A stretch of 64,000 nucleotides of DNA from Aquabacter cavernae (GTDB taxonomy: Bacteria > Pseudomonadota > Alphaproteobacteria > Rhizobiales > Xanthobacteraceae). Shown here one piece after another: positions 1-64,000 of this stretch (positions are counted from its first letter, which is position 1; every line of letters begins with the position of its first letter). Made by a program: the position numbers and the translations under genes. Below the pieces are notes generated by a model that saw only the letters and a list, made by a program, of their open reading frames with translations, had not been told where the DNA came from and did no database searches. The stretch is from positions 230,599 to 294,598 of the forward strand of contig NZ_RWKV01000001.1 in the NCBI RefSeq assembly GCF_003993795.1. Reading direction: 5' to 3'.

Positions 1-844
1 GGCGCCGGGCATAGTAACCAGCGATCCGATGCTGTGAGAGGGTGGGGCGTTGCCCGCCGCCGCCGCCGAGCTTCCTGGCGATCTGATACAGCAGAAGGAA
101 CCATCCCCCGCCATAGGGCATGTCTTCGAACGCGAAGAGGCTGGCGAAGGTGAAGCGGAAATCGTCCGTGGTCATCAGCTTGGCGAGGTTCGCCTCGAAT
201 GCCTGCCGGCGGCTATGGATCAGATCCTCGCGCTGGAGGTGAAAATGCGAGATCGTGAAACTGCCGCGGTCCGTGAGCGCGACCAGCCCTCCGTCCGGGA
301 GGGCCGCCAGATGCTTGCGGAAGTCTTCCGAACCGCACGGATCGAGCAAGAGGGGGCGCTCGTTCAGCTTTCCGGCCCATGTGCCCGCCGGATAGCGCGC
401 ATAGGCCTCCACCTCCTTTGCGGTCGGTAAGGCGCAGCGGCGCCCAATCACGGGAAAAACGGAAGCTTCCAGCGGCTCGCAGCGCTTGCAGATGCTGTAG
501 ATGTTCTGCCAGGAATTCGCGAGCCACGTATAATAGAGATGACCGCGATGGGCATCGCCCCTCGGCGCGCTCTCCGCCGGGCCGGCTTCTTCGGTCGGCC
601 GGAAGCGGTAGGCGCGGGCGCGCGTCGGGCTCTCACAGAACGCGCAGCGGTTTCGGAACAGGCGCCTCAGGGATTCGTCCAGCTCGGGATCGCGCAGCGC
701 ATACTGGGCCATGCTGAAGCGCGTCTGAGCCGATAGACTTTCCTCGGTCAAAAAGATGTCCCGCAGGGCAAGCCGCGCCTCCGCCGTGCGGCTATCGGAC
801 AGGCAGGCCGGGGCGGGCTCGGTATCGCGATCGAATGACAGCAT
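1..844 (-). CDS. HNH-like (PtuB/TIGR02646-like) protein, 3' end off the window
   Basis: The frame is open from an ATG at 844 to the left edge, so at least 281 residues are encoded and the C-terminus is missing. A GGGGAGAG ribosome site lies just before the start. Two Cys pairs are visible: CAFC at residues 67-70 and CKRC at 119-122. An FRP motif at 81-83 and the stretch YYTWLANSWQN at 104-114 have the layout of the HNH proteins of Septu (PtuB) and some retrons. The His expected just before FRP is replaced by YR, so a classic HNH site is not obvious. It is the third gene of a minus-strand run, 63 bp after the hydrolase gene. No ATPase partner is visible; one could lie to the left. Family assignment is inference. 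Confidence 0.55.
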   Translation of the reverse strand, partial: MLSFDRDTEPAPACLSDSRTAEARLALRDIFLTEESLSAQTRFSMAQYALRDPELDESLRRLFRNRCAFCESPTRARAYRFRPTEEAGPAESAPRGDAHRGHLYYTWLANSWQNIYSICKRCEPLEASVFPVIGRRCALPTAKEVEAYARYPAGTWAGKLNERPLLLDPCGSEDFRKHLAALPDGGLVALTDRGSFTISHFHLQREDLIHSRRQAFEANLAKLMTTDDFRFTFASLFAFEDMPYGGGWFLLLYQIARKLGGGGGQRPTLSQHRIAGYYARR

Positions 845-907
845 CACTCTCCCCCATGGCGACGAGGCTGCGCGGCCTCCCGCGAGCCGTGTTTGCCGGC
901 GCCCGTC

Positions 908-2359
908 CTAGCTCGCCCCGTTTGGACGACCGGGAAGGCCATTGGTTGCGATCATGCCGCCGGTGTCGGCATTGCCCCAGAGGTCGCCCTCGGCCTCAAG
1001 GCGCAGGTTGAGCCCCCGGCGCAGCGCGTCCACCGGCGTGCCGGGCGAGGCATCCTGCGGGCGTATCCAGTAATCATTGTGCGTGAAGCGAAATCCGGGC
1101 TGCGGCAGTTCCAGATCCATCACGCCCGGCCCGAACAAGGGGGCTACGGGCCCGGAGATGATGTCGCCGCAGGCGACGAACCGATGGGGCTGGTAGACAT
1201 TCGTCCAGACCGTGGGGCCATAGACCGCCCCGTGGTGGGGAATGGCGGCGCCGCCGGTTCGATACGAGAATTTCGGCGGCTTGCGGGTTTCAAGCTTGGG
1301 CGGGCAGGTGGGGATCTCGCGGCGCGCCTTGAACAGCTCCAGCTCTCCCGCAGTCCGTGCCACCAGGATATCCGCCTTGCTGAGAGGCGAGCCGAGCGTC
1401 ACGAAATCCGTGACAAGCCAGGGAGAAATACCTTCCGACCAGCCGGCCCGCAAAGCCGCGGCATAGGCGCGTTGTGCCGTTCGGAACGCCGCGCGTCCGG
1501 CCGGATCACCGGGCGCCTCGAGAAGCTGGCCGGCGGCCTTCTCCAGTGCGGCCAGGGCCGCGACGGCAGGCGAGCCGTCCGCATGCGCGGCCTCCCACCG
1601 CTCCCGCGTCACGCGCCCGAAGGCGTGGTGCAGGATGTCGAGCCCTATGGCCGAGCCCAGGCTGTGGCCCACCAGAATGATGCGATCATAGTCCCCGGTG
1701 GCGGTGAGGCGCTCGATCACCTGGACGCCCGCGCGCATGATCTTCTGGCGCGCGTCCACATTATCGGGGTTCGGACTGAAATAGCGGGCCGCGTCGCCTG
1801 CGACCGGAGCCAGCCAGGACGCGGCGAAGAGCGACAGGAAAAAGGATACCGCTGCAAGACCGGCGGCCCACCCCTGGGGTATCCAGCGCTCGGCCACCTC
1901 GCCGGGAAGCATGGCCGCGCCGGCAAAAAACAGGCAGAGGGCGAGGAGCGCCAAGCCGACGAGCCAGGCCCAGAGCAGCGATCGCGGCACGGAACTCGGC
2001 CATCTCACGAAGAGCGAAACGAGCCAGCCGACGACCCCGTGCACGGTATTCCCGCGCATGAGATGGGCCCAATAAAACTCAAAGAAATCCACGCGGCGCT
2101 GGGGCTCGCCTTTCCAGTATCGGGTCGTGACGCGCCGCAGTTCGAAGCTGTCATTGATGGTGTCGGGCTTGGCATAGACTTCGGCGTCATAGCCATCCAC
2201 GAGGCGACGGTCGGCGCACCAGGCCGCTTCGACAAAGCCCCACAGGGTTCCCATGGGTCGCTGCTCGCCCATGCCGTGGATGAGGACGATGGCCGTCTTG
2301 GGCTTGCGTCCGCCGGCTTCGGCCTGTGGCGGCAAGGGGTTGTCCGTGGGCTCATCCAT
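908..2359 (-). CDS. membrane-anchored alpha/beta-hydrolase (lipase/esterase-like)
   Basis: This 483-residue protein has an oxyanion-type HGMG at residues 28-31 and a nucleophile elbow GHSLGS near residue 230, both typical of serine hydrolases of the alpha/beta fold. Two hydrophobic segments near residues 128-150 and 165-190 separate these motifs, so the enzyme is probably anchored in the inner membrane with the catalytic domain split around a hairpin. The substrate is unknown; lipids or esters are likely from the fold. It sits between a phospholipase D-like gene and an HNH-like gene on the same strand with short gaps, so the three may be co-transcribed. Confidence 0.75.
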   Translation of the reverse strand: MDEPTDNPLPPQAEAGGRKPKTAIVLIHGMGEQRPMGTLWGFVEAAWCADRRLVDGYDAEVYAKPDTINDSFELRRVTTRYWKGEPQRRVDFFEFYWAHLMRGNTVHGVVGWLVSLFVRWPSSVPRSLLWAWLVGLALLALCLFFAGAAMLPGEVAERWIPQGWAAGLAAVSFFLSLFAASWLAPVAGDAARYFSPNPDNVDARQKIMRAGVQVIERLTATGDYDRIILVGHSLGSAIGLDILHHAFGRVTRERWEAAHADGSPAVAALAALEKAAGQLLEAPGDPAGRAAFRTAQRAYAAALRAGWSEGISPWLVTDFVTLGSPLSKADILVARTAGELELFKARREIPTCPPKLETRKPPKFSYRTGGAAIPHHGAVYGPTVWTNVYQPHRFVACGDIISGPVAPLFGPGVMDLELPQPGFRFTHNDYWIRPQDASPGTPVDALRRGLNLRLEAEGDLWGNADTGGMIATNGLPGRPNGAS

Positions 2360-2419
2360 GCCTGTCTCGATGTCCGTCTTGCGGGGCCGGTCGCCGGCGC
2401 TGCGGGGAGGTTTTCGCGG

Positions 2420-4132
2420 CTAATTGGGTGAGGTGGGGAAGAAGAGTTTCCGGCGCTTCGACTTCATGCGGGTGGGTCCGAAATTCGGCTCCACCCAGGC
2501 GGCGGTGGGATCCAGGAAGATGGGCTCCTGCCCCTCCTTGCCTTCGAGCGCGAGCTTGTTCGCGATGTTCCTGAAATAGAAATGCCGGAATATCCGGTCG
2601 AACTCCGTCATGTAAATATCTGCGACCCGCGTATCACCGCGAATGAGCAGCATGTTCTCGTCATTATTGACGAGGGAGTTTTTCGAGAAGTTTGCCGACC
2701 CGGAAATGACCAATGGATCGTCGGACAGAGGGTCGATGAGAAGGATCTTCGTGTGAATGTAAAAGACGTTGCCTTCGTAGCGATAATGGCCCTCGTCCAG
2801 GAACCACTTGTCCAACTGCCACCCGGGGATCTTCGCGCGTAAAGCGAGCTTGCCGAGGGCGGCGCCGTTGGCGATCTGGAGGTCCCGGTCCGTGGAGAGG
2901 AGCGTCTCCGCGTCCCCTTTCAGCGGCTTTTCCAGCAGGATGTAGCGCAGGAAGGCCGCATCCTTGGCGAAGACCTTGGCGAGCGTCGCGTTGACGCCGA
3001 AGGCGGCGGTGAACATCACCGTCTGCTTGGCCTCGGCGATCCGCTGGGCGTACCAGTCCAGCAGGCGGTCATTGGGCCGGGGGCTGAACAAGGGCGTGAC
3101 GGAGCCCATGGGCGGAGGCCCGTCCGGCGCGGGCGTTTCCGTGTCGGTCCAGGCGCGCAGCGCGTTCCATTCCGCATCGTCCGCGAGCTGCTTCCAATAG
3201 TTCAGATAGGTGGCGGCAATGGCGGCGTCCCGCACGATGTGGCCCACATTGCTCTGCCCCAGGAAGCCGGACGGGGTGAAATTGACCGAGCCCGTCCAGA
3301 CCGCGACGCGGCTGGGATCATCCGAGAGGCGCACCATGAATTTGTTGTGGGGAATGTCGTTGCGCCGGGTGCGGGTGCGCAGGATCTTCTTCGGCAGGCG
3401 GGCGGCCTTGATGGCCTTGGCATTGGCTTCCGTCGCCTGCGTCGGCTCGCGCTTGCCTTTCCGCGTTTCGTCCCCCGCTTCATAGACGATGGCGAGATCG
3501 ACGCCGCGTTTATGGGCATCGGCCAGGGCGTTCAGGATGGGTGCGTAGCTGAACTCATATGCGGCGACCCGCAGGGTTTCGCCCGGCAGCGTGCCGTCGA
3601 TGAAACCGAGCGCCGCTTCCAGCAGACCGCGCGACAGCCACTTCGTGGTGGGATCCTGGGGATCATTGGCGTCTTTGGGCGGCTGGTTTCCGAACTTGTC
3701 GGCGAAAGCCCGGCTGGCGATGGCGCCGCGATTGAAATAGACCGCATGGGAGCCGACATCTTCGTCTTCGGTCGTGATCCGGATTTCCAGATCCTTGCCG
3801 TAACTCAGATTCTTGGGCGTTCCATAGACCGGGCGGATAATGAAGCTGTAGGTCCGTCCCGGCTTTGCGGAATAGTCGCCCCACAGGAAACTCTGAAACG
3901 GGTGCTCAAGGCACGAATATGTCTGCCCCGAGATCGGCTGCGGCACCACGTCCTGGAAGACTTTCTGGCCGCGCAGCCAATAGGACTGGCTTTCCGTGTC
4001 GTCCGTTCGCTTGATGGCGAAGCCGAGCAAGCCTGTGCGCGTGGCCTTGTCCGCATCCATGGCCAGCAGGACCACATGGCTTCCCGCGATCGCCCGCACG
4101 TCCAGACCGTCACCGCTTGACTGTGCCCGCAT
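2420..4132 (-). CDS. phospholipase D-like protein
   Basis: 570 residues from the ATG at 4132, which has GGGGAGG six bases upstream; an upstream extension in the same frame does not look coding. Two phospholipase D (HKD) half-sites are visible. The first, HNKFMV near residue 260, is followed by GSVNFTPSG. The second, HTKILLID near residue 459, is a perfect HxK(x)4D and is followed by GSANFSKNS. The N-terminal 170 residues match nothing I recognise. The family covers phospholipases, transphosphatidylases and nucleases; the sequence does not decide which. No signal peptide is seen. It is the first gene of a run with the hydrolase (60 bp downstream) and the HNH-like gene. Confidence 0.75.
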   Translation of the reverse strand: MRAQSSGDGLDVRAIAGSHVVLLAMDADKATRTGLLGFAIKRTDDTESQSYWLRGQKVFQDVVPQPISGQTYSCLEHPFQSFLWGDYSAKPGRTYSFIIRPVYGTPKNLSYGKDLEIRITTEDEDVGSHAVYFNRGAIASRAFADKFGNQPPKDANDPQDPTTKWLSRGLLEAALGFIDGTLPGETLRVAAYEFSYAPILNALADAHKRGVDLAIVYEAGDETRKGKREPTQATEANAKAIKAARLPKKILRTRTRRNDIPHNKFMVRLSDDPSRVAVWTGSVNFTPSGFLGQSNVGHIVRDAAIAATYLNYWKQLADDAEWNALRAWTDTETPAPDGPPPMGSVTPLFSPRPNDRLLDWYAQRIAEAKQTVMFTAAFGVNATLAKVFAKDAAFLRYILLEKPLKGDAETLLSTDRDLQIANGAALGKLALRAKIPGWQLDKWFLDEGHYRYEGNVFYIHTKILLIDPLSDDPLVISGSANFSKNSLVNNDENMLLIRGDTRVADIYMTEFDRIFRHFYFRNIANKLALEGKEGQEPIFLDPTAAWVEPNFGPTRMKSKRRKLFFPTSPN

Positions 4133-4520
4133 GCCAGCCTCCCCAACTCCCGGTTGGTAGTCTAGTCGCGGTTCAATGCAATCGCGAGATGTATTGTGAC
4201 TGCGCGGGCAACTTGTTTGCGCGGCGGGAATACCCGAAAGGCAGGCGGAGTTTTCATTAGGAAGCCGTCTAAATGAAACGCTTTGGCGTTCGTATCGCGC
4301 AAGCGGGCGGTGGGCAGTCATCCCTCTCCTTCTCACACCCGAGGGTTGAATGGGGCGTGCGAGTATGCCCCAATCCCCGTCGTGCGGCCGGGCAAAGGCG
4401 GGAGGGGGCGGTGGACAGGATCATGGCCATCAGGCATGGCATGGCATCGCCGGCGTCTTCCGGCGGGTCGTGCGTGAATGCGCTGTCCTGCGATCGCGCC
4501 AGCTGCATGGGCGGAGAGCG

Positions 4521-5582
4521 ATGATGGGCATCATCGACGATGTCGCCGACTATGAAGCCTGGCTGCGGACGCAGTGCGCCGTGGTGGAAGGCGGACTGAA
4601 GACGAAGCACAAGCGCATGGCCAAGAACAGCCTCATGTTCTTCCGCGCCACATGCTTCCGCTTTGCCCGCCAGCTTGCCTCCATTGTGCCGGATCTCGCG
4701 GAGGCGCCGGCCGTCATCAGCGTCGGCGACGCGCATATCGAGAATTTCGGAACCTGGCGGGATGGAGAGGGGCGCCTCGTCTGGGGTGTTAACGATTTCG
4801 ACGAGGCGGCGCGCCTGCCTTACACGTTCGATCTCATCCGCCTCGCCACCAGCGCGCGCCTCGCCGACACCCTGCCCATTTCGGCGGGGGACTGTGCGAA
4901 GGCCATCCTCAAGGGATATGGCGCGGGCCTGCGGAACCCGGCGCCGTGCTTCGTCACTGAGGATGCGCCCTGGATGGTGCGGCTCGTGGCGAAGGCCTCC
5001 ATGAAAGCGCTCCCGCTCAGTCATGATCTGGAGGATCTCAAGCCCACCACACCGCCCGAAGAGGTGAAACGGCTGCTTCTGGCGCGGCTTCCGGAGGGGG
5101 CGAGCGTGGAGCTTTTCGGTGCCTGGCAGAAGGGCGGCGGCTCCCTGGGGCGCCCCCGCTTCGTGGCAGCGGGCACCTGGACGTGCGGTCCCGCCGTGCG
5201 CGAGGCCAAGGCGCTGGTCCCGTCCGCCTGGGAGTGGGCGTCCGGAGCCGGGACGGGCGAAACGCTGTTCAAGCAACTGGCGGAGGGGAGATACCGGTCC
5301 CCCGACCCGTTCCTGGATGTGGCCGAAGGCTATGTGGTGCGTCGTCTTGCGAACGACTCGTTCAAGATCGACCTGTCCCACACCACGGCGCGCGCCTACG
5401 GCGCCTCATTGTTCCGCGCCATGGGGGCGGATCTGGCGGCCGTTCATTTGGGCGAGAGCGGGCAGGGGACGGACATACGGGCACATCTCGATGCCCAGCG
5501 CGAGGATTGGCTGCATCGGGCGGCCCAGCGTGTCGCCTCTTATGTGGAGAGGGATTTTGCGGATTGGGTAGAAGCCTATTGA
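4521..5582 (+). CDS. DUF2252 family protein
   Basis: 353 residues from ATG 4521, preceded by GGAGAG; the longer in-frame extension upstream is rich in Gly and Arg and looks non-coding. The DUF2252 signature is clear: KNSLMFFRATCFRFA near the N-terminus, GDAHIENFG near residues 69-77 and NDFDEA near 90. The family has a kinase-like fold with the aspartates in these motifs as likely catalytic or metal residues, but no reaction is established that I can state. It is transcribed away from the phospholipase D gene. Confidence 0.75.
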   Translation: MMGIIDDVADYEAWLRTQCAVVEGGLKTKHKRMAKNSLMFFRATCFRFARQLASIVPDLAEAPAVISVGDAHIENFGTWRDGEGRLVWGVNDFDEAARLPYTFDLIRLATSARLADTLPISAGDCAKAILKGYGAGLRNPAPCFVTEDAPWMVRLVAKASMKALPLSHDLEDLKPTTPPEEVKRLLLARLPEGASVELFGAWQKGGGSLGRPRFVAAGTWTCGPAVREAKALVPSAWEWASGAGTGETLFKQLAEGRYRSPDPFLDVAEGYVVRRLANDSFKIDLSHTTARAYGASLFRAMGADLAAVHLGESGQGTDIRAHLDAQREDWLHRAAQRVASYVERDFADWVEAY

Positions 5583-5640
5583 AGAGGCCGGGTGCCTGCC
5601 GGGGTATTGTGTCGATGGGCTGGTGAGCGAACATGGCAGG

Positions 5641-5961
5641 TCAGAATTTCAGCGAGACCGGAGCGGTGAAGGCGTTCTGGCCGGTGTCGTTCACCTGCAG
5701 CCTTGCAAGGTCGGAGGACAGCACCGTGCCGCCGCCGGTGAAGGTCACGAAGCCCGTGCCGGCAACGGCGCCCGTGAAGGCGTAGGTGCCGGAACGGTTG
5801 TAGATCAGGTTGGCGTCGTTCAGCACGTCGCCGGAGATGGGGGCGGCGGTGCCGCCGTCGCCCAGTTGCAGCGTGCCGGCCGAGATGGTGGTCTGGCCCG
5901 TTTAGATGTTGGACCCGGCGAGGATCAATGTCCCCTCGCCGGTCTTGGTGGGGCCTCCCGA
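5641..5961 (-). pseudogene. remnant of an autotransporter passenger (beta-strand repeat)
   Basis: Read on the minus strand, the frame gives GEGTLILAGSNI, a stop codon (TAA at about 5902), then TGQTTISAGTLQLGDGG and about 70 more residues rich in Gly, Thr and Asn. GxGTLxLxGxNxYTGxTxIxxGTL is the hallmark of autotransporter-associated beta-strand repeats, and the stop falls where Tyr is expected. The piece has no start, no signal peptide and no C-terminal beta-barrel. It is an isolated, decayed fragment next to the livHM-like gene. Confidence 0.6.
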
Positions 5962-6079
5962 ACCGCCCACCGCGCCTGCCGGGGTGAAGGAGCCGGTGGC
6001 CTCGAGCACGTCCATGCGCGTGGATATGAGGAGCAGATCTTCGGCCTCCTCAGTCCAGGAGTGAATCCCGGATTCCTCC

Positions 6080-8002
6080 TCAAGCCGGGGGCGTTGAGAG
6101 TTTGCTTTCCCCATGGGACGCACCGGCATTCAGCTTGCCGGAGCGTTTCATCAGGTCGCTGCTCCAACCCTGTATCTCGCCCACGATCCCGCGCCGGAAC
6201 ACCAGCACGCAGATGATGAAGACCAGTCCCTGGATGATCGTCACCCAGGCGCCGAACTGGGCGAGGTAGTTCTGCAGGCCGGTGATGAAGAAGGCGCCGA
6301 CCACCGGGCCCAGCAGCGTGCCAAGGCCGCCGATGAGCGACATGAGCACCACCTCGCCGGACATGGACCAGAACACGTCCGTGAGCGAGGCGAGCTGGAG
6401 TGCCAGGGCCTTCGTGGCCCCCGCAACGCCCGCGAGCGTCGCGGAGAAGACGAACAGCATGAACTTGTAGCGGTTCGCCTCATAGCCCAGCGAGACGGCG
6501 CGGGGCTCGTTGCCCTTCACCGCGGAGAGGACACGGCCGAAGGGCGAGTGCACGATCCGCACGATGGCCAGATAGACCAGGGCGAACATGGCCAGCACGA
6601 AATAGTACATGGTCATGTCGCTGGAGAGGTCGATGAGGCCGAACAGGTGCCCGCGCGGCACGCTCTGGATGCCGTCCTCGCCATTGGTGAAGGGCGCCTG
6701 GAGACAGAAGAAGTAGACCATCTGCGCCAAAGCCAGCGTGATCATGGAGAAGTAGATGCCCTGGCGGCGAATGGCGAGGCCGCCAATGGCCGCCCCGAGC
6801 CCGCCCGAGACCAGAGCCGCCGCGAGGATGGAGAGCTCCGGATTGAAGCCCCACTGCTTGGCTGTGTAGGCGCTGATATAGCTCGCCATGCCGAAGAAGG
6901 CGGCGTGGCCGAACGAGAGCAGGCCGCCATAGCCGATCATCAGGTTGAAGGCGCATGCGAACATGGCGAAGCACAGGGCCTTCATGAGGAAGATGGGATA
7001 GACCGCGAAGGGCGCCACCGCGAACACCGCCAGCAGCACCGCGAGCGGAATGCCCAGCGTCTTCAGGTTGCCCCGCTCGGACCGTGCGTGGCCGTTGTCC
7101 GCCTGCGCCGCCCCGCCGGTTTCCTTGCCGAACAGGCCCGCCGGCTTCACCAGAAGCACGAAGGCCATGACGAGGAAGATCACGGTGCTGGATGCCTCGG
7201 GATAGATCACCTTGGTGAGCCCTTCGAGGATGCCGAGCCCGAAGCCGGTGACCACCGAGCCGAGGATGGAGCCCATGCCGCCGATCACCACCACGGCGAA
7301 CACCACGATGATGAGGTTGGAGCCCATGAGCGGGTTCACGGAATAGATGGGCGCGGCCAGCACCCCCGCGAACCCCGCAAGCGCAACGCCGATGCCGTAG
7401 GTGAGCGTGATGAGCACGGGCACGTTGATGCCGAAGGTGCGCACCAGAGTGGGATTCTCGGTGGCGGCGCGCAGATAGGCGCCGAGCCGGGTCTTATCCA
7501 CCGCCAGCCACACGCCGATGCAGACCACCACGGACGCCGCCACCACCCACAGCCGGTAGATGGGCGCATAGAGGATGCCGAGGTCCAGGCCGCCGGTGAG
7601 GATCTCAGGGACCGCGTAGGGCATTCCGGAGACGCCGTAGAGCTGGCGGAAGAAGCCCTCGATGAGCAGCGAGATGCCGAACGTGAACAGCAGGCCGTAC
7701 AGGTGATCGAGCTTGTACAGGCGGCACAGCATGGTCCGCTCGATGATGATGCCGACGATGCCCACCACCAGCGGGGCGAGCAGCAGCGCCCACCAGTAGC
7801 CAAGCCCCAGATAGGTGAGGCTGAGCCAGGCCACGAACGCACCCATCATGAACTGCGCGCCATGGGCGAAGTTGATGATGTTGAGCATGCCGAAGATGAG
7901 CGCCAGCCCCAGGCTGAGGATGGCGTAGAAGGCCCCGTTGATGAGGCCGAGAAGGAGCTGGCCCGACAGCGCGGCCAGCGGAATTCCGAACAGCGTGGCC
8001 AT
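6080..8002 (-). CDS. branched-chain amino acid-type ABC permease, LivH-LivM fusion
   Basis: 640 residues. Residues 1-295 match LivH (NGAFYAILSLGLALIFGMLN, then INFAHG). From about residue 314 the protein matches LivM (FNLMIGYGGLLSFGHAAFFG). In most operons these are two separate membrane subunits; here a charged linker of about 20 residues joins them, so one polypeptide can supply both halves of the inner-membrane channel. The ATG at 8002 comes one base after the stop of the LivF-like gene, indicating translational coupling. It is the last gene of the operon. The Liv (HAAT) family imports amino acids but also amides and acids; neighbours suggest a sugar acid or related compound here. Confidence 0.85.
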   Translation of the reverse strand: MATLFGIPLAALSGQLLLGLINGAFYAILSLGLALIFGMLNIINFAHGAQFMMGAFVAWLSLTYLGLGYWWALLLAPLVVGIVGIIIERTMLCRLYKLDHLYGLLFTFGISLLIEGFFRQLYGVSGMPYAVPEILTGGLDLGILYAPIYRLWVVAASVVVCIGVWLAVDKTRLGAYLRAATENPTLVRTFGINVPVLITLTYGIGVALAGFAGVLAAPIYSVNPLMGSNLIIVVFAVVVIGGMGSILGSVVTGFGLGILEGLTKVIYPEASSTVIFLVMAFVLLVKPAGLFGKETGGAAQADNGHARSERGNLKTLGIPLAVLLAVFAVAPFAVYPIFLMKALCFAMFACAFNLMIGYGGLLSFGHAAFFGMASYISAYTAKQWGFNPELSILAAALVSGGLGAAIGGLAIRRQGIYFSMITLALAQMVYFFCLQAPFTNGEDGIQSVPRGHLFGLIDLSSDMTMYYFVLAMFALVYLAIVRIVHSPFGRVLSAVKGNEPRAVSLGYEANRYKFMLFVFSATLAGVAGATKALALQLASLTDVFWSMSGEVVLMSLIGGLGTLLGPVVGAFFITGLQNYLAQFGAWVTIIQGLVFIICVLVFRRGIVGEIQGWSSDLMKRSGKLNAGASHGESKLSTPPA

Positions 8003-8003
8003 G

Positions 8004-8714
8004 TCAGACCCCCAGATAAGCTTGAATTTCGGGCATGCGCCGCGTGACATCGGAGGCCGCCACCTCGTCCACCACCTTGCCGTGCTCCACCACGTAGTGG
8101 CGGTCGGCCACCTTGGCGGCGAAGCGGAAGTTCTGTTCCACCAGCAGGATGGTGAAGCCGCGCTGCTTGAGGCTCAGGATCACCTCGGCGATCTGCTTCA
8201 CGATCACCGGGGCGAGGCCCTCGGTGGGCTCGTCCAGCAGCAAGATGTTGGCGCCGGTGCGGATGATGCGGGCGATGGCGAGCATCTGCTGCTCGCCGCC
8301 GGAGAGCTTCGTGCCCTGGCTGGAGGCGCGCTCCAGCAGCCGGGGGAACAGCCCGTAGACTTCCTCGTCCGTATAGCCCCCGGCCTTCAGGCGCGGCGGC
8401 AGGCGCAGATTCTCGGCGACGGTGAGCGAGGAAAAGATGCCCCGCTCCTCCGGGCACAGGGCGATGCCGAGGCGTGCGATGCGCTCGGAGGGCAGGCGGA
8501 TGGTCTCCGTGCCCGATACGCGGATGGAGCCCTCCCGCTGGCCGAGAATGCCGATGATGGCGCGCAGCGTGGAGGTCTTGCCCGCACCGTTGCGGCCGAG
8601 CAGCGTCACCACTTCGCCGGCGCGCACCGACAGGTTCATGCCGTGCAGGACGTGGGATTCGCCGTAGTGACCGTGAAGGTCGCTGATGACCAAGAGATCG
8701 GACGTGTCAGGCAT
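8004..8714 (-). CDS. ABC transporter ATP-binding protein, LivF type
   Basis: 236 residues with Walker A GRNGAGKTS at residues 40-48, signature LSGGEQQ near 135-141 and Walker B LLLDEP near 158. The short C-terminus and the sequence around the signature match LivF. It energises the fused LivHM permease as a heterodimer with the LivG-type subunit upstream. Its start overlaps the end of that gene by 8 bp. Confidence 0.88.
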   Translation of the reverse strand: MPDTSDLLVISDLHGHYGESHVLHGMNLSVRAGEVVTLLGRNGAGKTSTLRAIIGILGQREGSIRVSGTETIRLPSERIARLGIALCPEERGIFSSLTVAENLRLPPRLKAGGYTDEEVYGLFPRLLERASSQGTKLSGGEQQMLAIARIIRTGANILLLDEPTEGLAPVIVKQIAEVILSLKQRGFTILLVEQNFRFAAKVADRHYVVEHGKVVDEVAASDVTRRMPEIQAYLGV

Positions 8715-9462
8715 CCACCCCTCCCATATAGGCTTCGATGACGGCCGGATGGCGGGAGATCTCCTGGTAGGAGCCCTCCACCAGAACCTGGCCGCGGGTG
8801 AGAACGGTGATGCGGTCCGACAGCTCGGCGACCACGTGCAGGTTGTGCTCCACCATGAGGATGGTGCGCCCGACCCGGATCTTCTGGATAAGGGCGACGA
8901 TCTGGTCGATGTCGCCGTGGGCCATGCCGGCCATGGGCTCGTCCAGGAGCATCACCTCCGGCTCCAGGGCGAGGGTGGTGGCGATCTCCAGGGCGCGTTT
9001 GCGGCCATAGGGCAGGTCGCCCGCCGCCACGTCCGCGAAGGCGCCGAGGCCCACCATGTCCACCAGTTCCCGGGCGCGCGGCAGGTCTCCGTCGAGGCGC
9101 CGTTCGCTGCTCCAGAAATTGAAGGAATTCCCGCCCCGTGCCTGGAGCGCGATGGCCACGTTCTCGATGCAGGAGAGCTGCGGGAAGGTGGAGGAGATCT
9201 GGAACGAGCGGACGAGGCCGAGCCGTGCCACATGGGCCGCCGAGAGGGCGGAAATGTCCCGTCCGTTGAACAGGATGGAGCCGCGTGTCAGCGGCAGGAA
9301 GCGGGTGAGGAGGTTGAAGCAGGTGGTCTTGCCTGCTCCGTTGGGGCCGATGAGGGCGTGGATGGACCCGCGCTCCACGGAGAGATCGACGTCATCGACC
9401 GCCTTGAAGCCCCGGAACTCCTTGGTGAGGCCCTTCGCCTGAAGAACGATGCCTGCGCTCAT
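8707..9462 (-). CDS. ABC transporter ATP-binding protein, LivG type
   Basis: 251 residues with Walker A GPNGAGKTT at residues 39-47, Walker B MLLDEP, and the variant signature LPYGRKRALEIA, which is characteristic of LivG rather than LivF. It follows the binding-protein gene by 93 bp and overlaps the LivF-type gene by 8 bp, so the two ATPases are almost certainly made together. Confidence 0.88.
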   Translation of the reverse strand: MSAGIVLQAKGLTKEFRGFKAVDDVDLSVERGSIHALIGPNGAGKTTCFNLLTRFLPLTRGSILFNGRDISALSAAHVARLGLVRSFQISSTFPQLSCIENVAIALQARGGNSFNFWSSERRLDGDLPRARELVDMVGLGAFADVAAGDLPYGRKRALEIATTLALEPEVMLLDEPMAGMAHGDIDQIVALIQKIRVGRTILMVEHNLHVVAELSDRITVLTRGQVLVEGSYQEISRHPAVIEAYMGGVDA

Positions 9463-9555
9463 GAATGGTCCTCGTGCATGCGGGCGCGCGCCGCCGTGGG
9501 GAGCAGCGGTGCTGCTCCCCCGACCTCGTGCGCGGCTGCGGAAAAGGGGCTTGGG

Positions 9556-10755
9556 CTACTTCACCAGCGCGCAGGAACCCGCGCCGAGCGGGCGGAACGC
9601 CTGGTCGGCGGGCACTGTCGCCAGCAGCTTGTAGAAGTCGTACGGCCCCTTGGATTCCGCCGGGCTCTTGACCTCGAACAGGTACATGTCGTGGATGGCG
9701 CGGCCATCGGCGCGCACCTTGCCCTTGCCGAACAGCGGATCGTCGGTGGGGATTTCCTTCATGGCCTCCACCACCTTCAGGCCGTCCTTGGCGCTGCCCA
9801 CCTTCTGCACGGCCTTGAGGTAGTGCATCAGGCCCGCATAGACGCCCGCATGGACCATGTTGGGATAGCGCCCGTTATTGGCGGCGGCGAAGCGCTTGGA
9901 GAAGGCGCGGGTCTCGTCGTTGAGATCCCAGTAGAAGGCTTCCGAAAGCAGGAGGCCCTGCGCCGTCTGGAGCCCCAGCGCGTTGATGTCGTTCAGCACC
10001 ATGAGCATGGCCACCAGCTTCTGGCCGCGCTTGGTGATGCCGAACTCGGCCGCCTGCTTCACCGCGTTGATGGTGTCCGCGCCGGCGCTGCCGAGGCCGA
10101 TCACCTTGGCGCCGGAGGATTGGGCCTGGAGCAGGAAGGAGGAGAGGTCGGCGGTGCCGAGCGGGTGCTTCACGGTGCCGAGGATCTTGCCGCCGGCCGC
10201 CTTGATGGCCTCCGAAGCATCACGCTCCAGCGCATGGCCGAAGGCATAGTCCACGGTGATGAAGTACCAGGTGTTGGCTCCGGACTTGGTCACGGCATTG
10301 CCGACCGTATTGGCCTGCGCCCAGGTGTCATAGGTCCAGTGCACCGTGTTGGGCGAGCAGTCCTTGCCGGTGAGGTCCGAGGTGCCGCCGCCGGAGACGA
10401 TGACCACCTTGTTCTTCTGCTTGGCAATGCCCGCCACGCCCAGCGCCACCGCCGAGTTGGGCACGTCCATGATCACGTCCACATGGTCGGTGTCGAACCA
10501 CTGGCGGGTGACGTTGACGCCGATGTCCGCCTTGTTCTGGTGGTCCGCCGAGACCAGCTCGATGGGCATGCCGGCGACCTTGCCGCCGAAATCCTCGATG
10601 GCCATCTTCGCCGCCAGCACCGAGCCGGGGCCGGCGAAGTCCGCCTGCACGCCCGACTGGTCGTTGAGGACGCCCACCTTCACGCTTTGCGCTGACACAG
10701 GGCCCGCCATGGCGAGCGCCGCAATGGCCACCGAGGCCAGGATCGTTTTCTTCAT
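9556..10755 (-). CDS. periplasmic substrate-binding protein, LivK/Leu-Ile-Val type
   Basis: 399 residues from ATG 10755, preceded by a strong GGGAGGAAGAG ribosome site. A signal peptide (MKKTILASVAIAALAM, cleavage likely after VSAQ near residue 23) directs it to the periplasm. The mature start VKVGVLNDQSGVQADFAG is typical of type I receptor-family binding proteins (Peripla_BP_6). It captures the substrate for the LivFGHM-type transporter encoded next. Substrate is not deducible from sequence; the two enzymes upstream suggest a hydroxy or sugar acid. Confidence 0.85.
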   Translation of the reverse strand: MKKTILASVAIAALAMAGPVSAQSVKVGVLNDQSGVQADFAGPGSVLAAKMAIEDFGGKVAGMPIELVSADHQNKADIGVNVTRQWFDTDHVDVIMDVPNSAVALGVAGIAKQKNKVVIVSGGGTSDLTGKDCSPNTVHWTYDTWAQANTVGNAVTKSGANTWYFITVDYAFGHALERDASEAIKAAGGKILGTVKHPLGTADLSSFLLQAQSSGAKVIGLGSAGADTINAVKQAAEFGITKRGQKLVAMLMVLNDINALGLQTAQGLLLSEAFYWDLNDETRAFSKRFAAANNGRYPNMVHAGVYAGLMHYLKAVQKVGSAKDGLKVVEAMKEIPTDDPLFGKGKVRADGRAIHDMYLFEVKSPAESKGPYDFYKLLATVPADQAFRPLGAGSCALVK

Positions 10756-10795
10756 CTCTTCCTCCCGATTGAATGTCTGTTTTGTTTTTTGGTCG

Positions 10796-12478
10796 TCAGG
10801 TCTGCGCGCGTGCGGGCTTGAGCACCGCGCCCTTGGAGAGCGGCTGGACCATGGCCGCGTATTGCCCGAGCCAGCCGCGGATGTGGCTATGGTCCGGCGC
10901 CTTCCAGTGTGTGCGGCGCTCCGCCAGGACCGCCGGAGACACGTCGAGATCGACACGCCGTTCGGTGATGTCGATGGAGATGGTGTCTCCCTCCGCCACG
11001 AGGCCGAGCGGGCCGCCTTCCGCCGCCTCGGGCATCACCTGGCCGATGGTGATGCCGCTGTTGAGGCCGGACAGTTCGCCGTCGGTGACCACCGCGACGC
11101 CGGAGCCCAGCCCCGCGCCCACCAGCGCCGCCATGAAGCTCGCCGCGAACACGGTGCCCGGGCCGCCGCGCGGGCCCATGCCGCGCAGAACCACCACGTC
11201 ACCCGTACGGATGGAGTGGGTCTCCAGCGCCTTGATGGCCTGGCTCTCGTCCTCATAGACGCGGGCGGGGCCGGAGAAGGTGCGCACCGCAGCGGGCACG
11301 GCCGAGACCTTCACCACCGCGCCGTCCGGCGCCAGCGTGCCGCGCATGATGGTGAGGCCCGGCTCGTTGCGGAACGGGTCCGCCAGCGGGCGGATCACGT
11401 CGCTGTCGGGCGCGGGCGCCTCGTCCAGGATCTCGCCCACCGTGCGGCCGGAGACCGTGACGGCGGTGAGGTCCAGCACGTCGCGCAGCTCGCGCATCAC
11501 GCCCCGGCATCCGCCCGCCTCGTCGAGTTGCTCGATGCGGTGGGGGCCGTTGGGGCGGACGGTGGTGATCTGGGGGATGTGGTTCAGCGCCTCCAGTTCG
11601 GCGATGACGTCGATGTCCAGCTCCGCCTCCGAGGCGACGGCGGTCAGGTGGCGCACGCAATTCACCGAGCAGCCCGTGGCCACCGCCACGCGCAGGGCGT
11701 TGCGGAACGCGCCGGGCGTGAGGATGTCGCGCGGGCGCAGGTCCTTCTCGATGAGGTCCACGATGGCGGCGCCCGCACGGGTGGCGGAGGCCGTGAGCGC
11801 GTCCGATCCCGCCCGGATGGGGGCCGAGCCGGGCAGGGCCATGCCGATGGCCTCGGAGAGCACATGCATGGTGTTGGCGGTGGCAAGGCCGGCGCAGACG
11901 CCGGGGCCGGTGATGGCCGCGCAGGTCATGGCCTTGAGGTCGCCCAGCGAGATGGTGCCCGCCTTCAGCGAGCCCACGCTCTTGTAGACTTCCTCGATGT
12001 CCACATGCTGGCCCGCGCAATGGCCGCCGAGCTGGTAGCCGCAGGGGACGATGATGGAGGGAATGTTGAGGCGGGCGGCGGCCATGAGCTGGCCGGGCGT
12101 GGTCTTGTCGCAGGAGGCGAGCAGCACCATGCCGTCAAGCTCGGCGCCTTCCACCTGCACTTCCACGTCGTTCACCAGCAGGTCGCGGCTCGGCATGAGG
12201 TAGCGGGCCTGACGGCCCGCGCTCGTCACGAAGTCGGACGGGGCGACCGTGCGGATCTCGAACGGCAGGCCGCCCGCCGCGCGGATCGCGTCCTCTACGA
12301 TGCGCACCACCCCGTCCAGATGGGCATAGCAGACGGAGAGTTTACTGGAGCTGTTGACGATGGCGATCTTGGGCTTCAGGAGGTCTTCCTCCGTGTAGCC
12401 CATGGCGAGCCACTGGGCCCGCCGCACGGCCCATCTGGTGGTTCCCGGTTCAAAATTGCTGCGCAGATCCTTGGGCAT
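10796..12478 (-). CDS. IlvD/Edd family dehydratase (sugar-acid dehydratase candidate)
   Basis: 560 residues. The three Fe-S cysteines of the IlvD/Edd family are present: C50 in LSVCYAHL, C123 in ASCDKTTPG and C195 in GVCAGLATAN. PGSAPIRAG and the C-terminal region also fit. The family removes water from dihydroxy acids, either in valine/isoleucine synthesis or from aldonic acids. Placement inside an import operon under a LacI-type regulator favours aldonic acid catabolism over amino acid synthesis; this is inference. I prefer ATG 12478; a TTG at 12505 that overlaps the previous stop is an alternative start. It lies 23 bp after the FAD enzyme gene. Confidence 0.82.
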   Translation of the reverse strand: MPKDLRSNFEPGTTRWAVRRAQWLAMGYTEEDLLKPKIAIVNSSSKLSVCYAHLDGVVRIVEDAIRAAGGLPFEIRTVAPSDFVTSAGRQARYLMPSRDLLVNDVEVQVEGAELDGMVLLASCDKTTPGQLMAAARLNIPSIIVPCGYQLGGHCAGQHVDIEEVYKSVGSLKAGTISLGDLKAMTCAAITGPGVCAGLATANTMHVLSEAIGMALPGSAPIRAGSDALTASATRAGAAIVDLIEKDLRPRDILTPGAFRNALRVAVATGCSVNCVRHLTAVASEAELDIDVIAELEALNHIPQITTVRPNGPHRIEQLDEAGGCRGVMRELRDVLDLTAVTVSGRTVGEILDEAPAPDSDVIRPLADPFRNEPGLTIMRGTLAPDGAVVKVSAVPAAVRTFSGPARVYEDESQAIKALETHSIRTGDVVVLRGMGPRGGPGTVFAASFMAALVGAGLGSGVAVVTDGELSGLNSGITIGQVMPEAAEGGPLGLVAEGDTISIDITERRVDLDVSPAVLAERRTHWKAPDHSHIRGWLGQYAAMVQPLSKGAVLKPARAQT

Positions 12479-12501
12479 GTTGTTCTCGTTGTCTGTTCGT
12501 C

Positions 12502-13800
12502 TCAATCAAGCGCCGCGCCGAGCCGGTTCAGCTCGGATCGGATATCGGCGCCGGTGGGCATGCGGGAGGGGTCCGCGCAGAGCTGGTCGGCCACCAGGCC
12601 CATGGCCTGGCCGTAGCCGAAGCACTGGGCGGTGACGCGCGCGGAGGCCATGGCCTCGTGCTCCGCCGAGAGGCAGCGGCCCGCCATGATGAGGCCGGTG
12701 CCGGTGGCGGGAATGAAGCAGTTGAGCGGAACCTCGTAATAGTCGTCGAGGATCCAGTGCAGCTTCGGCTTGGCGCCGGAATGCAGCTCGATGGGCCAGG
12801 GCGAACGGCAGATGCCGTCCGGCCGCTTGCGCGCCGAGGTGACGTCGTCATTCATCAGCCGGTCCACGCCGACGATCTGCCAGGTCTGGCGAATGCCCAC
12901 CTGCACGCCGGTATCGTTGACGAAGGACGCCTCGCAGCCCGCGATATGGTCGCGGATGAAGCGGGCATATTCGCGCACCTGCCGGCGCCCCTGCACTTCC
13001 GCCTCGCTGAGGTCGGCGGCGCGGGTGGCGTCCAGCTCCCGCCCGTCCGCGCCGATGATGCGGGTGGCGTTGCACAGAAGCTCGCCGGGCCGGGGCGTGG
13101 TGAACAGGAAGATCTTCGCCCGCGGCAGGTGATAGGCGCCGGACGCATTGAGGTCGGAGATCAGGTGGGAGACCCGCTCGTCCAGGATGGAATCCGGACC
13201 GTGCGCCTCCAGGAAGCGCGGCACGTCCACGCCCAGCACCCGGAAGATCATGGTGGGGTTCTGGATCGCCCCATCGCGCCCCTTGGTGAGGGCGCGCCCG
13301 GCCATGGCCGCCACGTCCGCGTCGCCCGAGGCATCCACGGTAATGCGCGCGCGCACCTCCAGCGGCCCCTGCTTGGTGAAGACATGGACGCCCGCCACAT
13401 GGTCCCCGTCCGCGATCACGCCGGTGACGGTGGCGTGATAGAGCACGCGGATCTTTGCCTCGGCGCCAAGGAGATGGTCCGCCGCCTCGCGCCAGACATG
13501 GGGATCGTGGACGCGCGTATAGGTCTTGCCATACGCCACCGGCCCGGTGATGCCGCCCTTTTCCTCCATGAGCCCCAGGAATTCGTCCACGAAGCCGTGG
13601 GCCACCTGCTCGGGCGGGGCGTTGCGGCGATCGGAGGCCGCGTAGAGGCCGCAGACCGTGCCCGAGAGCCCGGCCACCGCCGCCCCGCCGCTGAACCCGT
13701 ACCGCTCCAAGAGGATGACGCTGCGTCCCCGGCGGGCGGCGGCGACAGCGCAGGCAAGCCCGGCCGCTCCTCCTCCCACCACCAGCACGTCGGCGCTCAT
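12502..13800 (-). CDS. FAD-dependent oxidoreductase (FAD_oxidored family)
   Basis: 432 residues from ATG 13800, which has AGGGAGG just upstream; an in-frame extension reaches into the operator region and is unlikely to be translated. The dinucleotide-binding motif GGGAAG is at residues 9-14, followed by an acidic residue in LLERYG. A second motif, DASGDADVAAMAG, and a C-terminal FIPATGTGLIMAGRCLS fit FAD-dependent dehydrogenases of the fumarate reductase-like or PF12831 type. First gene of the catabolic operon. It probably oxidises the imported substrate or its product; the exact reaction is unknown. Confidence 0.8.
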   Translation of the reverse strand: MSADVLVVGGGAAGLACAVAAARRGRSVILLERYGFSGGAAVAGLSGTVCGLYAASDRRNAPPEQVAHGFVDEFLGLMEEKGGITGPVAYGKTYTRVHDPHVWREAADHLLGAEAKIRVLYHATVTGVIADGDHVAGVHVFTKQGPLEVRARITVDASGDADVAAMAGRALTKGRDGAIQNPTMIFRVLGVDVPRFLEAHGPDSILDERVSHLISDLNASGAYHLPRAKIFLFTTPRPGELLCNATRIIGADGRELDATRAADLSEAEVQGRRQVREYARFIRDHIAGCEASFVNDTGVQVGIRQTWQIVGVDRLMNDDVTSARKRPDGICRSPWPIELHSGAKPKLHWILDDYYEVPLNCFIPATGTGLIMAGRCLSAEHEAMASARVTAQCFGYGQAMGLVADQLCADPSRMPTGADIRSELNRLGAALD

Positions 13801-13839
13801 AACCTCCCTAGGTCTTATATCGACCATTTCTATTATCCT

Positions 13840-13869
13840 GTTAGCGCTAACCAATTTGTTAGCGCTAAC
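13840..13869. promoter_or_regulatory. paired LacI-family operators
   Basis: The perfect 12-bp palindrome GTTAGCGCTAAC occurs twice, at 13840-13851 and 13858-13869, with centres 18 bp apart on nearly the same DNA face. It lies between the divergent FAD oxidoreductase and LacI-type regulator genes, and its central CG and half-site style are typical of LacI/GalR operators. Confidence 0.82.
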
Positions 13870-13885
13870 CATTATCTGTTGTCAA
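13856..13885 (-). promoter_or_regulatory. probable promoter of the catabolic operon
   Basis: On the minus strand a TTGACA (13885-13880) and a TAACAA (13861-13856) are 18 bp apart. The -10 box overlaps the operator at 13858-13869 and the second operator lies just downstream, so a bound repressor would block this promoter. Confidence 0.5.
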
Positions 13886-13933
13886 GCCAACGGAAACACA
13901 TATGTTGCGAGCAGATGTCCGGGGCTTGAGACG

Positions 13934-14974
13934 ATGCGGCAGAGACGGAACGGGGGCGCAAGCGGAGCAACCATGGGAGACGTGGCGCGCCATGCGGGCG
14001 TCTCCGCCATGACCGTGTCGCGCGTGCTGCGGCAGCCGGAGCTTGTGAACAAGGACCTGCGCCTGAAGGTGGAGGCGGCCATTCGCGAGACCGGCTACAT
14101 CTACAATCTGGTCGCCTCCAGCCTCGCCTCGCAGCGCAGCGGCACCATCGCGCTCATCCTGCCCACGGTGGCCAGCTCCATCTTCTCCGACAGCGTGAAG
14201 GGCGTCGCCGATGTGGCCCGCACGCGCTCGGTGCAGATGATCATGGCGGAGACCAACTATTCCTCCGCCGAGGAAGAGAAGGTGATCGAATCCCTCCTGC
14301 GCCGAAGGCCGGACGGGTTCATCATTGTCGGCGTCTCCCACACGCGGGCCACGCGGACCATGCTGGAAAAGTCCGGCGTGCCGGTGGTGGAGACCTGGGA
14401 TTCGACCTCCACGCCCATCGACAGCCTTGTCTCGCTCTCGAACTTCGACGCCATGAAGGCGATGACCGCGTCGCTCGCGCAGCAGGGCTTCCGGCGCATC
14501 GCCTTTGTGGGCACCGTCACCCGCGACCGGCGCGCCCAGATGCGCGCGAAGGGCTACATGGCGGGCCTTGCGGAGGCGGGGCTGCACGAGGCGGTGATCT
14601 TCAACGCCCGCGACGTGACGAGCATGGGTGCGGGTGCGGAGGTGGCCGCGCAGATCATCGCCGCCTCACCGCGCCCCGACGCGGTGATCTGCCTGAATGA
14701 CGTGATCGCCGCCGGCGTGCTGCTTGCGCTCCAGCGCGCGGGCCTGCACGTTCCTCGCGACATGGCGGTGGCGGGCTTCGGCGACTTCGACTTCGCGCGC
14801 CATCTCATCCCCGCTTTGACCACGGTGGACATTCCCAGATACGAGATCGGCCAGCGCGCCGCCGAGATCCTGCTGGATCGTGTGGAGGGCAAGCAACCTC
14901 GCCCTTATACGTGCGAAGTGAGCTACCGCATCACGGTTCGCGAAAGCACAGAGCGATGCGCGCGATCCAAATAA
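13934..14974 (+). CDS. LacI-family transcriptional regulator
   Basis: 346 residues from ATG 13934; an in-frame extension runs back through the operators and the FAD gene and is not likely real. The N-terminal helix-turn-helix MGDVARHAGVSAMTVSRVL lies near residues 14-32, followed by the hinge and a periplasmic-binding-protein-like ligand domain (GTIALILPTVASSIFSDSV onward). It is closest in style to GntR-type sugar-acid repressors. It is divergent from the transport/dehydratase operon, shares a 133-bp intergenic region holding two operators, and most likely represses both directions until its ligand binds. Confidence 0.88.
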   Translation: MRQRRNGGASGATMGDVARHAGVSAMTVSRVLRQPELVNKDLRLKVEAAIRETGYIYNLVASSLASQRSGTIALILPTVASSIFSDSVKGVADVARTRSVQMIMAETNYSSAEEEKVIESLLRRRPDGFIIVGVSHTRATRTMLEKSGVPVVETWDSTSTPIDSLVSLSNFDAMKAMTASLAQQGFRRIAFVGTVTRDRRAQMRAKGYMAGLAEAGLHEAVIFNARDVTSMGAGAEVAAQIIAASPRPDAVICLNDVIAAGVLLALQRAGLHVPRDMAVAGFGDFDFARHLIPALTTVDIPRYEIGQRAAEILLDRVEGKQPRPYTCEVSYRITVRESTERCARSK

Positions 14975-15332
14975 CGTGATGTGACATGCCCTCCGAATCC
15001 CCGCCGGGGATAAGCTGGGTTCTTCGGCCAGGACCATGCCGTGCAACTGTTTCAGCGAAGAACAGATCCTCTCGCTGCCGAAGACGCACGCGGCGGGACC
15101 ACGCCAGAGACGGCGCGACTGAATTTTCGTCGTTGCGGTCCCGTCCCCGAGTTTTCCTGAGCACCCCGGATCGAGCGACATCGAAGACTTCTCCCGCGGG
15201 CGGTTCTCGGCGCCGGCCGCCAAGCTGCCGGCCGTGCGGGAGATGCGCGTTGGCGGGTTCCAGACTCAGAAGTCCATCACCGCCGAGAACTTGAAGGGCC
15301 TCGGAAGGCCGGTCGAGACCCACCCATCGTTC
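14975..15332. other. intergenic stretch without a supported gene
   Basis: Open frames here are short and lack family features. The stretch separates the LacI-type gene from decayed gene fragments and may be part of the same debris. Confidence 0.4.
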
Positions 15333-15550
15333 AGGTGTCACCGCCTGCTCGTCATAAGCCTGCGCGATGCTTCCATCCGGCTTGAACACGTCAACCGCGA
15401 TTCGCTGATAGTGCACGCCGGCGGTGAACAGGATGCGCCCGTCAAAGAAGGAGAGCGTGTCGGTGAGCGTCCGCGGGGAGAGCTTGCTGCGCACCGCGCC
15501 GAAATCCAGCTTGCGGGTGAAAGGGGCCGTAGAGGACGGCGCCGGACATG
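15333..15550 (-). pseudogene. fragment of a TonB-dependent receptor
   Basis: On the minus strand, the frame ending at 15333 gives LDFGAV, then RSKLSPRTLTDTLSFFDGR and ILFTAGVHYQRIAVDVF. This resembles beta-barrel strands of TonB-dependent siderophore receptors. A neighbouring frame upstream (VLYGPF) continues the similarity, which implies a frameshift near 15515. The homology stops after QAVTP near 15333. No plug domain or C-terminus is present, so this is a remnant. Confidence 0.45.
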
Positions 15551-15766
15551 ATCGCCGCCATCCCTGAACAAGTTTGGAATATGGACGCCCGAGCGGGCGC
15601 CATTACCGAAGCCGAAGACGCTGGGGCTGATCTCGATCAGATCCGTGGCGCCGTCGGTCATACCCAGGCTTCCACCACGGCCCGCTATTCGCGCGGGGCG
15701 CTCGGGAAGAGCCGCAAGGTCGCCGAACTCCGCCAAGCCCATCGGGCCGGGCAGAACAAGGCGTAA
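15548..15766 (+). pseudogene. C-terminal fragment of a tyrosine (phage) integrase
   Basis: 72 residues. WNMDARAGAITEAEDAG followed by GHTQASTTARYSRG matches the catalytic end of a group of rhizobial phage integrases, with the second catalytic Arg region, the GHT box and the tyrosine. The N-terminal three quarters are absent, so it cannot be functional. It lies 84 bp left of the left attachment repeat and is a scar of an older integration. Confidence 0.65.
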
Positions 15767-15849
15767 ACAGCGATGGGGAACGTCATGAGGAACGTGGGGA
15801 ATGCGTGGTTCAACGGTAGGCCGATAAACCCTTGTTGAAGCTCGCGAAG

Positions 15850-15871
15850 TTGGAGCGGGCGATGGGAATCG
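15850..15871. repeat. left attachment site of element 1 (attL-like, tRNA-Gly 3' end)
   Basis: A 22-bp sequence (TTGGAGCGGGCGATGG plus six more bases) is repeated exactly and in the same orientation at 52344-52365. Read on the minus strand it is the 3' end of tRNA-Gly: part of the T arm, the CGCCCGC acceptor strand, discriminator T and CCA. Tyrosine integrases commonly use such sites. Confidence 0.72.
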
Positions 15872-15927
15872 GATTCAAGCTATAAGTTATTTATTTATAT
15901 AGATAATAATTTTTCTGATTTCTTTTA

Positions 15928-15947
15928 TGCCCACAAAAATGCCCACA
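15928..15947 (+). repeat. arm-type repeat at the left element end
   Basis: TGCCCACAAAAATGCCCACA is two TGCCCACA octamers separated by AAAA. It matches 18 of 20 bases at 52213-52232 in the same orientation (both differences C to T). A copy inside each element end is what arm-type binding sites of an integrase look like. Confidence 0.55.
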
Positions 15948-16068
15948 CATGGCCAGCGTACGCGCGTGAGGCGCTCTATCGCCTGCGTGGAGTTCATTTC
16001 ACATCCTATCACGGAGGCGCTCAAACGGGCCTCCTCCGCCGTGAAAGACGTGGTTTTTCAATGCATTA

Positions 16069-16097
16069 TTGACATTTAGACGGTAATATGATATTCT
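16069..16097 (+). promoter_or_regulatory. sigma-70-type promoter
   Basis: TTGACA at 16069-16074 and TATTCT at 16092-16097 with a 17-bp spacer, 45 bp before the start at 16142. Confidence 0.6.
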
Positions 16098-16141
16098 CAT
16101 AGGGGCGGAGTGCGCCGCCTCCTTCTCGAAGGAGCTCCCCT

Positions 16142-16549
16142 ATGAACGACAAATCGAACGTCACGCCTCTCGCCGCCGCCAAGTCGCCGGAGAAGGCCGC
16201 CAGCGGCAAAGCCGGCACTGTTGTCGCCTCTGCCGAGCCGAAGGCCGTGACGGCCTCTGTGCCTGCCTCGGACGCTGGCGGCGGCGCCAAGGCGAAGGCC
16301 GCAGATGTGCCGGCTGCGCCTGCGGCTAAGACGGCCTGGCAGGATGGGCCGTGGCAGGCCGTCGCCGCCGGGGAGGTCGTCCTCGTCGCCGACAACAGCG
16401 ATGGCGAGTTTCAAGGATGGTGGCCGGCCAAGGTCATCTCGCGATCCGGCGACTTCGTCACCTGCGAATTCCTCGGCTACGAGAGCATGGGCCGCTTTAC
16501 CAAGCCGCTCAGCGCGCTGAGTCTCATGCACCCTGCTCACAAGGACTGA
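16142..16549 (+). CDS. hypothetical protein with Ala-rich N-terminus and SH3-like C-terminus
   Basis: 135 residues; ATG preceded by GAAGGAG. Residues 1-65 are rich in Ala, Lys and Pro and probably disordered. The C-terminal 60 residues (VLVADNSDGEFQGWWPAKVI and after) alternate hydrophobic and polar residues with GWWPAKV, reminiscent of small SH3/Tudor-like beta-barrels. I do not recognise the family. It is the first gene inside the left end of element 1 and has its own promoter. Confidence 0.6.
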   Translation: MNDKSNVTPLAAAKSPEKAASGKAGTVVASAEPKAVTASVPASDAGGGAKAKAADVPAAPAAKTAWQDGPWQAVAAGEVVLVADNSDGEFQGWWPAKVISRSGDFVTCEFLGYESMGRFTKPLSALSLMHPAHKD

Positions 16550-16556
16550 GCCGAAG

Positions 16557-16579
16557 GAGGCGCCGCTTCGCGGCGCCTC
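16557..16579 (+). terminator. hairpin after the first cargo gene
   Basis: Ten-base arms GAGGCGCCGC and GCGGCGCCTC with a TTC loop, followed by TCTC rather than a T run. It sits between the genes ending at 16549 and starting at 16608, so it may be a weak terminator or an RNA stabiliser. Confidence 0.5.
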
Positions 16580-16607
16580 TCTCATGTCTCGCATGCGGAG
16601 GACATCC

Positions 16608-16994
16608 ATGAGCAGGACGCAAAGGCGCCGCCGCGCGGGTTGGCGGCCGGCGAGCACGATTGTTCGCGATTGCCTGATCTATGCCCAGTCAATCGCCGCG
16701 CTGAAGGCGGCGCACGAGATGGATCCCGACCCGGAGGGGCGATACGCGGTTCATCACGCAGAGCATCTGCGCGAGCGAGGGGCCCGGGCGCTGGAGCGCC
16801 TGACACAGACCGAAGCCGCCACACCGGATGAGCTGAGAGGAAAGGCCAGGGTGGCGGCCCTCTTGATCGCCGATGGACATGGCGCCCTCGAGGTGGAGGT
16901 GGAGGCCTTCATGACAGCTCTCCTTCTCGACATCGAGTTCTGCCTACAGGGCGCGATCTTCGTCCCAGGCGCGTCATTCGAGCCATGGCGATGA
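16608..16994 (+). CDS. hypothetical protein
   Basis: 128 residues from ATG 16608, chosen because GGAGG lies eight bases upstream; two earlier in-frame ATGs lack such a site. Mostly alpha-helical with a very basic first ten residues (MSRTQRRRRAG). No family recognised. Convergent with the XRE regulator gene. Confidence 0.5.
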   Translation: MSRTQRRRRAGWRPASTIVRDCLIYAQSIAALKAAHEMDPDPEGRYAVHHAEHLRERGARALERLTQTEAATPDELRGKARVAALLIADGHGALEVEVEAFMTALLLDIEFCLQGAIFVPGASFEPWR

Positions 16995-17009
16995 CCGGCC
17001 TACGCCACG

Positions 17010-17279
17010 TCACTTCGACTTGAGGCGTGGCGCGCGCTTGCGCTCCGTGAGGGGCGGACGGGCGTCTTCATCCTCTTCGAACAGCGCCTTGATGCTGACG
17101 CCCAAGGCCTCGGCCGCGTGCCAGACCGTCACCACCGTGGGGTTCCGGCGGCCGGCTTCCAGGCTGCTGATATAGGCGCGGTCCACGCCCATGCGGGCGG
17201 CGACGTCCTCCTGGGACAGCCCGGCGGCGAGCCGCAGCCTTCTGACATTCGTCCCGACAAGTTGCCGCGCATCCACCAT
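17010..17279 (-). CDS. XRE-family (HTH_3) transcriptional regulator
   Basis: 89 residues. The helix-turn-helix covers about residues 10-62: RRLRLAAGLSQEDVAARMGV, then DRAYISSLEAGRRNPTVVTV. The C-terminus is short and basic, so it is a simple one-domain repressor. It is divergent from the secreted-protein gene at 17354, with 74 bp between the two starts, and probably controls that gene and itself. Confidence 0.85.
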   Translation of the reverse strand: MVDARQLVGTNVRRLRLAAGLSQEDVAARMGVDRAYISSLEAGRRNPTVVTVWHAAEALGVSIKALFEEDEDARPPLTERKRAPRLKSK

Positions 17280-17297
17280 GGGGTGGAAACGGCCTAA

Positions 17298-17326
17298 TTG
17301 TGCACTCTTGTGCTACGCACTATAAT
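17298..17326 (+). promoter_or_regulatory. promoter with internal inverted repeat
   Basis: TTGTGC (17298-17303) and a perfect TATAAT (17321-17326) are 17 bp apart. The inverted repeat GTGCTACGCAC (17310-17320) lies between the boxes and is a plausible operator for the divergent XRE regulator. Confidence 0.65.
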
Positions 17327-17353
17327 GCACGTTATGGGTGAGGAGCATTGCAG

Positions 17354-18745
17354 ATGGGGGAATTTCGAGGATTGTCGGCGACAGGCTTTGCCTGCCTCGC
17401 CGCGACACTGGTTGTGATGGGCGGCACGCCCGCCGCAGCTCAGGCTTCATTCGAGTTCGGCTACAAGGACCGGACCTTTGCGCAGGAGTTCGAACTTCCG
17501 CCTGAGGATGCGACCTCCGCGCTGCGAGCGTTCCAGATTCAGCAAGCGAAGCGCGCCTTGGCAAATCCGGTTCTCTTGTCAGCGTCCGAAAATTCTGAGG
17601 CCAGGCGCTTTCTCGGAGGCCTCTGTGCGGAGGATTATCTCTCAAGCCGTAAGAGCTCCGTTCGGTGGACCCCGGAACTACGCGCCATACTCGATCTTCC
17701 AGACACTTCGTCGAGCCCGTCTTCGTCACGGTCTCCCTTTTGCAGAATGCAGTTCAGCGCCTTTCACGCGGCGCTTGTTGATCCCGGCTCGACCGATGCG
17801 CAACTTGCCTGGCTCGCGGATACCATGCGCCGCCGCTTTGCGACGGACTGGCTATCTAATCAGGAAATGAGCGATCCCGGCGTACAGCGCGGCGCCGATA
17901 AACTAAAAGAGCTGCGGTATCGGACAGGGCTTCTTCAGGACAAGGGGATGCCGCTGCCGGACGACATCTTGGATCAAATCGAGCGCGGCGTCGCGAAAAG
18001 CCAGATCATGGCGCTTAAGGATCCTGCCGTGGCCGCCGCCCTCGATGCACGATTGGCGGCCATTGAGAAGGACGCACCGGCGGCTATCCGAGCGCAGAGA
18101 CAAGCCGATAAGGAGAAGGCCTACATCAAGGAGTTGATGGACGCTGCCGATGGCGCCGTCGCGGGAGCCAGATTTCGGCTCGATGAAGCGAAGAGCTTTT
18201 ACGAGAACGCGGCTATACGCGCGCGGCTGGATCCGAACACGAACAGCGATGCCGCGCAGAAGGCGGCGTCCTGGGCCGAGCGGATGAAAGAGCAGGAGGA
18301 AAAGCTGCGTGCGGCCATAGCCGCGCGTGAGAAGCTTGTGGCTCATCTCGCGAAGGCCACGACTTCGCCGCAGGCTCAACCTGCATCGCCGCCACCTCTA
18401 GAGCCGCCGCAACTGGCCGCAATCGAAGACGACGGCGGTTGTGCCGAAGGCCAGCGGTGCCGCGTCGTCGAGAAAACCATCGTCTGCATGACGCTGGACC
18501 GCCTCCAGTCGGTCCTGGCGCAGCCTGCAGGGGCGAAGCGCCGTACGGTCCTTCGCGTCCTCACCGCGAGAGGCGAGTGCGCCACGCTCGAAGCCGGCGT
18601 TGGCGTCATCGCGCGGGGCAACGTCCACCACGTCACCCCCATCGGTGAGGCTCCCGTCGAGGCCATCACGGTGACGCTGGGTACCGGGCAGGCCGGCTTC
18701 ATGCTCGCCAGCGCGCTCGGTATCGCGCGCCAAGCCGGCCAGTAA
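17354..18745 (+). CDS. secreted protein of unknown function with coiled coil
   Basis: 463 residues from ATG 17354, with GAGGAG nine bases upstream; a TTG at 17348 is closer to that site but gives the same frame. A signal peptide ends near TPAAAQ (residue 29). Residues 230-330 are rich in Ala, Lys and Glu and predict long helices or coiled coil. A Pro/Gln-rich linker (about 335-355) leads to a C-terminal domain with paired cysteines (GGCAEGQRC). Probably periplasmic. It starts a run with two further envelope proteins. Confidence 0.65.
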   Translation: MGEFRGLSATGFACLAATLVVMGGTPAAAQASFEFGYKDRTFAQEFELPPEDATSALRAFQIQQAKRALANPVLLSASENSEARRFLGGLCAEDYLSSRKSSVRWTPELRAILDLPDTSSSPSSSRSPFCRMQFSAFHAALVDPGSTDAQLAWLADTMRRRFATDWLSNQEMSDPGVQRGADKLKELRYRTGLLQDKGMPLPDDILDQIERGVAKSQIMALKDPAVAAALDARLAAIEKDAPAAIRAQRQADKEKAYIKELMDAADGAVAGARFRLDEAKSFYENAAIRARLDPNTNSDAAQKAASWAERMKEQEEKLRAAIAAREKLVAHLAKATTSPQAQPASPPPLEPPQLAAIEDDGGCAEGQRCRVVEKTIVCMTLDRLQSVLAQPAGAKRRTVLRVLTARGECATLEAGVGVIARGNVHHVTPIGEAPVEAITVTLGTGQAGFMLASALGIARQAGQ

Positions 18746-18759
18746 GGCGAGGCTCGATC

Positions 18760-19380
18760 ATGAAAGTCTGGCTGAGAAACCCCAAGACGGGTGCGCTGAA
18801 ACGCGTCCCAGTCTCAACCTATGCCCCCTATTGGATCTTCGCCGGTTGGGTCGCCGTCGGTGCATGTGGGGGTGCGCTGGCACTGCTCGTTCATGCGGCC
18901 TATCCCGCCTGGTTCCGCCCTCAATCGATTGCGGCGGGGCTTGCTGGCGGCTTGGTGGCCAGGATCATCATCACCCTGCGCAACCGGGGAAGCGCACTCA
19001 TCGCGCGGGGCTGGCAATTTGCCGAACCTGAAAGCCTGGAAGCGCGTGCGGCGGCCATTGAATGGCGGCTGCCTTCAGAGACAAGGAGTGCGCCGCTGAG
19101 CAGGCCTTTCGTGCTGAACGAGGCGGCCTTCCTCGCCGATGCTGCCGCGCTTCCTTCTCAAACCCGCCGCCCTGCGCCAGTCCCCATCACCCCCATATCC
19201 GGAGGAACGAAGTTCATGCGTTTCATCATGTATGCCGTGGCCGTTCTGGCCTTTCTCGCGGGCATTGTCTCGGTCGTGTCCATGCGTTCGGACATTCAAC
19301 TGGGCATGAGCCTGACGTCCTTCATCGGCAGCTTCATCCTGCTCGGCCTCGGTCACATCATGGGAAGGCTGGCGCGATGA
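18760..19380 (+). CDS. membrane protein of unknown function
   Basis: 206 residues, 14 bp after the secreted-protein gene. Hydrophobic segments near residues 24-47, 53-72, 153-172 and 180-202 give about four membrane spans, with a soluble loop of about 80 residues in the middle. A GGAGG ten bases before an internal ATG at 19215 could allow a shorter product with only the last two spans. The stop overlaps the next start (ATGA). No family recognised. Confidence 0.6.
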   Translation: MKVWLRNPKTGALKRVPVSTYAPYWIFAGWVAVGACGGALALLVHAAYPAWFRPQSIAAGLAGGLVARIIITLRNRGSALIARGWQFAEPESLEARAAAIEWRLPSETRSAPLSRPFVLNEAAFLADAAALPSQTRRPAPVPITPISGGTKFMRFIMYAVAVLAFLAGIVSVVSMRSDIQLGMSLTSFIGSFILLGLGHIMGRLAR

Positions 19381-19811
19381 AGGCCGTGACGCTCGTCGCT
19401 CTCTTCGCCGCCACTGCACTGGCTGTACCGGCCAATGCTCAGAGCCGAGATCCAGCCACCGGTTGGCAGTGCTTCGACAACATGGACCAGTTGAGGGCCT
19501 TCGAGACCGAAGGTCCCATCCGGCTGAACAACATCTCCATCCGGGAGGCGCCGGACATGATGTCTGGCGTCTCGAAGATCACCTTCAAGGCGTCCATCGC
19601 CAATCGAAGCCGAGCGCGCGTCGTCGCCTCGGTGGAGGTGATCGGGTCTGCGGGCGCCACCTCATTGTTCGCCATATCGGCCCGCCCGAGCTTCGATGCC
19701 GTGAATCCGGGCGACAATGCCGAACTGACCCAATCCATCTTCGCCGAGAAGGACACGCTCGCTAGGGCCGATGGCGGGTGCATCAAATTCGTGGCCTTCC
19801 CGACGAAATAG
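19377..19811 (+). CDS. secreted/periplasmic protein of unknown function
   Basis: 144 residues. Starts in an ATGA overlap with the membrane-protein gene, so the two are translationally coupled. The signal peptide ends near PANAQ (residue 22). The mature part contains an immunoglobulin-like pattern (SKITFKASIANRSRARVVAS) suggesting a beta-sandwich, and two cysteines. Likely works with the two upstream envelope proteins. Confidence 0.65.
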   Translation: MKAVTLVALFAATALAVPANAQSRDPATGWQCFDNMDQLRAFETEGPIRLNNISIREAPDMMSGVSKITFKASIANRSRARVVASVEVIGSAGATSLFAISARPSFDAVNPGDNAELTQSIFAEKDTLARADGGCIKFVAFPTK

Positions 19812-19953
19812 CAGCGCGCCCATCTATGTCGGGCACTCACACACAGATCCGGCGTAAGCTCTAAGGCTGGGGAAGTTTCTTCCTCATTCTGCCGCTTCTG
19901 TTCAACTTAGTCCCACGGATCTAGAATAGAAGGGCGAGACTTTGGACACGCGG

Positions 19954-20169
19954 CTATTTCTTATCGTGACCATGATCATATAATTCAATAAAATAATATT
20001 CTTTTCCATCAAGTGTAATGGGCCGATACAGATATCCAACTTCGCAATACGGGCCAGCATATATGCGCTCCACCACACTGCGCTCCGTTGGATATACGGC
20101 TGCGGGCGCTGCATCGAGCACAAGAGATACTTCGCTCAGATAGCCGGTATTGTGCTCTATCGTGCGCAC
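19954..20169 (-). CDS. small hypothetical protein
   Basis: 71 residues from a GTG at 20169. EVSLVLDAAPAAVYPTE and YRPITLDGKEYYFIELYDHG read like a real folded beta-rich domain, but the start is weak and no family is recognised. It may be a truncated gene. The region around it is richer in AT than its neighbours. Confidence 0.4.
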   Translation of the reverse strand: MRTIEHNTGYLSEVSLVLDAAPAAVYPTERSVVERIYAGPYCEVGYLYRPITLDGKEYYFIELYDHGHDKK

Positions 20170-20189
20170 AGGTCACTTGATTAATGGCA

Positions 20190-20217
20190 GAGCCCCGCAA
20201 AGGTGCGGGGCTCCTTT
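20190..20217 (+). terminator. rho-independent terminator
   Basis: Ten-base arms GAGCCCCGCA and TGCGGGGCTC with an AAGG loop, followed by CTTTT on the plus strand. It would stop transcription from the operon ending at 19811 before it meets the oppositely oriented stress genes. Confidence 0.7.
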
Positions 20218-20247
20218 TGGTTCGCTTCGAACTGAAACCCGCAGAGT

Positions 20248-20853
20248 TCAGATCACGCGGCTTCGAGCCTCCACGATCCGATCGCGCGCGGGAACAGGCT
20301 CGTTCTCGTCAAATGCCGTCCAGCCCTCGCCCTCATACTCGCCGCGCCGGCCGGCAAGATCGACGGCCTTATGGTGATCAAGAATGGCTTGAATGCGGGG
20401 AGCGTCCGTATCATCGACCCGCGCCGTTACAAGCGTGCCGCCGCGGCGCACGCCTTCCGCGTAGACGTTAGCCTGATCTTCGGGAACGCCCGACTCGGTC
20501 AACGCACCGACGATGCCTCCGGTGGCCCCACCCGCAATGGCGCCCGCCACCGCACCGGCTGCGGTAGCCACCAGCCAGCCGGCTGCGACCACAGGGCCAA
20601 CGCCTGGAATGGCCATGATGCCCAGCCCCGTGAGAAGGCCACCGGCGCCCCCGACAGTAGCGCCAATACCTGCGCCAATACCTGCATCGGAGGCGACGTC
20701 CTTCTTGTCCAGATTCTTGTCGCGATGGTAGTCGTCGGCGTTGTTGGCCACGATGCTGATCTCGGAGCGGGGAACCTGCGCCGCCTCCAGCGCGGCCACG
20801 GCCGCGGTAGCATCGTCATATCGATCGAACAAAGCTGATACCGTGGTGGTCAT
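20248..20853 (-). CDS. general stress protein 17M-like, glycine-zipper protein
   Basis: 201 residues from ATG 20853, with a strong AGGAGG site. The N-terminus MTTTVSALFDRYDDATAAVA, followed by LEAAQVPRSEISIVAN, matches the YflT/GSP17M fold that opens several stress proteins. Residues 60-125 are almost wholly Gly, Ala, Val and Ile (a glycine-zipper membrane hairpin). The C-terminal part (GTLVTARVDDTDAPRIQAIL) is a second ferredoxin-like half. Likely a membrane-associated stress protein; role unproven. It heads a block of stress-type genes. Confidence 0.7.
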   Translation of the reverse strand: MTTTVSALFDRYDDATAAVAALEAAQVPRSEISIVANNADDYHRDKNLDKKDVASDAGIGAGIGATVGGAGGLLTGLGIMAIPGVGPVVAAGWLVATAAGAVAGAIAGGATGGIVGALTESGVPEDQANVYAEGVRRGGTLVTARVDDTDAPRIQAILDHHKAVDLAGRRGEYEGEGWTAFDENEPVPARDRIVEARSRVI

Positions 20854-20873
20854 GGTGTCCTCCTGACAATGGG

Positions 20874-21167
20874 TCACTTGCTGACGACGTTGCCCTGGAA
20901 ATCGAGCATGACAGTCGTCGGCATCCCGCTCTTGGTGGCCGTGCCCTGCCAGATGCCGTTGGCATCCTTCTTGAGGCCCGAAACGGAACTGAAGCCCGCT
21001 TTTTCGATGCGCTCCTTGGCCTGAGCCTCGGTGAAGCTGTTGGCGCCCTGGACCGGGGCTGCGGGATTGGCCTCCTTCGGCGCCACGGCGGGCGTGGTCG
21101 CCGTCTGCGCGAGCGCACTGACGCTTGTCGCGACAAGCAGGACGGCTGGGAGCATGAGGTGTTTCAT
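20874..21167 (-). CDS. small periplasmic protein, PepSY-like
   Basis: 97 residues from ATG 21167. Signal peptide MKHLMLPAVLLVATSVSALA. The mature part, FTEAQAKERIEKAGFSSVSG followed by GIWQGTATKSG, has the helix-plus-strands pattern of PepSY domains, which often act as periplasmic inhibitors or binding modules. It lies 20 bp upstream of the GSP17M-like gene on the same strand. Confidence 0.6.
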   Translation of the reverse strand: MKHLMLPAVLLVATSVSALAQTATTPAVAPKEANPAAPVQGANSFTEAQAKERIEKAGFSSVSGLKKDANGIWQGTATKSGMPTTVMLDFQGNVVSK

Positions 21168-21262
21168 AGGGTGTTTCCTTGTGAATCTGAGGTGAGCCGC
21201 CACGCGGCAAGACGGCGTCCGTAGCCATGGCGGAACGGCGGTGCTTTGCCGCAGTGGAGTGC

Positions 21263-21778
21263 CTAGGAGGCCTTCGCCTTGGAGACATGGGCGTTGCTGT
21301 TCACGCTCGCCTCGGCGATTTGTGTCAGCAGGGCGTCTGCCTTTTTTTCTTCCTCGAGTGTCAGGTCGAGGAGTTTCGCCGCATCCGTGAGACCGAGTTG
21401 CGTCGCCCAGGTCTTGAGCATGCCATAGCGCGCGATCTCATAATGCTCGATGGCCTGCCCACAGCCGATCAGGACCGCGTCTCCGGCGGGCGTATCGCCG
21501 AATTCCTCGAGATCTTCTTCCATCTCTGCGGTGATGCCCTGCATGGCGTCGCACGTTTTCGCGCGGGGCGGCTTGCCAAGCATCTCAAACACCTGGACGA
21601 GGCGCTCCACATGGGTGGTGCTCTCCTCACCGTGCGTTTCAAACGCCGCTTTCAGTTCCGGCGACTTGGCCGCCTTCGCCGATTTCTTGCAGGCCTTTAC
21701 GGACTGTTTTTCCGCGTAATACACATCCTTCAGCGTTTCATGGAACGCATCGGATAAATTCTTTTCAGCTATGGCCAT
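21263..21778 (-). CDS. YciE/YciF ferroxidase family protein (DUF892)
   Basis: 171 residues from ATG 21778, with AGGAG upstream. LSDAFHETLKDVYYAEKQSV and the repeated Glu/His pattern (HGEESTTHVERL, EHYEIARYG, EEEKKAD) are typical of the YciF family, a ferritin-like four-helix bundle linked to stress responses. Iron-oxidising activity is proposed for the family, not shown here. Same strand as the PepSY-like and GSP17M-like genes. Confidence 0.85.
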   Translation of the reverse strand: MAIAEKNLSDAFHETLKDVYYAEKQSVKACKKSAKAAKSPELKAAFETHGEESTTHVERLVQVFEMLGKPPRAKTCDAMQGITAEMEEDLEEFGDTPAGDAVLIGCGQAIEHYEIARYGMLKTWATQLGLTDAAKLLDLTLEEEKKADALLTQIAEASVNSNAHVSKAKAS

Positions 21779-22036
21779 CGCCGATCTCCTGTTATTTTTC
21801 TCGTTCATCACGACGATCAACGTGTACTGGAGACAACTGAATTTATCGATGATAGGTTCCAGTCGGATATTATATAATTAGCAGTTATTAATGGTTAAGT
21901 TTGGGCTTTACTTATCACTAAATGCATCTGTCATTAAAAGTCAGCTGCCCTCGGCCTCCTCCCCTTGCAAATGATCCCGCCCACCTTATTTGCCATCCAT
22001 GTGGATGGTGTATGGATGGTGGAGGGAGCGAAGCGG

Positions 22037-22459
22037 ATGGCACAGGTCAAGTCGTCACCGAGCCGCGCAAAGGTGGCCGAAAGTGAAAAAATCACCATCA
22101 ACCTGGGTCACGTAGACCTGGGGCAGATCGACCTTTTGGTGGACGAACGGTTCTATTCCAACCGCACGGATTTCATCCGCACCGCCATCCGCAATCAGAT
22201 CGAACGCCACAACGACGCGGTCAGGAAAGCAGTGGAAGTCCGCCGTCTCGAACTCGGGCTGCGCCACTATGGCCGGGCTGATCTCGAAGCGGCAAAAGCG
22301 GCAGGGCAGACCTTGCATATTCAAGTTCTCGGCCTCGCCGTGATCGACCCCGACGTGCCGCCGGATCTCGCCCGCGACACCATCGCGTCCATTCGCGTGC
22401 TCGGCGCCCTGCAAGCCAGCGGGGCGGTGAAGGCCGCGCTGAGCGGGCGCATCCTTTGA
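22037..22459 (+). CDS. CopG/ribbon-helix-helix family regulator
   Basis: 140 residues from ATG 22037, preceded by GGAGGGAG. KITINLGHVDLGQIDLLVDE followed by RFYSNRTDFIRTAIRNQIE is a ribbon-helix-helix DNA-binding domain (residues 18-60). The C-terminal 80 residues contain a predicted small alpha/beta unit with no clear family. Fifty bases before the esterase gene, so probably a regulator in the same operon rather than an antitoxin; no toxin gene adjoins it. Confidence 0.7.
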   Translation: MAQVKSSPSRAKVAESEKITINLGHVDLGQIDLLVDERFYSNRTDFIRTAIRNQIERHNDAVRKAVEVRRLELGLRHYGRADLEAAKAAGQTLHIQVLGLAVIDPDVPPDLARDTIASIRVLGALQASGAVKAALSGRIL

Positions 22460-22509
22460 GGCTTCCCACAGGTGAGAAGCCTTCCTCATGCCTGATCGGA
22501 CCTTCTTTC

Positions 22510-23706
22510 ATGAAGCCCTTGCACACCATAGACATGTTCGAAGTCACCCGCCTCACGCGCGCGGGGAGGCTTCATGAAGCCATGGCCATGCTGCGGGGAG
22601 AGGCGCAACCCGATGCCTCTCCCGATGCGAAAACGGCAGGGCCTGAAGATCATCGCCTCGCCATCGATCTGAGCCCGCCCGTCGGCGGTGAAAACTCGTG
22701 GAGGTTTGCAGAACGGGCGACTGCGGCCCCTGGATCCATCGGCATGGAAGAAATGCGCCTTCCGGAAGGAATGCGAAAATGGATGGGCCGGCTATTGCCT
22801 GCGCATCTCAACTCTCCGGACCTTGGCCGAAGCGGAATCGCAATCCCGGACGGAGCGAGGTTCGAGGACAGGATCTTCGTCAACGAGGCAGGAAGCCGTG
22901 CTTATAAGCTCTATGTGCCCAGCGTCTTGCGTGATGAGGCGCTGCCGCTGATTGTCATGTTGCACGGCTGTACCCAGTCGCCGGACGACTTTGCGACCGG
23001 CACGCGCATGAACGAGGTGGCCGAGGAGTTCGGCTTCTTCGTTGCCTATCCGGAACAGTCCAAGTCCGCGAACGCCTCGAAGTGCTGGAACTGGTTCAAC
23101 GGCACTGACCAGCGGCGGGGGAGGGGGGAGCCATCACTGATCGCTGGTATCGCCCGCGAGGTGATGCATGATTTTCCTGTCCGGGAAGGGCAAGTTTACG
23201 TTGCCGGAATGTCGGCAGGCGGCGCGGCCGCTGCCATCATGGGAGAGGCGTATCCTGACCTCTTCGCTGCGGTCGGCGTGCATTCCGGGCTGGCTTGCGG
23301 CTTAGCCAGCGACGTAGCAACTGCTTTCGGAGCAATGCGCGACGGCGGCTCCACGTCGGGGTCATCGCGGCGCGGCGCGGGCAGAATTCCGCCGACCATC
23401 GTCTTCCACGGAGACAAGGATGGCACGGTGAACCCCGTGAATGCCGATCAGGTAATCGCCCGCGCGAAAGCCGATGCTAAGCTTACCAGCATCGCCAACC
23501 ACGGCACGGCGCGGGGCGGGATGCGCTTCACAAGAACAGTCACGATGAATGAGGTGGGCGACCCGGTGCTCGAGCAGTGGACCCTTCACGGTGCGGGCCA
23601 TGCCTGGTCGGGCGGAAACTCCGCAGGTTCCTATACGGATCCGAGCGGGCCCGACGCCAGCCGCGAGATGGCGCGGTTCTTCCTGCAACAGGCGCGAAGG
23701 GGGTGA
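22510..23706 (+). CDS. PHB depolymerase-family esterase
   Basis: 398 residues from ATG 22510. The alpha/beta-hydrolase core shows the oxyanion motif MLHGCTQ, the nucleophile box GMSAGG, an acid in DKDGTVNP and His in GAGHAWSGG, so the full triad is present. The first 20 residues (FEVTRLTRAGRLHEAM) are a feature of the rhizobial branch. There is no signal peptide, so it acts in the cytoplasm, likely on polyhydroxyalkanoate oligomers or other esters. It pairs with a CopG-type gene 50 bp upstream. Confidence 0.82.
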   Translation: MKPLHTIDMFEVTRLTRAGRLHEAMAMLRGEAQPDASPDAKTAGPEDHRLAIDLSPPVGGENSWRFAERATAAPGSIGMEEMRLPEGMRKWMGRLLPAHLNSPDLGRSGIAIPDGARFEDRIFVNEAGSRAYKLYVPSVLRDEALPLIVMLHGCTQSPDDFATGTRMNEVAEEFGFFVAYPEQSKSANASKCWNWFNGTDQRRGRGEPSLIAGIAREVMHDFPVREGQVYVAGMSAGGAAAAIMGEAYPDLFAAVGVHSGLACGLASDVATAFGAMRDGGSTSGSSRRGAGRIPPTIVFHGDKDGTVNPVNADQVIARAKADAKLTSIANHGTARGGMRFTRTVTMNEVGDPVLEQWTLHGAGHAWSGGNSAGSYTDPSGPDASREMARFFLQQARRG

Positions 23707-23919
23707 GCCGATCAGGCTAGAGGCCGTGAACGCTTGCCGTTTGCCGGAATATCCCGTCACCCACCGCGGCGACGTATAGGCCTCTGGGGGGGCAGCCCCA
23801 TCACGAAGATGGTAAGCCTGTGGACGATTTTCAGCCGGCATGCAGCCGGGAATCGCCCACGGCGCGGTGCTGGAATGGTTCACCGGTTATTGATAGCCGC
23901 GGCTGTGCCAGCCGGCGCA

Positions 23920-24168
23920 TCAGCCGTCTTCGAATTGGGAGGGCAGCCGCCCGGTCTTGAACAAGACGACGGGTTCATCATCGTAATCACCCGTCTCCGC
24001 ATCACCTGAAGTGGAAAAGGCAACGACGCCAATCCGGAGCAATGCCAGCCGCTCGGCCGTTCTTTGCGCAGCCGGGGCCGATTTGCATGAAATAGGCGTG
24101 TCGGCGACCAGGCGCTGCCCTTTTCCAGCCTGGAATGCCTGAACGACATAGACCGTCTCACGAGTCAT
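23920..24168 (-). CDS. small conserved hypothetical protein
   Basis: 82 residues with an AAGGA site before ATG 24168. TVYVVQAFQAGKGQRLVADT and AFSTSGDAETGDYDDEPVVL make a compact acidic protein of a kind often seen in rhizobial genomes beside stress genes. No enzyme motif is visible and function is unknown. Confidence 0.6.
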   Translation of the reverse strand: MTRETVYVVQAFQAGKGQRLVADTPISCKSAPAAQRTAERLALLRIGVVAFSTSGDAETGDYDDEPVVLFKTGRLPSQFEDG

Positions 24169-24763
24169 GTGATGTCCTTATCCGCTCGCACCATCTGCGA
24201 ACAGGTTCCCTGTTGCGTCCGCGACAAACCTTGCCGAAGCGTCATGCGCCCGAATGAAAGTTGCAGCCGGTCTGACACCGACAAGACTCGCCATCACGCA
24301 CAGGTCGGGGCTTTCATTAGACGATGAAGTTCGAAGATTACCGGATTGCGGAAGCGGCAGTTGGTCGTGTGCTGAAACGTCAGGCTGATCAACGAAAGTT
24401 CCCGTGTTGCTGGGCCTTGGCAGAAACGCGAGATGGACGCCCGGCATTGGCCTTAAGTTTTACCGAGGCGTTCCGATTTTTCGAAGGCTGCCTGCATATA
24501 GGGGGGAATGCCGCAGTTATCAGGGGTTAAGCGATAATATTTTTTATTTTTCTCTTCCACTAATGGTTATAATTTCCGAGTTTTCAAAATTGAAATTGCT
24601 TTTTTCTCAGTATCGGTTATTTTGAAATCGTCGATGCAGGGCATAATGAACCGAAGCTGACGCGGATTGAAGCCGTGGATAAGCCTGTGTTTTGCCGGAA
24701 AACGCGATTTCGACGGTCGGATTCATTCGACAAGCTAAATCTTGAGATTTGAAAGGGTTTCCC
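24169..24763. other. AT-rich intergenic region and probable cspA leader
   Basis: No convincing gene. A TATAAT at 24568-24573 could be the -10 box of a cold-shock promoter, though its -35 is poor. That would give a long leader before the cold-shock gene, as is usual for such genes. Short open frames at 24178-24447 and 24324-24530 lack support. Confidence 0.4.
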
Positions 24764-24976
24764 ATGACTGAGGGAACCGTGAAGTGGTTCAATGCCCAGA
24801 AGGGCTTTGGATTTATCGCTCCCGATAACGGCGGCAGCGATGCATTCGTCCATATCAGCGCCTTGGAGCGCTCGGGGCTCGGCGATCTGCAAGAAGGCCA
24901 GAAAGTGGGCTTCGATCTCGTCGCCGACAGCAAGAGCGGCAAGATGTCGGCCGATAACCTCAAGGCCTTGGACTGA
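24764..24976 (+). CDS. cold-shock protein, CspA family
   Basis: 70 residues, a single cold-shock domain. RNA-binding motifs RNP1 (KGFGFI) and RNP2 (DAFVHIS) are intact. These proteins bind single-stranded RNA and melt secondary structure during cold or other stress. ATG 24764 follows AAAGGG; an in-frame start at 24749 adds five unlikely residues. Confidence 0.9.
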   Translation: MTEGTVKWFNAQKGFGFIAPDNGGSDAFVHISALERSGLGDLQEGQKVGFDLVADSKSGKMSADNLKALD

Positions 24977-25104
24977 TTTCTGGCCGGTGGCTCTAGGTTT
25001 CCTGCGAAGCCGCCGTCCACCGATCTCGTCTCATACGTGCCGACCACGGATGCACTGGCGGCGTTGATGAAGACGACGGTACCCCTCAGGCGAGGAGACG
25101 CAGG

Positions 25105-25422
25105 ATGACGATCAGGACCACCGAAACGACGGTCACATTCGATCATCCCTTCAGGCTGAGCGGTGCCGACGGTCTCCTCCCCGCGGGGACCTATCGCGTG
25201 GTAATGGACGAAGAGCCGATCCTCGGCCTCTCCTTCCTCGCCCACCGCCGCACAGCGACGATGCTCCACACGCCGGCCCTCTCGGCGCCGCAGGGCAGAA
25301 GCTCAAGCCTCTCCACCGATCAGCCGGAGCTTGACCGCGCCCTGGCGAAGGATCGGCAGCAGACGGCTGTACATCCGGATGCTCCGAGTCCCGGCGCTGC
25401 CAATAGGCCGGCACGCTCTTGA
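25105..25422 (+). CDS. hypothetical protein
   Basis: 105 residues; ATG 25105 follows GGAGACGCAGG. The first 70 residues (TTETTVTFDHPFRLSGADGL and after) look like a beta-rich domain, and the last 35 are Pro/Ala-rich. Similar short genes accompany DUF1488 genes in rhizobia, but I know no function. It probably belongs to one transcript with the next two genes. Confidence 0.6.
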   Translation: MTIRTTETTVTFDHPFRLSGADGLLPAGTYRVVMDEEPILGLSFLAHRRTATMLHTPALSAPQGRSSSLSTDQPELDRALAKDRQQTAVHPDAPSPGAANRPARS

Positions 25423-25436
25423 AGTGGGGAATGCAG

Positions 25437-25700
25437 ATGTCGCTCCAGTTTCCCAACGCCAGCCGCGTTTATGACAGTGTCAGGTGCTGCGTCACGTTCT
25501 GGGGGCATGATTCCACGTTCGAGATCGCATTCCATGTGGATGAGGATGTTCTGCGTCGGTTCAACCCTCATGAGGGCCGGGATGAGGCCGCCTCGTTGCG
25601 CGCCTTTGATGTGAACCGCCGCCAGATCGAGCGCGCCGCCAGCGGAGTCTACGCGCGGCGACATAAGAGCTCCCACCGCCTCTCCACCGCTGATTTCTAG
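25437..25700 (+). CDS. DUF1488 family protein
   Basis: 87 residues from ATG 25437, chosen because GGGGA lies six bases upstream. LQFPNASRVYDSVRCCVTFW and FEIAFHVDEDVLRRF match the small DUF1488 fold. Function unknown; members are small cytoplasmic proteins. Lies 14 bp after the previous gene. Confidence 0.7.
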   Translation: MSLQFPNASRVYDSVRCCVTFWGHDSTFEIAFHVDEDVLRRFNPHEGRDEAASLRAFDVNRRQIERAASGVYARRHKSSHRLSTADF

Positions 25701-25724
25701 GCTCCGGCTTCAGAGGAGATCGCA

Positions 25725-25946
25725 GTGAGCAAGGGACTGAGCATCTCCTTTCAACCTCTCGACGCCGACCACGTCCGCGCACGGATCAATTGGCGCGAGC
25801 AGGATGTCGGAGGTGGATCACTGGTCATTGAACTCATCGTCCGCAATCGGGCGTCGGCGCCGAAAAGCGAAGCGGAGCTTGAGGCCGATACACGGGCCTT
25901 GGCTGTGCGCTTCGCCCGCGCCTTCGCCGACACCCTCGATGAGTGA
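25725..25946 (+). CDS. small hypothetical protein
   Basis: 73 residues from a GTG start with GAGGAG ten bases upstream. The sequence is amphipathic with an acidic C-terminus and no recognised family. It follows the DUF1488 gene by 24 bp and precedes the glucan synthase gene by 156 bp. Confidence 0.5.
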   Translation: MSKGLSISFQPLDADHVRARINWREQDVGGGSLVIELIVRNRASAPKSEAELEADTRALAVRFARAFADTLDE

Positions 25947-26102
25947 AAGAAACACGGTGGGCTGCCTACCGCCCGCCTGCACCTTCGGCCGGGCGTCCCC
26001 GGAGTGAGTTGCTGCCCGGCTTGAGCCGTTGGGTTCGCTGCGCGCCTGTCGTGGCTCCGTCTCCGAGCGCCCGCCCCCGGAGGGCGTGGCTGAAAGGCCC
26101 AC

Positions 26103-29100
26103 TTGATTTCCTTCTTTCTGCACCTCATCGGGCATGCGCCCCCGGCGTCCCTGTGGAGCGACCGCAAGCCGATCCGCGATGAACTTTTCAGCGTCGAACG
26201 ATTGGAAGAACACGCGCGCAGTCTCGCCCGCGCGCAGCCCGTCGAGCAGAGGCTCGCCAGAGGGCACTCACTTTCGGGACGTCTCGCGGACAATGGCGCG
26301 GCTTTGCTGGATGCCTATCGCGCAATCGCCCGGGCCATCGATGAAGGGGGAGCCATAACGCCCTCTGCAGAATGGCTGATCGACAACTATCATCTGGTCG
26401 AGAAGCAGATCCGGCAGATCCGCTCCGACCTGCCGCCGGGCTATTACCGCCAGCTTCCGAAGCTCGCCGCAGGGCCGTTCACGGGGTATCCGCGCGTCTT
26501 CGGGGTGGCCTGGGCCTTCGTGGCCCATACCGACAGCCGCTTTGATCCCGAGATGCTGAGGCGGTTCCTGAACGCCTATCAGGAGGTGCAGCCGCTGACC
26601 ATCGGCGAATTGTGGGCGGTCTCCATCACCCTGCGTATTGTCCTGGTGGAAAATCTGAGGCGCCTTGCCCGGCTGATCGTCGATGAGCGCGCCTCGCGTC
26701 GCGAGGCGGACGGACTTGCCGATCGGTTGCTCGGTGCCAGCGGGCATGTCCCCGAGCCGGTTCCGGCCGTGCTCGCCGCATACGAGCAGACAGCGCTGCC
26801 GGATGCGCTGGCTGTCCAGCTGGTGCATCGCCTGCGTGATCAGGATCCGCGGATCACCCCGGCGCTCACCTGGCTCGACCAGCGGCTGGCGGCACAGGGT
26901 ACGACCGCGGACGCCGTGGTGCGCGACGTGCAGCGCAGCCAGGGCGCGTCGAATGTCACGGTGCGCAATATCATCACCAGCCTGCGGCTCATCTCCGACG
27001 TGGACTGGAAGGACCTGTTCGAGCGCGTCAGCCTCGTGGACGGGGTGCTTGAAGCCGGAAGCACCTTCGAGGCCATGGATTTTCCGACGCGCAACCTCTA
27101 CCGCAGCGCCATTGAGGAACTGGGACGCGGCTCAGGCGTCACCGAGCTTGAGGTGGCGACGAGCGCCATTCGCGTCGCGGCGCGCGCCCACCCGACCTCG
27201 GACTCGGCCGGAGATATCCGTAGGGCAGATCCGGGCTACCATCTCCTGTCCGGCGGACGTCCCGCCTTCGAGGCCAATATCGGCTTCCGCCTGCCGCTCA
27301 GCAGCGTGTCTGCACGCCTGAACAGAGCCTTCGGCATCGTCGGCTATGCCGTCGCTGTCCTCTGCGCGGCGGGGCTGCTGCTGGCCTTGCCCCTCGCCGC
27401 GCTTGCCGGGATGGGTCTTGGTGCACTGATCCTGGGCATTTTGGCGGTCCTGGGCGTGATCCCGGCCATCGATGCGGCGGTCGCGCTGGTCAACCGAGCG
27501 GTCTCCCTCGGCTTCGGCGCGGTCGTCCTGCCCGCCCTGGAGCTTCGCGACGGCGTGCCGTCCCACCTGCGCACGCTGGTGGCGGTGCCGACGCTCCTGA
27601 CCACGCTTTCGTCCGTCGAAGAGCAGGTGGAGCACCTGGAAATCCATCATCTTGCCAGTCCCGAAGGCGATCTGCACTTCGCGCTGTTGTCCGACTGGAC
27701 CGACACCGAGAGAGAGCATGTGCCGGGCGATGAAGCGCTCGTCGCAGCCGCGCAGGCGGGCATCGACCGTCTCAACCAACGCTACGGCCCCGCGCCCGGT
27801 GGCCCCCGGTTCCTCCTGCTCCATCGCCGTCGCGTCTGGAACGCGGGAGAAGGCCGGTGGATGGGCTGGGAGCGCAAGCGCGGTAAGTTGCACGAACTGA
27901 ACCGCCTGCTGCGCGGCGCCACCGACACGACGTTCCAGAAGTCCCCCGTCGAGATCCCTGCGGACGTCCGATATGTGGTGACGCTGGATGCCGACACGCG
28001 GCTGCCGCGCGACACCGTCCGCCGACTTATCGGCAAGATGGCCCATCCCTTGAACCGCGCACGCTTCGACCCGGCGGCGGGACGAGTGGTCGAGGGCTAT
28101 GGCGTCCTCCAGCCGCGCGTCACGCCATCGCTTCCGGTCGGGCGTGAAGGCTCCCTGTTCCAGCGCACCTTCTCCAGCATGAGCGGCATCGACGCCTACG
28201 GCTCAGCGGTGTCCGACGTCTACCAGGACCTGTCCGGCGAAGGTTCTTACGCCGGAAAGGGCATTTACGACGTCGATGCCTTCGAGGCCTCGCTCGCCGG
28301 CCGCGTGCCGGACTCCACTTTGCTGAGCCACGATCTGTTCGAGGGCGTGTTCGCGCGCGCAGGCCTTGCCTCCGATGTGGAGGTGGTGGAGGAATTTCCC
28401 GCCCGCTACGACGTCAGCGCCCTGCGCCGCCACCGCTGGGCGCGGGGAGACTGGCAGCTTCTGCCCTGGATCCTGGGACGCGGCCCGCTGCCCGCCGGAA
28501 CCGATCCGGCCTATGGCGCCATCCCCGTGATGGGGCGCTGGAAGATGTTGGACAACCTGCGGCGCAGCCTCTCCGGGCCGTTCGCCGTTGCCGCCCTCGT
28601 CGTCGGATGGACGCTACCGTGGGCCGCCGCGCTCGCCTGGACCGCGTTCGTGGTCGTCACCCTCGCGCTGCCGAACATCATCCCGGTCGTCGCCGCCATC
28701 CTGCCCCGTCATGGCAGCATCACCCCCGCCAGCCACCTGCGCGCGCTCCTGGGCGACCTTCGCCTCGCGCTGCTCCAGTCCTTGCTCGCTCTGGTGTTCC
28801 TGGCCCACGAGGCGTGGCTGATGGGCGATGCGATCGGGCGCACCCTGTGGCGCCTGTGCGTGACGCGAAAGCATCTTCTGGAATGGGTTCCTGCCGCCCA
28901 GGCGAGCCTGTCGCGGCGGCTCGACCTTGCCGGATCCTATCGCCGAATGGCCGGCGCCCTCGTCATCGTGGCCATGGCGCTGATCGTCGCCGCGATCGCG
29001 GGGCATGGCGCCTGGCCGCTGGCAGGCGCCTTCGCGGCTTTGTGGATAGCCTCGCCGGCGGTAGCGCGCTGGATCAGCCTTCCTCCTCCGGCCGCCGGCA

Positions 29101-32100
29101 GCCAGCAGGTTTCTGATGCCGAGGCCCGCACCCTGCGCCTCACCGCCCGGCGGACATGGCGCTTCTTTGAAAGCTTCGTGACCTCGGCCGACAACATGCT
29201 TCCGCCGGACAATTTCCAGGAAGATCCGGAGCCTGTCCTGGCGCACCGGACGTCGCCCACCAATCTTGGCCTTTATCTGCTTTCAGTCGCCAGCGCCCGA
29301 GATTTCGGGTGGATCGGCACATACGAGGCCGTGGAGCGGCTGGAAGGGACGCTGGCGACCATGGGGGGCCTCGCCCGTTTCCGCGGTCACTTCTACAATT
29401 GGTACGACACGCGCGACCTGCGCCCGCTGGACCCGAAATACGTCTCCACCGTGGACAGCGGGAATCTCGCGGGTCATCTCATCGCGCTTGCCGGCGCGCT
29501 CCGGGAATGGCGCGTCTCAAGCCCCGATCCGGCGACACGCGGGTCGGGAATTGCGGATGCCCTCGATCTGGCGCGGGAGGAGGCGGCGCGCCTCAATGAT
29601 GGCCGCCGCACACAGACGGTCACTTTGCGCCAGTTGGACGACGCCCTGGCTGCACTGGCTCTCGCGGTGCGCGCGCCAGAGGAAGACGATCTGCCAGCGC
29701 ATCTCAACCTGCACGCCGCCGAGGCGGCCACGGTGCTCGACATGGCCCGCGCACTCGCCACGGAGCGCGGTGATGCGGCCGGCGCGGACATGCTGTTCTG
29801 GGCCGAGGCCAGCCTCCACGCCATCGAGACGCATCGCCGCGACTTCGCAAGCGGCGCGGACGCGCAAGCCGCCCTGGCGGCGCGCCTCGCGGCGCTCGAA
29901 GAAACAGCGCGCACCATGGCGGTGGCCATGGAGTTCGGCTTTCTCCTGGATCGGGAGCGCAATCTTCTGTCCATCGGCTTCCTGGCGCCGGAAGGCACGC
30001 TCGATCCCAGTTGCTACGATCTCCTGGCATCCGAAGCCCGGCTCGCGAGCTTCTTCGCCATCGCCAAAGGCGATATCCCGGCTCGCCACTGGTTCCGCCT
30101 GGGCCGCTCGGTGACGCCGGTCGCGCACGGCGCCGCCTTGATCTCGTGGTCCGGCTCCATGTTTGAATATTTGATGCCGTCCCTCGTCATGCGCGCGCCG
30201 GCAGGCAGCCTTCTCGACCAGACCAACCGCCTGATCGTCAAGCGCCAGATCGACTATGCGGCGAGCCTGGAACTGCCCTGGGGCATTTCGGAATCCGCCT
30301 ACAATGCGCGCAACCTGGAATTCACCTACCAATATTCCAATTTCGGCGTGCCAGGGCTCGGGCTGAAGCGCGGGCTGGGTGAGAACCGCGTCGTGGCGCC
30401 CTATGCCACCGCACTCGCCAGCATGGCCGACCCGCAGGCCGCTTGCGTCAACTTTGCCCGCCTGACGGAGATCGGGGGCCGCGGCCGCTATGGCTTCTAC
30501 GAAGCCCTGGACTACACGCCGAGCCGCCTTCCTGAAGGCGCAAGCCTCGCCATCGTTCGCGCCTTCATGGCGCATCACCAGGGCATGTCCATCGTTGCCA
30601 TCGCCGATACCCTTCTGGGGGGCATCATGCGCGCCCGCTTCCATGCAGAGCCCATGGTCCAGGCGACGGAGCTGCTGCTGCAGGAGCGCACGCCGCGCGA
30701 CGTTGCGGTGCTGCGCCCCTGGTCGACCGAGGTGAGGTCGGGCGCGCGGGCCAGAGAATTGGAACCCAACGGCAGCCGGCGTTTCTCCTCCGCCCAGCAG
30801 CCGACACCCGCGACGCATCTGCTCTCCAACGGACGCTACGCCGCGATGATCACCGCGGCGGGCTCCGGCTACAGCCGCTGGAACGGCTTTGCTGTCACGC
30901 GGTGGCGCGAGGACGCCACATGCGATGATTTCGGCTCCTACACGTTCATACGGGACGTGCGTAGCGGGGATGTCTGGTCCGCTGGCTTCCAGCCAAGCGG
31001 GGCCGAGCCCGACGCCTACCATGTCGCCTTCCACGAGGATCGCGCCGAGTTCGCGCGGCACGACGGCACCATCGAGACCACGCTGGACGTCCTCGTTTCC
31101 GCGGAGGACGACGCCGAAGTGCGGCGCGTGTCCATCTTCAATTTCGGCAATCGCGTGCGGGAACTGGAGATTACGTCCTATGCCGAGCTGAGCCTGGCGC
31201 CCCAGGCGTCCGACATCGCCCACCCGGCCTTCTCCAAGCTGTTCGTGGAAACGGAACACCTTCCCGACATCGGCGCTATTCTGGCCACGCGGCGCCGGCG
31301 CGCGCCATCGGAACCTGAAATATGGGCCGCGCATTTCAGCGTGCTGGAAGGTGACGCCGTGGGCGGCGTGGAGGTTGAAAGCGACCGGGCGCGCTTCCTC
31401 GGTCGTGGCCACGATGTCCGCACCCCCATCGCGGTGATCGACGGGCGCAGCCTCTCGAACACGATAGGCATCGTGCTCGACCCGATCTTCGCCTTGCGGC
31501 GGCGCGTGCGGATCGCGCCTGGCGCCGTGGCGCGCATCGCCTTCTGGACCATGGCCGCTTCCACCCGCGAGACGCTGCTGGACGGCGTCGACAGGCATCG
31601 TGACACCAATGCCTACGGGCGCGCGGCAACCCTCGCCTGGACACAGGCCCAGGTGGAGCTTCATCATCTGGGGATCTCGGCGGGGGATGCTGCGCTCTAC
31701 CAGCGCCTTGCGGGCTATGCCCTCTATGCCGCCCCGACGCTGCGCCCGGCATCCCCGACCATCCTGCGTGGCAGCGGTCCGCAATCGGGTCTCTGGGCGC
31801 AGAGCATCTCCGGCGACCTGCCGATCGTGCTGCTGCGCATTGCCGATATCGATAATCTCGACCTCGCCCATGAACTGCTGAAGGCGCACGAATACTGGCG
31901 CATGAAACAGTTCGCGGTGGATCTCGTAATCCTGAACGAGCGCCAGTCCTCCTACGTGCAAGACCTCCAGATCGCACTGGAAACGCTGGCCCGTACCAGT
32001 CAGTCGCACCCGCAGGCCGCACGGGATGGGCCGGTGGGACGGGTGTTCGTGCTGCGGGCCGATCTCATGCCGGTGGAAACAGGCCTGCTGCTGTCCTCCT

Positions 32101-34646
32101 CAGCCCGCGTCGTACTGGTGGCCCAGCGCGGCAGCCTTGCGGAACAGCTCGACCGGATCGTTGAAAACACGACCTCCGTAAAACGGCATCCCAAGCGCCC
32201 CGCGATGACTCCCGAGCTGCCCCCGCCTTTGCCGGAGCTGGAATTCTTCAACGGGCTCGGCGGTTTCGCCGACGGCGGGCGTGAATATGTGACGATCCTC
32301 GGCCCCGGTCAGTCGACGCCCGCCCCCTGGATCAACGTCATCGCCAATCCCGATTTCGGCTTCCAGGTGGCGAGCGAAGGCAACGGCTACACCTGGTCCC
32401 TAAACAGCCGGGAAAACCAGATCACGCCCTGGTCGAACGACCCCGTGGCTGACCAGGCGGGAGAAGCCTTCTATCTGCGCGACGACGACTCCGGCGCCGT
32501 GTGGACCCCCACCGCGCTGCCCATCCGAGACGAAGCCGCGACCTATGTGGCCCGTCATGGGCGGGGCTATAGTGCCTTCGCACATTCGGCCCATGGCATC
32601 GCCGCGGACCTCGTTCAGTTCGTGCCCTTCGAGGGCTCCATCAAGATATCCCGCCTCACATTGCGGAACCTGTCGAGCCGCCCCCGGCAACTCTCGCTAA
32701 CCGCCTATGCAGAATGGGTGCTCGGCCAGTCGCGTTCCGCCACCGCCCCCTTCGTGGCCACCGCCATCGATCCCGATACCGGTGCCATGTTCGCGCGCAA
32801 TCCCTGGAATGCCGACTTCGGATCGCGCGTCGCATTCCTCGACATGGGCGGTCATCAGGCGGGCTGGACCGGCGACCGCCGGGAATTCATCGGCCGCAAC
32901 GGGACCTTGGCCGATCCGGCCGCGCTGCGAAGCGCCGCCCCACTTTCCAATGCGGTGGGGGCGGGCCTTGACCCGTGCGGCGCCATGAGGACGCGGATTG
33001 TGTTGCCGCCACTCGGCAGCGCCGAGATCACCGTTTTCATCGGCGAGGCGGCCGACACGCAGGGCGCGCGCGATCTGATCCGCCACTATCGCGCCGCCGA
33101 TCTTGGCGCGGTTCTCACCGAAGTGACCGATAATTGGGACGGCATCCTGGGCACGGTGAAGGTCCGCACGCCGGATCGCGCCATGGACATCATGCTGAAC
33201 GGCTGGCTGCTCTACCAGACCTTGGCCTGCCGGGTCTGGGCGCGCTCCGCCTTTTATCAAGCGAGCGGCGCCTACGGCTTCCGCGACCAGATACAAGACG
33301 GCATGGCGCTCGTCGCCATCCGTCCGGACTTGACGCGGGCCCATCTGCTGCGCGCCGCCGCACGGCAGTTCGTGGAAGGCGACGTCCAGCATTGGTGGCT
33401 GCCCCATTCCGGACGGGGCGTGCGCACGCGCATTTCGGACGATCGCGCGTGGCTGGCCTATGCCACCGCCCACTATGTGAGCGTAACCGCGGACGCCGGC
33501 ATCCTCGACGAACAGGTGCCTTTCCTGGAAGGTCAGAAGCTCGCCCCGGGCGAGCACGAGAACTTCTTCCCACCCGGCATCTCGGATGAGACCGCGTCCC
33601 TGTTCGAGCATTGCGCCCGCGCGCTCGACCGGAGCCTTGCGCTGGGCCGCCATGGCTTGCCTCTCATGGGCACGGGCGACTGGAACGACGGCATGAACCG
33701 CGTGGGGGAGGGCGGGGAGGGCGAGAGCGTCTGGCTCGGCTGGTTCCTGCATGCCGCCCTCACTCGCTTCGCCCCGCTGGCGGACGCACGCGGCGATACA
33801 GACCGCGCGGTCAGATGGCGGGCTCATGCGGCCGGCCTTAAGCTAGCCCTGGAATCCAAGGCCTGGGATGGCGACTGGTACCGGCGCGGTTTCTTCGACG
33901 ATGGAACCCCGCTCGGTTCGGCCATGAACCAGGAGTGCCGCATCGACTCCATCGCGCAATCCTGGGCGGTCTTATCGGGCGTATCCGAGCCTGGACGGGC
34001 CCAGCGTGCCATGGCTGCGGTGGAGCGGGAACTGATCCGGCCGGGAGACGGCCTCGCCCTCCTGTTTACCCCGCCGTTCGACAAGACGCCGCTCGATCCC
34101 GGCTACATCAAGGGTTATCCGCCGGGGATTCGGGAGAATGGCGGCCAATACACCCATGCAGCGCTCTGGTCGGTGATGGCGTTCGCAGCGCTGGGAGAGG
34201 GAGACAAAGCAGCCGCGCTGTTTTCGATGCTCAACCCCATCAATCATGCCCGCAGTCGTTCGGAAGTTCTGCGCTACAAGGTGGAGCCCTATGTCCTCGC
34301 TGCCGACATCTATGCCGAACCGCCCCATACCGGGCGAGGCGGCTGGACCTGGTACACCGGCTCCGCTGGCTGGATGCAGCGGGCGGGCATGGAGAGCATC
34401 CTCGGGCTTCGGAGGCACGGGAGTGCATTAAGTTTGAACCCGTGCATTCCCCGATCATGGCCTCGGTTTGAGATGACGGTCCGCCATGGTTCTGCGCAAT
34501 ACCTTATCTGCGTCGAAAACCCCTCCGGGGTAGGCCACGGCCTCGTCTCCGCCGAAATAAATGGGGTCGCGATCGGAGTGTCCCCTTTGCTTATTCCTCT
34601 CGACGCTGGCGCCGGATTTCACTCCGTCACGGTGACGCTTGGATGA
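26103..34646 (+). CDS. ndvB: cyclic beta-1,2-glucan synthase
   Basis: 2,847 residues, full length for the NdvB/ChvB family. It builds cyclic beta-1,2-glucan in the inner membrane from UDP-glucose and moves it towards the periplasm, where it serves in osmoadaptation and host interaction. Membrane segments occur near residues 409-470 and again near 820-990. The GT84 transferase region carries LDADTRLPRDTV near residue 629. The glucoamylase-like part includes GHFYNWYDT (about 1,095) and GISESAYNARN (about 1,393). The C-terminal GH94-like phosphorylase part has GDWNDGMNRVGEGGEGES near 2,525 and GGWTWYTGSAGWM near 2,745, which sets ring size. No in-frame ATG lies near the start, so a TTG at 26103 is the likely initiator. 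Its place inside a mobile element is unusual. Confidence 0.92.
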   Translation: MISFFLHLIGHAPPASLWSDRKPIRDELFSVERLEEHARSLARAQPVEQRLARGHSLSGRLADNGAALLDAYRAIARAIDEGGAITPSAEWLIDNYHLVEKQIRQIRSDLPPGYYRQLPKLAAGPFTGYPRVFGVAWAFVAHTDSRFDPEMLRRFLNAYQEVQPLTIGELWAVSITLRIVLVENLRRLARLIVDERASRREADGLADRLLGASGHVPEPVPAVLAAYEQTALPDALAVQLVHRLRDQDPRITPALTWLDQRLAAQGTTADAVVRDVQRSQGASNVTVRNIITSLRLISDVDWKDLFERVSLVDGVLEAGSTFEAMDFPTRNLYRSAIEELGRGSGVTELEVATSAIRVAARAHPTSDSAGDIRRADPGYHLLSGGRPAFEANIGFRLPLSSVSARLNRAFGIVGYAVAVLCAAGLLLALPLAALAGMGLGALILGILAVLGVIPAIDAAVALVNRAVSLGFGAVVLPALELRDGVPSHLRTLVAVPTLLTTLSSVEEQVEHLEIHHLASPEGDLHFALLSDWTDTEREHVPGDEALVAAAQAGIDRLNQRYGPAPGGPRFLLLHRRRVWNAGEGRWMGWERKRGKLHELNRLLRGATDTTFQKSPVEIPADVRYVVTLDADTRLPRDTVRRLIGKMAHPLNRARFDPAAGRVVEGYGVLQPRVTPSLPVGREGSLFQRTFSSMSGIDAYGSAVSDVYQDLSGEGSYAGKGIYDVDAFEASLAGRVPDSTLLSHDLFEGVFARAGLASDVEVVEEFPARYDVSALRRHRWARGDWQLLPWILGRGPLPAGTDPAYGAIPVMGRWKMLDNLRRSLSGPFAVAALVVGWTLPWAAALAWTAFVVVTLALPNIIPVVAAILPRHGSITPASHLRALLGDLRLALLQSLLALVFLAHEAWLMGDAIGRTLWRLCVTRKHLLEWVPAAQASLSRRLDLAGSYRRMAGALVIVAMALIVAAIAGHGAWPLAGAFAALWIASPAVARWISLPPPAAGSQQVSDAEARTLRLTARRTWRFFESFVTSADNMLPPDNFQEDPEPVLAHRTSPTNLGLYLLSVASARDFGWIGTYEAVERLEGTLATMGGLARFRGHFYNWYDTRDLRPLDPKYVSTVDSGNLAGHLIALAGALREWRVSSPDPATRGSGIADALDLAREEAARLNDGRRTQTVTLRQLDDALAALALAVRAPEEDDLPAHLNLHAAEAATVLDMARALATERGDAAGADMLFWAEASLHAIETHRRDFASGADAQAALAARLAALEETARTMAVAMEFGFLLDRERNLLSIGFLAPEGTLDPSCYDLLASEARLASFFAIAKGDIPARHWFRLGRSVTPVAHGAALISWSGSMFEYLMPSLVMRAPAGSLLDQTNRLIVKRQIDYAASLELPWGISESAYNARNLEFTYQYSNFGVPGLGLKRGLGENRVVAPYATALASMADPQAACVNFARLTEIGGRGRYGFYEALDYTPSRLPEGASLAIVRAFMAHHQGMSIVAIADTLLGGIMRARFHAEPMVQATELLLQERTPRDVAVLRPWSTEVRSGARARELEPNGSRRFSSAQQPTPATHLLSNGRYAAMITAAGSGYSRWNGFAVTRWREDATCDDFGSYTFIRDVRSGDVWSAGFQPSGAEPDAYHVAFHEDRAEFARHDGTIETTLDVLVSAEDDAEVRRVSIFNFGNRVRELEITSYAELSLAPQASDIAHPAFSKLFVETEHLPDIGAILATRRRRAPSEPEIWAAHFSVLEGDAVGGVEVESDRARFLGRGHDVRTPIAVIDGRSLSNTIGIVLDPIFALRRRVRIAPGAVARIAFWTMAASTRETLLDGVDRHRDTNAYGRAATLAWTQAQVELHHLGISAGDAALYQRLAGYALYAAPTLRPASPTILRGSGPQSGLWAQSISGDLPIVLLRIADIDNLDLAHELLKAHEYWRMKQFAVDLVILNERQSSYVQDLQIALETLARTSQSHPQAARDGPVGRVFVLRADLMPVETGLLLSSSARVVLVAQRGSLAEQLDRIVENTTSVKRHPKRPAMTPELPPPLPELEFFNGLGGFADGGREYVTILGPGQSTPAPWINVIANPDFGFQVASEGNGYTWSLNSRENQITPWSNDPVADQAGEAFYLRDDDSGAVWTPTALPIRDEAATYVARHGRGYSAFAHSAHGIAADLVQFVPFEGSIKISRLTLRNLSSRPRQLSLTAYAEWVLGQSRSATAPFVATAIDPDTGAMFARNPWNADFGSRVAFLDMGGHQAGWTGDRREFIGRNGTLADPAALRSAAPLSNAVGAGLDPCGAMRTRIVLPPLGSAEITVFIGEAADTQGARDLIRHYRAADLGAVLTEVTDNWDGILGTVKVRTPDRAMDIMLNGWLLYQTLACRVWARSAFYQASGAYGFRDQIQDGMALVAIRPDLTRAHLLRAAARQFVEGDVQHWWLPHSGRGVRTRISDDRAWLAYATAHYVSVTADAGILDEQVPFLEGQKLAPGEHENFFPPGISDETASLFEHCARALDRSLALGRHGLPLMGTGDWNDGMNRVGEGGEGESVWLGWFLHAALTRFAPLADARGDTDRAVRWRAHAAGLKLALESKAWDGDWYRRGFFDDGTPLGSAMNQECRIDSIAQSWAVLSGVSEPGRAQRAMAAVERELIRPGDGLALLFTPPFDKTPLDPGYIKGYPPGIRENGGQYTHAALWSVMAFAALGEGDKAAALFSMLNPINHARSRSEVLRYKVEPYVLAADIYAEPPHTGRGGWTWYTGSAGWMQRAGMESILGLRRHGSALSLNPCIPRSWPRFEMTVRHGSAQYLICVENPSGVGHGLVSAEINGVAIGVSPLLIPLDAGAGFHSVTVTLG

Positions 34647-35092
34647 AGATCGCTCGAGCTAAAATGCGGATACCTTCGTGGAAATTTATAGTGTTTGCTT
34701 GCGGGTTACTCGCGAGTTCTTCCGATGCTGCGGGCGCCGACTGCCTTTCCTACTCTACTCCGGTGCAGCTCGAAGGGGTTTTGGAAAGATTGCACACGCC
34801 CGGCTTTCCAGCGTTGGCGGGCACCGGAAAGAGCAGGAGCGACACGACTTTCATTCTCCGTCTGTCAAAGCCCGTCTGCCTGTATGAGGATGTCCAGAAT
34901 GCGCAAAACTTTGCAAACCCGCGCATTACAGCCGTGGAAGCCCGCTTCGTTGAAAGCGATTTCAAGACGGCTCTTCTGCGCGAGGGACGGACCGTGATGC
35001 TGTGGGGAGAGCTGATTCCGGGTAACTCCGTGACAAGCCGTCTCCCGGTTTTGTTGATGAAATCAAGCTTCAGAAAATCCAACGTCAATTGA
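34643..35092 (+). CDS. DUF4431-like secreted protein
   Basis: 149 residues; its ATG overlaps the glucan synthase stop (ATGA), so it is coupled to that gene. A basic start and hydrophobic stretch (FIVFACGLLASSSDAAGA) form a signal peptide. The mature part (VQLEGVLERL, ILRLSKPVCLYE) resembles DUF4431, a small beta-barrel. Function unknown. Coupling to glucan synthesis may be chance. Confidence 0.65.
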   Translation: MKIARAKMRIPSWKFIVFACGLLASSSDAAGADCLSYSTPVQLEGVLERLHTPGFPALAGTGKSRSDTTFILRLSKPVCLYEDVQNAQNFANPRITAVEARFVESDFKTALLREGRTVMLWGELIPGNSVTSRLPVLLMKSSFRKSNVN

Positions 35093-35303
35093 CGGCGGAA
35101 ATCTGAGGTACTTTTCTATTTATTCCGTTAGGCCGGTATGTCAGCCGACCACATGACGATTTGCGCTCTAAGAGACCAGAGCTTTTCTGGTGGCTTGAAC
35201 GAAAAGGTGTCTGAGGTGAACTGCGCCAATACAACTGCCCGTCGCGGCTGACGCGCCCAATCGGACCGTGACTATCCCCCACCACGTGTGCGATGCTGTG
35301 AAG

Positions 35304-35621
35304 ATGGCGCAGACGATGTCACAGCGCGGGGAAGCCGCGGGCCAAATGAACTCCGCTCTCGACCAGTGGGATGAGGAAGGCGGCGCACCGGCCATGCCTT
35401 GGCCATTGCGGCCGGACATGGATCATCTGTCGGACATGGAGCGTCGCATTTTGGAAAGTCTCGGCGCTGCTTTGGTCGGAGAGTGGGGCAGCCTTCAGAC
35501 CGACATCCAGAGAGCCATTTTTCATCGCTTAGCTTCGGACACGGCGCACGGTGGCGATGAGCTGAAAGCCCAGGTCGCGCGCTTCCTGCATGATCACAAG
35601 AGCGTCTACCCGGCGCCCTAA
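35304..35621 (+). CDS. hypothetical protein
   Basis: 105 residues from ATG 35304; a GTG at 35268 in the same frame is an alternative start. MNSALDQWDEEGGAPAM and the helical remainder (MERRILESLGAALVGEW) look coding, and codon use is like the neighbours. Cytoplasmic, no family recognised. Confidence 0.5.
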   Translation: MAQTMSQRGEAAGQMNSALDQWDEEGGAPAMPWPLRPDMDHLSDMERRILESLGAALVGEWGSLQTDIQRAIFHRLASDTAHGGDELKAQVARFLHDHKSVYPAP

Positions 35622-36429
35622 GCGCTTTGTCAGACGCAAGCGCTTGTCCTTTTGAGGACTTGACCGACTGCGGGAAAAGATCTGCCGATCACGATCGAAG
35701 GAGATGAGACGTGTGAAGAATGAGCAATAGCCTCTCACGGCTTCCGAAGAATCTTGCAGGCCGGTTCACGAATCCGTTATTTTGGTTTGTGCTCATAGAG
35801 GCCCTGTCCAGCATAAACTTTCTCCTCAGTACCCTGATCGCTATGTTTCTCACCAGCACAGTCTGAGTGATTTCGTTTTTCGCCTTCTGGAATATGCACG
35901 CAGTACTAAAGATCGGCGAGATCGGTTTATCGCGATCATTCAAGTGTTGGGTCCAACGACGGACTAATGGCGATTTTTTTCTTCGGAATCACCCTCGAAC
36001 TGAGTGGGAAGTCAACTGGGGGCGCACATCGGCCGCCAGCCTTTTTCAAGAAGGCTTCAGGTCACTGTAATTTGTATCGCGGCAATCAATTTAAGAGAAA
36101 TCGCTGTAATTTCTCTCCGCCACCATCCGCAAATGAAGGTCATTTGCGTTTTCGATAAGACAAAATCACTGCACGCGTTTCAAAATTCAAAAATTTTGAG
36201 ACATCTGAGGCGTGCAGCAATCACAATGACTTAGGCGTTTCATATCTTAGTCTCGAAAGTGTCGAGACACGGCTCGCGGCATTACACCCTCACAGGCTTC
36301 GCTCGGCGAGCCACCTTTGCTGGCATGTGGGCATTGAATGAGGATGAGGTAGGTTAGCGCAGGCTGCGAAATCCTCCCTTGCGTGCGGTAGTAAACTTGC
36401 CTACTTTTGGACAAAGGGAGAACCGTCTG
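35622..36429. other. gene-poor, AT-richer stretch
   Basis: About 0.8 kb without a supported gene; open frames are short on both strands and none has a recognisable product. It separates the stress/glucan block from the defence block and may be a recombination boundary. Confidence 0.45.
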
Positions 36430-36711
36430 ATGGCCAACGTCGAGAAGGTGAGTGTCGCGCTCACTCCGGAAATGGCGGCGATGATGCGCGAGGCGGTGGA
36501 CACCGGCGAGTACGCGTCGGCGAGCGAGGTCATGCGCGAGGCGTTGCGCGATTGGAAGCATCGGCGGGCTCAGCGTGCCAAGGCCGTCGAAGAATTGGGC
36601 CGCTTGTGGGATGCTGGTATGGGCAGCGGGCCGGCCGTGGATGGCGAGGAAGCCTTTGCCAGAATTAAGAAGAAGCTCGACGCCAAGATTGTCCAGCGTG
36701 GAGAAGAATGA
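36430..36711 (+). CDS. parD: ParD-family antitoxin
   Basis: 93 residues from ATG 36430 with GGGAG upstream. VEKVSVALTPEMAAMMREAV and YASASEVMREALRDW form the ribbon-helix-helix DNA-binding and dimer domain. The acidic and basic C-terminal tail (FARIKKKLDA) wraps the toxin in this family. It neutralises the ParE-like product of the next gene and autorepresses the pair. Confidence 0.9.
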   Translation: MANVEKVSVALTPEMAAMMREAVDTGEYASASEVMREALRDWKHRRAQRAKAVEELGRLWDAGMGSGPAVDGEEAFARIKKKLDAKIVQRGEE

Positions 36712-36992
36712 GTTACCGTCTTCGACCGCAAGCCGAGGCGGATATCGAGGCCATCACCCTTTATATCGCGGAAGACAACCCGTCGGCGGCCATACGCTGG
36801 TACGAAGAGTTGCACCGACATTGTCAGCAGATCGGAGACATGCCGGGCATCGGCGTTGCGAGGCCGAAGGTACGACCTGATCTGAGAAGCCTACCGGTCG
36901 GCAATTATTTGATTTTGTACCGTCAGGTCGATGAGGGGGCGGAGATCGTACGTGTCGTGCATGGGGCACGACAGTGGGAAGATATTCTCTAA
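36708..36992 (+). CDS. parE: ParE/RelE-family toxin
   Basis: 94 residues, starting in an ATGA overlap with the antitoxin gene. YRLRPQAEADIEAITLYIAE and LPVGNYLILYR followed by VRVVHGARQW are the hallmarks of ParE toxins, which poison DNA gyrase. The pair probably stabilises the element. Confidence 0.9.
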   Translation: MSYRLRPQAEADIEAITLYIAEDNPSAAIRWYEELHRHCQQIGDMPGIGVARPKVRPDLRSLPVGNYLILYRQVDEGAEIVRVVHGARQWEDIL

Positions 36993-37332
36993 ACCGCCGC
37001 TGTTGACCCAAAGGAATCCTCCAGGCACGGCGCCACGAACGGCCGCTTTGCGCCGCCATTGCGGTCATTGATCTGCTAACAGCCGTGGTCTGAAAGCGGA
37101 CATTCGCGAGGAGGAGGAGGACGACGACGGCACCTTTGCGCCATTTGCGGAAGTTAGAAGCCTTCGAGATTGCGCACGTTCGTGTGATCAGGCGATATGC
37201 TCTCCTTAGTCTGGCCGAGCGTGATAGCGCATCCAACTCACCATTGGGCCAGCGGCTTTTTTGCTCGCTCATTTGATCCATCCGAAGCGGCTCTATCGGC
37301 CGCCCGAGCGCTTTGACCTCTGCCTTGCGGCG

Positions 37333-37354
37333 GCCTAAGCTAGGTAGCTTAGGC
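37333..37354. repeat. 10-bp-arm palindrome before the RES gene
   Basis: GCCTAAGCTA and TAGCTTAGGC separated by GG, ending four bases before the ATG at 37359. Its position over the ribosome-binding region suggests an operator or an RNA hairpin limiting translation. The 366-bp gap from 36993 holds nothing else I recognise. Confidence 0.55.
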
Positions 37355-37358
37355 TTGG

Positions 37359-38450
37359 ATGCGTCAGCCCTGGAGGATCCTGCTGCGCAACATCACACGG
37401 CCCTGCCCGTTAGATGAAGCCTTCGAGCTTCCGTCCGGCTACGGCCCGTTCCTCCCAATCTCTGCAGAGGACGTCGACTCATTCAACGAGGCGTTCTCCG
37501 ACGAACTTGACTCGTCCTTCTCGTCGAGCATCGCCTGCTGCGACGACTGCTACGCTGATTTCCGGGCCCACTGGCCGGATGTCACATTCCGTCGCGATGG
37601 GACCGAGCTGATGTCCATGGACACACACTGGGCCGTAGACGCGTCTCGCTTGTCGGGTGTGTCGACGCCGGCCGAATATTCAACGCTGCGAAGGCTCGTG
37701 CAGTGCCCTCGTTGCCTAGCCTTCGACAGCGCTAACATCTATCTCTTCGAACACCGTTTCAGTGCCGGCCGCGAGATGGAGTACGATATCGACACGTTGA
37801 TCACTATCGGTAGCGTGACGCCATTTCTTTTGCTTGAACACAGGTTCGCTCAGCGCGTGCTCGCGGAAATCCGCGAGGAGGGTGCCCGAGTAAAAGCCGA
37901 GGTTCTCACGCAGCCCCTTTACCGCGCGAGGCTTTATGACGACGTCGCCGGTCTCCATCAAGCGCCCGACGATTTGGCGACCTATGGTCCGGCGCCAGCG
38001 TCCGGCACCGTCGAAGGCCGCTTCAACCACGCAGGCAGTCCGATGCTCTACCTCGCCGATGCCGGGGCGGTCGCCGCAAGTGAACTCGGTGCCGTCGGCC
38101 AAGCCTGCTTCGTTGGAACGCTGCGGATCCTAGCGCCCCTCAAGATTTTCGACCTCATCAGCCCAGACGGCGGGTCCGTGGATTCGGACCTCTTCGACGC
38201 CCTGGCGAACTCGGCGCTCCTAGCTGCCCCCAGGACGGGCGACGGCTGGGTCAAACGCCAATATGTCTTCTCCCGGTTCGTCGCCGATTGCGCCCGCGCG
38301 GCGGGTTTCCACGCGATCCGCTACGGCTCGACGAAGATGCAGACCGGCGTGAATTACGTTATTCTCGATACACCAGACGATCTCGCGTCCCTGGTGCGGC
38401 TGGAGGGCCACGCCCGCACAACCTGCCCAGCCCCGGCGCATCGCTACTAG
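37359..38450 (+). CDS. RES-domain protein with zinc-ribbon-like N-terminal domain
   Basis: 363 residues. The C-terminal half has RES-domain features: LYRARLYDD, then GRFNHAGSPMLYLADAGAVA, an SEL with the family Glu, and AIRYGST with the family Ser. RES toxins break down NAD+. The N-terminal part has CCDDC and CPRC pairs that may bind zinc. A normal Xre-type antitoxin gene is absent on either side, so this is an orphan RES protein. It stands 266 bp before the ABC-three-component operon and could be an effector or a neighbour only. Confidence 0.75.
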   Translation: MRQPWRILLRNITRPCPLDEAFELPSGYGPFLPISAEDVDSFNEAFSDELDSSFSSSIACCDDCYADFRAHWPDVTFRRDGTELMSMDTHWAVDASRLSGVSTPAEYSTLRRLVQCPRCLAFDSANIYLFEHRFSAGREMEYDIDTLITIGSVTPFLLLEHRFAQRVLAEIREEGARVKAEVLTQPLYRARLYDDVAGLHQAPDDLATYGPAPASGTVEGRFNHAGSPMLYLADAGAVAASELGAVGQACFVGTLRILAPLKIFDLISPDGGSVDSDLFDALANSALLAAPRTGDGWVKRQYVFSRFVADCARAAGFHAIRYGSTKMQTGVNYVILDTPDDLASLVRLEGHARTTCPAPAHRY

Positions 38451-38715
38451 ACCCTCCAGCGAGCCCGCCCACTCGTCGGTGGCGGCGCCCCACGATCTGC
38501 GCCAGCTTCGGATGTTGTGCCACGCGCCGTGAGCAGTCATTCACTGTCGGCCGCAAAGACGACATCCAGCATGCGCTCGAAAGCCGGCTTTCAGATCGGC
38601 GTTGTCAGCCCAACGCTAGTGGCCAAGCTTGCACAATCAACGATCTCGCTGTTCGGCGAGAGCATGGCTACAATGCCAAATTGTAGCCTGATTCCACGGT
38701 TGCGCGAGAAGACAC

Positions 38716-39885
38716 ATGAGCCTAGTTGAACTGGAGAAGCCGCCGCAGACCGCTGCCGCCGGGCAGTACCTGGGCTTTTCGCTTCAGCAACTTCGAGCCT
38801 GCTTCCACCTGTTTTCTGCAGCCGACGGCGACAGCGTATCCCTCGAGTATCTTGATGACGTCGCGGTCCACCGGTCAGACGGCTCCCTTCTGCTCGAGCA
38901 GGACAAAAGCACGCTCACCGGGAATCCGGCGGCCGACAAGGCCATGGACCTCTGGAAAACCTTCGCGAACTGGGCGACGCTCTGCACCGACAAAGTGATC
39001 GATCCCGCGAAGACGGACTTCCGGCTGTTCATCACGCCCACGAAGACCGGCACGATTGTCGCCGAGATGAGCGCCGCCACGACGTTGGCGGCCTGTTCTG
39101 CGGTGCTGGCAAGAATCGGGAAGTTGGTTAACCCCAAGAAACCGGACGTCGGCTGCGCGCCGCAGGTTCGAAAGTTCCTCGCGGCGAAGCCTGAAATCTG
39201 CAGCGCCATCATTGCCCGGTTCAGTCTCGTCTCGGAGACCGACGCCCTTGAAGGCGTACGACAGTTCGTCCGAGCGGGCCTCCCTCAAGCGGCCGTGGAT
39301 GACATGACCGCCGCGGCGATCGGCATCGCACGTGATCGCTATGACCGCCTGTTACGCGAGGGAGAAACTCGGAAGATCGAGGCCGTGGTTTTCCGCCGTC
39401 AGTTCCAGGCATTCACACGCAAATCCAACTTGGCGGGCTACCTCACATCCAAGGGTTCGGTCCCCGCTGATGAGCTAGTGGCCATGCTCGTCAGTGACGC
39501 GCCCACATTCGTTCGCCAGCTTCAGGCGGTCCAGGCCTCAAACGACTTGTTGACCTCAGCGGTCAGTGACTATCTCCGAACCACTTCCGATAAGATCGAA
39601 TGGGCTGCGGAGGGCGTAGTCGTCGCCCAGTCGTTCGATGAGCTCGATGGTCAGTTGATCCGCAAACATACCCTGGTTCGTGACGAGGTGGAGGACGTCC
39701 ATTCGAGCCTCAGCGAGCCTGAACGGGGACGCCGGGTCTATCGGGAGTGCGCCAAAGTTGAGCTCCCGCTAGATGGCCAGACCTTGCCGTCCCATTTCAT
39801 CGCTGGCGCCTTCAACGATCTGGCCGATGGCCTGCGCGTGGGATGGCATCCCGCCTATGCATCCCTGTTCAAGGGCGACGCCTAA
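38716..39885 (+). CDS. ABC-three-component system protein with Cap4/DUF4297-like nuclease domain
   Basis: 389 residues. The N-terminal domain has [12 protein letters not shown], then LLLEQDKS: D48 and Q62-x-K64 fit the restriction-endonuclease-like DUF4297/Cap4 nuclease fold. The rest is helical and matches the partner region of ABC-3C systems. First gene of three translationally linked genes; stop and next start overlap as TAATG. In published analyses of ABC-3C systems, such effectors are held in check by an ABC ATPase and a middle component and are thought to cut nucleic acid on invasion. The domain call is from motif pattern only. Confidence 0.72.
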
Positions 39886-40373
39886 TGACCGAAGTGCCCC
39901 TGACCCCGGTTGAGCTCGTTCAGAACCCCGCCCTAGGCGCCCTTCTCCTCTGGACCTTCTGTCAGGCCCATCAGGCCGAGAGGATCGGCGAGGTCTCGCC
40001 CATGACGCCCTTATTCCTGGCGCTCCCGATCACCCTGCATGGACACACGATGCGCGTCGTGAAATCCACCAACCAGAGCTCGGGGCTGGCCAAGTTCGTC
40101 GCAAAGCTCGCCGAGGAGCGCGAGCATCTGCTCGCCGTTCATACGCGCGCCCTCGCCATGCGCAATCTGACGCTCCAGTCGCTCGGTTCAGGGATCGTAA
40201 CGGGCCTGCTCACCGTGGACTATGACAAGGCTCTGGTCCGCGCCAACCAGGCCAGCCCCCCCAAACCGCCGGAGCGTCTCAAGTATCACGTCGCAAGCGC
40301 GGAAAAGCTTGGCCGGTGGTTTGCGCGCCTGCCAGCCAACCAAGTCTTCTCTCTTCTGCAGGTTGAGGCCTGA
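39885..40373 (+). CDS. ABC-three-component system middle component
   Basis: 162 residues. [16 protein letters not shown] and [17 protein letters not shown] are typical of the small helical middle component that pairs with a DUF3732 ATPase. No catalytic motif. It overlaps both neighbours by one base (TAATG before, TGATG after), which ties stoichiometry to the ATPase. Confidence 0.72.
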
Positions 40374-42340
40374 TGCACTTCCAGATCCTCAAACTGGTCC
40401 TATGGTCGAAGGCAGGGCATCCGCCACGGATCGTCGAGTTCGAGCCCGGGATCGTCAATGTAATCAGCGGTGCCTCCAAGACCGGAAAATCTGCCGTCAT
40501 TCCCATCATCGACTACTGCCTCGCGTCGGGAAAATGCAGCATCCCCGTCGGTGTCATTCGCGAAGCCTGTTCTTGGTTCGGGATCGTCATAGACACGCTC
40601 GAAGGGCAGAAGCTCATCGCCCGTCGCGAACCGGGAGAAGCCCGCCAGACCGGGGATATGTTCCTGCTCGAGGCCGACGAGATTGAGGTCCCCGAGGAAA
40701 CGCCCGTCAAGAACATCACGGCGGACGCCGTCAAGCGCCGCCTCGACAAGCTTGCCGGGCTTTCGCAGCTCGGATTGAACCCAGACGCAGAAATCGCCCG
40801 CGTGAGCTTCCGCGATCTCATGGCCTTCACCTTCCAGCCGCAATACATCGTCGCCAACCCGATGGTGCTCTATTTCAATGCGGACACGACCGAGCATCGC
40901 GAGAAGCTCAAGGCGATCTTCCCCTACGTCCTCGGGGCCCTGACGCCGCCGATGCTGGCCGCACGGTGGGAAATCGATCAACTCAATCGAGAGCTCAGGC
41001 GGAAGGAAGCAGCGCTGAATGCGGCCCGTACAGCCGTGCGCGCTTGGCAGACGGAGACGCAAGGTTGGCTCCGCACAGCCATGGAGTACGGCCTGTTGCC
41101 TGCCGATACCCCGATCCCTGAAGACTGGAACGTCATCGTCGATCTGCTGCGCAAGGCGTCTCAGTCGAACACGCGCGGGGCGGTCGCGACTGTGGCCTCC
41201 ATCGACGGGGCTTTGGCGCAGTTGCAGGGATTGAAGGAGGCCGAGAGCAAGGCGGCCGCCAAGCTCTCCGACGAGCGTCAGCGCTTGAACGAAATCCAGC
41301 GTCTGCTAAGCAGCAGCGAGGCTTATGGATCCGCGATCCGCATTCAGCGGGACAGGCTCGACATCGCCGGCTGGCTGAAGGCGCGCGCCGCCTCCAGCGA
41401 CGACCTCCTTGTGGCCTTGAGCGACAGCGGGCGGGATCGTCTCGATGCCTTGACCGAAGCTCTGGCCAGCCTCGACGTTCAGCTTCGCACCAAGCCCGAG
41501 ATGTCCGACACTTTCGACCTCGAGCGAGTTCGACTGCGAGGCGAGGTGGAGAAGGCGACAGCCACGCTCGCCCAGATCCGCCAGCAGATCGTCTTGCTCG
41601 AGCAGCGGTCGGAACAGGTTCGAGCGATCACGTTCCGCCAGGACAGTATCGAACGCTTCGTGGGACGACTGGAACAGGCCCTCCAATCCTTCGAACGATC
41701 ACAGGACGGGTCCGCTCTGGCCGATGAGATCGTAGTGTTGCGCCAGCAACTCGACGCCCAGAGGGCGATCTATTCCGAGGCCGCCGTCCAGCGCAAAATG
41801 ACCAACGCGCTGCTGCAGGTCGAGAAATACGCTGGGGAGATCATTCCCCACCTCGATGCGGAATGGCCCGATGCTCCGATCCGGATCTCGGTGCCCGACT
41901 TGACCATCAAGGTCGTGCAGACTGACCGCGAGGACTACCTCTGGGAGATCGGGAGCGGCGCGAACTGGCTCGGCTACCACCTAGCCGTGACCCTCGCCTT
42001 GCAGCGCTTTTTCCTGAACGACGTCAATCATCCGGTACCGGGCCTCCTGGTCTATGATCAGCCGAGCCAGGTTTACTTCCCAAGCGGGTTTACAGTGACG
42101 GACGTCGAACAGCCGACAGGCCGAACGCGAGACCAGGACATCGCCGCCGTCCGCAAGGTTTTTGAGACCCTGGGTTCAGAGATCGTCCGGGCGAAGGGAC
42201 GTCTCCAGGCCATAGTGCTCGACCATGCGGGCTACGATGTGTGGGGCGAGATTCCTGGCGTCGCCCTGGCGCAGGCCTGGCGCGGCGATCAGAAGCTAGT
42301 CCCACCCGAATGGCTCCAGCAGGAGCCGAATTTTAACTAG
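40373..42340 (+). CDS. DUF3732 ABC/SMC-like ATPase of the ABC-three-component system
   Basis: 655 residues. Walker [13 protein letters not shown] is at residues 31-42. A long helical coiled-coil region fills about 190-470. The C-terminal signature [20 protein letters not shown] and the Walker B-like [15 protein letters not shown] identify DUF3732. Like SMC-type sensors it probably binds DNA ends or invader structures and triggers the nuclease subunit. Third gene of the operon. Confidence 0.82.
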
Positions 42341-42495
42341 ACTGGGTTGCGTTCATCGCGATTCAGCCCGCTCCGAGGGGCACTTCGATTCTGGCAGAAA
42401 GTGTGGAAGCGCTAAATAATTTTACCGTCGTGATAGGGGAGATTCTGCAGCCGTAAGCTTTGCGAGACTGCGGTTGTGGGCGGGTAAGGGGCGAA

Positions 42496-44040
42496 ATGTT
42501 TTTTACAGTCATCGGCGTTGGCGCGAGGGTTCCGGCGGGAGTGCGCGATTGCGCTTACCTTTCCCGCGATAACTGGGACGACTGGGGCAAGTATCGGACG
42601 ATGTTTTACCTCCGCGTGGCCGACGCTGAAGGTACGGTCCACGATGTAGGATCGGTGAAGATCGGCCAAGTCGGTTTACGGCCTGCCGGAATCGTCGAGC
42701 CAGGCCAGCGAGCTCCCGAGCTTCCAGATGAGTTCGATGCCCTGGACGACCGATTCTTCTCGCTCGGTCAGGGCGAGGACTATTACGTCACGCTCAACAG
42801 CTTAGCCCCCGAGTTGCGGGTACGCGTTCTGCGCGGACTACGAGACGTCGCCTCCGATCTTCCACTGTTCGATGCTCGCCTCGACGAAGACGTCATGGGC
42901 AACTCGCTACTGCGGGACATCCGGCAGGAAACCGTTCGCAGCCGGTTGAACCGCATCACGCAAGGCAATGCTGCGCTCACCAAATTTCACTTCCAGTACA
43001 GGCTCCCCAACGCGGAGATTGTTCCGCCAGCGGTATTGGATTTCGAGGTTCGCCCCGACTCCGTTCCACCGACAAACGTGCATGTCCTTATCGGGCGCAA
43101 TGGTGTTGGTAAGTCGCGCTGCATCCGAGGCCTTACCGAGGCGCTGTTGGGACGCGCGGGCGACCCCAATCAGCCGCCGGGAACGATTCAACTCATTCGA
43201 AGCGTCATAGAACCGGAGTGGTCGTTCGCGGGGTTGGTGCTGATTTCGTTCAGCGCTTTCGACAACTACGATCTTGATCCCGCCTCAACCGACAACATGG
43301 GTTCGACCCAAGTCGGTTTGCGCCACAAGATCACGGTCGACGGGCATGACCAGTTCAGCATGAAAACGCCGGCCGAGCTGGCGGTCGATTTTCGCCGCAG
43401 CCTTTCGCGTTGCCGCAACGGCCTCAAGGCCGAGCGTTGGCGGGACGCCGTTCGAACACTGGAAACCGACGACCTGTTCGCCGAAGCCGATGTCACAGCG
43501 CTGCTCGCCGAACCCCCAGGACCGAACTGGAACGAGCGGACGCAGGCCCTGTTCGAACGCCTCAGCTCCGGCCATGCGATTATCCTGTTGACCGTGACCC
43601 GCTTGGTGGAGTTGGTCGATGAGAAGACGTTAGTCCTGTTGGACGAGCCGGAGGGCCATCTTCATCCGCCTCTGCTGTCTGCTTTCGTGCGATGCCTCTC
43701 CGATCTGCTCGTCAAACGGAATGGCGTGGCCATCATTGCCTCGCATTCTCCAGTAGTTCTTCAAGAGGTACCGCAGTCTTGCGCGTGGAAGCTTCGGCGC
43801 AGTCGCGGAGTGTCGGTTGCTGAGCGACCGACCTTGGAGACCTTCGGCGAGAATGTCGGGCTACTGACGCGCGAGGTTTTCGGCCTAGAGGTGACGCGAA
43901 CTGGATTCCACCAACTGCTTCGCCACGCAGTGGACGAAGGGCGCTCGTACGACGCCGTTGTGAACTACTTCAATGGTCAGCTCGGCGTCGAGGCGCGTGC
44001 CATCGTTCAAGCGATGATCGCCGAGCGGGACGCTGGCTGA
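42496..44040 (+). CDS. AAA/ABC-type ATPase, first gene of an ATPase-HNH pair
   Basis: 514 residues from ATG 42496, with AAGGGG five bases upstream. An N-terminal domain of about 190 residues is not recognised. It is followed by Walker A IGRNGVGKSR near 200, signature LSSGHAI, and Walker B TLVLLDEPEGHLHPP near 378 with an IIASHSP switch. This is the ABC/OLD-like type used in defence. It is coupled to the HNH gene by a one-base overlap (TGATG), the arrangement of Septu (PtuAB). The N-terminal domain differs from the PtuA I know, so it may be a variant. Confidence 0.72.
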   Translation: MFFTVIGVGARVPAGVRDCAYLSRDNWDDWGKYRTMFYLRVADAEGTVHDVGSVKIGQVGLRPAGIVEPGQRAPELPDEFDALDDRFFSLGQGEDYYVTLNSLAPELRVRVLRGLRDVASDLPLFDARLDEDVMGNSLLRDIRQETVRSRLNRITQGNAALTKFHFQYRLPNAEIVPPAVLDFEVRPDSVPPTNVHVLIGRNGVGKSRCIRGLTEALLGRAGDPNQPPGTIQLIRSVIEPEWSFAGLVLISFSAFDNYDLDPASTDNMGSTQVGLRHKITVDGHDQFSMKTPAELAVDFRRSLSRCRNGLKAERWRDAVRTLETDDLFAEADVTALLAEPPGPNWNERTQALFERLSSGHAIILLTVTRLVELVDEKTLVLLDEPEGHLHPPLLSAFVRCLSDLLVKRNGVAIIASHSPVVLQEVPQSCAWKLRRSRGVSVAERPTLETFGENVGLLTREVFGLEVTRTGFHQLLRHAVDEGRSYDAVVNYFNGQLGVEARAIVQAMIAERDAG

Positions 44041-44888
44041 TGCGTCGCTTAATGCCACCGCAGATCTCTGCGCATCACGCTCTGACGCGATGCATAGTGA
44101 GCATCCGCGACAACGACCTAACGAGTCGTCTCACGCAAGTGATGCCGACCATCGTGGCTGGCGAAGGGACGTATGACGCCCACGGCCAAGCCTCCACCCT
44201 CTATCTCATCCCGGGCACCGACGGGGTCGATGGGCTGGTGACCACGGCCGAGATGGAACGCGTCTACAAGAACACATTCGTCAAAAGCGTCGCCACGCGC
44301 GAGCTCTACGGCGCCCTCAAATCCGCCCCTGAGAACGACATCTGTCCCCTTTGCTCGCAGCGGACGGTCTCGCAGCTAGACCACCATCTTCCGCAGTCGG
44401 CCCATCCGGCGTTGACGGTGACACCGCTAAACCTCGTCCCGGCCTGTAGTGAATGCAACAAGACGAAGTTGGCGGCCGAGGCCGGGCATGCGGGCGAGCA
44501 AACATTCCACCCATATTTCGAAGATACCGACGACGCGCGTTGGCTGTTCGCGGCAGTCCAGCAAACGAACCCCGCCTCCCTGATCTTTTATCCCGAGCCT
44601 CCGGACGACTGGGACGCCGTGAAGGCCGAGCGGATCAGGTGGCATTTCGGCACGTACAAGCTGGCGGAGCTTTATGCGTCTCACGCTGCCGTCGAATTGA
44701 ATGACATTAAGTATGGCCTCCAAAAGATGGCGGAGCGAAACCCGCCAGAAGCGATCAGCGAGCACTTGCATAGCGTCGCAGCTAGTCGGGCAGCGGCGCA
44801 CGCCAACTCATGGCGAAGGGCTACCTACGAAGCTTTAGCCGCTTCAGAATGGTTCTGCTGCGGAGGGTTCGCTCAAGGCGAAGCCTAA
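44040..44888 (+). CDS. HNH endonuclease, partner of the ATPase
   Basis: 282 residues. The HNH/zinc core runs from CPLC (near 101) through QLDHHLPQS (near 113) to NLVPACSECNKTK (near 140), with both Cys pairs, the His pair and the Asn present, so the nuclease should be active. Long helical regions flank the core. In Septu-type systems the ATPase loads or restrains the HNH nuclease that cuts invading DNA. A strong hairpin follows the gene, closing the transcript. Confidence 0.8.
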   Translation: MRRLMPPQISAHHALTRCIVSIRDNDLTSRLTQVMPTIVAGEGTYDAHGQASTLYLIPGTDGVDGLVTTAEMERVYKNTFVKSVATRELYGALKSAPENDICPLCSQRTVSQLDHHLPQSAHPALTVTPLNLVPACSECNKTKLAAEAGHAGEQTFHPYFEDTDDARWLFAAVQQTNPASLIFYPEPPDDWDAVKAERIRWHFGTYKLAELYASHAAVELNDIKYGLQKMAERNPPEAISEHLHSVAASRAAAHANSWRRATYEALAASEWFCCGGFAQGEA

Positions 44889-44932
44889 GCTTAGAACTCC
44901 GGCGCTCTTCGAGAGCACGTCTCAGTATCCCC

Positions 44933-44965
44933 CCCGAAGCGGGCCTTCGGAAGGCCCGCTTCGGG
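44933..44965. terminator. 15-bp-stem hairpin after the HNH gene
   Basis: Arms CCCGAAGCGGGCCTT and AAGGCCCGCTTCGGG pair perfectly around a CGG loop. No long T run follows, so termination may be weak or rho-assisted, but the stem is very stable. Confidence 0.65.
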
Positions 44966-44997
44966 TCAGTTGCTGCCCTCAACATTCATCGGCGGCA

Positions 44998-45465
44998 TGT
45001 CCGCTTCTCGTTTGACCTATCGAGATCTGAATTTTCTGCCGGTCGATGACGAAGCCTCATGGATGACGTAGTCGAGCCCTTTTGGGCGCTCGTCGAGGGA
45101 AGAGAGTGGACCAATGTCCGAAAGGACATTGAGGGCGCGGTTCGTCAGCGGGATACGGGCGGTCCGAACGCCGCGCTCCTGGCTTCCCGGGCACTCGAAA
45201 GCGCTATCAAGATCATCAGCGACCGGAAAGGTTGGACGCGAGGCAATGAGCGAGGTGGGGCGGACTATGTTGACAACCTCGCGTCCGGCGGTCGCTTCAT
45301 CGACGCATGGGAAGGAAACCTGCTCAAGCGCTTCTTTGCCGAGGTGAGAAACCCCGAAGCGCATGGTGCAGGTAGCACTCCGCAGCCGGCATTAAACGAG
45401 CATCAGAACGTCTAGGTTATCGAGTCTGCATGATCTCAATAAAGAGTCTGGTTCGGCGAACCTGA
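44998..45465 (+). pseudogene. broken HEPN/Abi C-terminal-type gene
   Basis: Three lesions split what reads as one protein. Frame one from ATG 44998 gives MSASRLTYRDLNFLPVDDEA then SW and ends at a TAG. From about 45063 a second frame continues DDVVEPFWALVEGREWTNVR to an early TAG at 45413. A third frame from 45430 gives MISIKSLVRRT and a natural stop. The middle has RALESAIKIISDRKGW and VRNPEAHG, the Rx4H motif of HEPN ribonucleases. A one-base loss, a nonsense change and another shift would explain this. Homologues are needed to confirm it. Confidence 0.5.
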
Positions 45466-45657
45466 GGGTGATCCACTTCGAATCGCGGGAATGCCACCGC
45501 GCTAAGATGAGTAACCCGTGAGCTGAATTCCATCGCCAGGTCTTAGGGTTCGATCACGGTGCTGCGCCGCGACCCGACCTTGTGAACTGCCGTAAAGAGC
45601 CCGAAACGCACTAACGCCCTGCCTGGAGCCGAAAGCTGAAAGATTGCTCCCGGCCCA

Positions 45658-46443
45658 TCACTCCTCAAAAGACCGACCATCTACCGCCTTGATATATCGT
45701 AGAAGTGCAGCAACGCTGTCGAAAATGAAGCGCGCCTCATCTTGTTGGATCAGATGTGGATTGTCGTGCGCGAACGACTTGTTGTTTCGAATCGTATTGA
45801 ATGACTCGAAAACGCTGATTGAGCTTTTGACTATGCGCTCCGACATCTCGGTTAGGTTGCGCTGCGACGTTAGCATTTTGACGTACCGGCCAGCCCTGGC
45901 GTGCAGTGCATCGTTTTCTCCACACTCGCCGCCACCATGCTTGCGTACCAGCGAAGCAAATCTCTTCATGCAGTAGGTGTGCAGACGGTCAAGACCTGCC
46001 TCGGGCTTCTTCGCATCGAGGTCGCGACGAATCGCCGCAATTAGCTCGTCCAGTGTCTGGCTCGGCTCGAACACCTCAAATGCTGATGCGTCGATATGAT
46101 CGCTTGCGCCCTCAAATATCGCGACAATCGCAAAGTAGTTGTCGCCGATACCGACACTGGGCCACGATAAGGACTCGCGATACTCCCATAGCTCCCGCAA
46201 CGCCTTCGCAACCACGCCCGCAGGCGCCTGTTCAATAAAGGAGCGCAGCCGCTTTGCCTTTGACGTTCCCCGGCCGTCGAAGAGGTTCGAGATCGCGGTA
46301 TCGATACCAAGCTTTTCGAAGAAAAAATCTGCGAAGGTTCGATCGTTGAAATTGAGAACGTAGCCAGTATCCATAGCGAGCGCCTTTTCGAACGGATCGC
46401 GCAGGTGCCTAGGTATTAGCTGCTCGTAAGTACGTGATGTCAT
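45658..46443 (-). CDS. abortive infection family protein (Abi_C/HEPN-like)
   Basis: 261 residues. The C-terminus has FNTIRNNKSFAHDNP, an Rx6H motif of the HEPN type, within an Abi_C-like helical domain ending in FIFDSVAALLRYI. The N-terminal half (PFEKALAMDTGYVLNFNDRT, FADFFFEKLGID) is typical of this family. Such proteins are proposed to cut RNA and stop growth on infection. Intact, unlike the HEPN gene beside it. It stands alone on the minus strand. Confidence 0.75.
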   Translation of the reverse strand: MTSRTYEQLIPRHLRDPFEKALAMDTGYVLNFNDRTFADFFFEKLGIDTAISNLFDGRGTSKAKRLRSFIEQAPAGVVAKALRELWEYRESLSWPSVGIGDNYFAIVAIFEGASDHIDASAFEVFEPSQTLDELIAAIRRDLDAKKPEAGLDRLHTYCMKRFASLVRKHGGGECGENDALHARAGRYVKMLTSQRNLTEMSERIVKSSISVFESFNTIRNNKSFAHDNPHLIQQDEARFIFDSVAALLRYIKAVDGRSFEE

Positions 46444-46727
46444 GCGAAACTCTTAGGCCGGATTGCAAATACTTACGAAATAGGCGCGGATAGGTCCTGA
46501 CATTTTGCTGAGCATCTGCTTTTTCGATATCCGCCGAAGGATGGTTAGGCTGGCTCAAGTTTACCTCAAGATGTTCCGTCGCCTAGATATCAACGTCTGA
46601 AATCCGCTGCCCAGCCGCTAAGAGCCGACATTCCGCTTGCGGCCCCAAACCGGCCATTCGTCGTCGTCGCAGCGAACTTTTGCTTCTGGCGCTTGGCAAC
46701 CGAACGCGTTCGGGTGCCCCTCTGTGC

Positions 46728-47294
46728 CTACTCCCTCTCAGCAAAACCAAACGCTATCGCCCGTAGAAGCGCCCGAGCATCCCCTTCGGCGCGGTGGCTA
46801 GAAAGCGTGCGCTCGATCCATTCCATCGCATGGTATCGGACGGGATCGGGCAACTCGCGGAGGAGAGCCTGCCAACTGCGCAGTTCGAAGGCGGGTTTGA
46901 TATTTCCGGCCTCGAACAGCATCCCCATCCAATGGCGGTCGAATTCCAGGGCATCGCACCACACGGTGCCGGCCCCAAGCCGAACATTCAGGGCCTTGGC
47001 AACCGCCGTTGGCGTTTCGGCATCGACAAGTTCCAACGTGTCGATGCCGTGGATCAGGCTTGCGTGCTCATCCCAGTGTCCGTCCTCTTCCCATTCCTTC
47101 AGGGGACGAATGAGGGCGGACCAACTGGATATCGGCTCCCCATGTGAAGGCCATACGGCGATGCCGACTTCGATCGGATACCCGCCGTCCTCGAGCGAGC
47201 TGGCCTCGAAATCCAGTGTGCGGAGCGGCCATAGGCGGGCGATGGATTCGATCAAAGGCATTCCTCCGAGCACTGATTGAATCGTTGTGATCAT
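46728..47294 (-). CDS. DEDDh 3'-5' exonuclease-like protein
   Basis: 188 residues. Three exonuclease motifs are visible: LDFEASSL (D28, E30), WCDALEFD in the middle, and HRAEGDAR (H and D) near the C-terminus, the DnaQ/RNase T pattern. Size fits a stand-alone exonuclease domain. It may process DNA or RNA of the element or of invaders. It sits 16 bp downstream of the recombinase gene. A start at 47261 is possible. Confidence 0.7.
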   Translation of the reverse strand: MITTIQSVLGGMPLIESIARLWPLRTLDFEASSLEDGGYPIEVGIAVWPSHGEPISSWSALIRPLKEWEEDGHWDEHASLIHGIDTLELVDAETPTAVAKALNVRLGAGTVWCDALEFDRHWMGMLFEAGNIKPAFELRSWQALLRELPDPVRYHAMEWIERTLSSHRAEGDARALLRAIAFGFAERE

Positions 47295-47310
47295 ATAGCG
47301 CCGATAGCAT

Positions 47311-47859
47311 CTATGGCGCAGCGACCCGGGAAATGGTCGCCTTGCTTACCCCCATAATGCGGGCAATGTGCCGGACGCTTTCACCCTCTGCCTTCAAGCG
47401 GGACACGTAGGCCTGCTGATCGGGCGACAGCTTGGGTTTGCGGCCGAACTTGATGCCGCGTGCCTTTGCCCGCGTACGGCCTTCCCCGGTGCGCGTACGG
47501 ATGAGTTCACGCTCGAACTCTGCCAGCCCTCCGAGAATGGTGAGCATCAGGCGCCCGTGCGGGGTCGTCGTATCGGCCCATGCGTCCGATATCGAACGGA
47601 ATGTCGCGCCCTTTTCGGCGACCTCTGCCAGGACATTCAGAAGGTCGCGTGTCGAGCGGGCGAGGCGGTCCAGGCGCGTAACGATCAGAACATCACCGGG
47701 CTTGAGCTTCGCGAGACATTTGCGCAATTCACGGCGCTCGGTCTTCGCGCCGCTGGCTGTCTCGGAGTAAATAACCTGGCACTCTGCAGATTTAAGGTGC
47801 GCAATCTGACTATCTAAAGACTGACCATCGGTTGATATGCGCGCGTATCCGTAAATCAT
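47311..47859 (-). CDS. serine recombinase (resolvase/invertase family)
   Basis: 182 residues from ATG 47859. Catalytic Ser9 lies in YGYARISTDGQ, and VTRLDRLARSTRDLL and GRLMLTILGGLAEFERELI are family hallmarks. The C-terminal helix-turn-helix (VRHIARIMGVSKATISRV) binds the crossover site. Resolvase/invertase size. No transposon ends were found around it, so it may be a DNA invertase, or a relic resolvase of the element. Confidence 0.9.
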   Translation of the reverse strand: MIYGYARISTDGQSLDSQIAHLKSAECQVIYSETASGAKTERRELRKCLAKLKPGDVLIVTRLDRLARSTRDLLNVLAEVAEKGATFRSISDAWADTTTPHGRLMLTILGGLAEFERELIRTRTGEGRTRAKARGIKFGRKPKLSPDQQAYVSRLKAEGESVRHIARIMGVSKATISRVAAP

Positions 47860-47894
47860 GAATTCAATATAATAAACTTCAGTTCTTATGCAAT

Positions 47895-47928
47895 AAAAAA
47901 GGCAAGTCATCAAATGATGACTTGCCTT
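47895..47928 (-). terminator. rho-independent terminator
   Basis: Fourteen-base arms at 47899-47912 and 47915-47928 with an AA loop. On the minus strand it is followed by a T run (47900-47895). It closes the small gene at 47933-48139. Confidence 0.8.
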
Positions 47929-47932
47929 AGCT

Positions 47933-48139
47933 TCACTCGCTCTCCATCCACTCGATAAACTGCTCCCAAGTCACGGCGACGCCGCTCTCTCGTCTGCTCT
48001 TACCTTTTGCCCAGATCAGACCCGTGCGAGTTAGATACACATCGCCCAGCAGCTGACCATCATTGTCGTTCACTTGGAATTCGATACCTTTGTTCTTCAC
48101 TTCGAGTTCGACGTGAAAATCCTTGATGACAACTTTCAT
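47933..48139 (-). CDS. small hypothetical protein
   Basis: 68 residues from ATG 48139 after GAGGGAG. VIKDFHVELEVKNKGIEFQV and ILAKGKS-like strands predict a small beta-rich domain with a C-terminal helix (WEQFIEWMESE). No family recognised. It has its own terminator, so it is likely a real single-gene unit. Confidence 0.6.
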   Translation of the reverse strand: MKVVIKDFHVELEVKNKGIEFQVNDNDGQLLGDVYLTRTGLIWAKGKSRRESGVAVTWEQFIEWMESE

Positions 48140-48328
48140 ATCAACAACCGCTCCCTCAACGCCTGATTGTGAGAGGGAGTTTTAAGGCGCTCGGGAAAAA
48201 ACGTCATTGTCTAGGTTCAGTTTGCGCGCGTCCTATCCACAGGCGCGTAAAGACCCTTTTGCTCGCATTTTCTTCTATTTCGTGCGTTATATCGCGCTTA
48301 AGAGGAAGCATGACCTCCGGGAGCAACA

Positions 48329-48841
48329 ATGACCGACGCTGAGTATGATGAAGAGGCCGAGTTCGAGCAGCTAGCCAAGCGCGCTCAAGAGCTCAAAGCG
48401 ACCGATCACTCGGCGCGCGTCTTCTTCGAGGTTATGGCCCAACGCGAGCGGGATCCGTCAGCCACGAGCATCGAGAACCTAGCGAAGATCATCCGGTCTG
48501 ACCGTGCTGCGGCTGTTGAATTAGCTCGCGCGTTTCAAGATGCCCAGTTCGGGAAGTTTATTGTCGGCCGGCGGGGAAGTGTTTCCCGCTTCGAATGGTG
48601 GTGGAGCGCAACAAGCCTGGCGCAGGTGGCGCTTGGGACGGACACCGATATCCCACGCGTTGATCCCACCCAGGCCGGAGATGACGAGGCGAGTGAGGAG
48701 GCCCGGGAAAAGGACGGCGACGAAAAGCCAGTGCGCACGCCTTCACCGCCTCTCATGTTGACCATTCCCCAAGCCAAGGAAGCGCTGTCGCGCACGTTGG
48801 GTGTACCGGTCGAGAGCATCGAGATTATCATTCGCGGCTAA
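48329..48841 (+). CDS. hypothetical acidic protein
   Basis: 170 residues from ATG 48329. N-terminal half helical (EFEQLAKRAQELKATDHSAR); the middle (DDEASEEAREKDGDEK) is acidic and disordered; the last 35 residues (LMLTIPQAKEALSRTLGVPV) form a small folded unit. I recognise no family. It is convergent with the Rep-like gene, with only seven bases between them. Confidence 0.55.
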   Translation: MTDAEYDEEAEFEQLAKRAQELKATDHSARVFFEVMAQRERDPSATSIENLAKIIRSDRAAAVELARAFQDAQFGKFIVGRRGSVSRFEWWWSATSLAQVALGTDTDIPRVDPTQAGDDEASEEAREKDGDEKPVRTPSPPLMLTIPQAKEALSRTLGVPVESIEIIIRG

Positions 48842-48848
48842 TGCGCTA

Positions 48849-49496
48849 TCAGGCGCCTATTCGCTTCTTGGAACGTCTGGGCAGCCTCCTGCACGCCTCG
48901 TCATAGCCTTTGTCCGTTGGATTAACGGTGGTCTTGCGCTCTTCGGGCAGGACAAGAATGGTGTCCATGGAGAGCTTGTTTCCCACGGTTTTGAAAGCGT
49001 ATTCAGTCATGTAGTCGGGCGTATGGACCACACGCCCGACCCACAGACGGGCAATGTGCGTCTCATCGATAAGCTGATCATGATTGGCTTTGGCCCACAG
49101 GTGGAATTTGCGCTTGAACCGCGACACAGGCGGCTGAAGAAACATTGCGTGAAAATGCAGCCCATCATTGATCGAGACATCTTGAATGCTCGATTTTTCC
49201 GTCTTGGGTACGGGTAGATCAGGGGCCGCGAGCATGATTGGGAGCTTATTGCGCTCCCGAATATCGTTGGGACGATGGGCGAAGCGGGTGACGATGCGGC
49301 TGTAGAAGCGCCGAATATCCCCTTGGGCGAGCGGTATAAAATTCTCCTTAGGAGAAAAACTGACAGGCTGAAACATGAAGCTCAGAAAGAAGGGCTTGTA
49401 TCCTTGATCCACGAGAGCCTTTACCCATTCTCCGTATGAGCGGCGAAGTCTATTCGAGTTAAAGAAGTCGCTCTGATTAAAAACGCTTTTGTACAT
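48849..49496 (-). CDS. HUH-type replication initiator/endonuclease-like protein
   Basis: 215 residues. Three motifs of HUH rolling-circle initiators occur in order: a FFLSFMF strand (residues 36-42, motif 1), the metal site HFH in GLHFHAMFL (114-116, motif 2), and YMTEYAFKT (162-170, motif 3) with Tyr162 or Tyr166 as the candidate nicking residue and a following Lys. Known HUH Rep proteins nick at an origin hairpin; a large inverted repeat lies just upstream of this gene. It could also be a mobilisation or single-strand transposase-like enzyme. Motif-level evidence only. Confidence 0.6.
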   Translation of the reverse strand: MYKSVFNQSDFFNSNRLRRSYGEWVKALVDQGYKPFFLSFMFQPVSFSPKENFIPLAQGDIRRFYSRIVTRFAHRPNDIRERNKLPIMLAAPDLPVPKTEKSSIQDVSINDGLHFHAMFLQPPVSRFKRKFHLWAKANHDQLIDETHIARLWVGRVVHTPDYMTEYAFKTVGNKLSMDTILVLPEERKTTVNPTDKGYDEACRRLPRRSKKRIGA

Positions 49497-49603
49497 ACGG
49501 ATAATACCCCAGTCTGTATCAAATATTTCATCTGATCAATGTAATAAAGGCACTGTCGTGCAATGATTATAGAGATCACATTCAACAATTGATCTATTTA
49601 CGA

Positions 49604-49622
49604 ATGGCTCCTCATGGCTCCT
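49604..49622. repeat. direct repeat of ATGGCTCCT
   Basis: ATGGCTCCT at 49604-49612 and again at 49614-49622, period 10 bp, immediately left of the large inverted repeat. The spacing of one helical turn suits a protein-binding site. Confidence 0.55.
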
Positions 49623-49692
49623 ATGCAAATCACATCTATTATTCACATATTAAATACAGTAAATTTATGTGAATAATAGATGTGATTTGCAT
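49623..49692. repeat. 27-bp-arm inverted repeat, candidate origin or nick site
   Basis: Arms at 49623-49649 and 49666-49692 are perfect complements, with a 16-base AT-rich loop. The arms begin and end with ATGCAAATCACATC and its complement. It lies in an otherwise gene-free 397-bp region between the HUH-like gene and the next minus-strand gene. No T run adjoins it, so a simple terminator is less likely than a replication origin or a cruciform target. Confidence 0.7.
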
Positions 49693-49834
49693 GTCGGGGC
49701 ATGTGCTTCCGCGTCTCCTGCGAAGACGGGGTCGGGCGCGGAATCCGGATTGCCTTGAAACTGCGTTTTAGGCCGACAACATACTTAACAAGATCGCTCA
49801 AAAGACCCTAAGGGCCACAAAAGGCGGGCCTAAA

Positions 49835-49866
49835 CAAAAAAAAGGCCCCTCCCGAGAGGGAGGAGC
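49835..49866 (-). terminator. rho-independent terminator
   Basis: On the minus strand a ten-base stem with one mismatch (49866-49857 with 49852-49843) and a four-base loop is followed by eight T residues (49842-49835). It ends the AlpA-linked transcript at 49894. Confidence 0.82.
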
Positions 49867-49893
49867 CGAGCATCAGTTCCGGAATTTTCCTTT

Positions 49894-50490
49894 CTAGACG
49901 CTCTCTGATTTTATCAGTTTCGTCACCTCGAACAGAGAGCGGGATTTATCGATCAATGTGGCGTAGATCTGAACCTGCTGTCCGATCTCGTATTTTTCGA
50001 TGCGCTTTAGGCGCTTCTCGTCAAAGGTGAATTTCACCGCCGCCGGCTTCGAAGGCGAGGCCTTTTGACGAACTTGGCGAGGATCCATCTTGGCAGCCTC
50101 CTCGGCTATTTTCTTGTAGCCGCCGCGGAGCGCGATTTCGCGAGGCATATCGGCAAAAGACACCTCCTGATGCTGATGCAAATATTCAGCGCAGCGAGCG
50201 CGTGAGGCGGCAAGTTGATACGCTTGCTGAGATCTTGCGTTCGCCATATACATCATAGCCGCATGAATTGTATTCTTCGGTGGATGGACTCCATTCCAGA
50301 ATTTCTTGCGCTTGAACGCGTCCAGATGCTTCTCTTCGCTCTGCAGGGCGTAGCCAATCTCTGCTGCCTCCGCGATGAGTTCTCGCACCTGATTGCGGTA
50401 ACCCAAATTTGCTGAATTGTAACGCTTGCGAAGTGCCTCCAGAAGCTTGAGAGGCCCGCTCGAGTATTTGGTTGTGGACTGCTTCTTCAT
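49894..50490 (-). CDS. hypothetical protein of the satellite-like core
   Basis: 198 residues from ATG 50490 after GGAGTG. Basic and helical (LLEALRKRYNSANLGYRNQV, ALQSEEKHLDAFKRKKFWNG), with a C-terminal beta part (FDEKRLKRIEKYEIGQQVQI). It starts four bases after the AlpA-type gene, so it is co-transcribed with it, and the terminator follows. I do not recognise the family; position suggests a role in replication or excision. Confidence 0.6.
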   Translation of the reverse strand: MKKQSTTKYSSGPLKLLEALRKRYNSANLGYRNQVRELIAEAAEIGYALQSEEKHLDAFKRKKFWNGVHPPKNTIHAAMMYMANARSQQAYQLAASRARCAEYLHQHQEVSFADMPREIALRGGYKKIAEEAAKMDPRQVRQKASPSKPAAVKFTFDEKRLKRIEKYEIGQQVQIYATLIDKSRSLFEVTKLIKSESV

Positions 50491-50494
50491 CTTT

Positions 50495-50701
50495 TCACTC
50501 CTTCACGTCAGGATTAATGAGGGCAAGGATTTCGCTTTCACGCCAAACGCGGAGGCGCTGTCCGATGTGGACGGGGCGCGGAAATCTGCCGTCCTTGATG
50601 CCACGCCACCACGTGGCACGAGACACCGGAATTGGGCCTTCGGGGCCAATCACCTGCTGAAGGCGAAGAAGGCGCACGGAAGTGTTGGAGGCAGTTTTCA
50701 T
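50495..50701 (-). CDS. AlpA-family regulator
   Basis: 68 residues from ATG 50701, preceded by GGAGCTCG. VSRATWWRGIKDGRFPRPVH and IGQRLRVWRESEILALI are the AlpA winged helix-turn-helix. AlpA proteins in P4-like and PICI satellites switch on integrase/excision genes. It lies between the integrase and Rep-like genes on the same strand, the expected position. Confidence 0.85.
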   Translation of the reverse strand: MKTASNTSVRLLRLQQVIGPEGPIPVSRATWWRGIKDGRFPRPVHIGQRLRVWRESEILALINPDVKE

Positions 50702-50970
50702 CGCGAGCTCCGGATTTGGGGTGCACGAGGCCGTTCGCCGCAAAGGCGTTTTTCAAGCCGCATGTGTCGGGGATTGGCCACGTGGGCCGGGAGAGGGCGG
50801 GTTTTCCTGATCAGGGAAGATGGCCCGCTAAGGTCCTTGTTGTGCGCTTAGGGGGCGTTTAGGATGCAGTCATATCAGGCCTTTCCAATGGGATAAAATC
50901 ATCCCATATGAATTCTTATAAGCCCATATAACCGCTTTTCAAGCTTAAAATTTAAAATGCCCAAAAAATC

Positions 50971-52179
50971 TCATTCCGTCGGCGATCTTATTTTCAGTGC
51001 CCGAAAATCATCCAGCATGTCCGCCCAAGCCTGCATCATCGCGACGCGCTCCGGCCAGTAGGTGGCGCGGTTATAAGCGCGCCGCACGGCATTGGGCTCC
51101 ACATGCGCCAAGGCCGCTTCGATCACGTCCGGAGGGAAGCCGCGCTCGTTCAAGATCGAGCTCGCCGTGGCCCGGAAGCCGTGCGCCGTCATCTCATCTT
51201 GCGTGAAGCCCATGCGCCGAAGGGCGCTATTGAAGGCGTTCTCGCTCAACGCTTTCTTATGCGAGCGGATCGAGGGGAACACGAGTTCGCTGGTTCCCGT
51301 GATGGGGTAAAGGTCGTCGAGCACCTGTATCGCTTGGCGAGACAGCGGCACCAGATGCGGCCGGCGCATCTTCATCCGATGCTCCGGGATCGTCCATACC
51401 CCCTTCTCGAGGTCGATTTCCTTCCATCTTGCGCCGCGCACCTCTCCTGGCCGGCAGAAGGTCAGTGCGTTGAACAACAGCGCAGCGCGGACGGAGGGCC
51501 AGCCGGTATAGGTATCGATGGAGCACAGAAGGGCTCCAACGTCTTTTGGCTCGATGAGCGCGGCCCGATGCACCACCTTTGGAGGGCGAAGAGCGCCGCG
51601 TAGAGACGCTGTCGGGTCTGATTCCGCGCGCAAGGTCGAGATGGCAAGGCGGAACACGCTGCCGATGGTCGAGCGAAGGCTCCGGGCTGTCTCCAGCCTA
51701 CCGCTGCGCTCGACGCTCTGGAGAACACTCAGCACTTCCACAGGTGTGATGTGCGAGATTGGGCGATTGCCCAATGCCGGGCCGGCCAGTTTCTCGAGGA
51801 ACCATCGGTTCTTTGTCAATGTCGCCGGTGCGCAGCCCTTGGCGCTAAGTCTCTCGAGATACTCCGCCGCAATGAGACCGAAGGTGTTCTCGGCCGTCGC
51901 AGCCGCTTCGATCTTGGCCTTCTGCCGAACAACCGAGGGATCTTCGCCGTCCGCGAGGGCGCGTTTGGCTTCGTCGCGTTTTTGTCGGGCGTCGGCGAGG
52001 GAGATAGTGGGGTAAGGGCCGAAGGAGAGCTGTTTTGCCTTCCCCGCGAAGCGGTAGGCGAGGCGCCAGAGGCGGCTGCCGGAGGGGGTAACGAAGAGGA
52101 AAAGACCCCCGCCATCGAAAAGCTTATAGGCCTGTTCCTTCGGCTTGGCGTTTCGAATGGCGATGTCGGTGAGGGGCAT
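50971..52179 (-). CDS. int: P4-type tyrosine integrase
   Basis: 402 residues from ATG 52179. N-terminal arm-binding domain (PLTDIAIRNAKPKEQAYKLF) of the DUF4102 type, then the catalytic domain with Arg in LTFCRPGEVRGARW (near 241), HGFRATASSIL (near 333) and Tyr in RRAYNRATYW (near 370). All catalytic residues are present, so it should be active. It starts 165 bp from the attachment repeat and carries arm-type repeats upstream. It should catalyse integration of element 1 at tRNA-Gly, and excision with help from the AlpA-type gene. Confidence 0.92.
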   Translation of the reverse strand: MPLTDIAIRNAKPKEQAYKLFDGGGLFLFVTPSGSRLWRLAYRFAGKAKQLSFGPYPTISLADARQKRDEAKRALADGEDPSVVRQKAKIEAAATAENTFGLIAAEYLERLSAKGCAPATLTKNRWFLEKLAGPALGNRPISHITPVEVLSVLQSVERSGRLETARSLRSTIGSVFRLAISTLRAESDPTASLRGALRPPKVVHRAALIEPKDVGALLCSIDTYTGWPSVRAALLFNALTFCRPGEVRGARWKEIDLEKGVWTIPEHRMKMRRPHLVPLSRQAIQVLDDLYPITGTSELVFPSIRSHKKALSENAFNSALRRMGFTQDEMTAHGFRATASSILNERGFPPDVIEAALAHVEPNAVRRAYNRATYWPERVAMMQAWADMLDDFRALKIRSPTE

Positions 52180-52212
52180 GTGTAGGCATCTCAAATCGGC
52201 CCGAAGCCGCGA

Positions 52213-52232
52213 TGCCTACAAAAATGCCTACA
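52213..52232 (+). repeat. arm-type repeat at the right element end
   Basis: TGCCTACAAAAATGCCTACA, two TGCCTACA octamers with an AAAA spacer, between the integrase start and the attachment repeat. It matches 18 of 20 bases at 15928-15947. Confidence 0.55.
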
Positions 52233-52343
52233 AATTTCTGAGATGCAACGGCAGGCCATGCGCGCGTGTGAGGCTCTGGGAGACGCTCAATTCATTGATT
52301 TTCCAGAGAAATGAGATTTTCTGAGATGCCCTGAGGCAAGAAA

Positions 52344-52389
52344 TTGGAGCGGGCGATGGGAATCGAACCCACGACATACAGCTTGGGAA
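52344..52389 (-). repeat. right attachment site: 3' half of tRNA-Gly(CCC)
   Basis: On the minus strand, 52389-52345 reads from the anticodon loop TTCCCAA through GCTGT, the T arm GTGGGTTCGATTCCCAT, the acceptor CGCCCGC, T and CCA. That is the last 45 bases of a tRNA-Gly. The 5' half is missing and unrelated DNA begins at 52390. The first 22 bases equal the left repeat (15850-15871). The break in the anticodon loop is where many tyrosine integrases cross over, so 52390 marks the start of a second element. Confidence 0.75.
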
Positions 52390-52452
52390 AAGGGCGACAA
52401 ACGTTGATCTAGCTTCTTCACGTTCCCCATGGCGTCTCCGGCAAGGAGACAC

Positions 52453-52686
52453 ATGGGATTGCGCGGGATTAAGCGGGATAAGGCGGGACGCGGCAAACAG
52501 CGAGCGAAGGCAAGGCGTGATACGTCAGGACTCTCCTACGCAGTTTATGATGGTCACGTCCATCTGGGGACCGTTCTAGGACGACGTGCTGGCGGCTTCG
52601 ACGCGCGCTCCGCAAGTGGTGGTCGCCTTGGCCATTTCGATTCGATCAAGGCGGCGGCCGATTGCGTTGGCCGAGGTGGCCAATGA
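52453..52686 (+). CDS. small hypothetical protein of element 2
   Basis: 77 residues from ATG 52453, chosen because AAGGAGA lies six bases before it; an in-frame ATG at 52429 lacks a site. Basic N-terminus, then GLSYAVYDGHVHLGTVLGRR, then FDSIKAAADCVGRGG. Such short proteins often open phage lysogeny or replication modules. Its stop overlaps the next start (ATGA). Confidence 0.55.
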   Translation: MGLRGIKRDKAGRGKQRAKARRDTSGLSYAVYDGHVHLGTVLGRRAGGFDARSASGGRLGHFDSIKAAADCVGRGGQ

Positions 52687-53429
52687 GCGTCGTCTCGGCC
52701 GTGCACGTCATGCGAAACCGCGTTGATGCGGCCAGCGTGAAGGATCTGGATCTCGTCGCCCGTGATATGTGGCGGGCGCTGACACGAGGAGAAATCTCCG
52801 ACGAGGAGGCCGCGGAGATCGATGCCCAGATCAGCGGTCGGCGCGAGAAGCACGCCTACTCACCCGTTCCAAATCGTCTTGTCCTGAGCAGATTCAAGCC
52901 TCGGCAGCGGCAGCGGTCGCCTGACCGGCAGGCGTCGCGCGACCGGCGGCGACGCCTGGGCGGTTCCAGTGTTCTGCCCGATAGCCTGCGCCATCATTAC
53001 ACCGAGGGGCAGCGCGCCGTTCTCTGCATCGTGGCAGGGGAGATCAAGCACCACGGCATCTGTGATCTCCCGATCGACAAGATAGCGGCGCTCGCAGGTG
53101 TGTGCCGGACTACGGTGCAGACGACGCTCCATGAGGCGCGGCGGCTCGGCCACATCAGGATCACTCACAGGCCGCGGCGCGGCCAGAAGAGCCTCCCGAA
53201 CCTCGTTTCGATTGTCTCGACGGCTTGGCTCGCCTGGTTGAAGCGTGGCCCCTCAGCTCACCGGCCGACAGGGTCCAGTTTGCTTTCGCCGGTCAAAAAA
53301 GTGAGCCCCACGAAGAGCATAGAGGGCCTTCAAGAAAGGGCATTGAGATCGACGAATGCGCTCCAGGCACGGCAAGGAACGCTGGGGTTGGGGACAGATC
53401 CGCGTCGTGGAGGGCTGCAGCCTGAATGA
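52683..53429 (+). CDS. helix-turn-helix protein (replication-initiator-like)
   Basis: 248 residues from ATG 52683, overlapping the previous stop. The middle (residues 118-165) is a winged helix: LPIDKIAALAGVCRTTVQTT, then LHEARRLGHIRITHRPRRG. The Arg-rich stretch at about 70-85 may bind DNA. The C-terminal 60 residues are of low complexity. Comparable proteins in rhizobial prophages are annotated as helix-turn-helix or replication proteins. It precedes the head genes. Confidence 0.65.
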   Translation: MSVVSAVHVMRNRVDAASVKDLDLVARDMWRALTRGEISDEEAAEIDAQISGRREKHAYSPVPNRLVLSRFKPRQRQRSPDRQASRDRRRRLGGSSVLPDSLRHHYTEGQRAVLCIVAGEIKHHGICDLPIDKIAALAGVCRTTVQTTLHEARRLGHIRITHRPRRGQKSLPNLVSIVSTAWLAWLKRGPSAHRPTGSSLLSPVKKVSPTKSIEGLQERALRSTNALQARQGTLGLGTDPRRGGLQPE

Positions 53430-53648
53430 GATCGCTTTCGAGGGGTTCGCTGCCCTCAAATACCGCCCAAACGCCTGGGATAGGGGGGGTGGTGCACGAC
53501 CTCGGGCCTCGCATCAGGACCGGTGAGGTCCCGCCCGTGCGTGATATGCACCATATGGTGTTTTTTCTGATGAAGGTCAAAAGGTTATTGGCTATTCGAT
53601 GTTTAGTCAAGTTCTTTTTGGCATAAATTGGCACAAGCATCCGTCTAG

Positions 53649-54875
53649 ATGCGGAGATTTACAAGGCGCATACAATTATGGATGCGCAACCCATTCAAAG
53701 TGCTACGCGGCTTCTTCGACACAAAGTCTCTGGCGCTGCCGGAGGCCGATCTTCTTGCGCTGTTTGGCTCAGGCTCCCAGACTGCCGCCGGTGTAGCCGT
53801 TGGCCCCGGCAATGCGCTCACCGTGCCGGCGGTTGCATGCGCCATACGTGTCATTTCCGAAGCGGTCGCGACCCTTGATGTGCGTGTCGTCCAACGCGGA
53901 GACGACGGCACGGAACACGACGTTCCCGATCATCCTGCCTGGGCCTTGCTGCGCGACGCTGCCAATGATTGGACGGACGCCTTCAGTTTCCTCCGTGACC
54001 TGACCGCTCAGGCGCTCATCTATGATGCTGGTGGGCTCGCATGGGTTAATCGCGTGGACGGGCGGCCTGTCGAGGTCATCCACTATCAGCCGAGCTACCT
54101 GACGGCGCAGGACGATGGCACGGGCACGGGTGCCTTCCGGTACACCCTGAACGGCCGGGATGTTCCGGCCGAAGATATCATTCACCTGAGGAGCCCCTTC
54201 GGCCGCTCTCCGCTCAGCCTCGCACGTGAGAGCATCGGGCTGGCCTTGACGTTGGATGCCCACGCGGCCCGGCTGTTCGGCAACGGTGCCCGGCCCTCCG
54301 GCGTTCTGTCGCTGAAGGAGCGGGTTACGCCCGATGCGATCAAGCGCATTCGCGATTCCTGGCAGCTCGCTCATGGCGGTGGAAAGTCCGGCGGCACGGC
54401 GATCGTGGAGGGAGGCGCCGAATACGCGCCCCTCACGATGTCATCCACCGACGCTCAATTCCTCGAGCTGACGCGGTTTCAGATTCTCCAGATCGCGCGT
54501 CATTTCCGTGTGCCCGTGACGATGCTCCAGGATCTGGAGCGAGCCACCTGGAGCAACATGGAACAGGCTGGTCAGGAGTTCCTCGTCTATTGCCTTGAGC
54601 CGTGGCTGCGCGCCCTTGAGGGATGCCTCCGGCGTGCATTGTTCACAGCGGATGAATTCCCTTCTCACCGAGTGGTTTTTGATCGCGATGACCTCACGCG
54701 CGCCGACATTGGAGCGCGTGCGACGGCTTACAGTTCGCTCATCGCGAGCGGCGTGCTGAACGCCAATGAGGCCCGGGCCTGGGAGGGACTGCCAGCCCGA
54801 GAGGGCGGCGATGCCTTTGGCAACCCCTTCACATCTACGCCTACCGGGGCCGCCACGGTGCAGGGAGGCGCCTGA
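53649..54875 (+). CDS. HK97-family phage portal protein
   Basis: 408 residues. AVACAIRVISEAVATLDVRV, AFSFLRDLTAQALIYDAGG and HFRVPVTMLQDLERATWSNM followed by EQ are characteristic of HK97 gp3-type portals. The dodecamer sits at one capsid vertex and passes DNA in with the terminase. An ATG at 53682 in the same frame is a possible alternative start. The stop overlaps the protease gene by one base. Confidence 0.92.
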   Translation: MRRFTRRIQLWMRNPFKVLRGFFDTKSLALPEADLLALFGSGSQTAAGVAVGPGNALTVPAVACAIRVISEAVATLDVRVVQRGDDGTEHDVPDHPAWALLRDAANDWTDAFSFLRDLTAQALIYDAGGLAWVNRVDGRPVEVIHYQPSYLTAQDDGTGTGAFRYTLNGRDVPAEDIIHLRSPFGRSPLSLARESIGLALTLDAHAARLFGNGARPSGVLSLKERVTPDAIKRIRDSWQLAHGGGKSGGTAIVEGGAEYAPLTMSSTDAQFLELTRFQILQIARHFRVPVTMLQDLERATWSNMEQAGQEFLVYCLEPWLRALEGCLRRALFTADEFPSHRVVFDRDDLTRADIGARATAYSSLIASGVLNANEARAWEGLPAREGGDAFGNPFTSTPTGAATVQGGA

Positions 54876-55378
54876 TGGATCGCGTGTTCATCGAGACCAA
54901 GATCATGGTGGACGATGCGGGCGCCATCGAGGGGCTTGCGTGGCCGTTCGGCACTCCTGACCGTATCGGCGACGTGATCGAGAAGGGTGCGTTTGCCGGC
55001 GCCCGCCTGCCCCTGCCCATGCTCTTTGGACACGATCCGAATGACCCCGTGGGCGCCTGGAGCGAGGCCTTGGAAGAGGCGGACGGCCTGCGTCTCAAAG
55101 GGCGCCTGCTGGTTGCGGAGGTCGCCAGGGCGCGCGAGGTCCGGGCGCTCGTCCAGGCAGGCGCCGTGCGCGGGCTCTCTATTGGTTTCCTCACGAAGAA
55201 AGCCACGCCCCGGAAGGGCGGCGGCCGGACCATCTCCGCGCTCGACCTGGTCGAATGCTCGCTGGTCAGCGTCCCCATGCATCCCGGCGCCCGCATCACG
55301 GCCGCCAAATCCGCCACGGCGGCGCTTGCCATCGCCGGGGCTCTTCACCGCGCCGCTATGGCGATCAGCACGAGGTAA
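54875..55378 (+). CDS. HK97-family prohead protease
   Basis: 167 residues. IEGLAWPFGTPDRIGDVIEK, PMLFGHDPNDPVG (catalytic His) and VRGLSIGF (catalytic Ser) match the HK97 prohead protease family. It trims the capsid protein during assembly. It is coupled to the portal gene by a one-base overlap and lies three bases before the capsid gene. Confidence 0.92.
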   Translation: MDRVFIETKIMVDDAGAIEGLAWPFGTPDRIGDVIEKGAFAGARLPLPMLFGHDPNDPVGAWSEALEEADGLRLKGRLLVAEVARAREVRALVQAGAVRGLSIGFLTKKATPRKGGGRTISALDLVECSLVSVPMHPGARITAAKSATAALAIAGALHRAAMAISTR

Positions 55379-55381
55379 GCC

Positions 55382-56539
55382 ATGTTCCACGATGCGAAGG
55401 CGGTGCTCGGCGCCGTCGAGTTCAAGGGCGAGGAAGACGATCCCGCCGCCGTCGTCACGAAGGCGCTGGACGCCTTCAAGGGCGAGGTGATCGGCCGCCT
55501 CGACAAGGTGGAGGAAAAGGCTGGCGCCGCGGACAAGATCGCCCTGCGCCTGGACAAGCTGGAGGCGAAGCTCAACCGGCCGGCCGGCACGAAGGACGAT
55601 CCGGCGGAGCCGAGCGAAGAGCGCAAGGCGTTCGGCACCTACCTGCGCCGTGGGCGCGAGACGCCCGAGGCCGATCTGAAGGCGCTCACCGTCTCCAACG
55701 ACTCCCAGGGCGGCTATCTCGCCCCTGCGGAGATGAGCACGGAGTTCGTCCGCGACCTGGTGGAGTTCTCTCCCATCCGCTCCGTGGCCAGCGTGCGCGC
55801 CACCGGCTCGCCCTCGGTGAAGTATCCCAAGCGCACGGGCATCACCAACGCCCGCTGGGTCGGCGAGACCGAGGAGCGCTCCGAGAGCGAGCCCAGCTTT
55901 GGGCAGATCGAGATTCCGGTGCGCGAGGTGGCCACCTATGTGGACATCTCCAACCAACTCCTCGCGGACAGCGGCGGCATCGCCGAAGCTGAGGTGCGGC
56001 TCGCCCTGGCCGAAGACTTCGGCCAGAAGGAAGGGGCGGCCTTCGTGGACGGGGACGGCGTGAAGGAGCCCATGGGGCTCCTGACAGATCCCGGTGTCGA
56101 ATTCACGCTGAACGGCCACGCCACCAACCTCTCCGCCGACGCGCTCATCAGCCTGATGTACGCGCTGCCGTCCGCCTACCGGAACCGTGGCTCCTGGCTG
56201 CTCAACGGCACCACGCTCGCCACCATCCGCAAGCTCAAGGACGGGCAGAACAACTACCTCTGGCAGCCGTCCTTCCAGGCCGGGCAGCCGGAGACCATCC
56301 TCGGCCGCCCGGTGGTGGAGGCCGTGGACATGCCTGACGTGTCCTCGGGCGCCTTCCCGATCATGTTCGGTGACTTCGCCACCGGCTACCGGATCGTGGA
56401 CCGCCTGGCGCTGTCCATCCTGGTGAACCCCTATTCCCTCGCCACCACGGGGCAGACCCGCATCCATGCGACCCGCCGCGTCGGCGCGGGCGTGGTGCAG
56501 GCGCGCGCGCTGCGCAAGCTCAAGATGGTGACGAGCTGA
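55382..56539 (+). CDS. HK97-family major capsid protein
   Basis: 385 residues. The first 85 residues are a charged helical scaffold-like delta domain (VVTKALDAFKGEVIGRLDKV and after) removed by the protease. The HK97 fold follows: GGYLAPAEMSTEFVRDLVEF, then PIRSVAS, and PVREVATYVDISNQLLADS. It builds the icosahedral shell. Confidence 0.93.
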   Translation: MFHDAKAVLGAVEFKGEEDDPAAVVTKALDAFKGEVIGRLDKVEEKAGAADKIALRLDKLEAKLNRPAGTKDDPAEPSEERKAFGTYLRRGRETPEADLKALTVSNDSQGGYLAPAEMSTEFVRDLVEFSPIRSVASVRATGSPSVKYPKRTGITNARWVGETEERSESEPSFGQIEIPVREVATYVDISNQLLADSGGIAEAEVRLALAEDFGQKEGAAFVDGDGVKEPMGLLTDPGVEFTLNGHATNLSADALISLMYALPSAYRNRGSWLLNGTTLATIRKLKDGQNNYLWQPSFQAGQPETILGRPVVEAVDMPDVSSGAFPIMFGDFATGYRIVDRLALSILVNPYSLATTGQTRIHATRRVGAGVVQARALRKLKMVTS

Positions 56540-56552
56540 GGAGATACGACCC

Positions 56553-56984
56553 ATGCGTGACCTTCACAGCAACATCGGCGTCATCGAGGCCATTCCGCCC
56601 GCGGTCTACGATGCGGACAACAGCCCGGCGGCCATCGACCTCCTCGGCTTCGACGCCGCCGAAATCGTCATCCATGTGGGGATCGGCGGCATCACGTTCA
56701 CCGGGACGAACAAGATCGAGTTCGTGCTCTCCCACAGCGACGATGAGAGCGCTTACGCTCCCGTCACCGTGTCCGATCTTCTTGGTGTCGCGTCGGTGAC
56801 GAACGGCATCGTCCTGGCCTTCAAGACGGCGCATGCCGCCGCCACGCTTCATCGCCTCGGCTACATCGGCGGCCGGCGCTACCTGAAGCTCCTGGCGGAC
56901 TTCGGCGGCACCCACGGCACCGGCACGCCGCTTTCGGCGACGGTCATCAAGGGCCACGCCGCCAGCCGGCCCGTCGCAGCTTAG
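56553..56984 (+). CDS. hypothetical head-associated protein
   Basis: 143 residues, 13 bp after the capsid gene. FDAAEIVIHVGIGGITFTGT and RRYLKLLADFGGTHGTGTPL are beta-rich and typical of short proteins after capsid genes that may decorate the shell. Exact role unknown. Confidence 0.65.
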   Translation: MRDLHSNIGVIEAIPPAVYDADNSPAAIDLLGFDAAEIVIHVGIGGITFTGTNKIEFVLSHSDDESAYAPVTVSDLLGVASVTNGIVLAFKTAHAAATLHRLGYIGGRRYLKLLADFGGTHGTGTPLSATVIKGHAASRPVAA

Positions 56985-57132
56985 GGCGCCTGTCCTTTGA
57001 GGGGGCGTCGCGGTCCCCCCAACACCGGAAAGTTCGCCTGCCTGGCGCCCGCGGTGCAAGCCGTTTGTGGGGTTCAAGGCGAACGAGATCGCGGGCACCG
57101 GCGGATGTTTCCTAGTCCGCGAAGGGCTTAAC

Positions 57133-57159
57133 GGGGAGGCGGGCCGTGCTCGCCTCCCC
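57133..57159. terminator. hairpin before the HNH-kinase gene
   Basis: Nine-base arms GGGGAGGCG and CGCCTCCCC around a nine-base loop, in the 194-bp gap after 56984. No T run follows, so it may be an attenuator or processing site. Confidence 0.5.
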
Positions 57160-57178
57160 ACACTCCAGGTGAAAGAGC

Positions 57179-58006
57179 ATGCCTGTTCGTGCCCCAAGGA
57201 TTTGCCCCTGCGGCTACCGCATCGCCAGCGGCGAGCGATGCCCATGCGAGCGCAAGCGCGCGGCGGCTCGGAATGCTCGGGCGGATGCCGCCCGCCCCAG
57301 CGCGCGGCAGCGAGGCTATGACACCCGCTGGGACAAGGCGCGTGCTGGGTATCTGCGGTCACATCCCATGTGCGTCCGGTGCCATGCGCCGGCCACGGTG
57401 GTTGACCACATCGCGCCTCACCGCGGCGACCAAGCGCTTTTCTGGGACAAGGGAAACTGGCAACCGCTTTGCAAGCCTTGCCACGACCGAGCGAAGCAGG
57501 GCGAGGAAAAGCGGAGCGCGAGGGGTGGCGTACTGGCTCATCCCTTCCTTCGGCCGTCACGCGTCCCTGTCACCCTTGTCTGTGGTCCGCCGGGTTCCGG
57601 AAAGAGTACCTATGTCGAGAAGCATCGGCGTCCAGGCGATATCGTCATCGACTTGGACCTGATCAAGGCAAAGCTCTTCCACACCACCAGCCACCAGGCC
57701 CCTCGTAGCGCCGAGGCGACACGGCAAGCTCTGTTGGAGCGCAACCAGATCCTGACGGGGCTCGCTGACGATCACCTGCATGAGCATGTGTGGTTTATCG
57801 TTTCAGCTCCCGAGCAGGCAGAGCGCGACCTGTGGCAGCGAAAGCTGCGCAATGCCCGTTTGGTCGTGATGGATACACCGCTGGAGGAGTGCCTACGCCG
57901 AATCCGGGCCGATGTAAGCCGCGAGGGACAGCGGGACTGGATGGAGGATCTGGTGCACCAATGGTTCGCGCGGGCGCGGCGCGAGAAGGATCTCCGCAAT
58001 GTCTGA
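57179..58006 (+). CDS. HNH endonuclease fused to a P-loop kinase-like domain
   Basis: 275 residues. Residues 45-110 form an HNH domain: CVRC (65-68), DH (76-77), N93 and CKPCH (98-102), with all key residues. Residues 130-275 form a P-loop kinase domain: Walker A GPPGSGKST (136-144), IDLDLIK (about 157-163) and arginines in the C-terminal part, as in polynucleotide kinase-like or zeta-toxin-like proteins. HNH proteins beside terminases help cut cos ends in HK97-like phages. The fused kinase might repair or modify 5' ends, but that is inference. It overlaps the connector gene by 8 bp. Confidence 0.78.
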   Translation: MPVRAPRICPCGYRIASGERCPCERKRAAARNARADAARPSARQRGYDTRWDKARAGYLRSHPMCVRCHAPATVVDHIAPHRGDQALFWDKGNWQPLCKPCHDRAKQGEEKRSARGGVLAHPFLRPSRVPVTLVCGPPGSGKSTYVEKHRRPGDIVIDLDLIKAKLFHTTSHQAPRSAEATRQALLERNQILTGLADDHLHEHVWFIVSAPEQAERDLWQRKLRNARLVVMDTPLEECLRRIRADVSREGQRDWMEDLVHQWFARARREKDLRNV

Positions 58007-58310
58007 CAGCCTCAATGCCACGGACGTGGTGAGCCTTGATGATCTGAAGCGCCATCTTCGGGTGGATGGGTCGTATGAGGATTCGACCCTTGAGCAGATG
58101 CTTGAGGCCGCCCTGCGGCATGTGGAGGCCTGGGTCGGGCCGCTCGCCACCTTCGAAGGTGAGGTTCCTGATGACATCGGGATGGCGATGAAGGTGCTCG
58201 TCGGCCACTGGTTCACAGAAGGGCGGGAAGCTGCACTCCCGGAACCTCTCCTCGAGATCCCGTTCGGATTTCGTGAGCTCATCACTCCCTATCGCAAGTG
58301 GGAGTTCTGA
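57999..58310 (+). CDS. head-tail connector protein (HK97 gp6-like)
   Basis: 103 residues. VSLDDLKRHLRVDGSYEDST followed by LEQMLEAALRHVEAWVG is the standard start of gp6-like connectors, which form a ring below the portal and make the joint for a tail. It starts inside the end of the HNH-kinase gene. Confidence 0.85.
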   Translation: MSDSLNATDVVSLDDLKRHLRVDGSYEDSTLEQMLEAALRHVEAWVGPLATFEGEVPDDIGMAMKVLVGHWFTEGREAALPEPLLEIPFGFRELITPYRKWEF

Positions 58311-58312
58311 TC

Positions 58313-58735
58313 ATGCGTGGCCATAAAGCCGAAATATCTCCGACCTGGGAGGCGGTGGGTGAGGACGTTCCCGCTGCGCCGGATTGGCTGACCGACGATG
58401 CCCTGGCCGAATGGGAGCGCACGCTGCCGATCCTGATGAAGGAGCGGCGTACACTGACCCTTGCGGATCTCGCGAGCTTCGCGAATTACTGCACAGCCGT
58501 GGGGCAGGTTGCCGAGGCGGCCCGTATTCTCAAGGACGGCGGGCTGATCTTCATGGGGCCGAGCGGTCCCAAGCGGCATCCGGCTGTGGTCATTCGGAGC
58601 GACGGGCTCACGCAGGCGCGGCAGCTTGCTGCCGAACTCGGCCTCACGCCGGCAAGCCGCGGGCGACCTGGTATTCGGGAGGGGGCTGATAGCGATCTGG
58701 GGCCCCTTTTCTCTGGGGGACTTGGCCTTGATTGA
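58313..58735 (+). CDS. phage terminase small subunit, P27 family
   Basis: 140 residues from ATG 58313, two bases after the connector gene. APDWLTDDALAEWERTLPIL, LADLASFANYC and VIRSDGLTQARQLAAELGLT are typical of P27-type small terminases that recognise the packaging site and regulate the large subunit. The C-terminus overlaps the large-subunit gene. Confidence 0.85.
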   Translation: MRGHKAEISPTWEAVGEDVPAAPDWLTDDALAEWERTLPILMKERRTLTLADLASFANYCTAVGQVAEAARILKDGGLIFMGPSGPKRHPAVVIRSDGLTQARQLAAELGLTPASRGRPGIREGADSDLGPLFSGGLGLD

Positions 58736-60299
58736 GCAGAGTACCCCTGACCCTCTTGGATATGGTCAGCGGGCCGTCGATTTCCTCCGAGCGCTCCGTC
58801 ACCCGAAAAGCGGATTGCCGGGACGGGCATTCCAACTGGACCCTTGGCAGGAGCGGATCGTGCGCCGGATTTACGGCCCACGCCACGAGAATGGCTTGCG
58901 GATCGTGAAGTCCGTGGTGCTACTGCTGCCCCGAGGCAATCGAAAGACGAGCCTCGCCGCTGCTCTCGCACTACTTCATACCTTTGGTCCCGAGCGTCTG
59001 CCGGGCGGCGAGGTCATTTCCGCCGCTTCAGACCGCAAGCAGGCCCGCATTGCGTTTGATGAAGCGGTCGGCATCACTCAAACGACACCGGGGCTGAAGC
59101 AGCGTGTTTCGGTCCTGGAGTATCGGAATCGCGTCGTCAATTCGAAGTATCGCGTCTTTTACGAGTCCATCTCCAGTGACGCGGGCACACAGCATGGCCG
59201 CACGCCGGCATTCGTCCTGGCGGACGAGCTCCACGCCTGGAAGCGACGAGACCTCTGGGACGTGCTGCGCTCCGGCCTCGTGAAGACCGCCGGCTCCTTG
59301 CTGGTCGTTGCCACCACTGCCGGTCGCGGGCAGGAGAACATCGCTTTCGACATTGTGGACTATGCGCGGAAGGTGGCGCGCGGAGAGATCTCAGATCCCT
59401 CGATGTTGCCCATTCTCTATGAAGCGGATCGCGATTGTGACTGGACGGACGAGGCCGTATGGCACGCGGTCAATCCGGGCCTCGCCCATGGGTATCCCGA
59501 CATCGAAGGTCTGCGTCAGCTCGCCCGTGAGGCGCGCCATCGCCCGGGAGATCGGGAGGCATTTCGTCAGTTGAACCTCAATGTCTGGCTCGACCACAGC
59601 GCCGATCCGTTCGTGGATATGGCCATCTATGACGAGGGTGCTGCGCCAGTCAGCCTGGATGATCTAGCTGGCGAGCCGTGTTGGCTCGGCGTCGATCTCT
59701 CCAGCAACGGCGATCTGACCTGTGTCGCGGCGGCCTGGCGTGACGGCGACGATGGCTATTTCGTCCATCCTTGGTTCTTCTGCCCGAAGGACAATCTGCG
59801 CCTCAGGTCGGAGCGCGATGGCGTTCCGTATGTCACATGGGCCGAACAGGGCTACATCGAGCCCACCCCTGGAAATGTCGTGGACTTCCGGCATGTGGAG
59901 ACCACCATCCGCGACTTATGCGACCGCTTCGATGTGCGTGAGATAGCCTTCGATCCGCACCTCGCGCGCAACATGATGAACACTCTCGCCGAAGACGGCC
60001 TGCCGGCAGTGGAGATGCGCCAGGGCGTGGCCACCATGGCGCCAGCCGTGAAGGAACTGGAGCGGGCGATTGTCGGCCGGCGGCTGATGCACGGCGGCCA
60101 TCCTGTGCTGCGCTGGAACTTCGACAATATCGCTGTCCACACTGATAGCGCTGGCAATGCCGTGTTCCACAAAGGGCGAAGCCGGGACCGTATCGATGGC
60201 GCCGTGGCTTGCGCTATGGCAGTCGCTCGTGCGGCGGCCGGCTCCCTCCCGTCGATCTATGACAGCGATCAGTGGAAGCCAGAGATGATGGTGATGTAA
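58722..60299 (+). CDS. phage terminase large subunit
   Basis: About 525 residues; the likely start is a TTG at 58722 or 58728 after GGGGGAC, as no ATG is suitable and the longer frame repeats small-subunit DNA. ATPase motifs are LLLPRGNRKTSLAAA (Walker A) and FVLADELHAW (Walker B). Nuclease acidic residues lie in LGVDLSSNGDLT, DPHLARNMM and DRIDGAVA. It packages DNA into the prohead. It comes after the capsid genes, whereas HK97-like phages place terminase first. Confidence 0.92.
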   Translation: MALIEQSTPDPLGYGQRAVDFLRALRHPKSGLPGRAFQLDPWQERIVRRIYGPRHENGLRIVKSVVLLLPRGNRKTSLAAALALLHTFGPERLPGGEVISAASDRKQARIAFDEAVGITQTTPGLKQRVSVLEYRNRVVNSKYRVFYESISSDAGTQHGRTPAFVLADELHAWKRRDLWDVLRSGLVKTAGSLLVVATTAGRGQENIAFDIVDYARKVARGEISDPSMLPILYEADRDCDWTDEAVWHAVNPGLAHGYPDIEGLRQLAREARHRPGDREAFRQLNLNVWLDHSADPFVDMAIYDEGAAPVSLDDLAGEPCWLGVDLSSNGDLTCVAAAWRDGDDGYFVHPWFFCPKDNLRLRSERDGVPYVTWAEQGYIEPTPGNVVDFRHVETTIRDLCDRFDVREIAFDPHLARNMMNTLAEDGLPAVEMRQGVATMAPAVKELERAIVGRRLMHGGHPVLRWNFDNIAVHTDSAGNAVFHKGRSRDRIDGAVACAMAVARAAAGSLPSIYDSDQWKPEMMVM

Positions 60300-60322
60300 G
60301 TGTCGAAATTACAATCCATAAT

Positions 60323-61966
60323 TTATTCATCATTTCTCTTATGCTGAAAATAAGCAGATGTATCTTCGACTTTTTTCTTTAATTGATTCAATAAAGCTCG
60401 CTCTGCTATTGAGTATGATGGGTAGTAAACCTCAACCATTGGCTTTGGTGCGCCGCCGGTCCACTTTTGCGCTTCGCCCGTAGAGTATTTTCGTTTTCCT
60501 TTTTCAAATAAATCACGATATCGATACGGGGATACGCCAATAAATCCGTCAAATCCAACGCGATTAATCTGTGGCTTGGAATCTGTATAAATTGCATCAC
60601 CATGCAAATCTTTCGCATAGCTCTTTGGGTATGGCTCTAAATATACAACACGAGATATGCCGGCGGCGACAATGTGTTTTGCACACATATGGCATGGAAA
60701 AGTGGTGCAATATAGCGTGCTGTCTTTTATGGGGATCCCCAGCCTAGCAGCGTCGCTAATGGCGGACATTTCTGCATGTATAATTCTACCAAACTCAAGT
60801 ATATCCATCATTTTAGATTTTCTAACACTGCGATCAGACGTGTCCTGAAGTAAATTTTGACAAATTTCGTATGTATTATTTATTTCAGATAGATTTTCAG
60901 ATAAATGACCAGATTCTTTTAATCTATCTATCACGTCAACAAGTAATTCGATCTTCCGACGCTCATTTGGGTCGTATCCGTCCACGAAATCGCGCCTGTC
61001 TATAGTATCTTTCGTCCAGTACGTGCCGCCACCGGCCTTCGGAACCTCATTGCATCCCAATGACGCAACCTCACCCGAGGGGCGAAATATTGCCGCTCCG
61101 ACTTGCCTTGAAAGGTCAGATGACCTTAGCGAGGCTGACTTTGCCATGTACATCCCATATTCGTCCCGAGTGGGTGTAATTTCATTATTTCCAAAAAGTA
61201 ATTTTATGAATCTTCGGATTGTATCGGAGCATTCCGAAGTTGAACTTGCGTCGATAAATACATCTCCGAGCGGAAAAGCATCACGTACGTTCTGCCCATG
61301 TGTGTCCAGTGTCTCTTTAGAATCCTGGGCGACCAATCGATTGGCGCGGTCAACTAGTTCTATTTCTGCGACTAGGCCCCCGCAAGATCTGCTTTCTTCT
61401 TCCCGAATGCGTCTAAGTCGAGACTCTTCCGACGCAGTTGCGGAAATAAGAATAAACTGCCGTCCATATATGCTTCGCAAAACCGTTATTTCTTCAGGCC
61501 TCTTAAATTGCCTTATGATGTAAGCCTGATTTGGAAGGGGCTCTGCTTTATTTCGCTCGTCGTCATTGGAGGCATCGTGCCGTTCTCCATCTGATCCAGC
61601 AGGGGGCTGCGCCATGCCTTGTTTCTGCTGAGCATCTTGAATTTTCGCTTTCCATCTCTTGGCTCGGAATTCCCGGATCGCGCTGATAGCCAATGCCGCA
61701 AGGGCGTGGTCGCCCGCCTGAGCTCTAACGTCATTTGCGAATGCAATTCGATCTTTAATTGATTGGATATATGGGCTTTTAGCCACGGTCCTTTCGGGGA
61801 AAGCATCCTGCATCAAGGCGGTGAGACGAAATAGCTGCGTCTCGTACTGCATCTCTGTTAGCGCCTCCGCCAGGAGATCACTGACCAAATTCAGGTCGAC
61901 TCCGATGGGTGCGACAATTCCAAAAATCAACTCAGGCGCGGGTGTGGATTGCAACGGTTGGTTCAT
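60323..61966 (-). CDS. anti-phage dCTP deaminase
   Basis: 547 residues. The C-terminal deaminase carries HAEMSAISDA (near 397, zinc His and catalytic Glu) and PCHMCAKHIVAAG (near 425, zinc Cys pair). The N-terminal half starts ELIFGIVAPIGVDLNLVSDL, a degenerate kinase-like P-loop region found in this defence family. These enzymes destroy dCTP on infection and starve the phage. The gene is AT-rich compared with the head genes, opposite in strand and convergent with the large terminase gene 23 bp away, a sign of separate acquisition. Confidence 0.85.
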   Translation of the reverse strand: MNQPLQSTPAPELIFGIVAPIGVDLNLVSDLLAEALTEMQYETQLFRLTALMQDAFPERTVAKSPYIQSIKDRIAFANDVRAQAGDHALAALAISAIREFRAKRWKAKIQDAQQKQGMAQPPAGSDGERHDASNDDERNKAEPLPNQAYIIRQFKRPEEITVLRSIYGRQFILISATASEESRLRRIREEESRSCGGLVAEIELVDRANRLVAQDSKETLDTHGQNVRDAFPLGDVFIDASSTSECSDTIRRFIKLLFGNNEITPTRDEYGMYMAKSASLRSSDLSRQVGAAIFRPSGEVASLGCNEVPKAGGGTYWTKDTIDRRDFVDGYDPNERRKIELLVDVIDRLKESGHLSENLSEINNTYEICQNLLQDTSDRSVRKSKMMDILEFGRIIHAEMSAISDAARLGIPIKDSTLYCTTFPCHMCAKHIVAAGISRVVYLEPYPKSYAKDLHGDAIYTDSKPQINRVGFDGFIGVSPYRYRDLFEKGKRKYSTGEAQKWTGGAPKPMVEVYYPSYSIAERALLNQLKKKVEDTSAYFQHKRNDE

Positions 61967-62078
61967 GGCTACGGCTGCATCCTTGAGCTATGACACTCGG
62001 GAACGGAAAACGTGATTTGCGTGTTACCGAACTAGCGAGTCCACTCGGTAAAAGGGCGAGTCATACGAGGGGAATCAG

Positions 62079-62273
62079 ATGGCAAACGAAGTCCGGTTAC
62101 CTCAAGGCTGGTTTGTGGAAGACGTCCGGGGGGCGGCTGCCCGGCACAGCGAGTGGTCTAACTCCAGCCCCAGCACGATAATTCGCTCTGTTCAGCTTCA
62201 GCAAGCGTCATCGCAACCTAGTAGGTCAACACCTCAGCTTACTAGTACGCGGAACCCAAATACAACTCGGTAA
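62079..62273 (+). CDS. small hypothetical protein
   Basis: 64 residues from ATG 62079 after GAGGGG. MANEVRLPQGWFVEDVRGAA looks folded, and the Ser/Gln-rich second half looks disordered. A terminator-like hairpin follows at 62338, which supports a real transcript. No family recognised. Confidence 0.45.
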   Translation: MANEVRLPQGWFVEDVRGAAARHSEWSNSSPSTIIRSVQLQQASSQPSRSTPQLTSTRNPNTTR

Positions 62274-62722
62274 GCTAAGGCTTAAGCCGGGCGAGGCCGT
62301 CTGCGCAGGCCATTTCGGTGTTAGTCGGGATGGTGGTAGGCAGATGCATGATATGCATCTGCCTTTTAGCGGCTTGGCTATGTCTTAGAAGGGTGCCCCT
62401 TCTATCGCCAATCGCACTGAACACCCATAGCAGGCACGCAGTCCTCACCACCCTGGACAGTTCCCCAAATCTTCTTAGACGAAGACCGATGATGTGCGCG
62501 CATCGATGGGCCGTGCCAGACCATATAAGTGCATCGCCTGTTTCACGGGAAATCAGTGAAACACATTGATTTTGAAAGAGATTTCGCATGCCAGGAAAGA
62601 TGAGGGCGCCCCCATCTTATTATTGCTCCCTGCGCGCCCTGCCATCCGGGTATGAAGATCGTTCCAGCCATTAGGATGAACCCGAAGATGATTTGCGTGT
62701 GTCCTGACTCGAATTACGTAAT
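62274..62722. other. intergenic stretch
   Basis: Apart from the hairpin at 62338-62367, I see no supported gene here. A frame of about 100 codons on the minus strand has no protein-like features. Confidence 0.4.
62338..62367 (+). terminator. rho-independent terminator
   Basis: Twelve-base arms AGGCAGATGCAT and ATGCATCTGCCT with a GAT loop, followed by TTT. Confidence 0.7.
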
Positions 62723-62998
62723 TTAGTTATTTGTATATCGACTCATATGCGCGTATTCGCCTAATTTTTCTCTCTCTAAGATTAGAGTAATATATGAATT
62801 GTCTGGAGAAAAATTGATATCAAACGCCCGATCTACAACTTTATATCGCTCAGACATTCCACTTTTGTTGAAATACATAATCGAATCACCAATTGATGGA
62901 ATATGTCCATTAAAATAAGAAGAATGAAAATCTTCGCCATCGTCGATCAGTTTATCGCCGGAACGAAGGAATATCCTCACATTTACGTCTGAATTCAT
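62723..62998 (-). CDS. hypothetical protein
   Basis: 91 residues; GGAGGGGG precedes ATG 62998. VNVRIFLRSGDKLIDDGEDF and YITLILEREKLGEYA are beta-rich. The gene is strongly AT-rich, unlike the head genes. No family recognised. The 302 bp from 62999 to 63300 hold nothing recognisable. Confidence 0.6.
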   Translation of the reverse strand: MNSDVNVRIFLRSGDKLIDDGEDFHSSYFNGHIPSIGDSIMYFNKSGMSERYKVVDRAFDINFSPDNSYITLILEREKLGEYAHMSRYTNN

Positions 62999-63300
62999 TT
63001 CCCCCTCCGAGGTAGATTTTCCAATATAGCGACCTTGTCATTCTAATTTTCGGTCCGCCACCATTTTTTTAGACGAAATCCACACCATCTTCTTCTAGAG
63101 TGCGCTAGGTGACTTCGGGTGTCTGCGGCTTAGACCCTCGCCAAATTCAAACGCGACGTAGTCGCCGCTTAAGCCCGAAGTTCGGATGCTGGATCGCGAA
63201 TGTGCACGCGCGCTCCGACTCGCTTTGCGCAACCATCCTAGCGTAGGCTGCGCCGTTACACGCGATTTGAAGTCAGGCAGTTCCTCCTGGAGCCTGGTCC

Positions 63301-63834
63301 ATGAGCCAAGACGATGACCGGCCGCCTCGGCCCCCTTTAACCGTCGTCGCTCAGAACGACGATCGCGCGATCCGACTGGAGGGCGTCAAGCAGGCGCTGG
63401 AGGCGGATTTGAGGGCGCTCGCCGCTAACGTGATGCGTGTCGCGCGAGGGGCTGGGAAGGCTTACGAGATCGGGCGGCAGTGCAAGGCCGTCGCCGGCCG
63501 ATTTGAGGAGTACAGATCGGTAGCAGGTCATTACCCGCCCACTCACGAAATAGATGCGGCAATTGCGATCCGGAGGGAGATCCCGAGCGCGGCCTCGGAT
63601 CGAGAGTATGAACGGAGTCGGGGAATTGACACCGTCATGAGGGGTGCACTGCAAGCCGCCGCTTCTCATCTTGTGGGGCAGCGGACGCAGGAGGCGGCAG
63701 GGGAGACGCAGCTACTCGAAGGTGTCCGAATTCTGGAGAAGCTCCGAGAGGAAAACCGGAGGGAGGCTGTGTCTCGAAAAGAGAGAGAAGATGCCTTTGA
63801 AAAATGGAAGTCTGAGCGTGATCGCAAGAAGTAG
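63301..63834 (+). CDS. hypothetical protein
   Basis: 177 residues from ATG 63301, after GGAG. A Pro-rich start is followed by long helices (VKQALEADLRALAANVMRVA; the C-terminal 40 residues are charged coiled coil). No family recognised. It is convergent with the partial gene at the right edge. Confidence 0.55.
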   Translation: MSQDDDRPPRPPLTVVAQNDDRAIRLEGVKQALEADLRALAANVMRVARGAGKAYEIGRQCKAVAGRFEEYRSVAGHYPPTHEIDAAIAIRREIPSAASDREYERSRGIDTVMRGALQAAASHLVGQRTQEAAGETQLLEGVRILEKLREENRREAVSRKEREDAFEKWKSERDRKK

Positions 63835-63861
63835 ATGACCTATTGCGATTTGGTTGATGAT

Positions 63862-64000
63862 TTATATATCGGCGCCGCATCCAGGGTCTGTGACAAGCTC
63901 GATGCCCGCGCTCGCAAAGATGGTCCTTATAGTACGCTCGTCCAGGTCCGGATCTCGCTTTAGGCGGCCGGCGGAAGTGCGGCTGAGCTTTTGGTAATCA
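63862..64000 (-). CDS. partial gene at the right edge, possible regulator C-terminus
   Basis: On the minus strand the frame is open from the edge to a TAA at 63862, giving 45 residues ending TIRTIFASAGIELVTDPGCG then ADI. The ending resembles the C-terminus of small helix-turn-helix regulators, where a FxxAGIEL pattern is common. The N-terminus is outside the window, so the call is tentative. Confidence 0.4.
   Translation of the reverse strand, partial: DYQKLSRTSAGRLKRDPDLDERTIRTIFASAGIELVTDPGCGADI

Follow-up and report, generated by a model that had tools for sequence, protein, structure and literature searches.

A tail-less head-and-packaging locus in Aquabacter cavernae as a probable integrated capsid-forming phage satellite

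Is a compact set of phage head and packaging genes with no recognised tail gene the remnant of a phage, or a satellite that makes its own capsids and takes its tails from others? The right-hand part of the window (the whole 64,000-nucleotide stretch of DNA that was analysed) raises this question, and its features are collected in Table 1. The sequence-only reading had placed intact genes for portal, protease, capsid, connector, HNH and both terminase subunits here, with an HTH protein upstream, and had proposed a capsid-forming satellite. Family matches confirm these assignments, all frames from the HTH-type gene through TerL are open, and we consider it highly probable that what is integrated here is a capsid-forming phage satellite some 15.7 kb long.

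Table 1. Features of the element and its attachment sites (window coordinates unless stated)
Feature	Position	Strand	Remarks
Left attachment copy	52340..52389	-	50 bp: 3' 45 bp of tRNA-Gly(CCC) plus 5 bp beyond
HTH-type DNA-binding protein	52683..53429	+	phrog_15967; relatives have homologues in this position
HK97-type portal protein	53649..54875	+	PF04860, 2.5e-90
S78-type head maturation protease	54875..55378	+	family match
HK97-fold major capsid protein	55382..56539	+	TIGR01554, 4.1e-112
143-aa conserved beta-rich protein	56553..56984	+	belongs to the conserved gene set
HNH endonuclease fused to P-loop kinase-like domain	57179..58006	+	family match
gp6-like head-tail connector	57999..58310	+	family match
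Terminase small subunit (TerS), P27 family	58298..58735	+	family match
Terminase large subunit (TerL)	58626..60299	+	longest frame given
Anti-phage dCTP deaminase, cargo	60323..61966	-	NF041025, above curated cutoff
177-aa open frame, no assigned function	63301..63834	+	in cargo/regulatory region
Whole tRNA-Gly(CCC) gene, partner attachment copy	C2:341791-341865 = window 111,193-111,267		outside window

The pN/pS ratio ranges from 0.16 to 0.61 in seven of the eight genes compared, with values of 0.16–0.27 for TerL against four relatives; the exception is the gene for the 143-aa protein (0.46–1.04). The true start of TerL probably lies near 58,710–58,740, as judged from comparison with relatives. 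The HNH–kinase-like fusion is a probable packaging accessory, and we infer that the HTH-type protein is a regulator or a replication initiator. A fold search with the 143-aa protein gave weak and mixed matches (TM by query 0.30–0.55 among the 50 PDB rows listed), to capsid cement, neck, tail-tip, baseplate and unrelated lectin-like chains, with no tail-tube chain among the listed matches; at a guess, this protein might be a capsid cement or decoration protein.

The module lies in a discrete island flanked by a perfect 50-bp repeat, the copies of which are about 59 kb apart; 0.00 chance occurrences of the tRNA-end pattern are expected within the window. The island's own integrase (P0004) is near the right copy and is above the PHROG threshold (1.7e-17), while against Pfam it reaches 21.4 bits, below the 27.1-bit cutoff. 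The integrase gene at 50,971-52,194 was ruled out as the element's own since it falls to the outside of the left copy; it is part of another element, on the left-hand side. Two further genes of the element, one Xre-like (family F13, L004:8938-9252) and one xis-like (63 aa), are named by family, position and look only; no primase or replication gene was matched among the element proteins scanned. Three congeners yielded no clean empty site: all of them have tRNA-Gly(CCC), the left host flank does not reach this tRNA inside the stretches examined, and in one of them a related integrase end adjoins it.

The claim that no tail gene accompanies the module holds for the element itself but not for the whole interval up to the right tRNA, where annotation beyond position 64,000 reveals tail, tape-measure and lysis genes, a result that on its face counts as a refutation of the original proposal. 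These genes lie in a 43.2-kb Mu-like prophage that interrupts the 3'-terminal part of the element's integrase gene and is bordered by a 5-bp duplication (ACTCC). The prophage has a TerL, portal, protease–capsid fusion, tape measure, endolysin and transposase of its own; a copy of the integrase 3' end is also preserved in uninterrupted form, at window 15,559-15,871. The tail genes were thus ruled out as the element's own, and the arrangement indicates that the Mu-like prophage is a separate phage, inserted later into the element. That the head module and the right-hand tail genes form a single composite phage of about 59 kb would agree with the position of both parts between the same 50-bp repeats, but given the right-hand phage's own head, packaging and transposition genes, the duplication inside the integrase gene and the uninterrupted integrase end elsewhere, it is scarcely credible. 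Without the Mu-like insert, the sequence is that of a mobile element of about 15.7 kb with an alphaproteobacterial host; known capsid-forming PICIs are near 15 kb in size.

The insertion has consequences for the present copy. Read from the letters, the insertion point is 3' of the putative catalytic tyrosine, and the last 11 integrase residues are replaced. As long as the Mu-like prophage remains in place, this copy is probably trapped, because excision would carry about 59 kb; the interrupted integrase 3' end may also render it inactive. We find it fairly probable that the satellite no longer works, owing to the altered integrase C-terminus and the growth of the unit to about 59 kb, even though the putative catalytic residues remain and loss of the insert, or an integrase provided in trans, is possible. 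Such a state is compatible with the identity of the element as a satellite, and a satellite that harbours a phage in this way can take on the appearance of an ordinary prophage.

Within the element, a scan of the ORFs (Pfam; partly PHROGs and NCBIfam), other than some very short ones and the Xre-like and xis-like genes, detected no family of tail, tape-measure or lysis proteins. The relatives' tape-measure, neck and tail-terminator profiles gave no match in its six frames, and a whole-genome search with two tape-measure PHROGs gave matches elsewhere but none in C2:282938-298498. The head, tail and lysis genes of a complete temperate phage are therefore not together in one element here. Prophages commonly end as head-first remnants, and the tape measure kept by most relatives makes it probable that an ancestor had tail genes; these two points speak for a decayed siphophage prophage, in which tail and lysis genes were deleted and intact head genes kept by chance. 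The open frames and the low pN/pS of most head genes speak against it, and so do the relatives.

Related elements of 15.5–19 kb occupy many tRNA genes across Alphaproteobacteria. Among the 29 relatives examined, 19 are bracketed by tRNA-linked repeats, at 15.8–19.0 kb (16 of these 19 came from stretches of 35–40 kb; stretches of 20 kb gave three or four), and no such repeat was found for the other ten. TerL relatives occur in 30 of the 199 genomes searched, a count that includes the element's own genome, and in 23 of the 30 the identity is at least 53%. TerL identity reaches 84% in alphaproteobacterial genomes, whereas the 2,272 matches in phage records are all below 60% identical, the best 20 of them, as listed, being at most 39.6%. 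A tape measure is present in 59 of the 72 loci that have portal, capsid and terL, so that the family at large does contain tail genes; in most relatives neck genes accompany the tape measure, and no tail tip was recognised. Of ten IMG/VR records above 20 kb in length, one has a match of tail-tip type (PF13550), which lies about 9 kb downstream of TerL, on the far side of an integrase. Elements without a tape measure but bounded by attachment repeats, of 15.5–16.9 kb and with the same order of detected genes, were found in Azorhizobium, Ancylobacter and Martelella (L088, L091, L096, L105, L108 and L114). The one in Ancylobacter mangrovi (L096), in which no tape measure was found, shares with the present element its integrase type and its tRNA-Gly(CCC) site; it is 16.5 kb long, with a 53-bp repeat. 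Uninterrupted head-only relatives are present, for example, in A. mangrovi MQZ15Z-1 and in Azorhizobium doebereinerae UFLA1-100. L092 was ruled out as a head-only locus, the 648-aa frame after its TerL being a tape measure; the TerL tree, a quick tree, still counts it as head-only.

After TerL, the relatives hold varied other genes. Alignment A1 comprises 133 of the 148 non-module frames of at least 150 aa from 19 elements, the 15 omitted frames looking like antisense frames of head genes. A DUF4435/PARIS-type pair proposed for L114 was unsupported (none of six genomes). Because the tape-measure-free, repeat-bounded form recurs in three genera, the head-only architecture is a conserved one and not the deletion of a single strain, and because several relatives without a tape measure carry other genes after TerL, a one-off deletion is strongly disfavoured. 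The decayed-prophage explanation is in our view very unlikely, and the recurrence supports the original proposal of a capsid-forming satellite.

One might also envisage a gene transfer agent, or some other domesticated particle that packages host DNA at random, as the cluster is small and lacks a lysis gene, gene transfer agents are common in alphaproteobacteria, and the genome has a separate locus on contig C1 which, from gene order only, we take to be a GTA-type cluster. Such agents are host-borne clusters without integrase or attachment sites; here both are present, and together with the many different tRNA sites and the patchy distribution they are the marks of a mobile element, which makes this alternative highly improbable.

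The satellite also carries cargo. The defence gene at 60,323, previously regarded as unrelated and as the end of the module, turns out to lie inside the element. It encodes an anti-phage dCTP deaminase (presumably of the type named AvcD/DCD) that resembles other NF041025 members in its score and in its intact HAE and PCxxC motifs, and differs in being satellite cargo in the present locus. Its G+C content is 46%, against 64.5% in the head module.

Capsid-forming PICIs are described, in the parts of the reports cited here, as having their own capsid and packaging genes and no tails (PMC10690885, PMC13230959, PMC11389934). Our element shares with them its own capsid, maturation protease, portal, connector, TerS, TerL and HNH genes, the lack of tail genes and the state of an integrated island, and differs, as far as these descriptions go, in its alphaproteobacterial host, in the lack of a recognised primase and in its order portal–protease–capsid–(143-aa)–HNH–connector–TerS–TerL followed by a cargo slot. 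The cited portion of PMC10690885 states that its two capsid-making satellites are without primase, unlike all satellites known before. These Streptomyces phage satellites, MulchRoom and MiniFlayer, have their own capsid and packaging genes and no recognised primase, as here, and MulchRoom is further alike in having an integrase and an HTH regulator, with a tail attributed to its helper; by the same partial description, the two differ in their virulent helpers, direct terminal repeats and actinomycetotal hosts (PMC10690885). The cf-PISP satellite-plasmid of Vibrio is, in the part of its report cited, likewise capsid-forming, 15.8 kb long and without tails, but has plasmid maintenance genes, no integrase and a Vibrio host (PMC13230959).

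The element would probably work like a capsid-forming PICI. Because it has its own head genes and no recognised tail, and similar elements exist in many related bacteria, its most likely mode of spread is with tails taken from true phages. We propose that growth of a helper phage would lead to derepression of the satellite and then to its excision; that it would be replicated by helper or host enzymes, since no primase is recognised; that its own terminase would package its DNA into its own heads; and that these would be joined through its own connector to helper-made tails, while the deaminase would guard the host against competing phages.

More tentatively, it is possible that the relatives form a large alphaproteobacterial lineage of capsid-forming satellites of 15.5–19 kb whose connection to the borrowed tail is a swappable module: most would have neck proteins, a tail terminator and a tape measure of their own, and so could set the length of the otherwise stolen tail, while others, like the present one, would do without these and use the same slot after TerL for anti-phage defence genes. 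If this is true, head-making satellites are common and little noticed in alphaproteobacterial genomes and are a route for the movement of defence genes, and the tape-measure-bearing sisters pose a testable question: can tail length be determined by a satellite that does not otherwise encode the tail?

The head-and-packaging genes lie in an island of about 15.7 kb bounded by tRNA-Gly(CCC) sequences. ARAGORN and Rfam found no tRNA gene within the 64-kb window; the left boundary perfectly repeats 50 bp from the tRNA-Gly(CCC) 3' end, and the whole gene stands about 59 kb to its right. As is normal for elements that integrate at tRNA genes, the island is taken to lie between the two. The module runs in the order HTH-type protein, HK97 portal, S78 protease, HK97 capsid protein, 143-aa conserved protein, HNH-kinase fusion, gp6-like connector, P27 TerS and TerL. 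All its frames are open, which bears out the sequence-only reading of a compact and intact set. pN/pS against up to four relatives, with synonymous sites close to saturation in many of the comparisons, is 0.16–0.27 for TerL, 0.27–0.46 for the protease, 0.39–0.51 for the capsid protein, 0.31–0.55 for the portal, 0.29–0.55 for TerS, 0.44–0.53 for the connector, 0.49–0.61 for the HTH protein and 0.46–1.04 for the 143-aa protein. The structure predicted for the latter is confident (mean pLDDT 89.6) and its matches to PDB structures are weak and mixed, hence a head decoration role stays a guess. The HNH nuclease carries a fused P-loop kinase-like domain and measures 275 aa, against a median of 132 aa for the HNH family of the relatives. 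TerL gave 2272 matches among 50 697 phage records, every one below 60% identity (20 listed, at most 39.6%).

Features of the satellite and its surroundings (window = G000:C2:230599-294598, in a genome of 4.5 Mb; C1, C2 and C17 are contigs, L004, L006, L007 and L012 stretches of this genome)
Feature	Coordinates	Strand	Remarks
Remnant of another satellite	window 15,559-15,871		integrase 3' end and att flank
Left-hand element	window 15,872-52,340		36 kb
Integrase of left-hand element	window 50,971-52,194
Partial tRNA-Gly(CCC) copy	window 52,340-52,389		50 bp
Head-and-packaging module	window 52,683-60,299
HNH-kinase fusion	window 57,179-58,006
dCTP deaminase	window 60,323-61,966	minus	446.8 bits, cutoff 400
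Satellite integrase, P0004	L004:11158-12891		phrog_1 integrase, 1.7e-17
Mu-like prophage	C2:298499-341666 (L004:12500 to L012:15667)		43.2 kb, in 3' end of satellite integrase gene
Tape measure of nested phage	C2:309263-312091
Whole tRNA-Gly(CCC) gene	C2:341791-341865
Tape-measure frame	C17:127667-130081		837 aa
Second cluster (L006/L007)	C1 ~1,415,000-1,430,200

The integrase at window 50,971-52,194 was rejected as the satellite's own, because it sits outside the left tRNA copy and thus belongs to the left-hand element. P0004, near the right end, is the satellite integrase; its match to the Pfam integrase is below cutoff. The left-hand element, apparently a separate one between two partial tRNA-Gly copies, carries DUF3732 and AAA genes, and with the satellite apparently forms a tandem accretion at one tRNA. 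On its far side lies the remnant, which terminates in a 26-bp tRNA-end fragment, indicating more than one entry of satellites at this tRNA. This remnant is 94–98% identical to the right-hand integrase end and provides an uninterrupted copy for comparison. Aligned to it, the left junction departs after ...GAACTCC and the right junction picks up at ACTCCGCC..., a 5-bp duplication that delimits the insert and leaves a satellite of about 15.7 kb. Between P0004 and the right tRNA are found a tape measure, tail fibre, endolysin, TerL, TerS, portal and protease-capsid fusion, together with a transposase (phrog_310, 5.8e-93) that we take to resemble MuA, and we read this prophage as Mu-like. Tail and lysis genes, which the sequence-only reading had proposed to look for as far as the right tRNA, are therefore present beyond base 64,000, but in the Mu-like insert with its 5-bp duplication and not in the satellite. 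As we read the sequence, the insertion would spare the putative catalytic region of P0004 and replace its last 11 residues; it probably immobilises this copy of the satellite.

The gene following TerL had been taken for an unrelated defence gene. It does match the curated anti-phage dCTP deaminase model and retains the HAE and PCxxC motifs, but it lies within the tRNA-copy boundaries and is cargo of the satellite; its low G+C (46%, versus 64.5% for the head module) fits acquired cargo. The interval up to the integrase also holds frames of 91, 104, 156, 165, 177 and 234 aa, an Xre-like gene on the minus strand and a 63-aa HTH/xis-like frame. None of the six frames matched Pfam, nor did the 165-aa frame match PHROGs or the 177- and 234-aa frames NCBIfam. 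Profiles of the relatives' tape-measure, neck, tail-terminator and tail-assembly families found nothing in the satellite's six reading frames, in a search that recovered the portal, protease, capsid, HNH, connector, TerS, TerL, 143-aa, HTH, Xre and integrase proteins. Tape-measure PHROGs searched against the whole genome matched in the nested phage, C17 and C1, and nowhere within the satellite. Both searches uphold a head-and-packaging set without recognised tail genes. No primase was recognised among the satellite proteins scanned.

TerL relatives (E <= 1e-60) occur at 39 places in 30 of 199 genomes, this one included, and 35 of the 38 places outside it were compared. Six loci were excluded before repeats were counted: L043, cut by a contig end, and L041, L042, L045, L046 and L047, which are 33–36% identical and have other gene orders where placed. 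In 19 of the 29 loci kept (20 extended to 35–40 kb, nine of 10–20 kb), tRNA-linked direct repeats of 13–67 bp bracket the module, with spans of 15.8–19.0 kb (15 seen in 35–40 kb stretches, 4 in 20 kb) and at tRNA genes for Leu, Ser, Asn, Ala, Gln, Glu, Arg, Lys, Pro and Gly. At three loci (G049a, G103, G094c) the repeat has just 13–14 bp; G103 is counted by its 17.2-kb pair and also has a 16-bp pair spanning 28.4 kb, and further 12–13-bp pairs exist in some loci. The other ten (G075, G097, G053b, G128, G041, G044, G181, G074, G051 and G039) have no counted repeat, G128 showing only a 12-bp pair at 23.9 kb.

A scan of genome contigs, which overlaps this set (L088 with G059, L089 with G075, for example), covered the best 80 of 90 relatives. 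The named ones are alphaproteobacteria, the closest being Azorhizobium, Xanthobacter and Ancylobacter; a few others carry only the label 'Proteobacteria bacterium'. The module is flanked by a tRNA-linked repeat (13 bp or longer) in 31 of the 80, spanning 15.5–18.9 kb, in loci of at most 21.6 kb where longer spans could not show up. Eight of the 80 lack portal, capsid or terL; among the 72 with all three, a tape measure is found by profile in 59 and not in 12, one being cut short. L143, among these 12, carries neck genes, and L092 was rejected as head-only since a divergent tape measure follows its TerL. A phrog_24 check covered seven of the ten remaining loci (L107, L132 and L158 fell outside it): L088, L089, L091, L096, L105, L108 and L114 have no match at the satellite coordinates, the matches lying elsewhere in their genomes. 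All of these except L089 are repeat-bracketed (six of the 31); the connector profile has no match in L088, L091 and L114. The best match to the satellite, L096 of Ancylobacter mangrovi, shares its integrase type and tRNA-Gly(CCC), with a 53-bp repeat, 16.5 kb and the order HTH, head genes, cargo, Xre, xis-like gene, integrase. Some genomes hold several such elements (L097, L105 and L108 in Martelella lutilitoris GH2-6; L092 and L094 in Xanthobacteraceae bacterium 501b). Among the best 80 of 272 IMG/VR relatives, 38 loci are 14–18 kb long and ten come from contigs above 20 kb. One of these ten, the 65-kb contig of L174, matches the tail-tip-type family PF13550; the matching 1,097-aa frame lies some 9 kb after TerL, on the far side of an integrase frame, and may belong to a neighbouring prophage or to the same element.

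In 12 of the 19 att-bounded elements of the 199-genome set, the 550–930 aa frames after TerL form one family. Three proteins scanned singly (two of this family and a third) gave tape-measure PHROG matches, with best values of 1.5e-36, 2.8e-19 and 1.6e-103. Further proteins in tape-measure elements have matches to head closure, neck, tail terminator and tail assembly PHROGs, and one 110-aa family to a tail-tube PHROG; tail-tip, baseplate and fibre families are absent among the families listed (25 of 137 and 25 of 40) for 133 aligned non-module frames of the 19 elements. Tape-measure sisters in the contig scan (L093, L097–L104, L106, L109–L113, L115–L124 and others) measure 15.6–18.9 kb in the cases with att repeats; most carry neck and tail terminator genes and show no recognised tail tip. 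The head-only and tape-measure types interleave in a quickly built TerL tree (73 rows): the head-only state changes 10 times, against 12.2 on average after shuffling (24 of 500 shuffles gave as few; L092 mislabelled), and starred branches force at least six of these changes. This interleaving suggests that tape-measure genes were gained or lost repeatedly. In Azorhizobium the position behind TerL is occupied by an 840-aa subtilase (PF00082), and in L108 of M. lutilitoris by a frame of about 1,020 aa to which a SIR2_2 match was assigned from coordinates, strand and frame length; the PADLOC IetS model matches one of the 133 frames, which one not being given by the match, and a 512-aa protein of G076 has a STAND match below cutoff. 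Defence-like cargo in some elements, not all, is supported. The test of a PARIS-type reading for L114 gave it no support.

Titles and abstract beginnings on cf-PICIs or satellites with Alphaproteobacteria, Rhizobiales, Xanthobacteraceae, capsid or tape measure, a set that leaves aside the founding cf-PICI paper, contained no description of this lineage; we do not claim its absence from print. In the cf-PICI model, head and packaging are the satellite's own and tails are taken from a helper (PMC10690885). By analogy, the satellite would build its own head, package its own DNA and take helper tails. The C17 frame points to another possible tail-bearing prophage in this genome. The C1 cluster has the order portal, protease, capsid, connector, tail terminator and short tape measure, plus a 1,314-aa frame; it is GTA-like in gene order and a conceivable source. 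The nested phage, the C17 locus and the C1 cluster are possible sources of tails for the satellite within its own genome.
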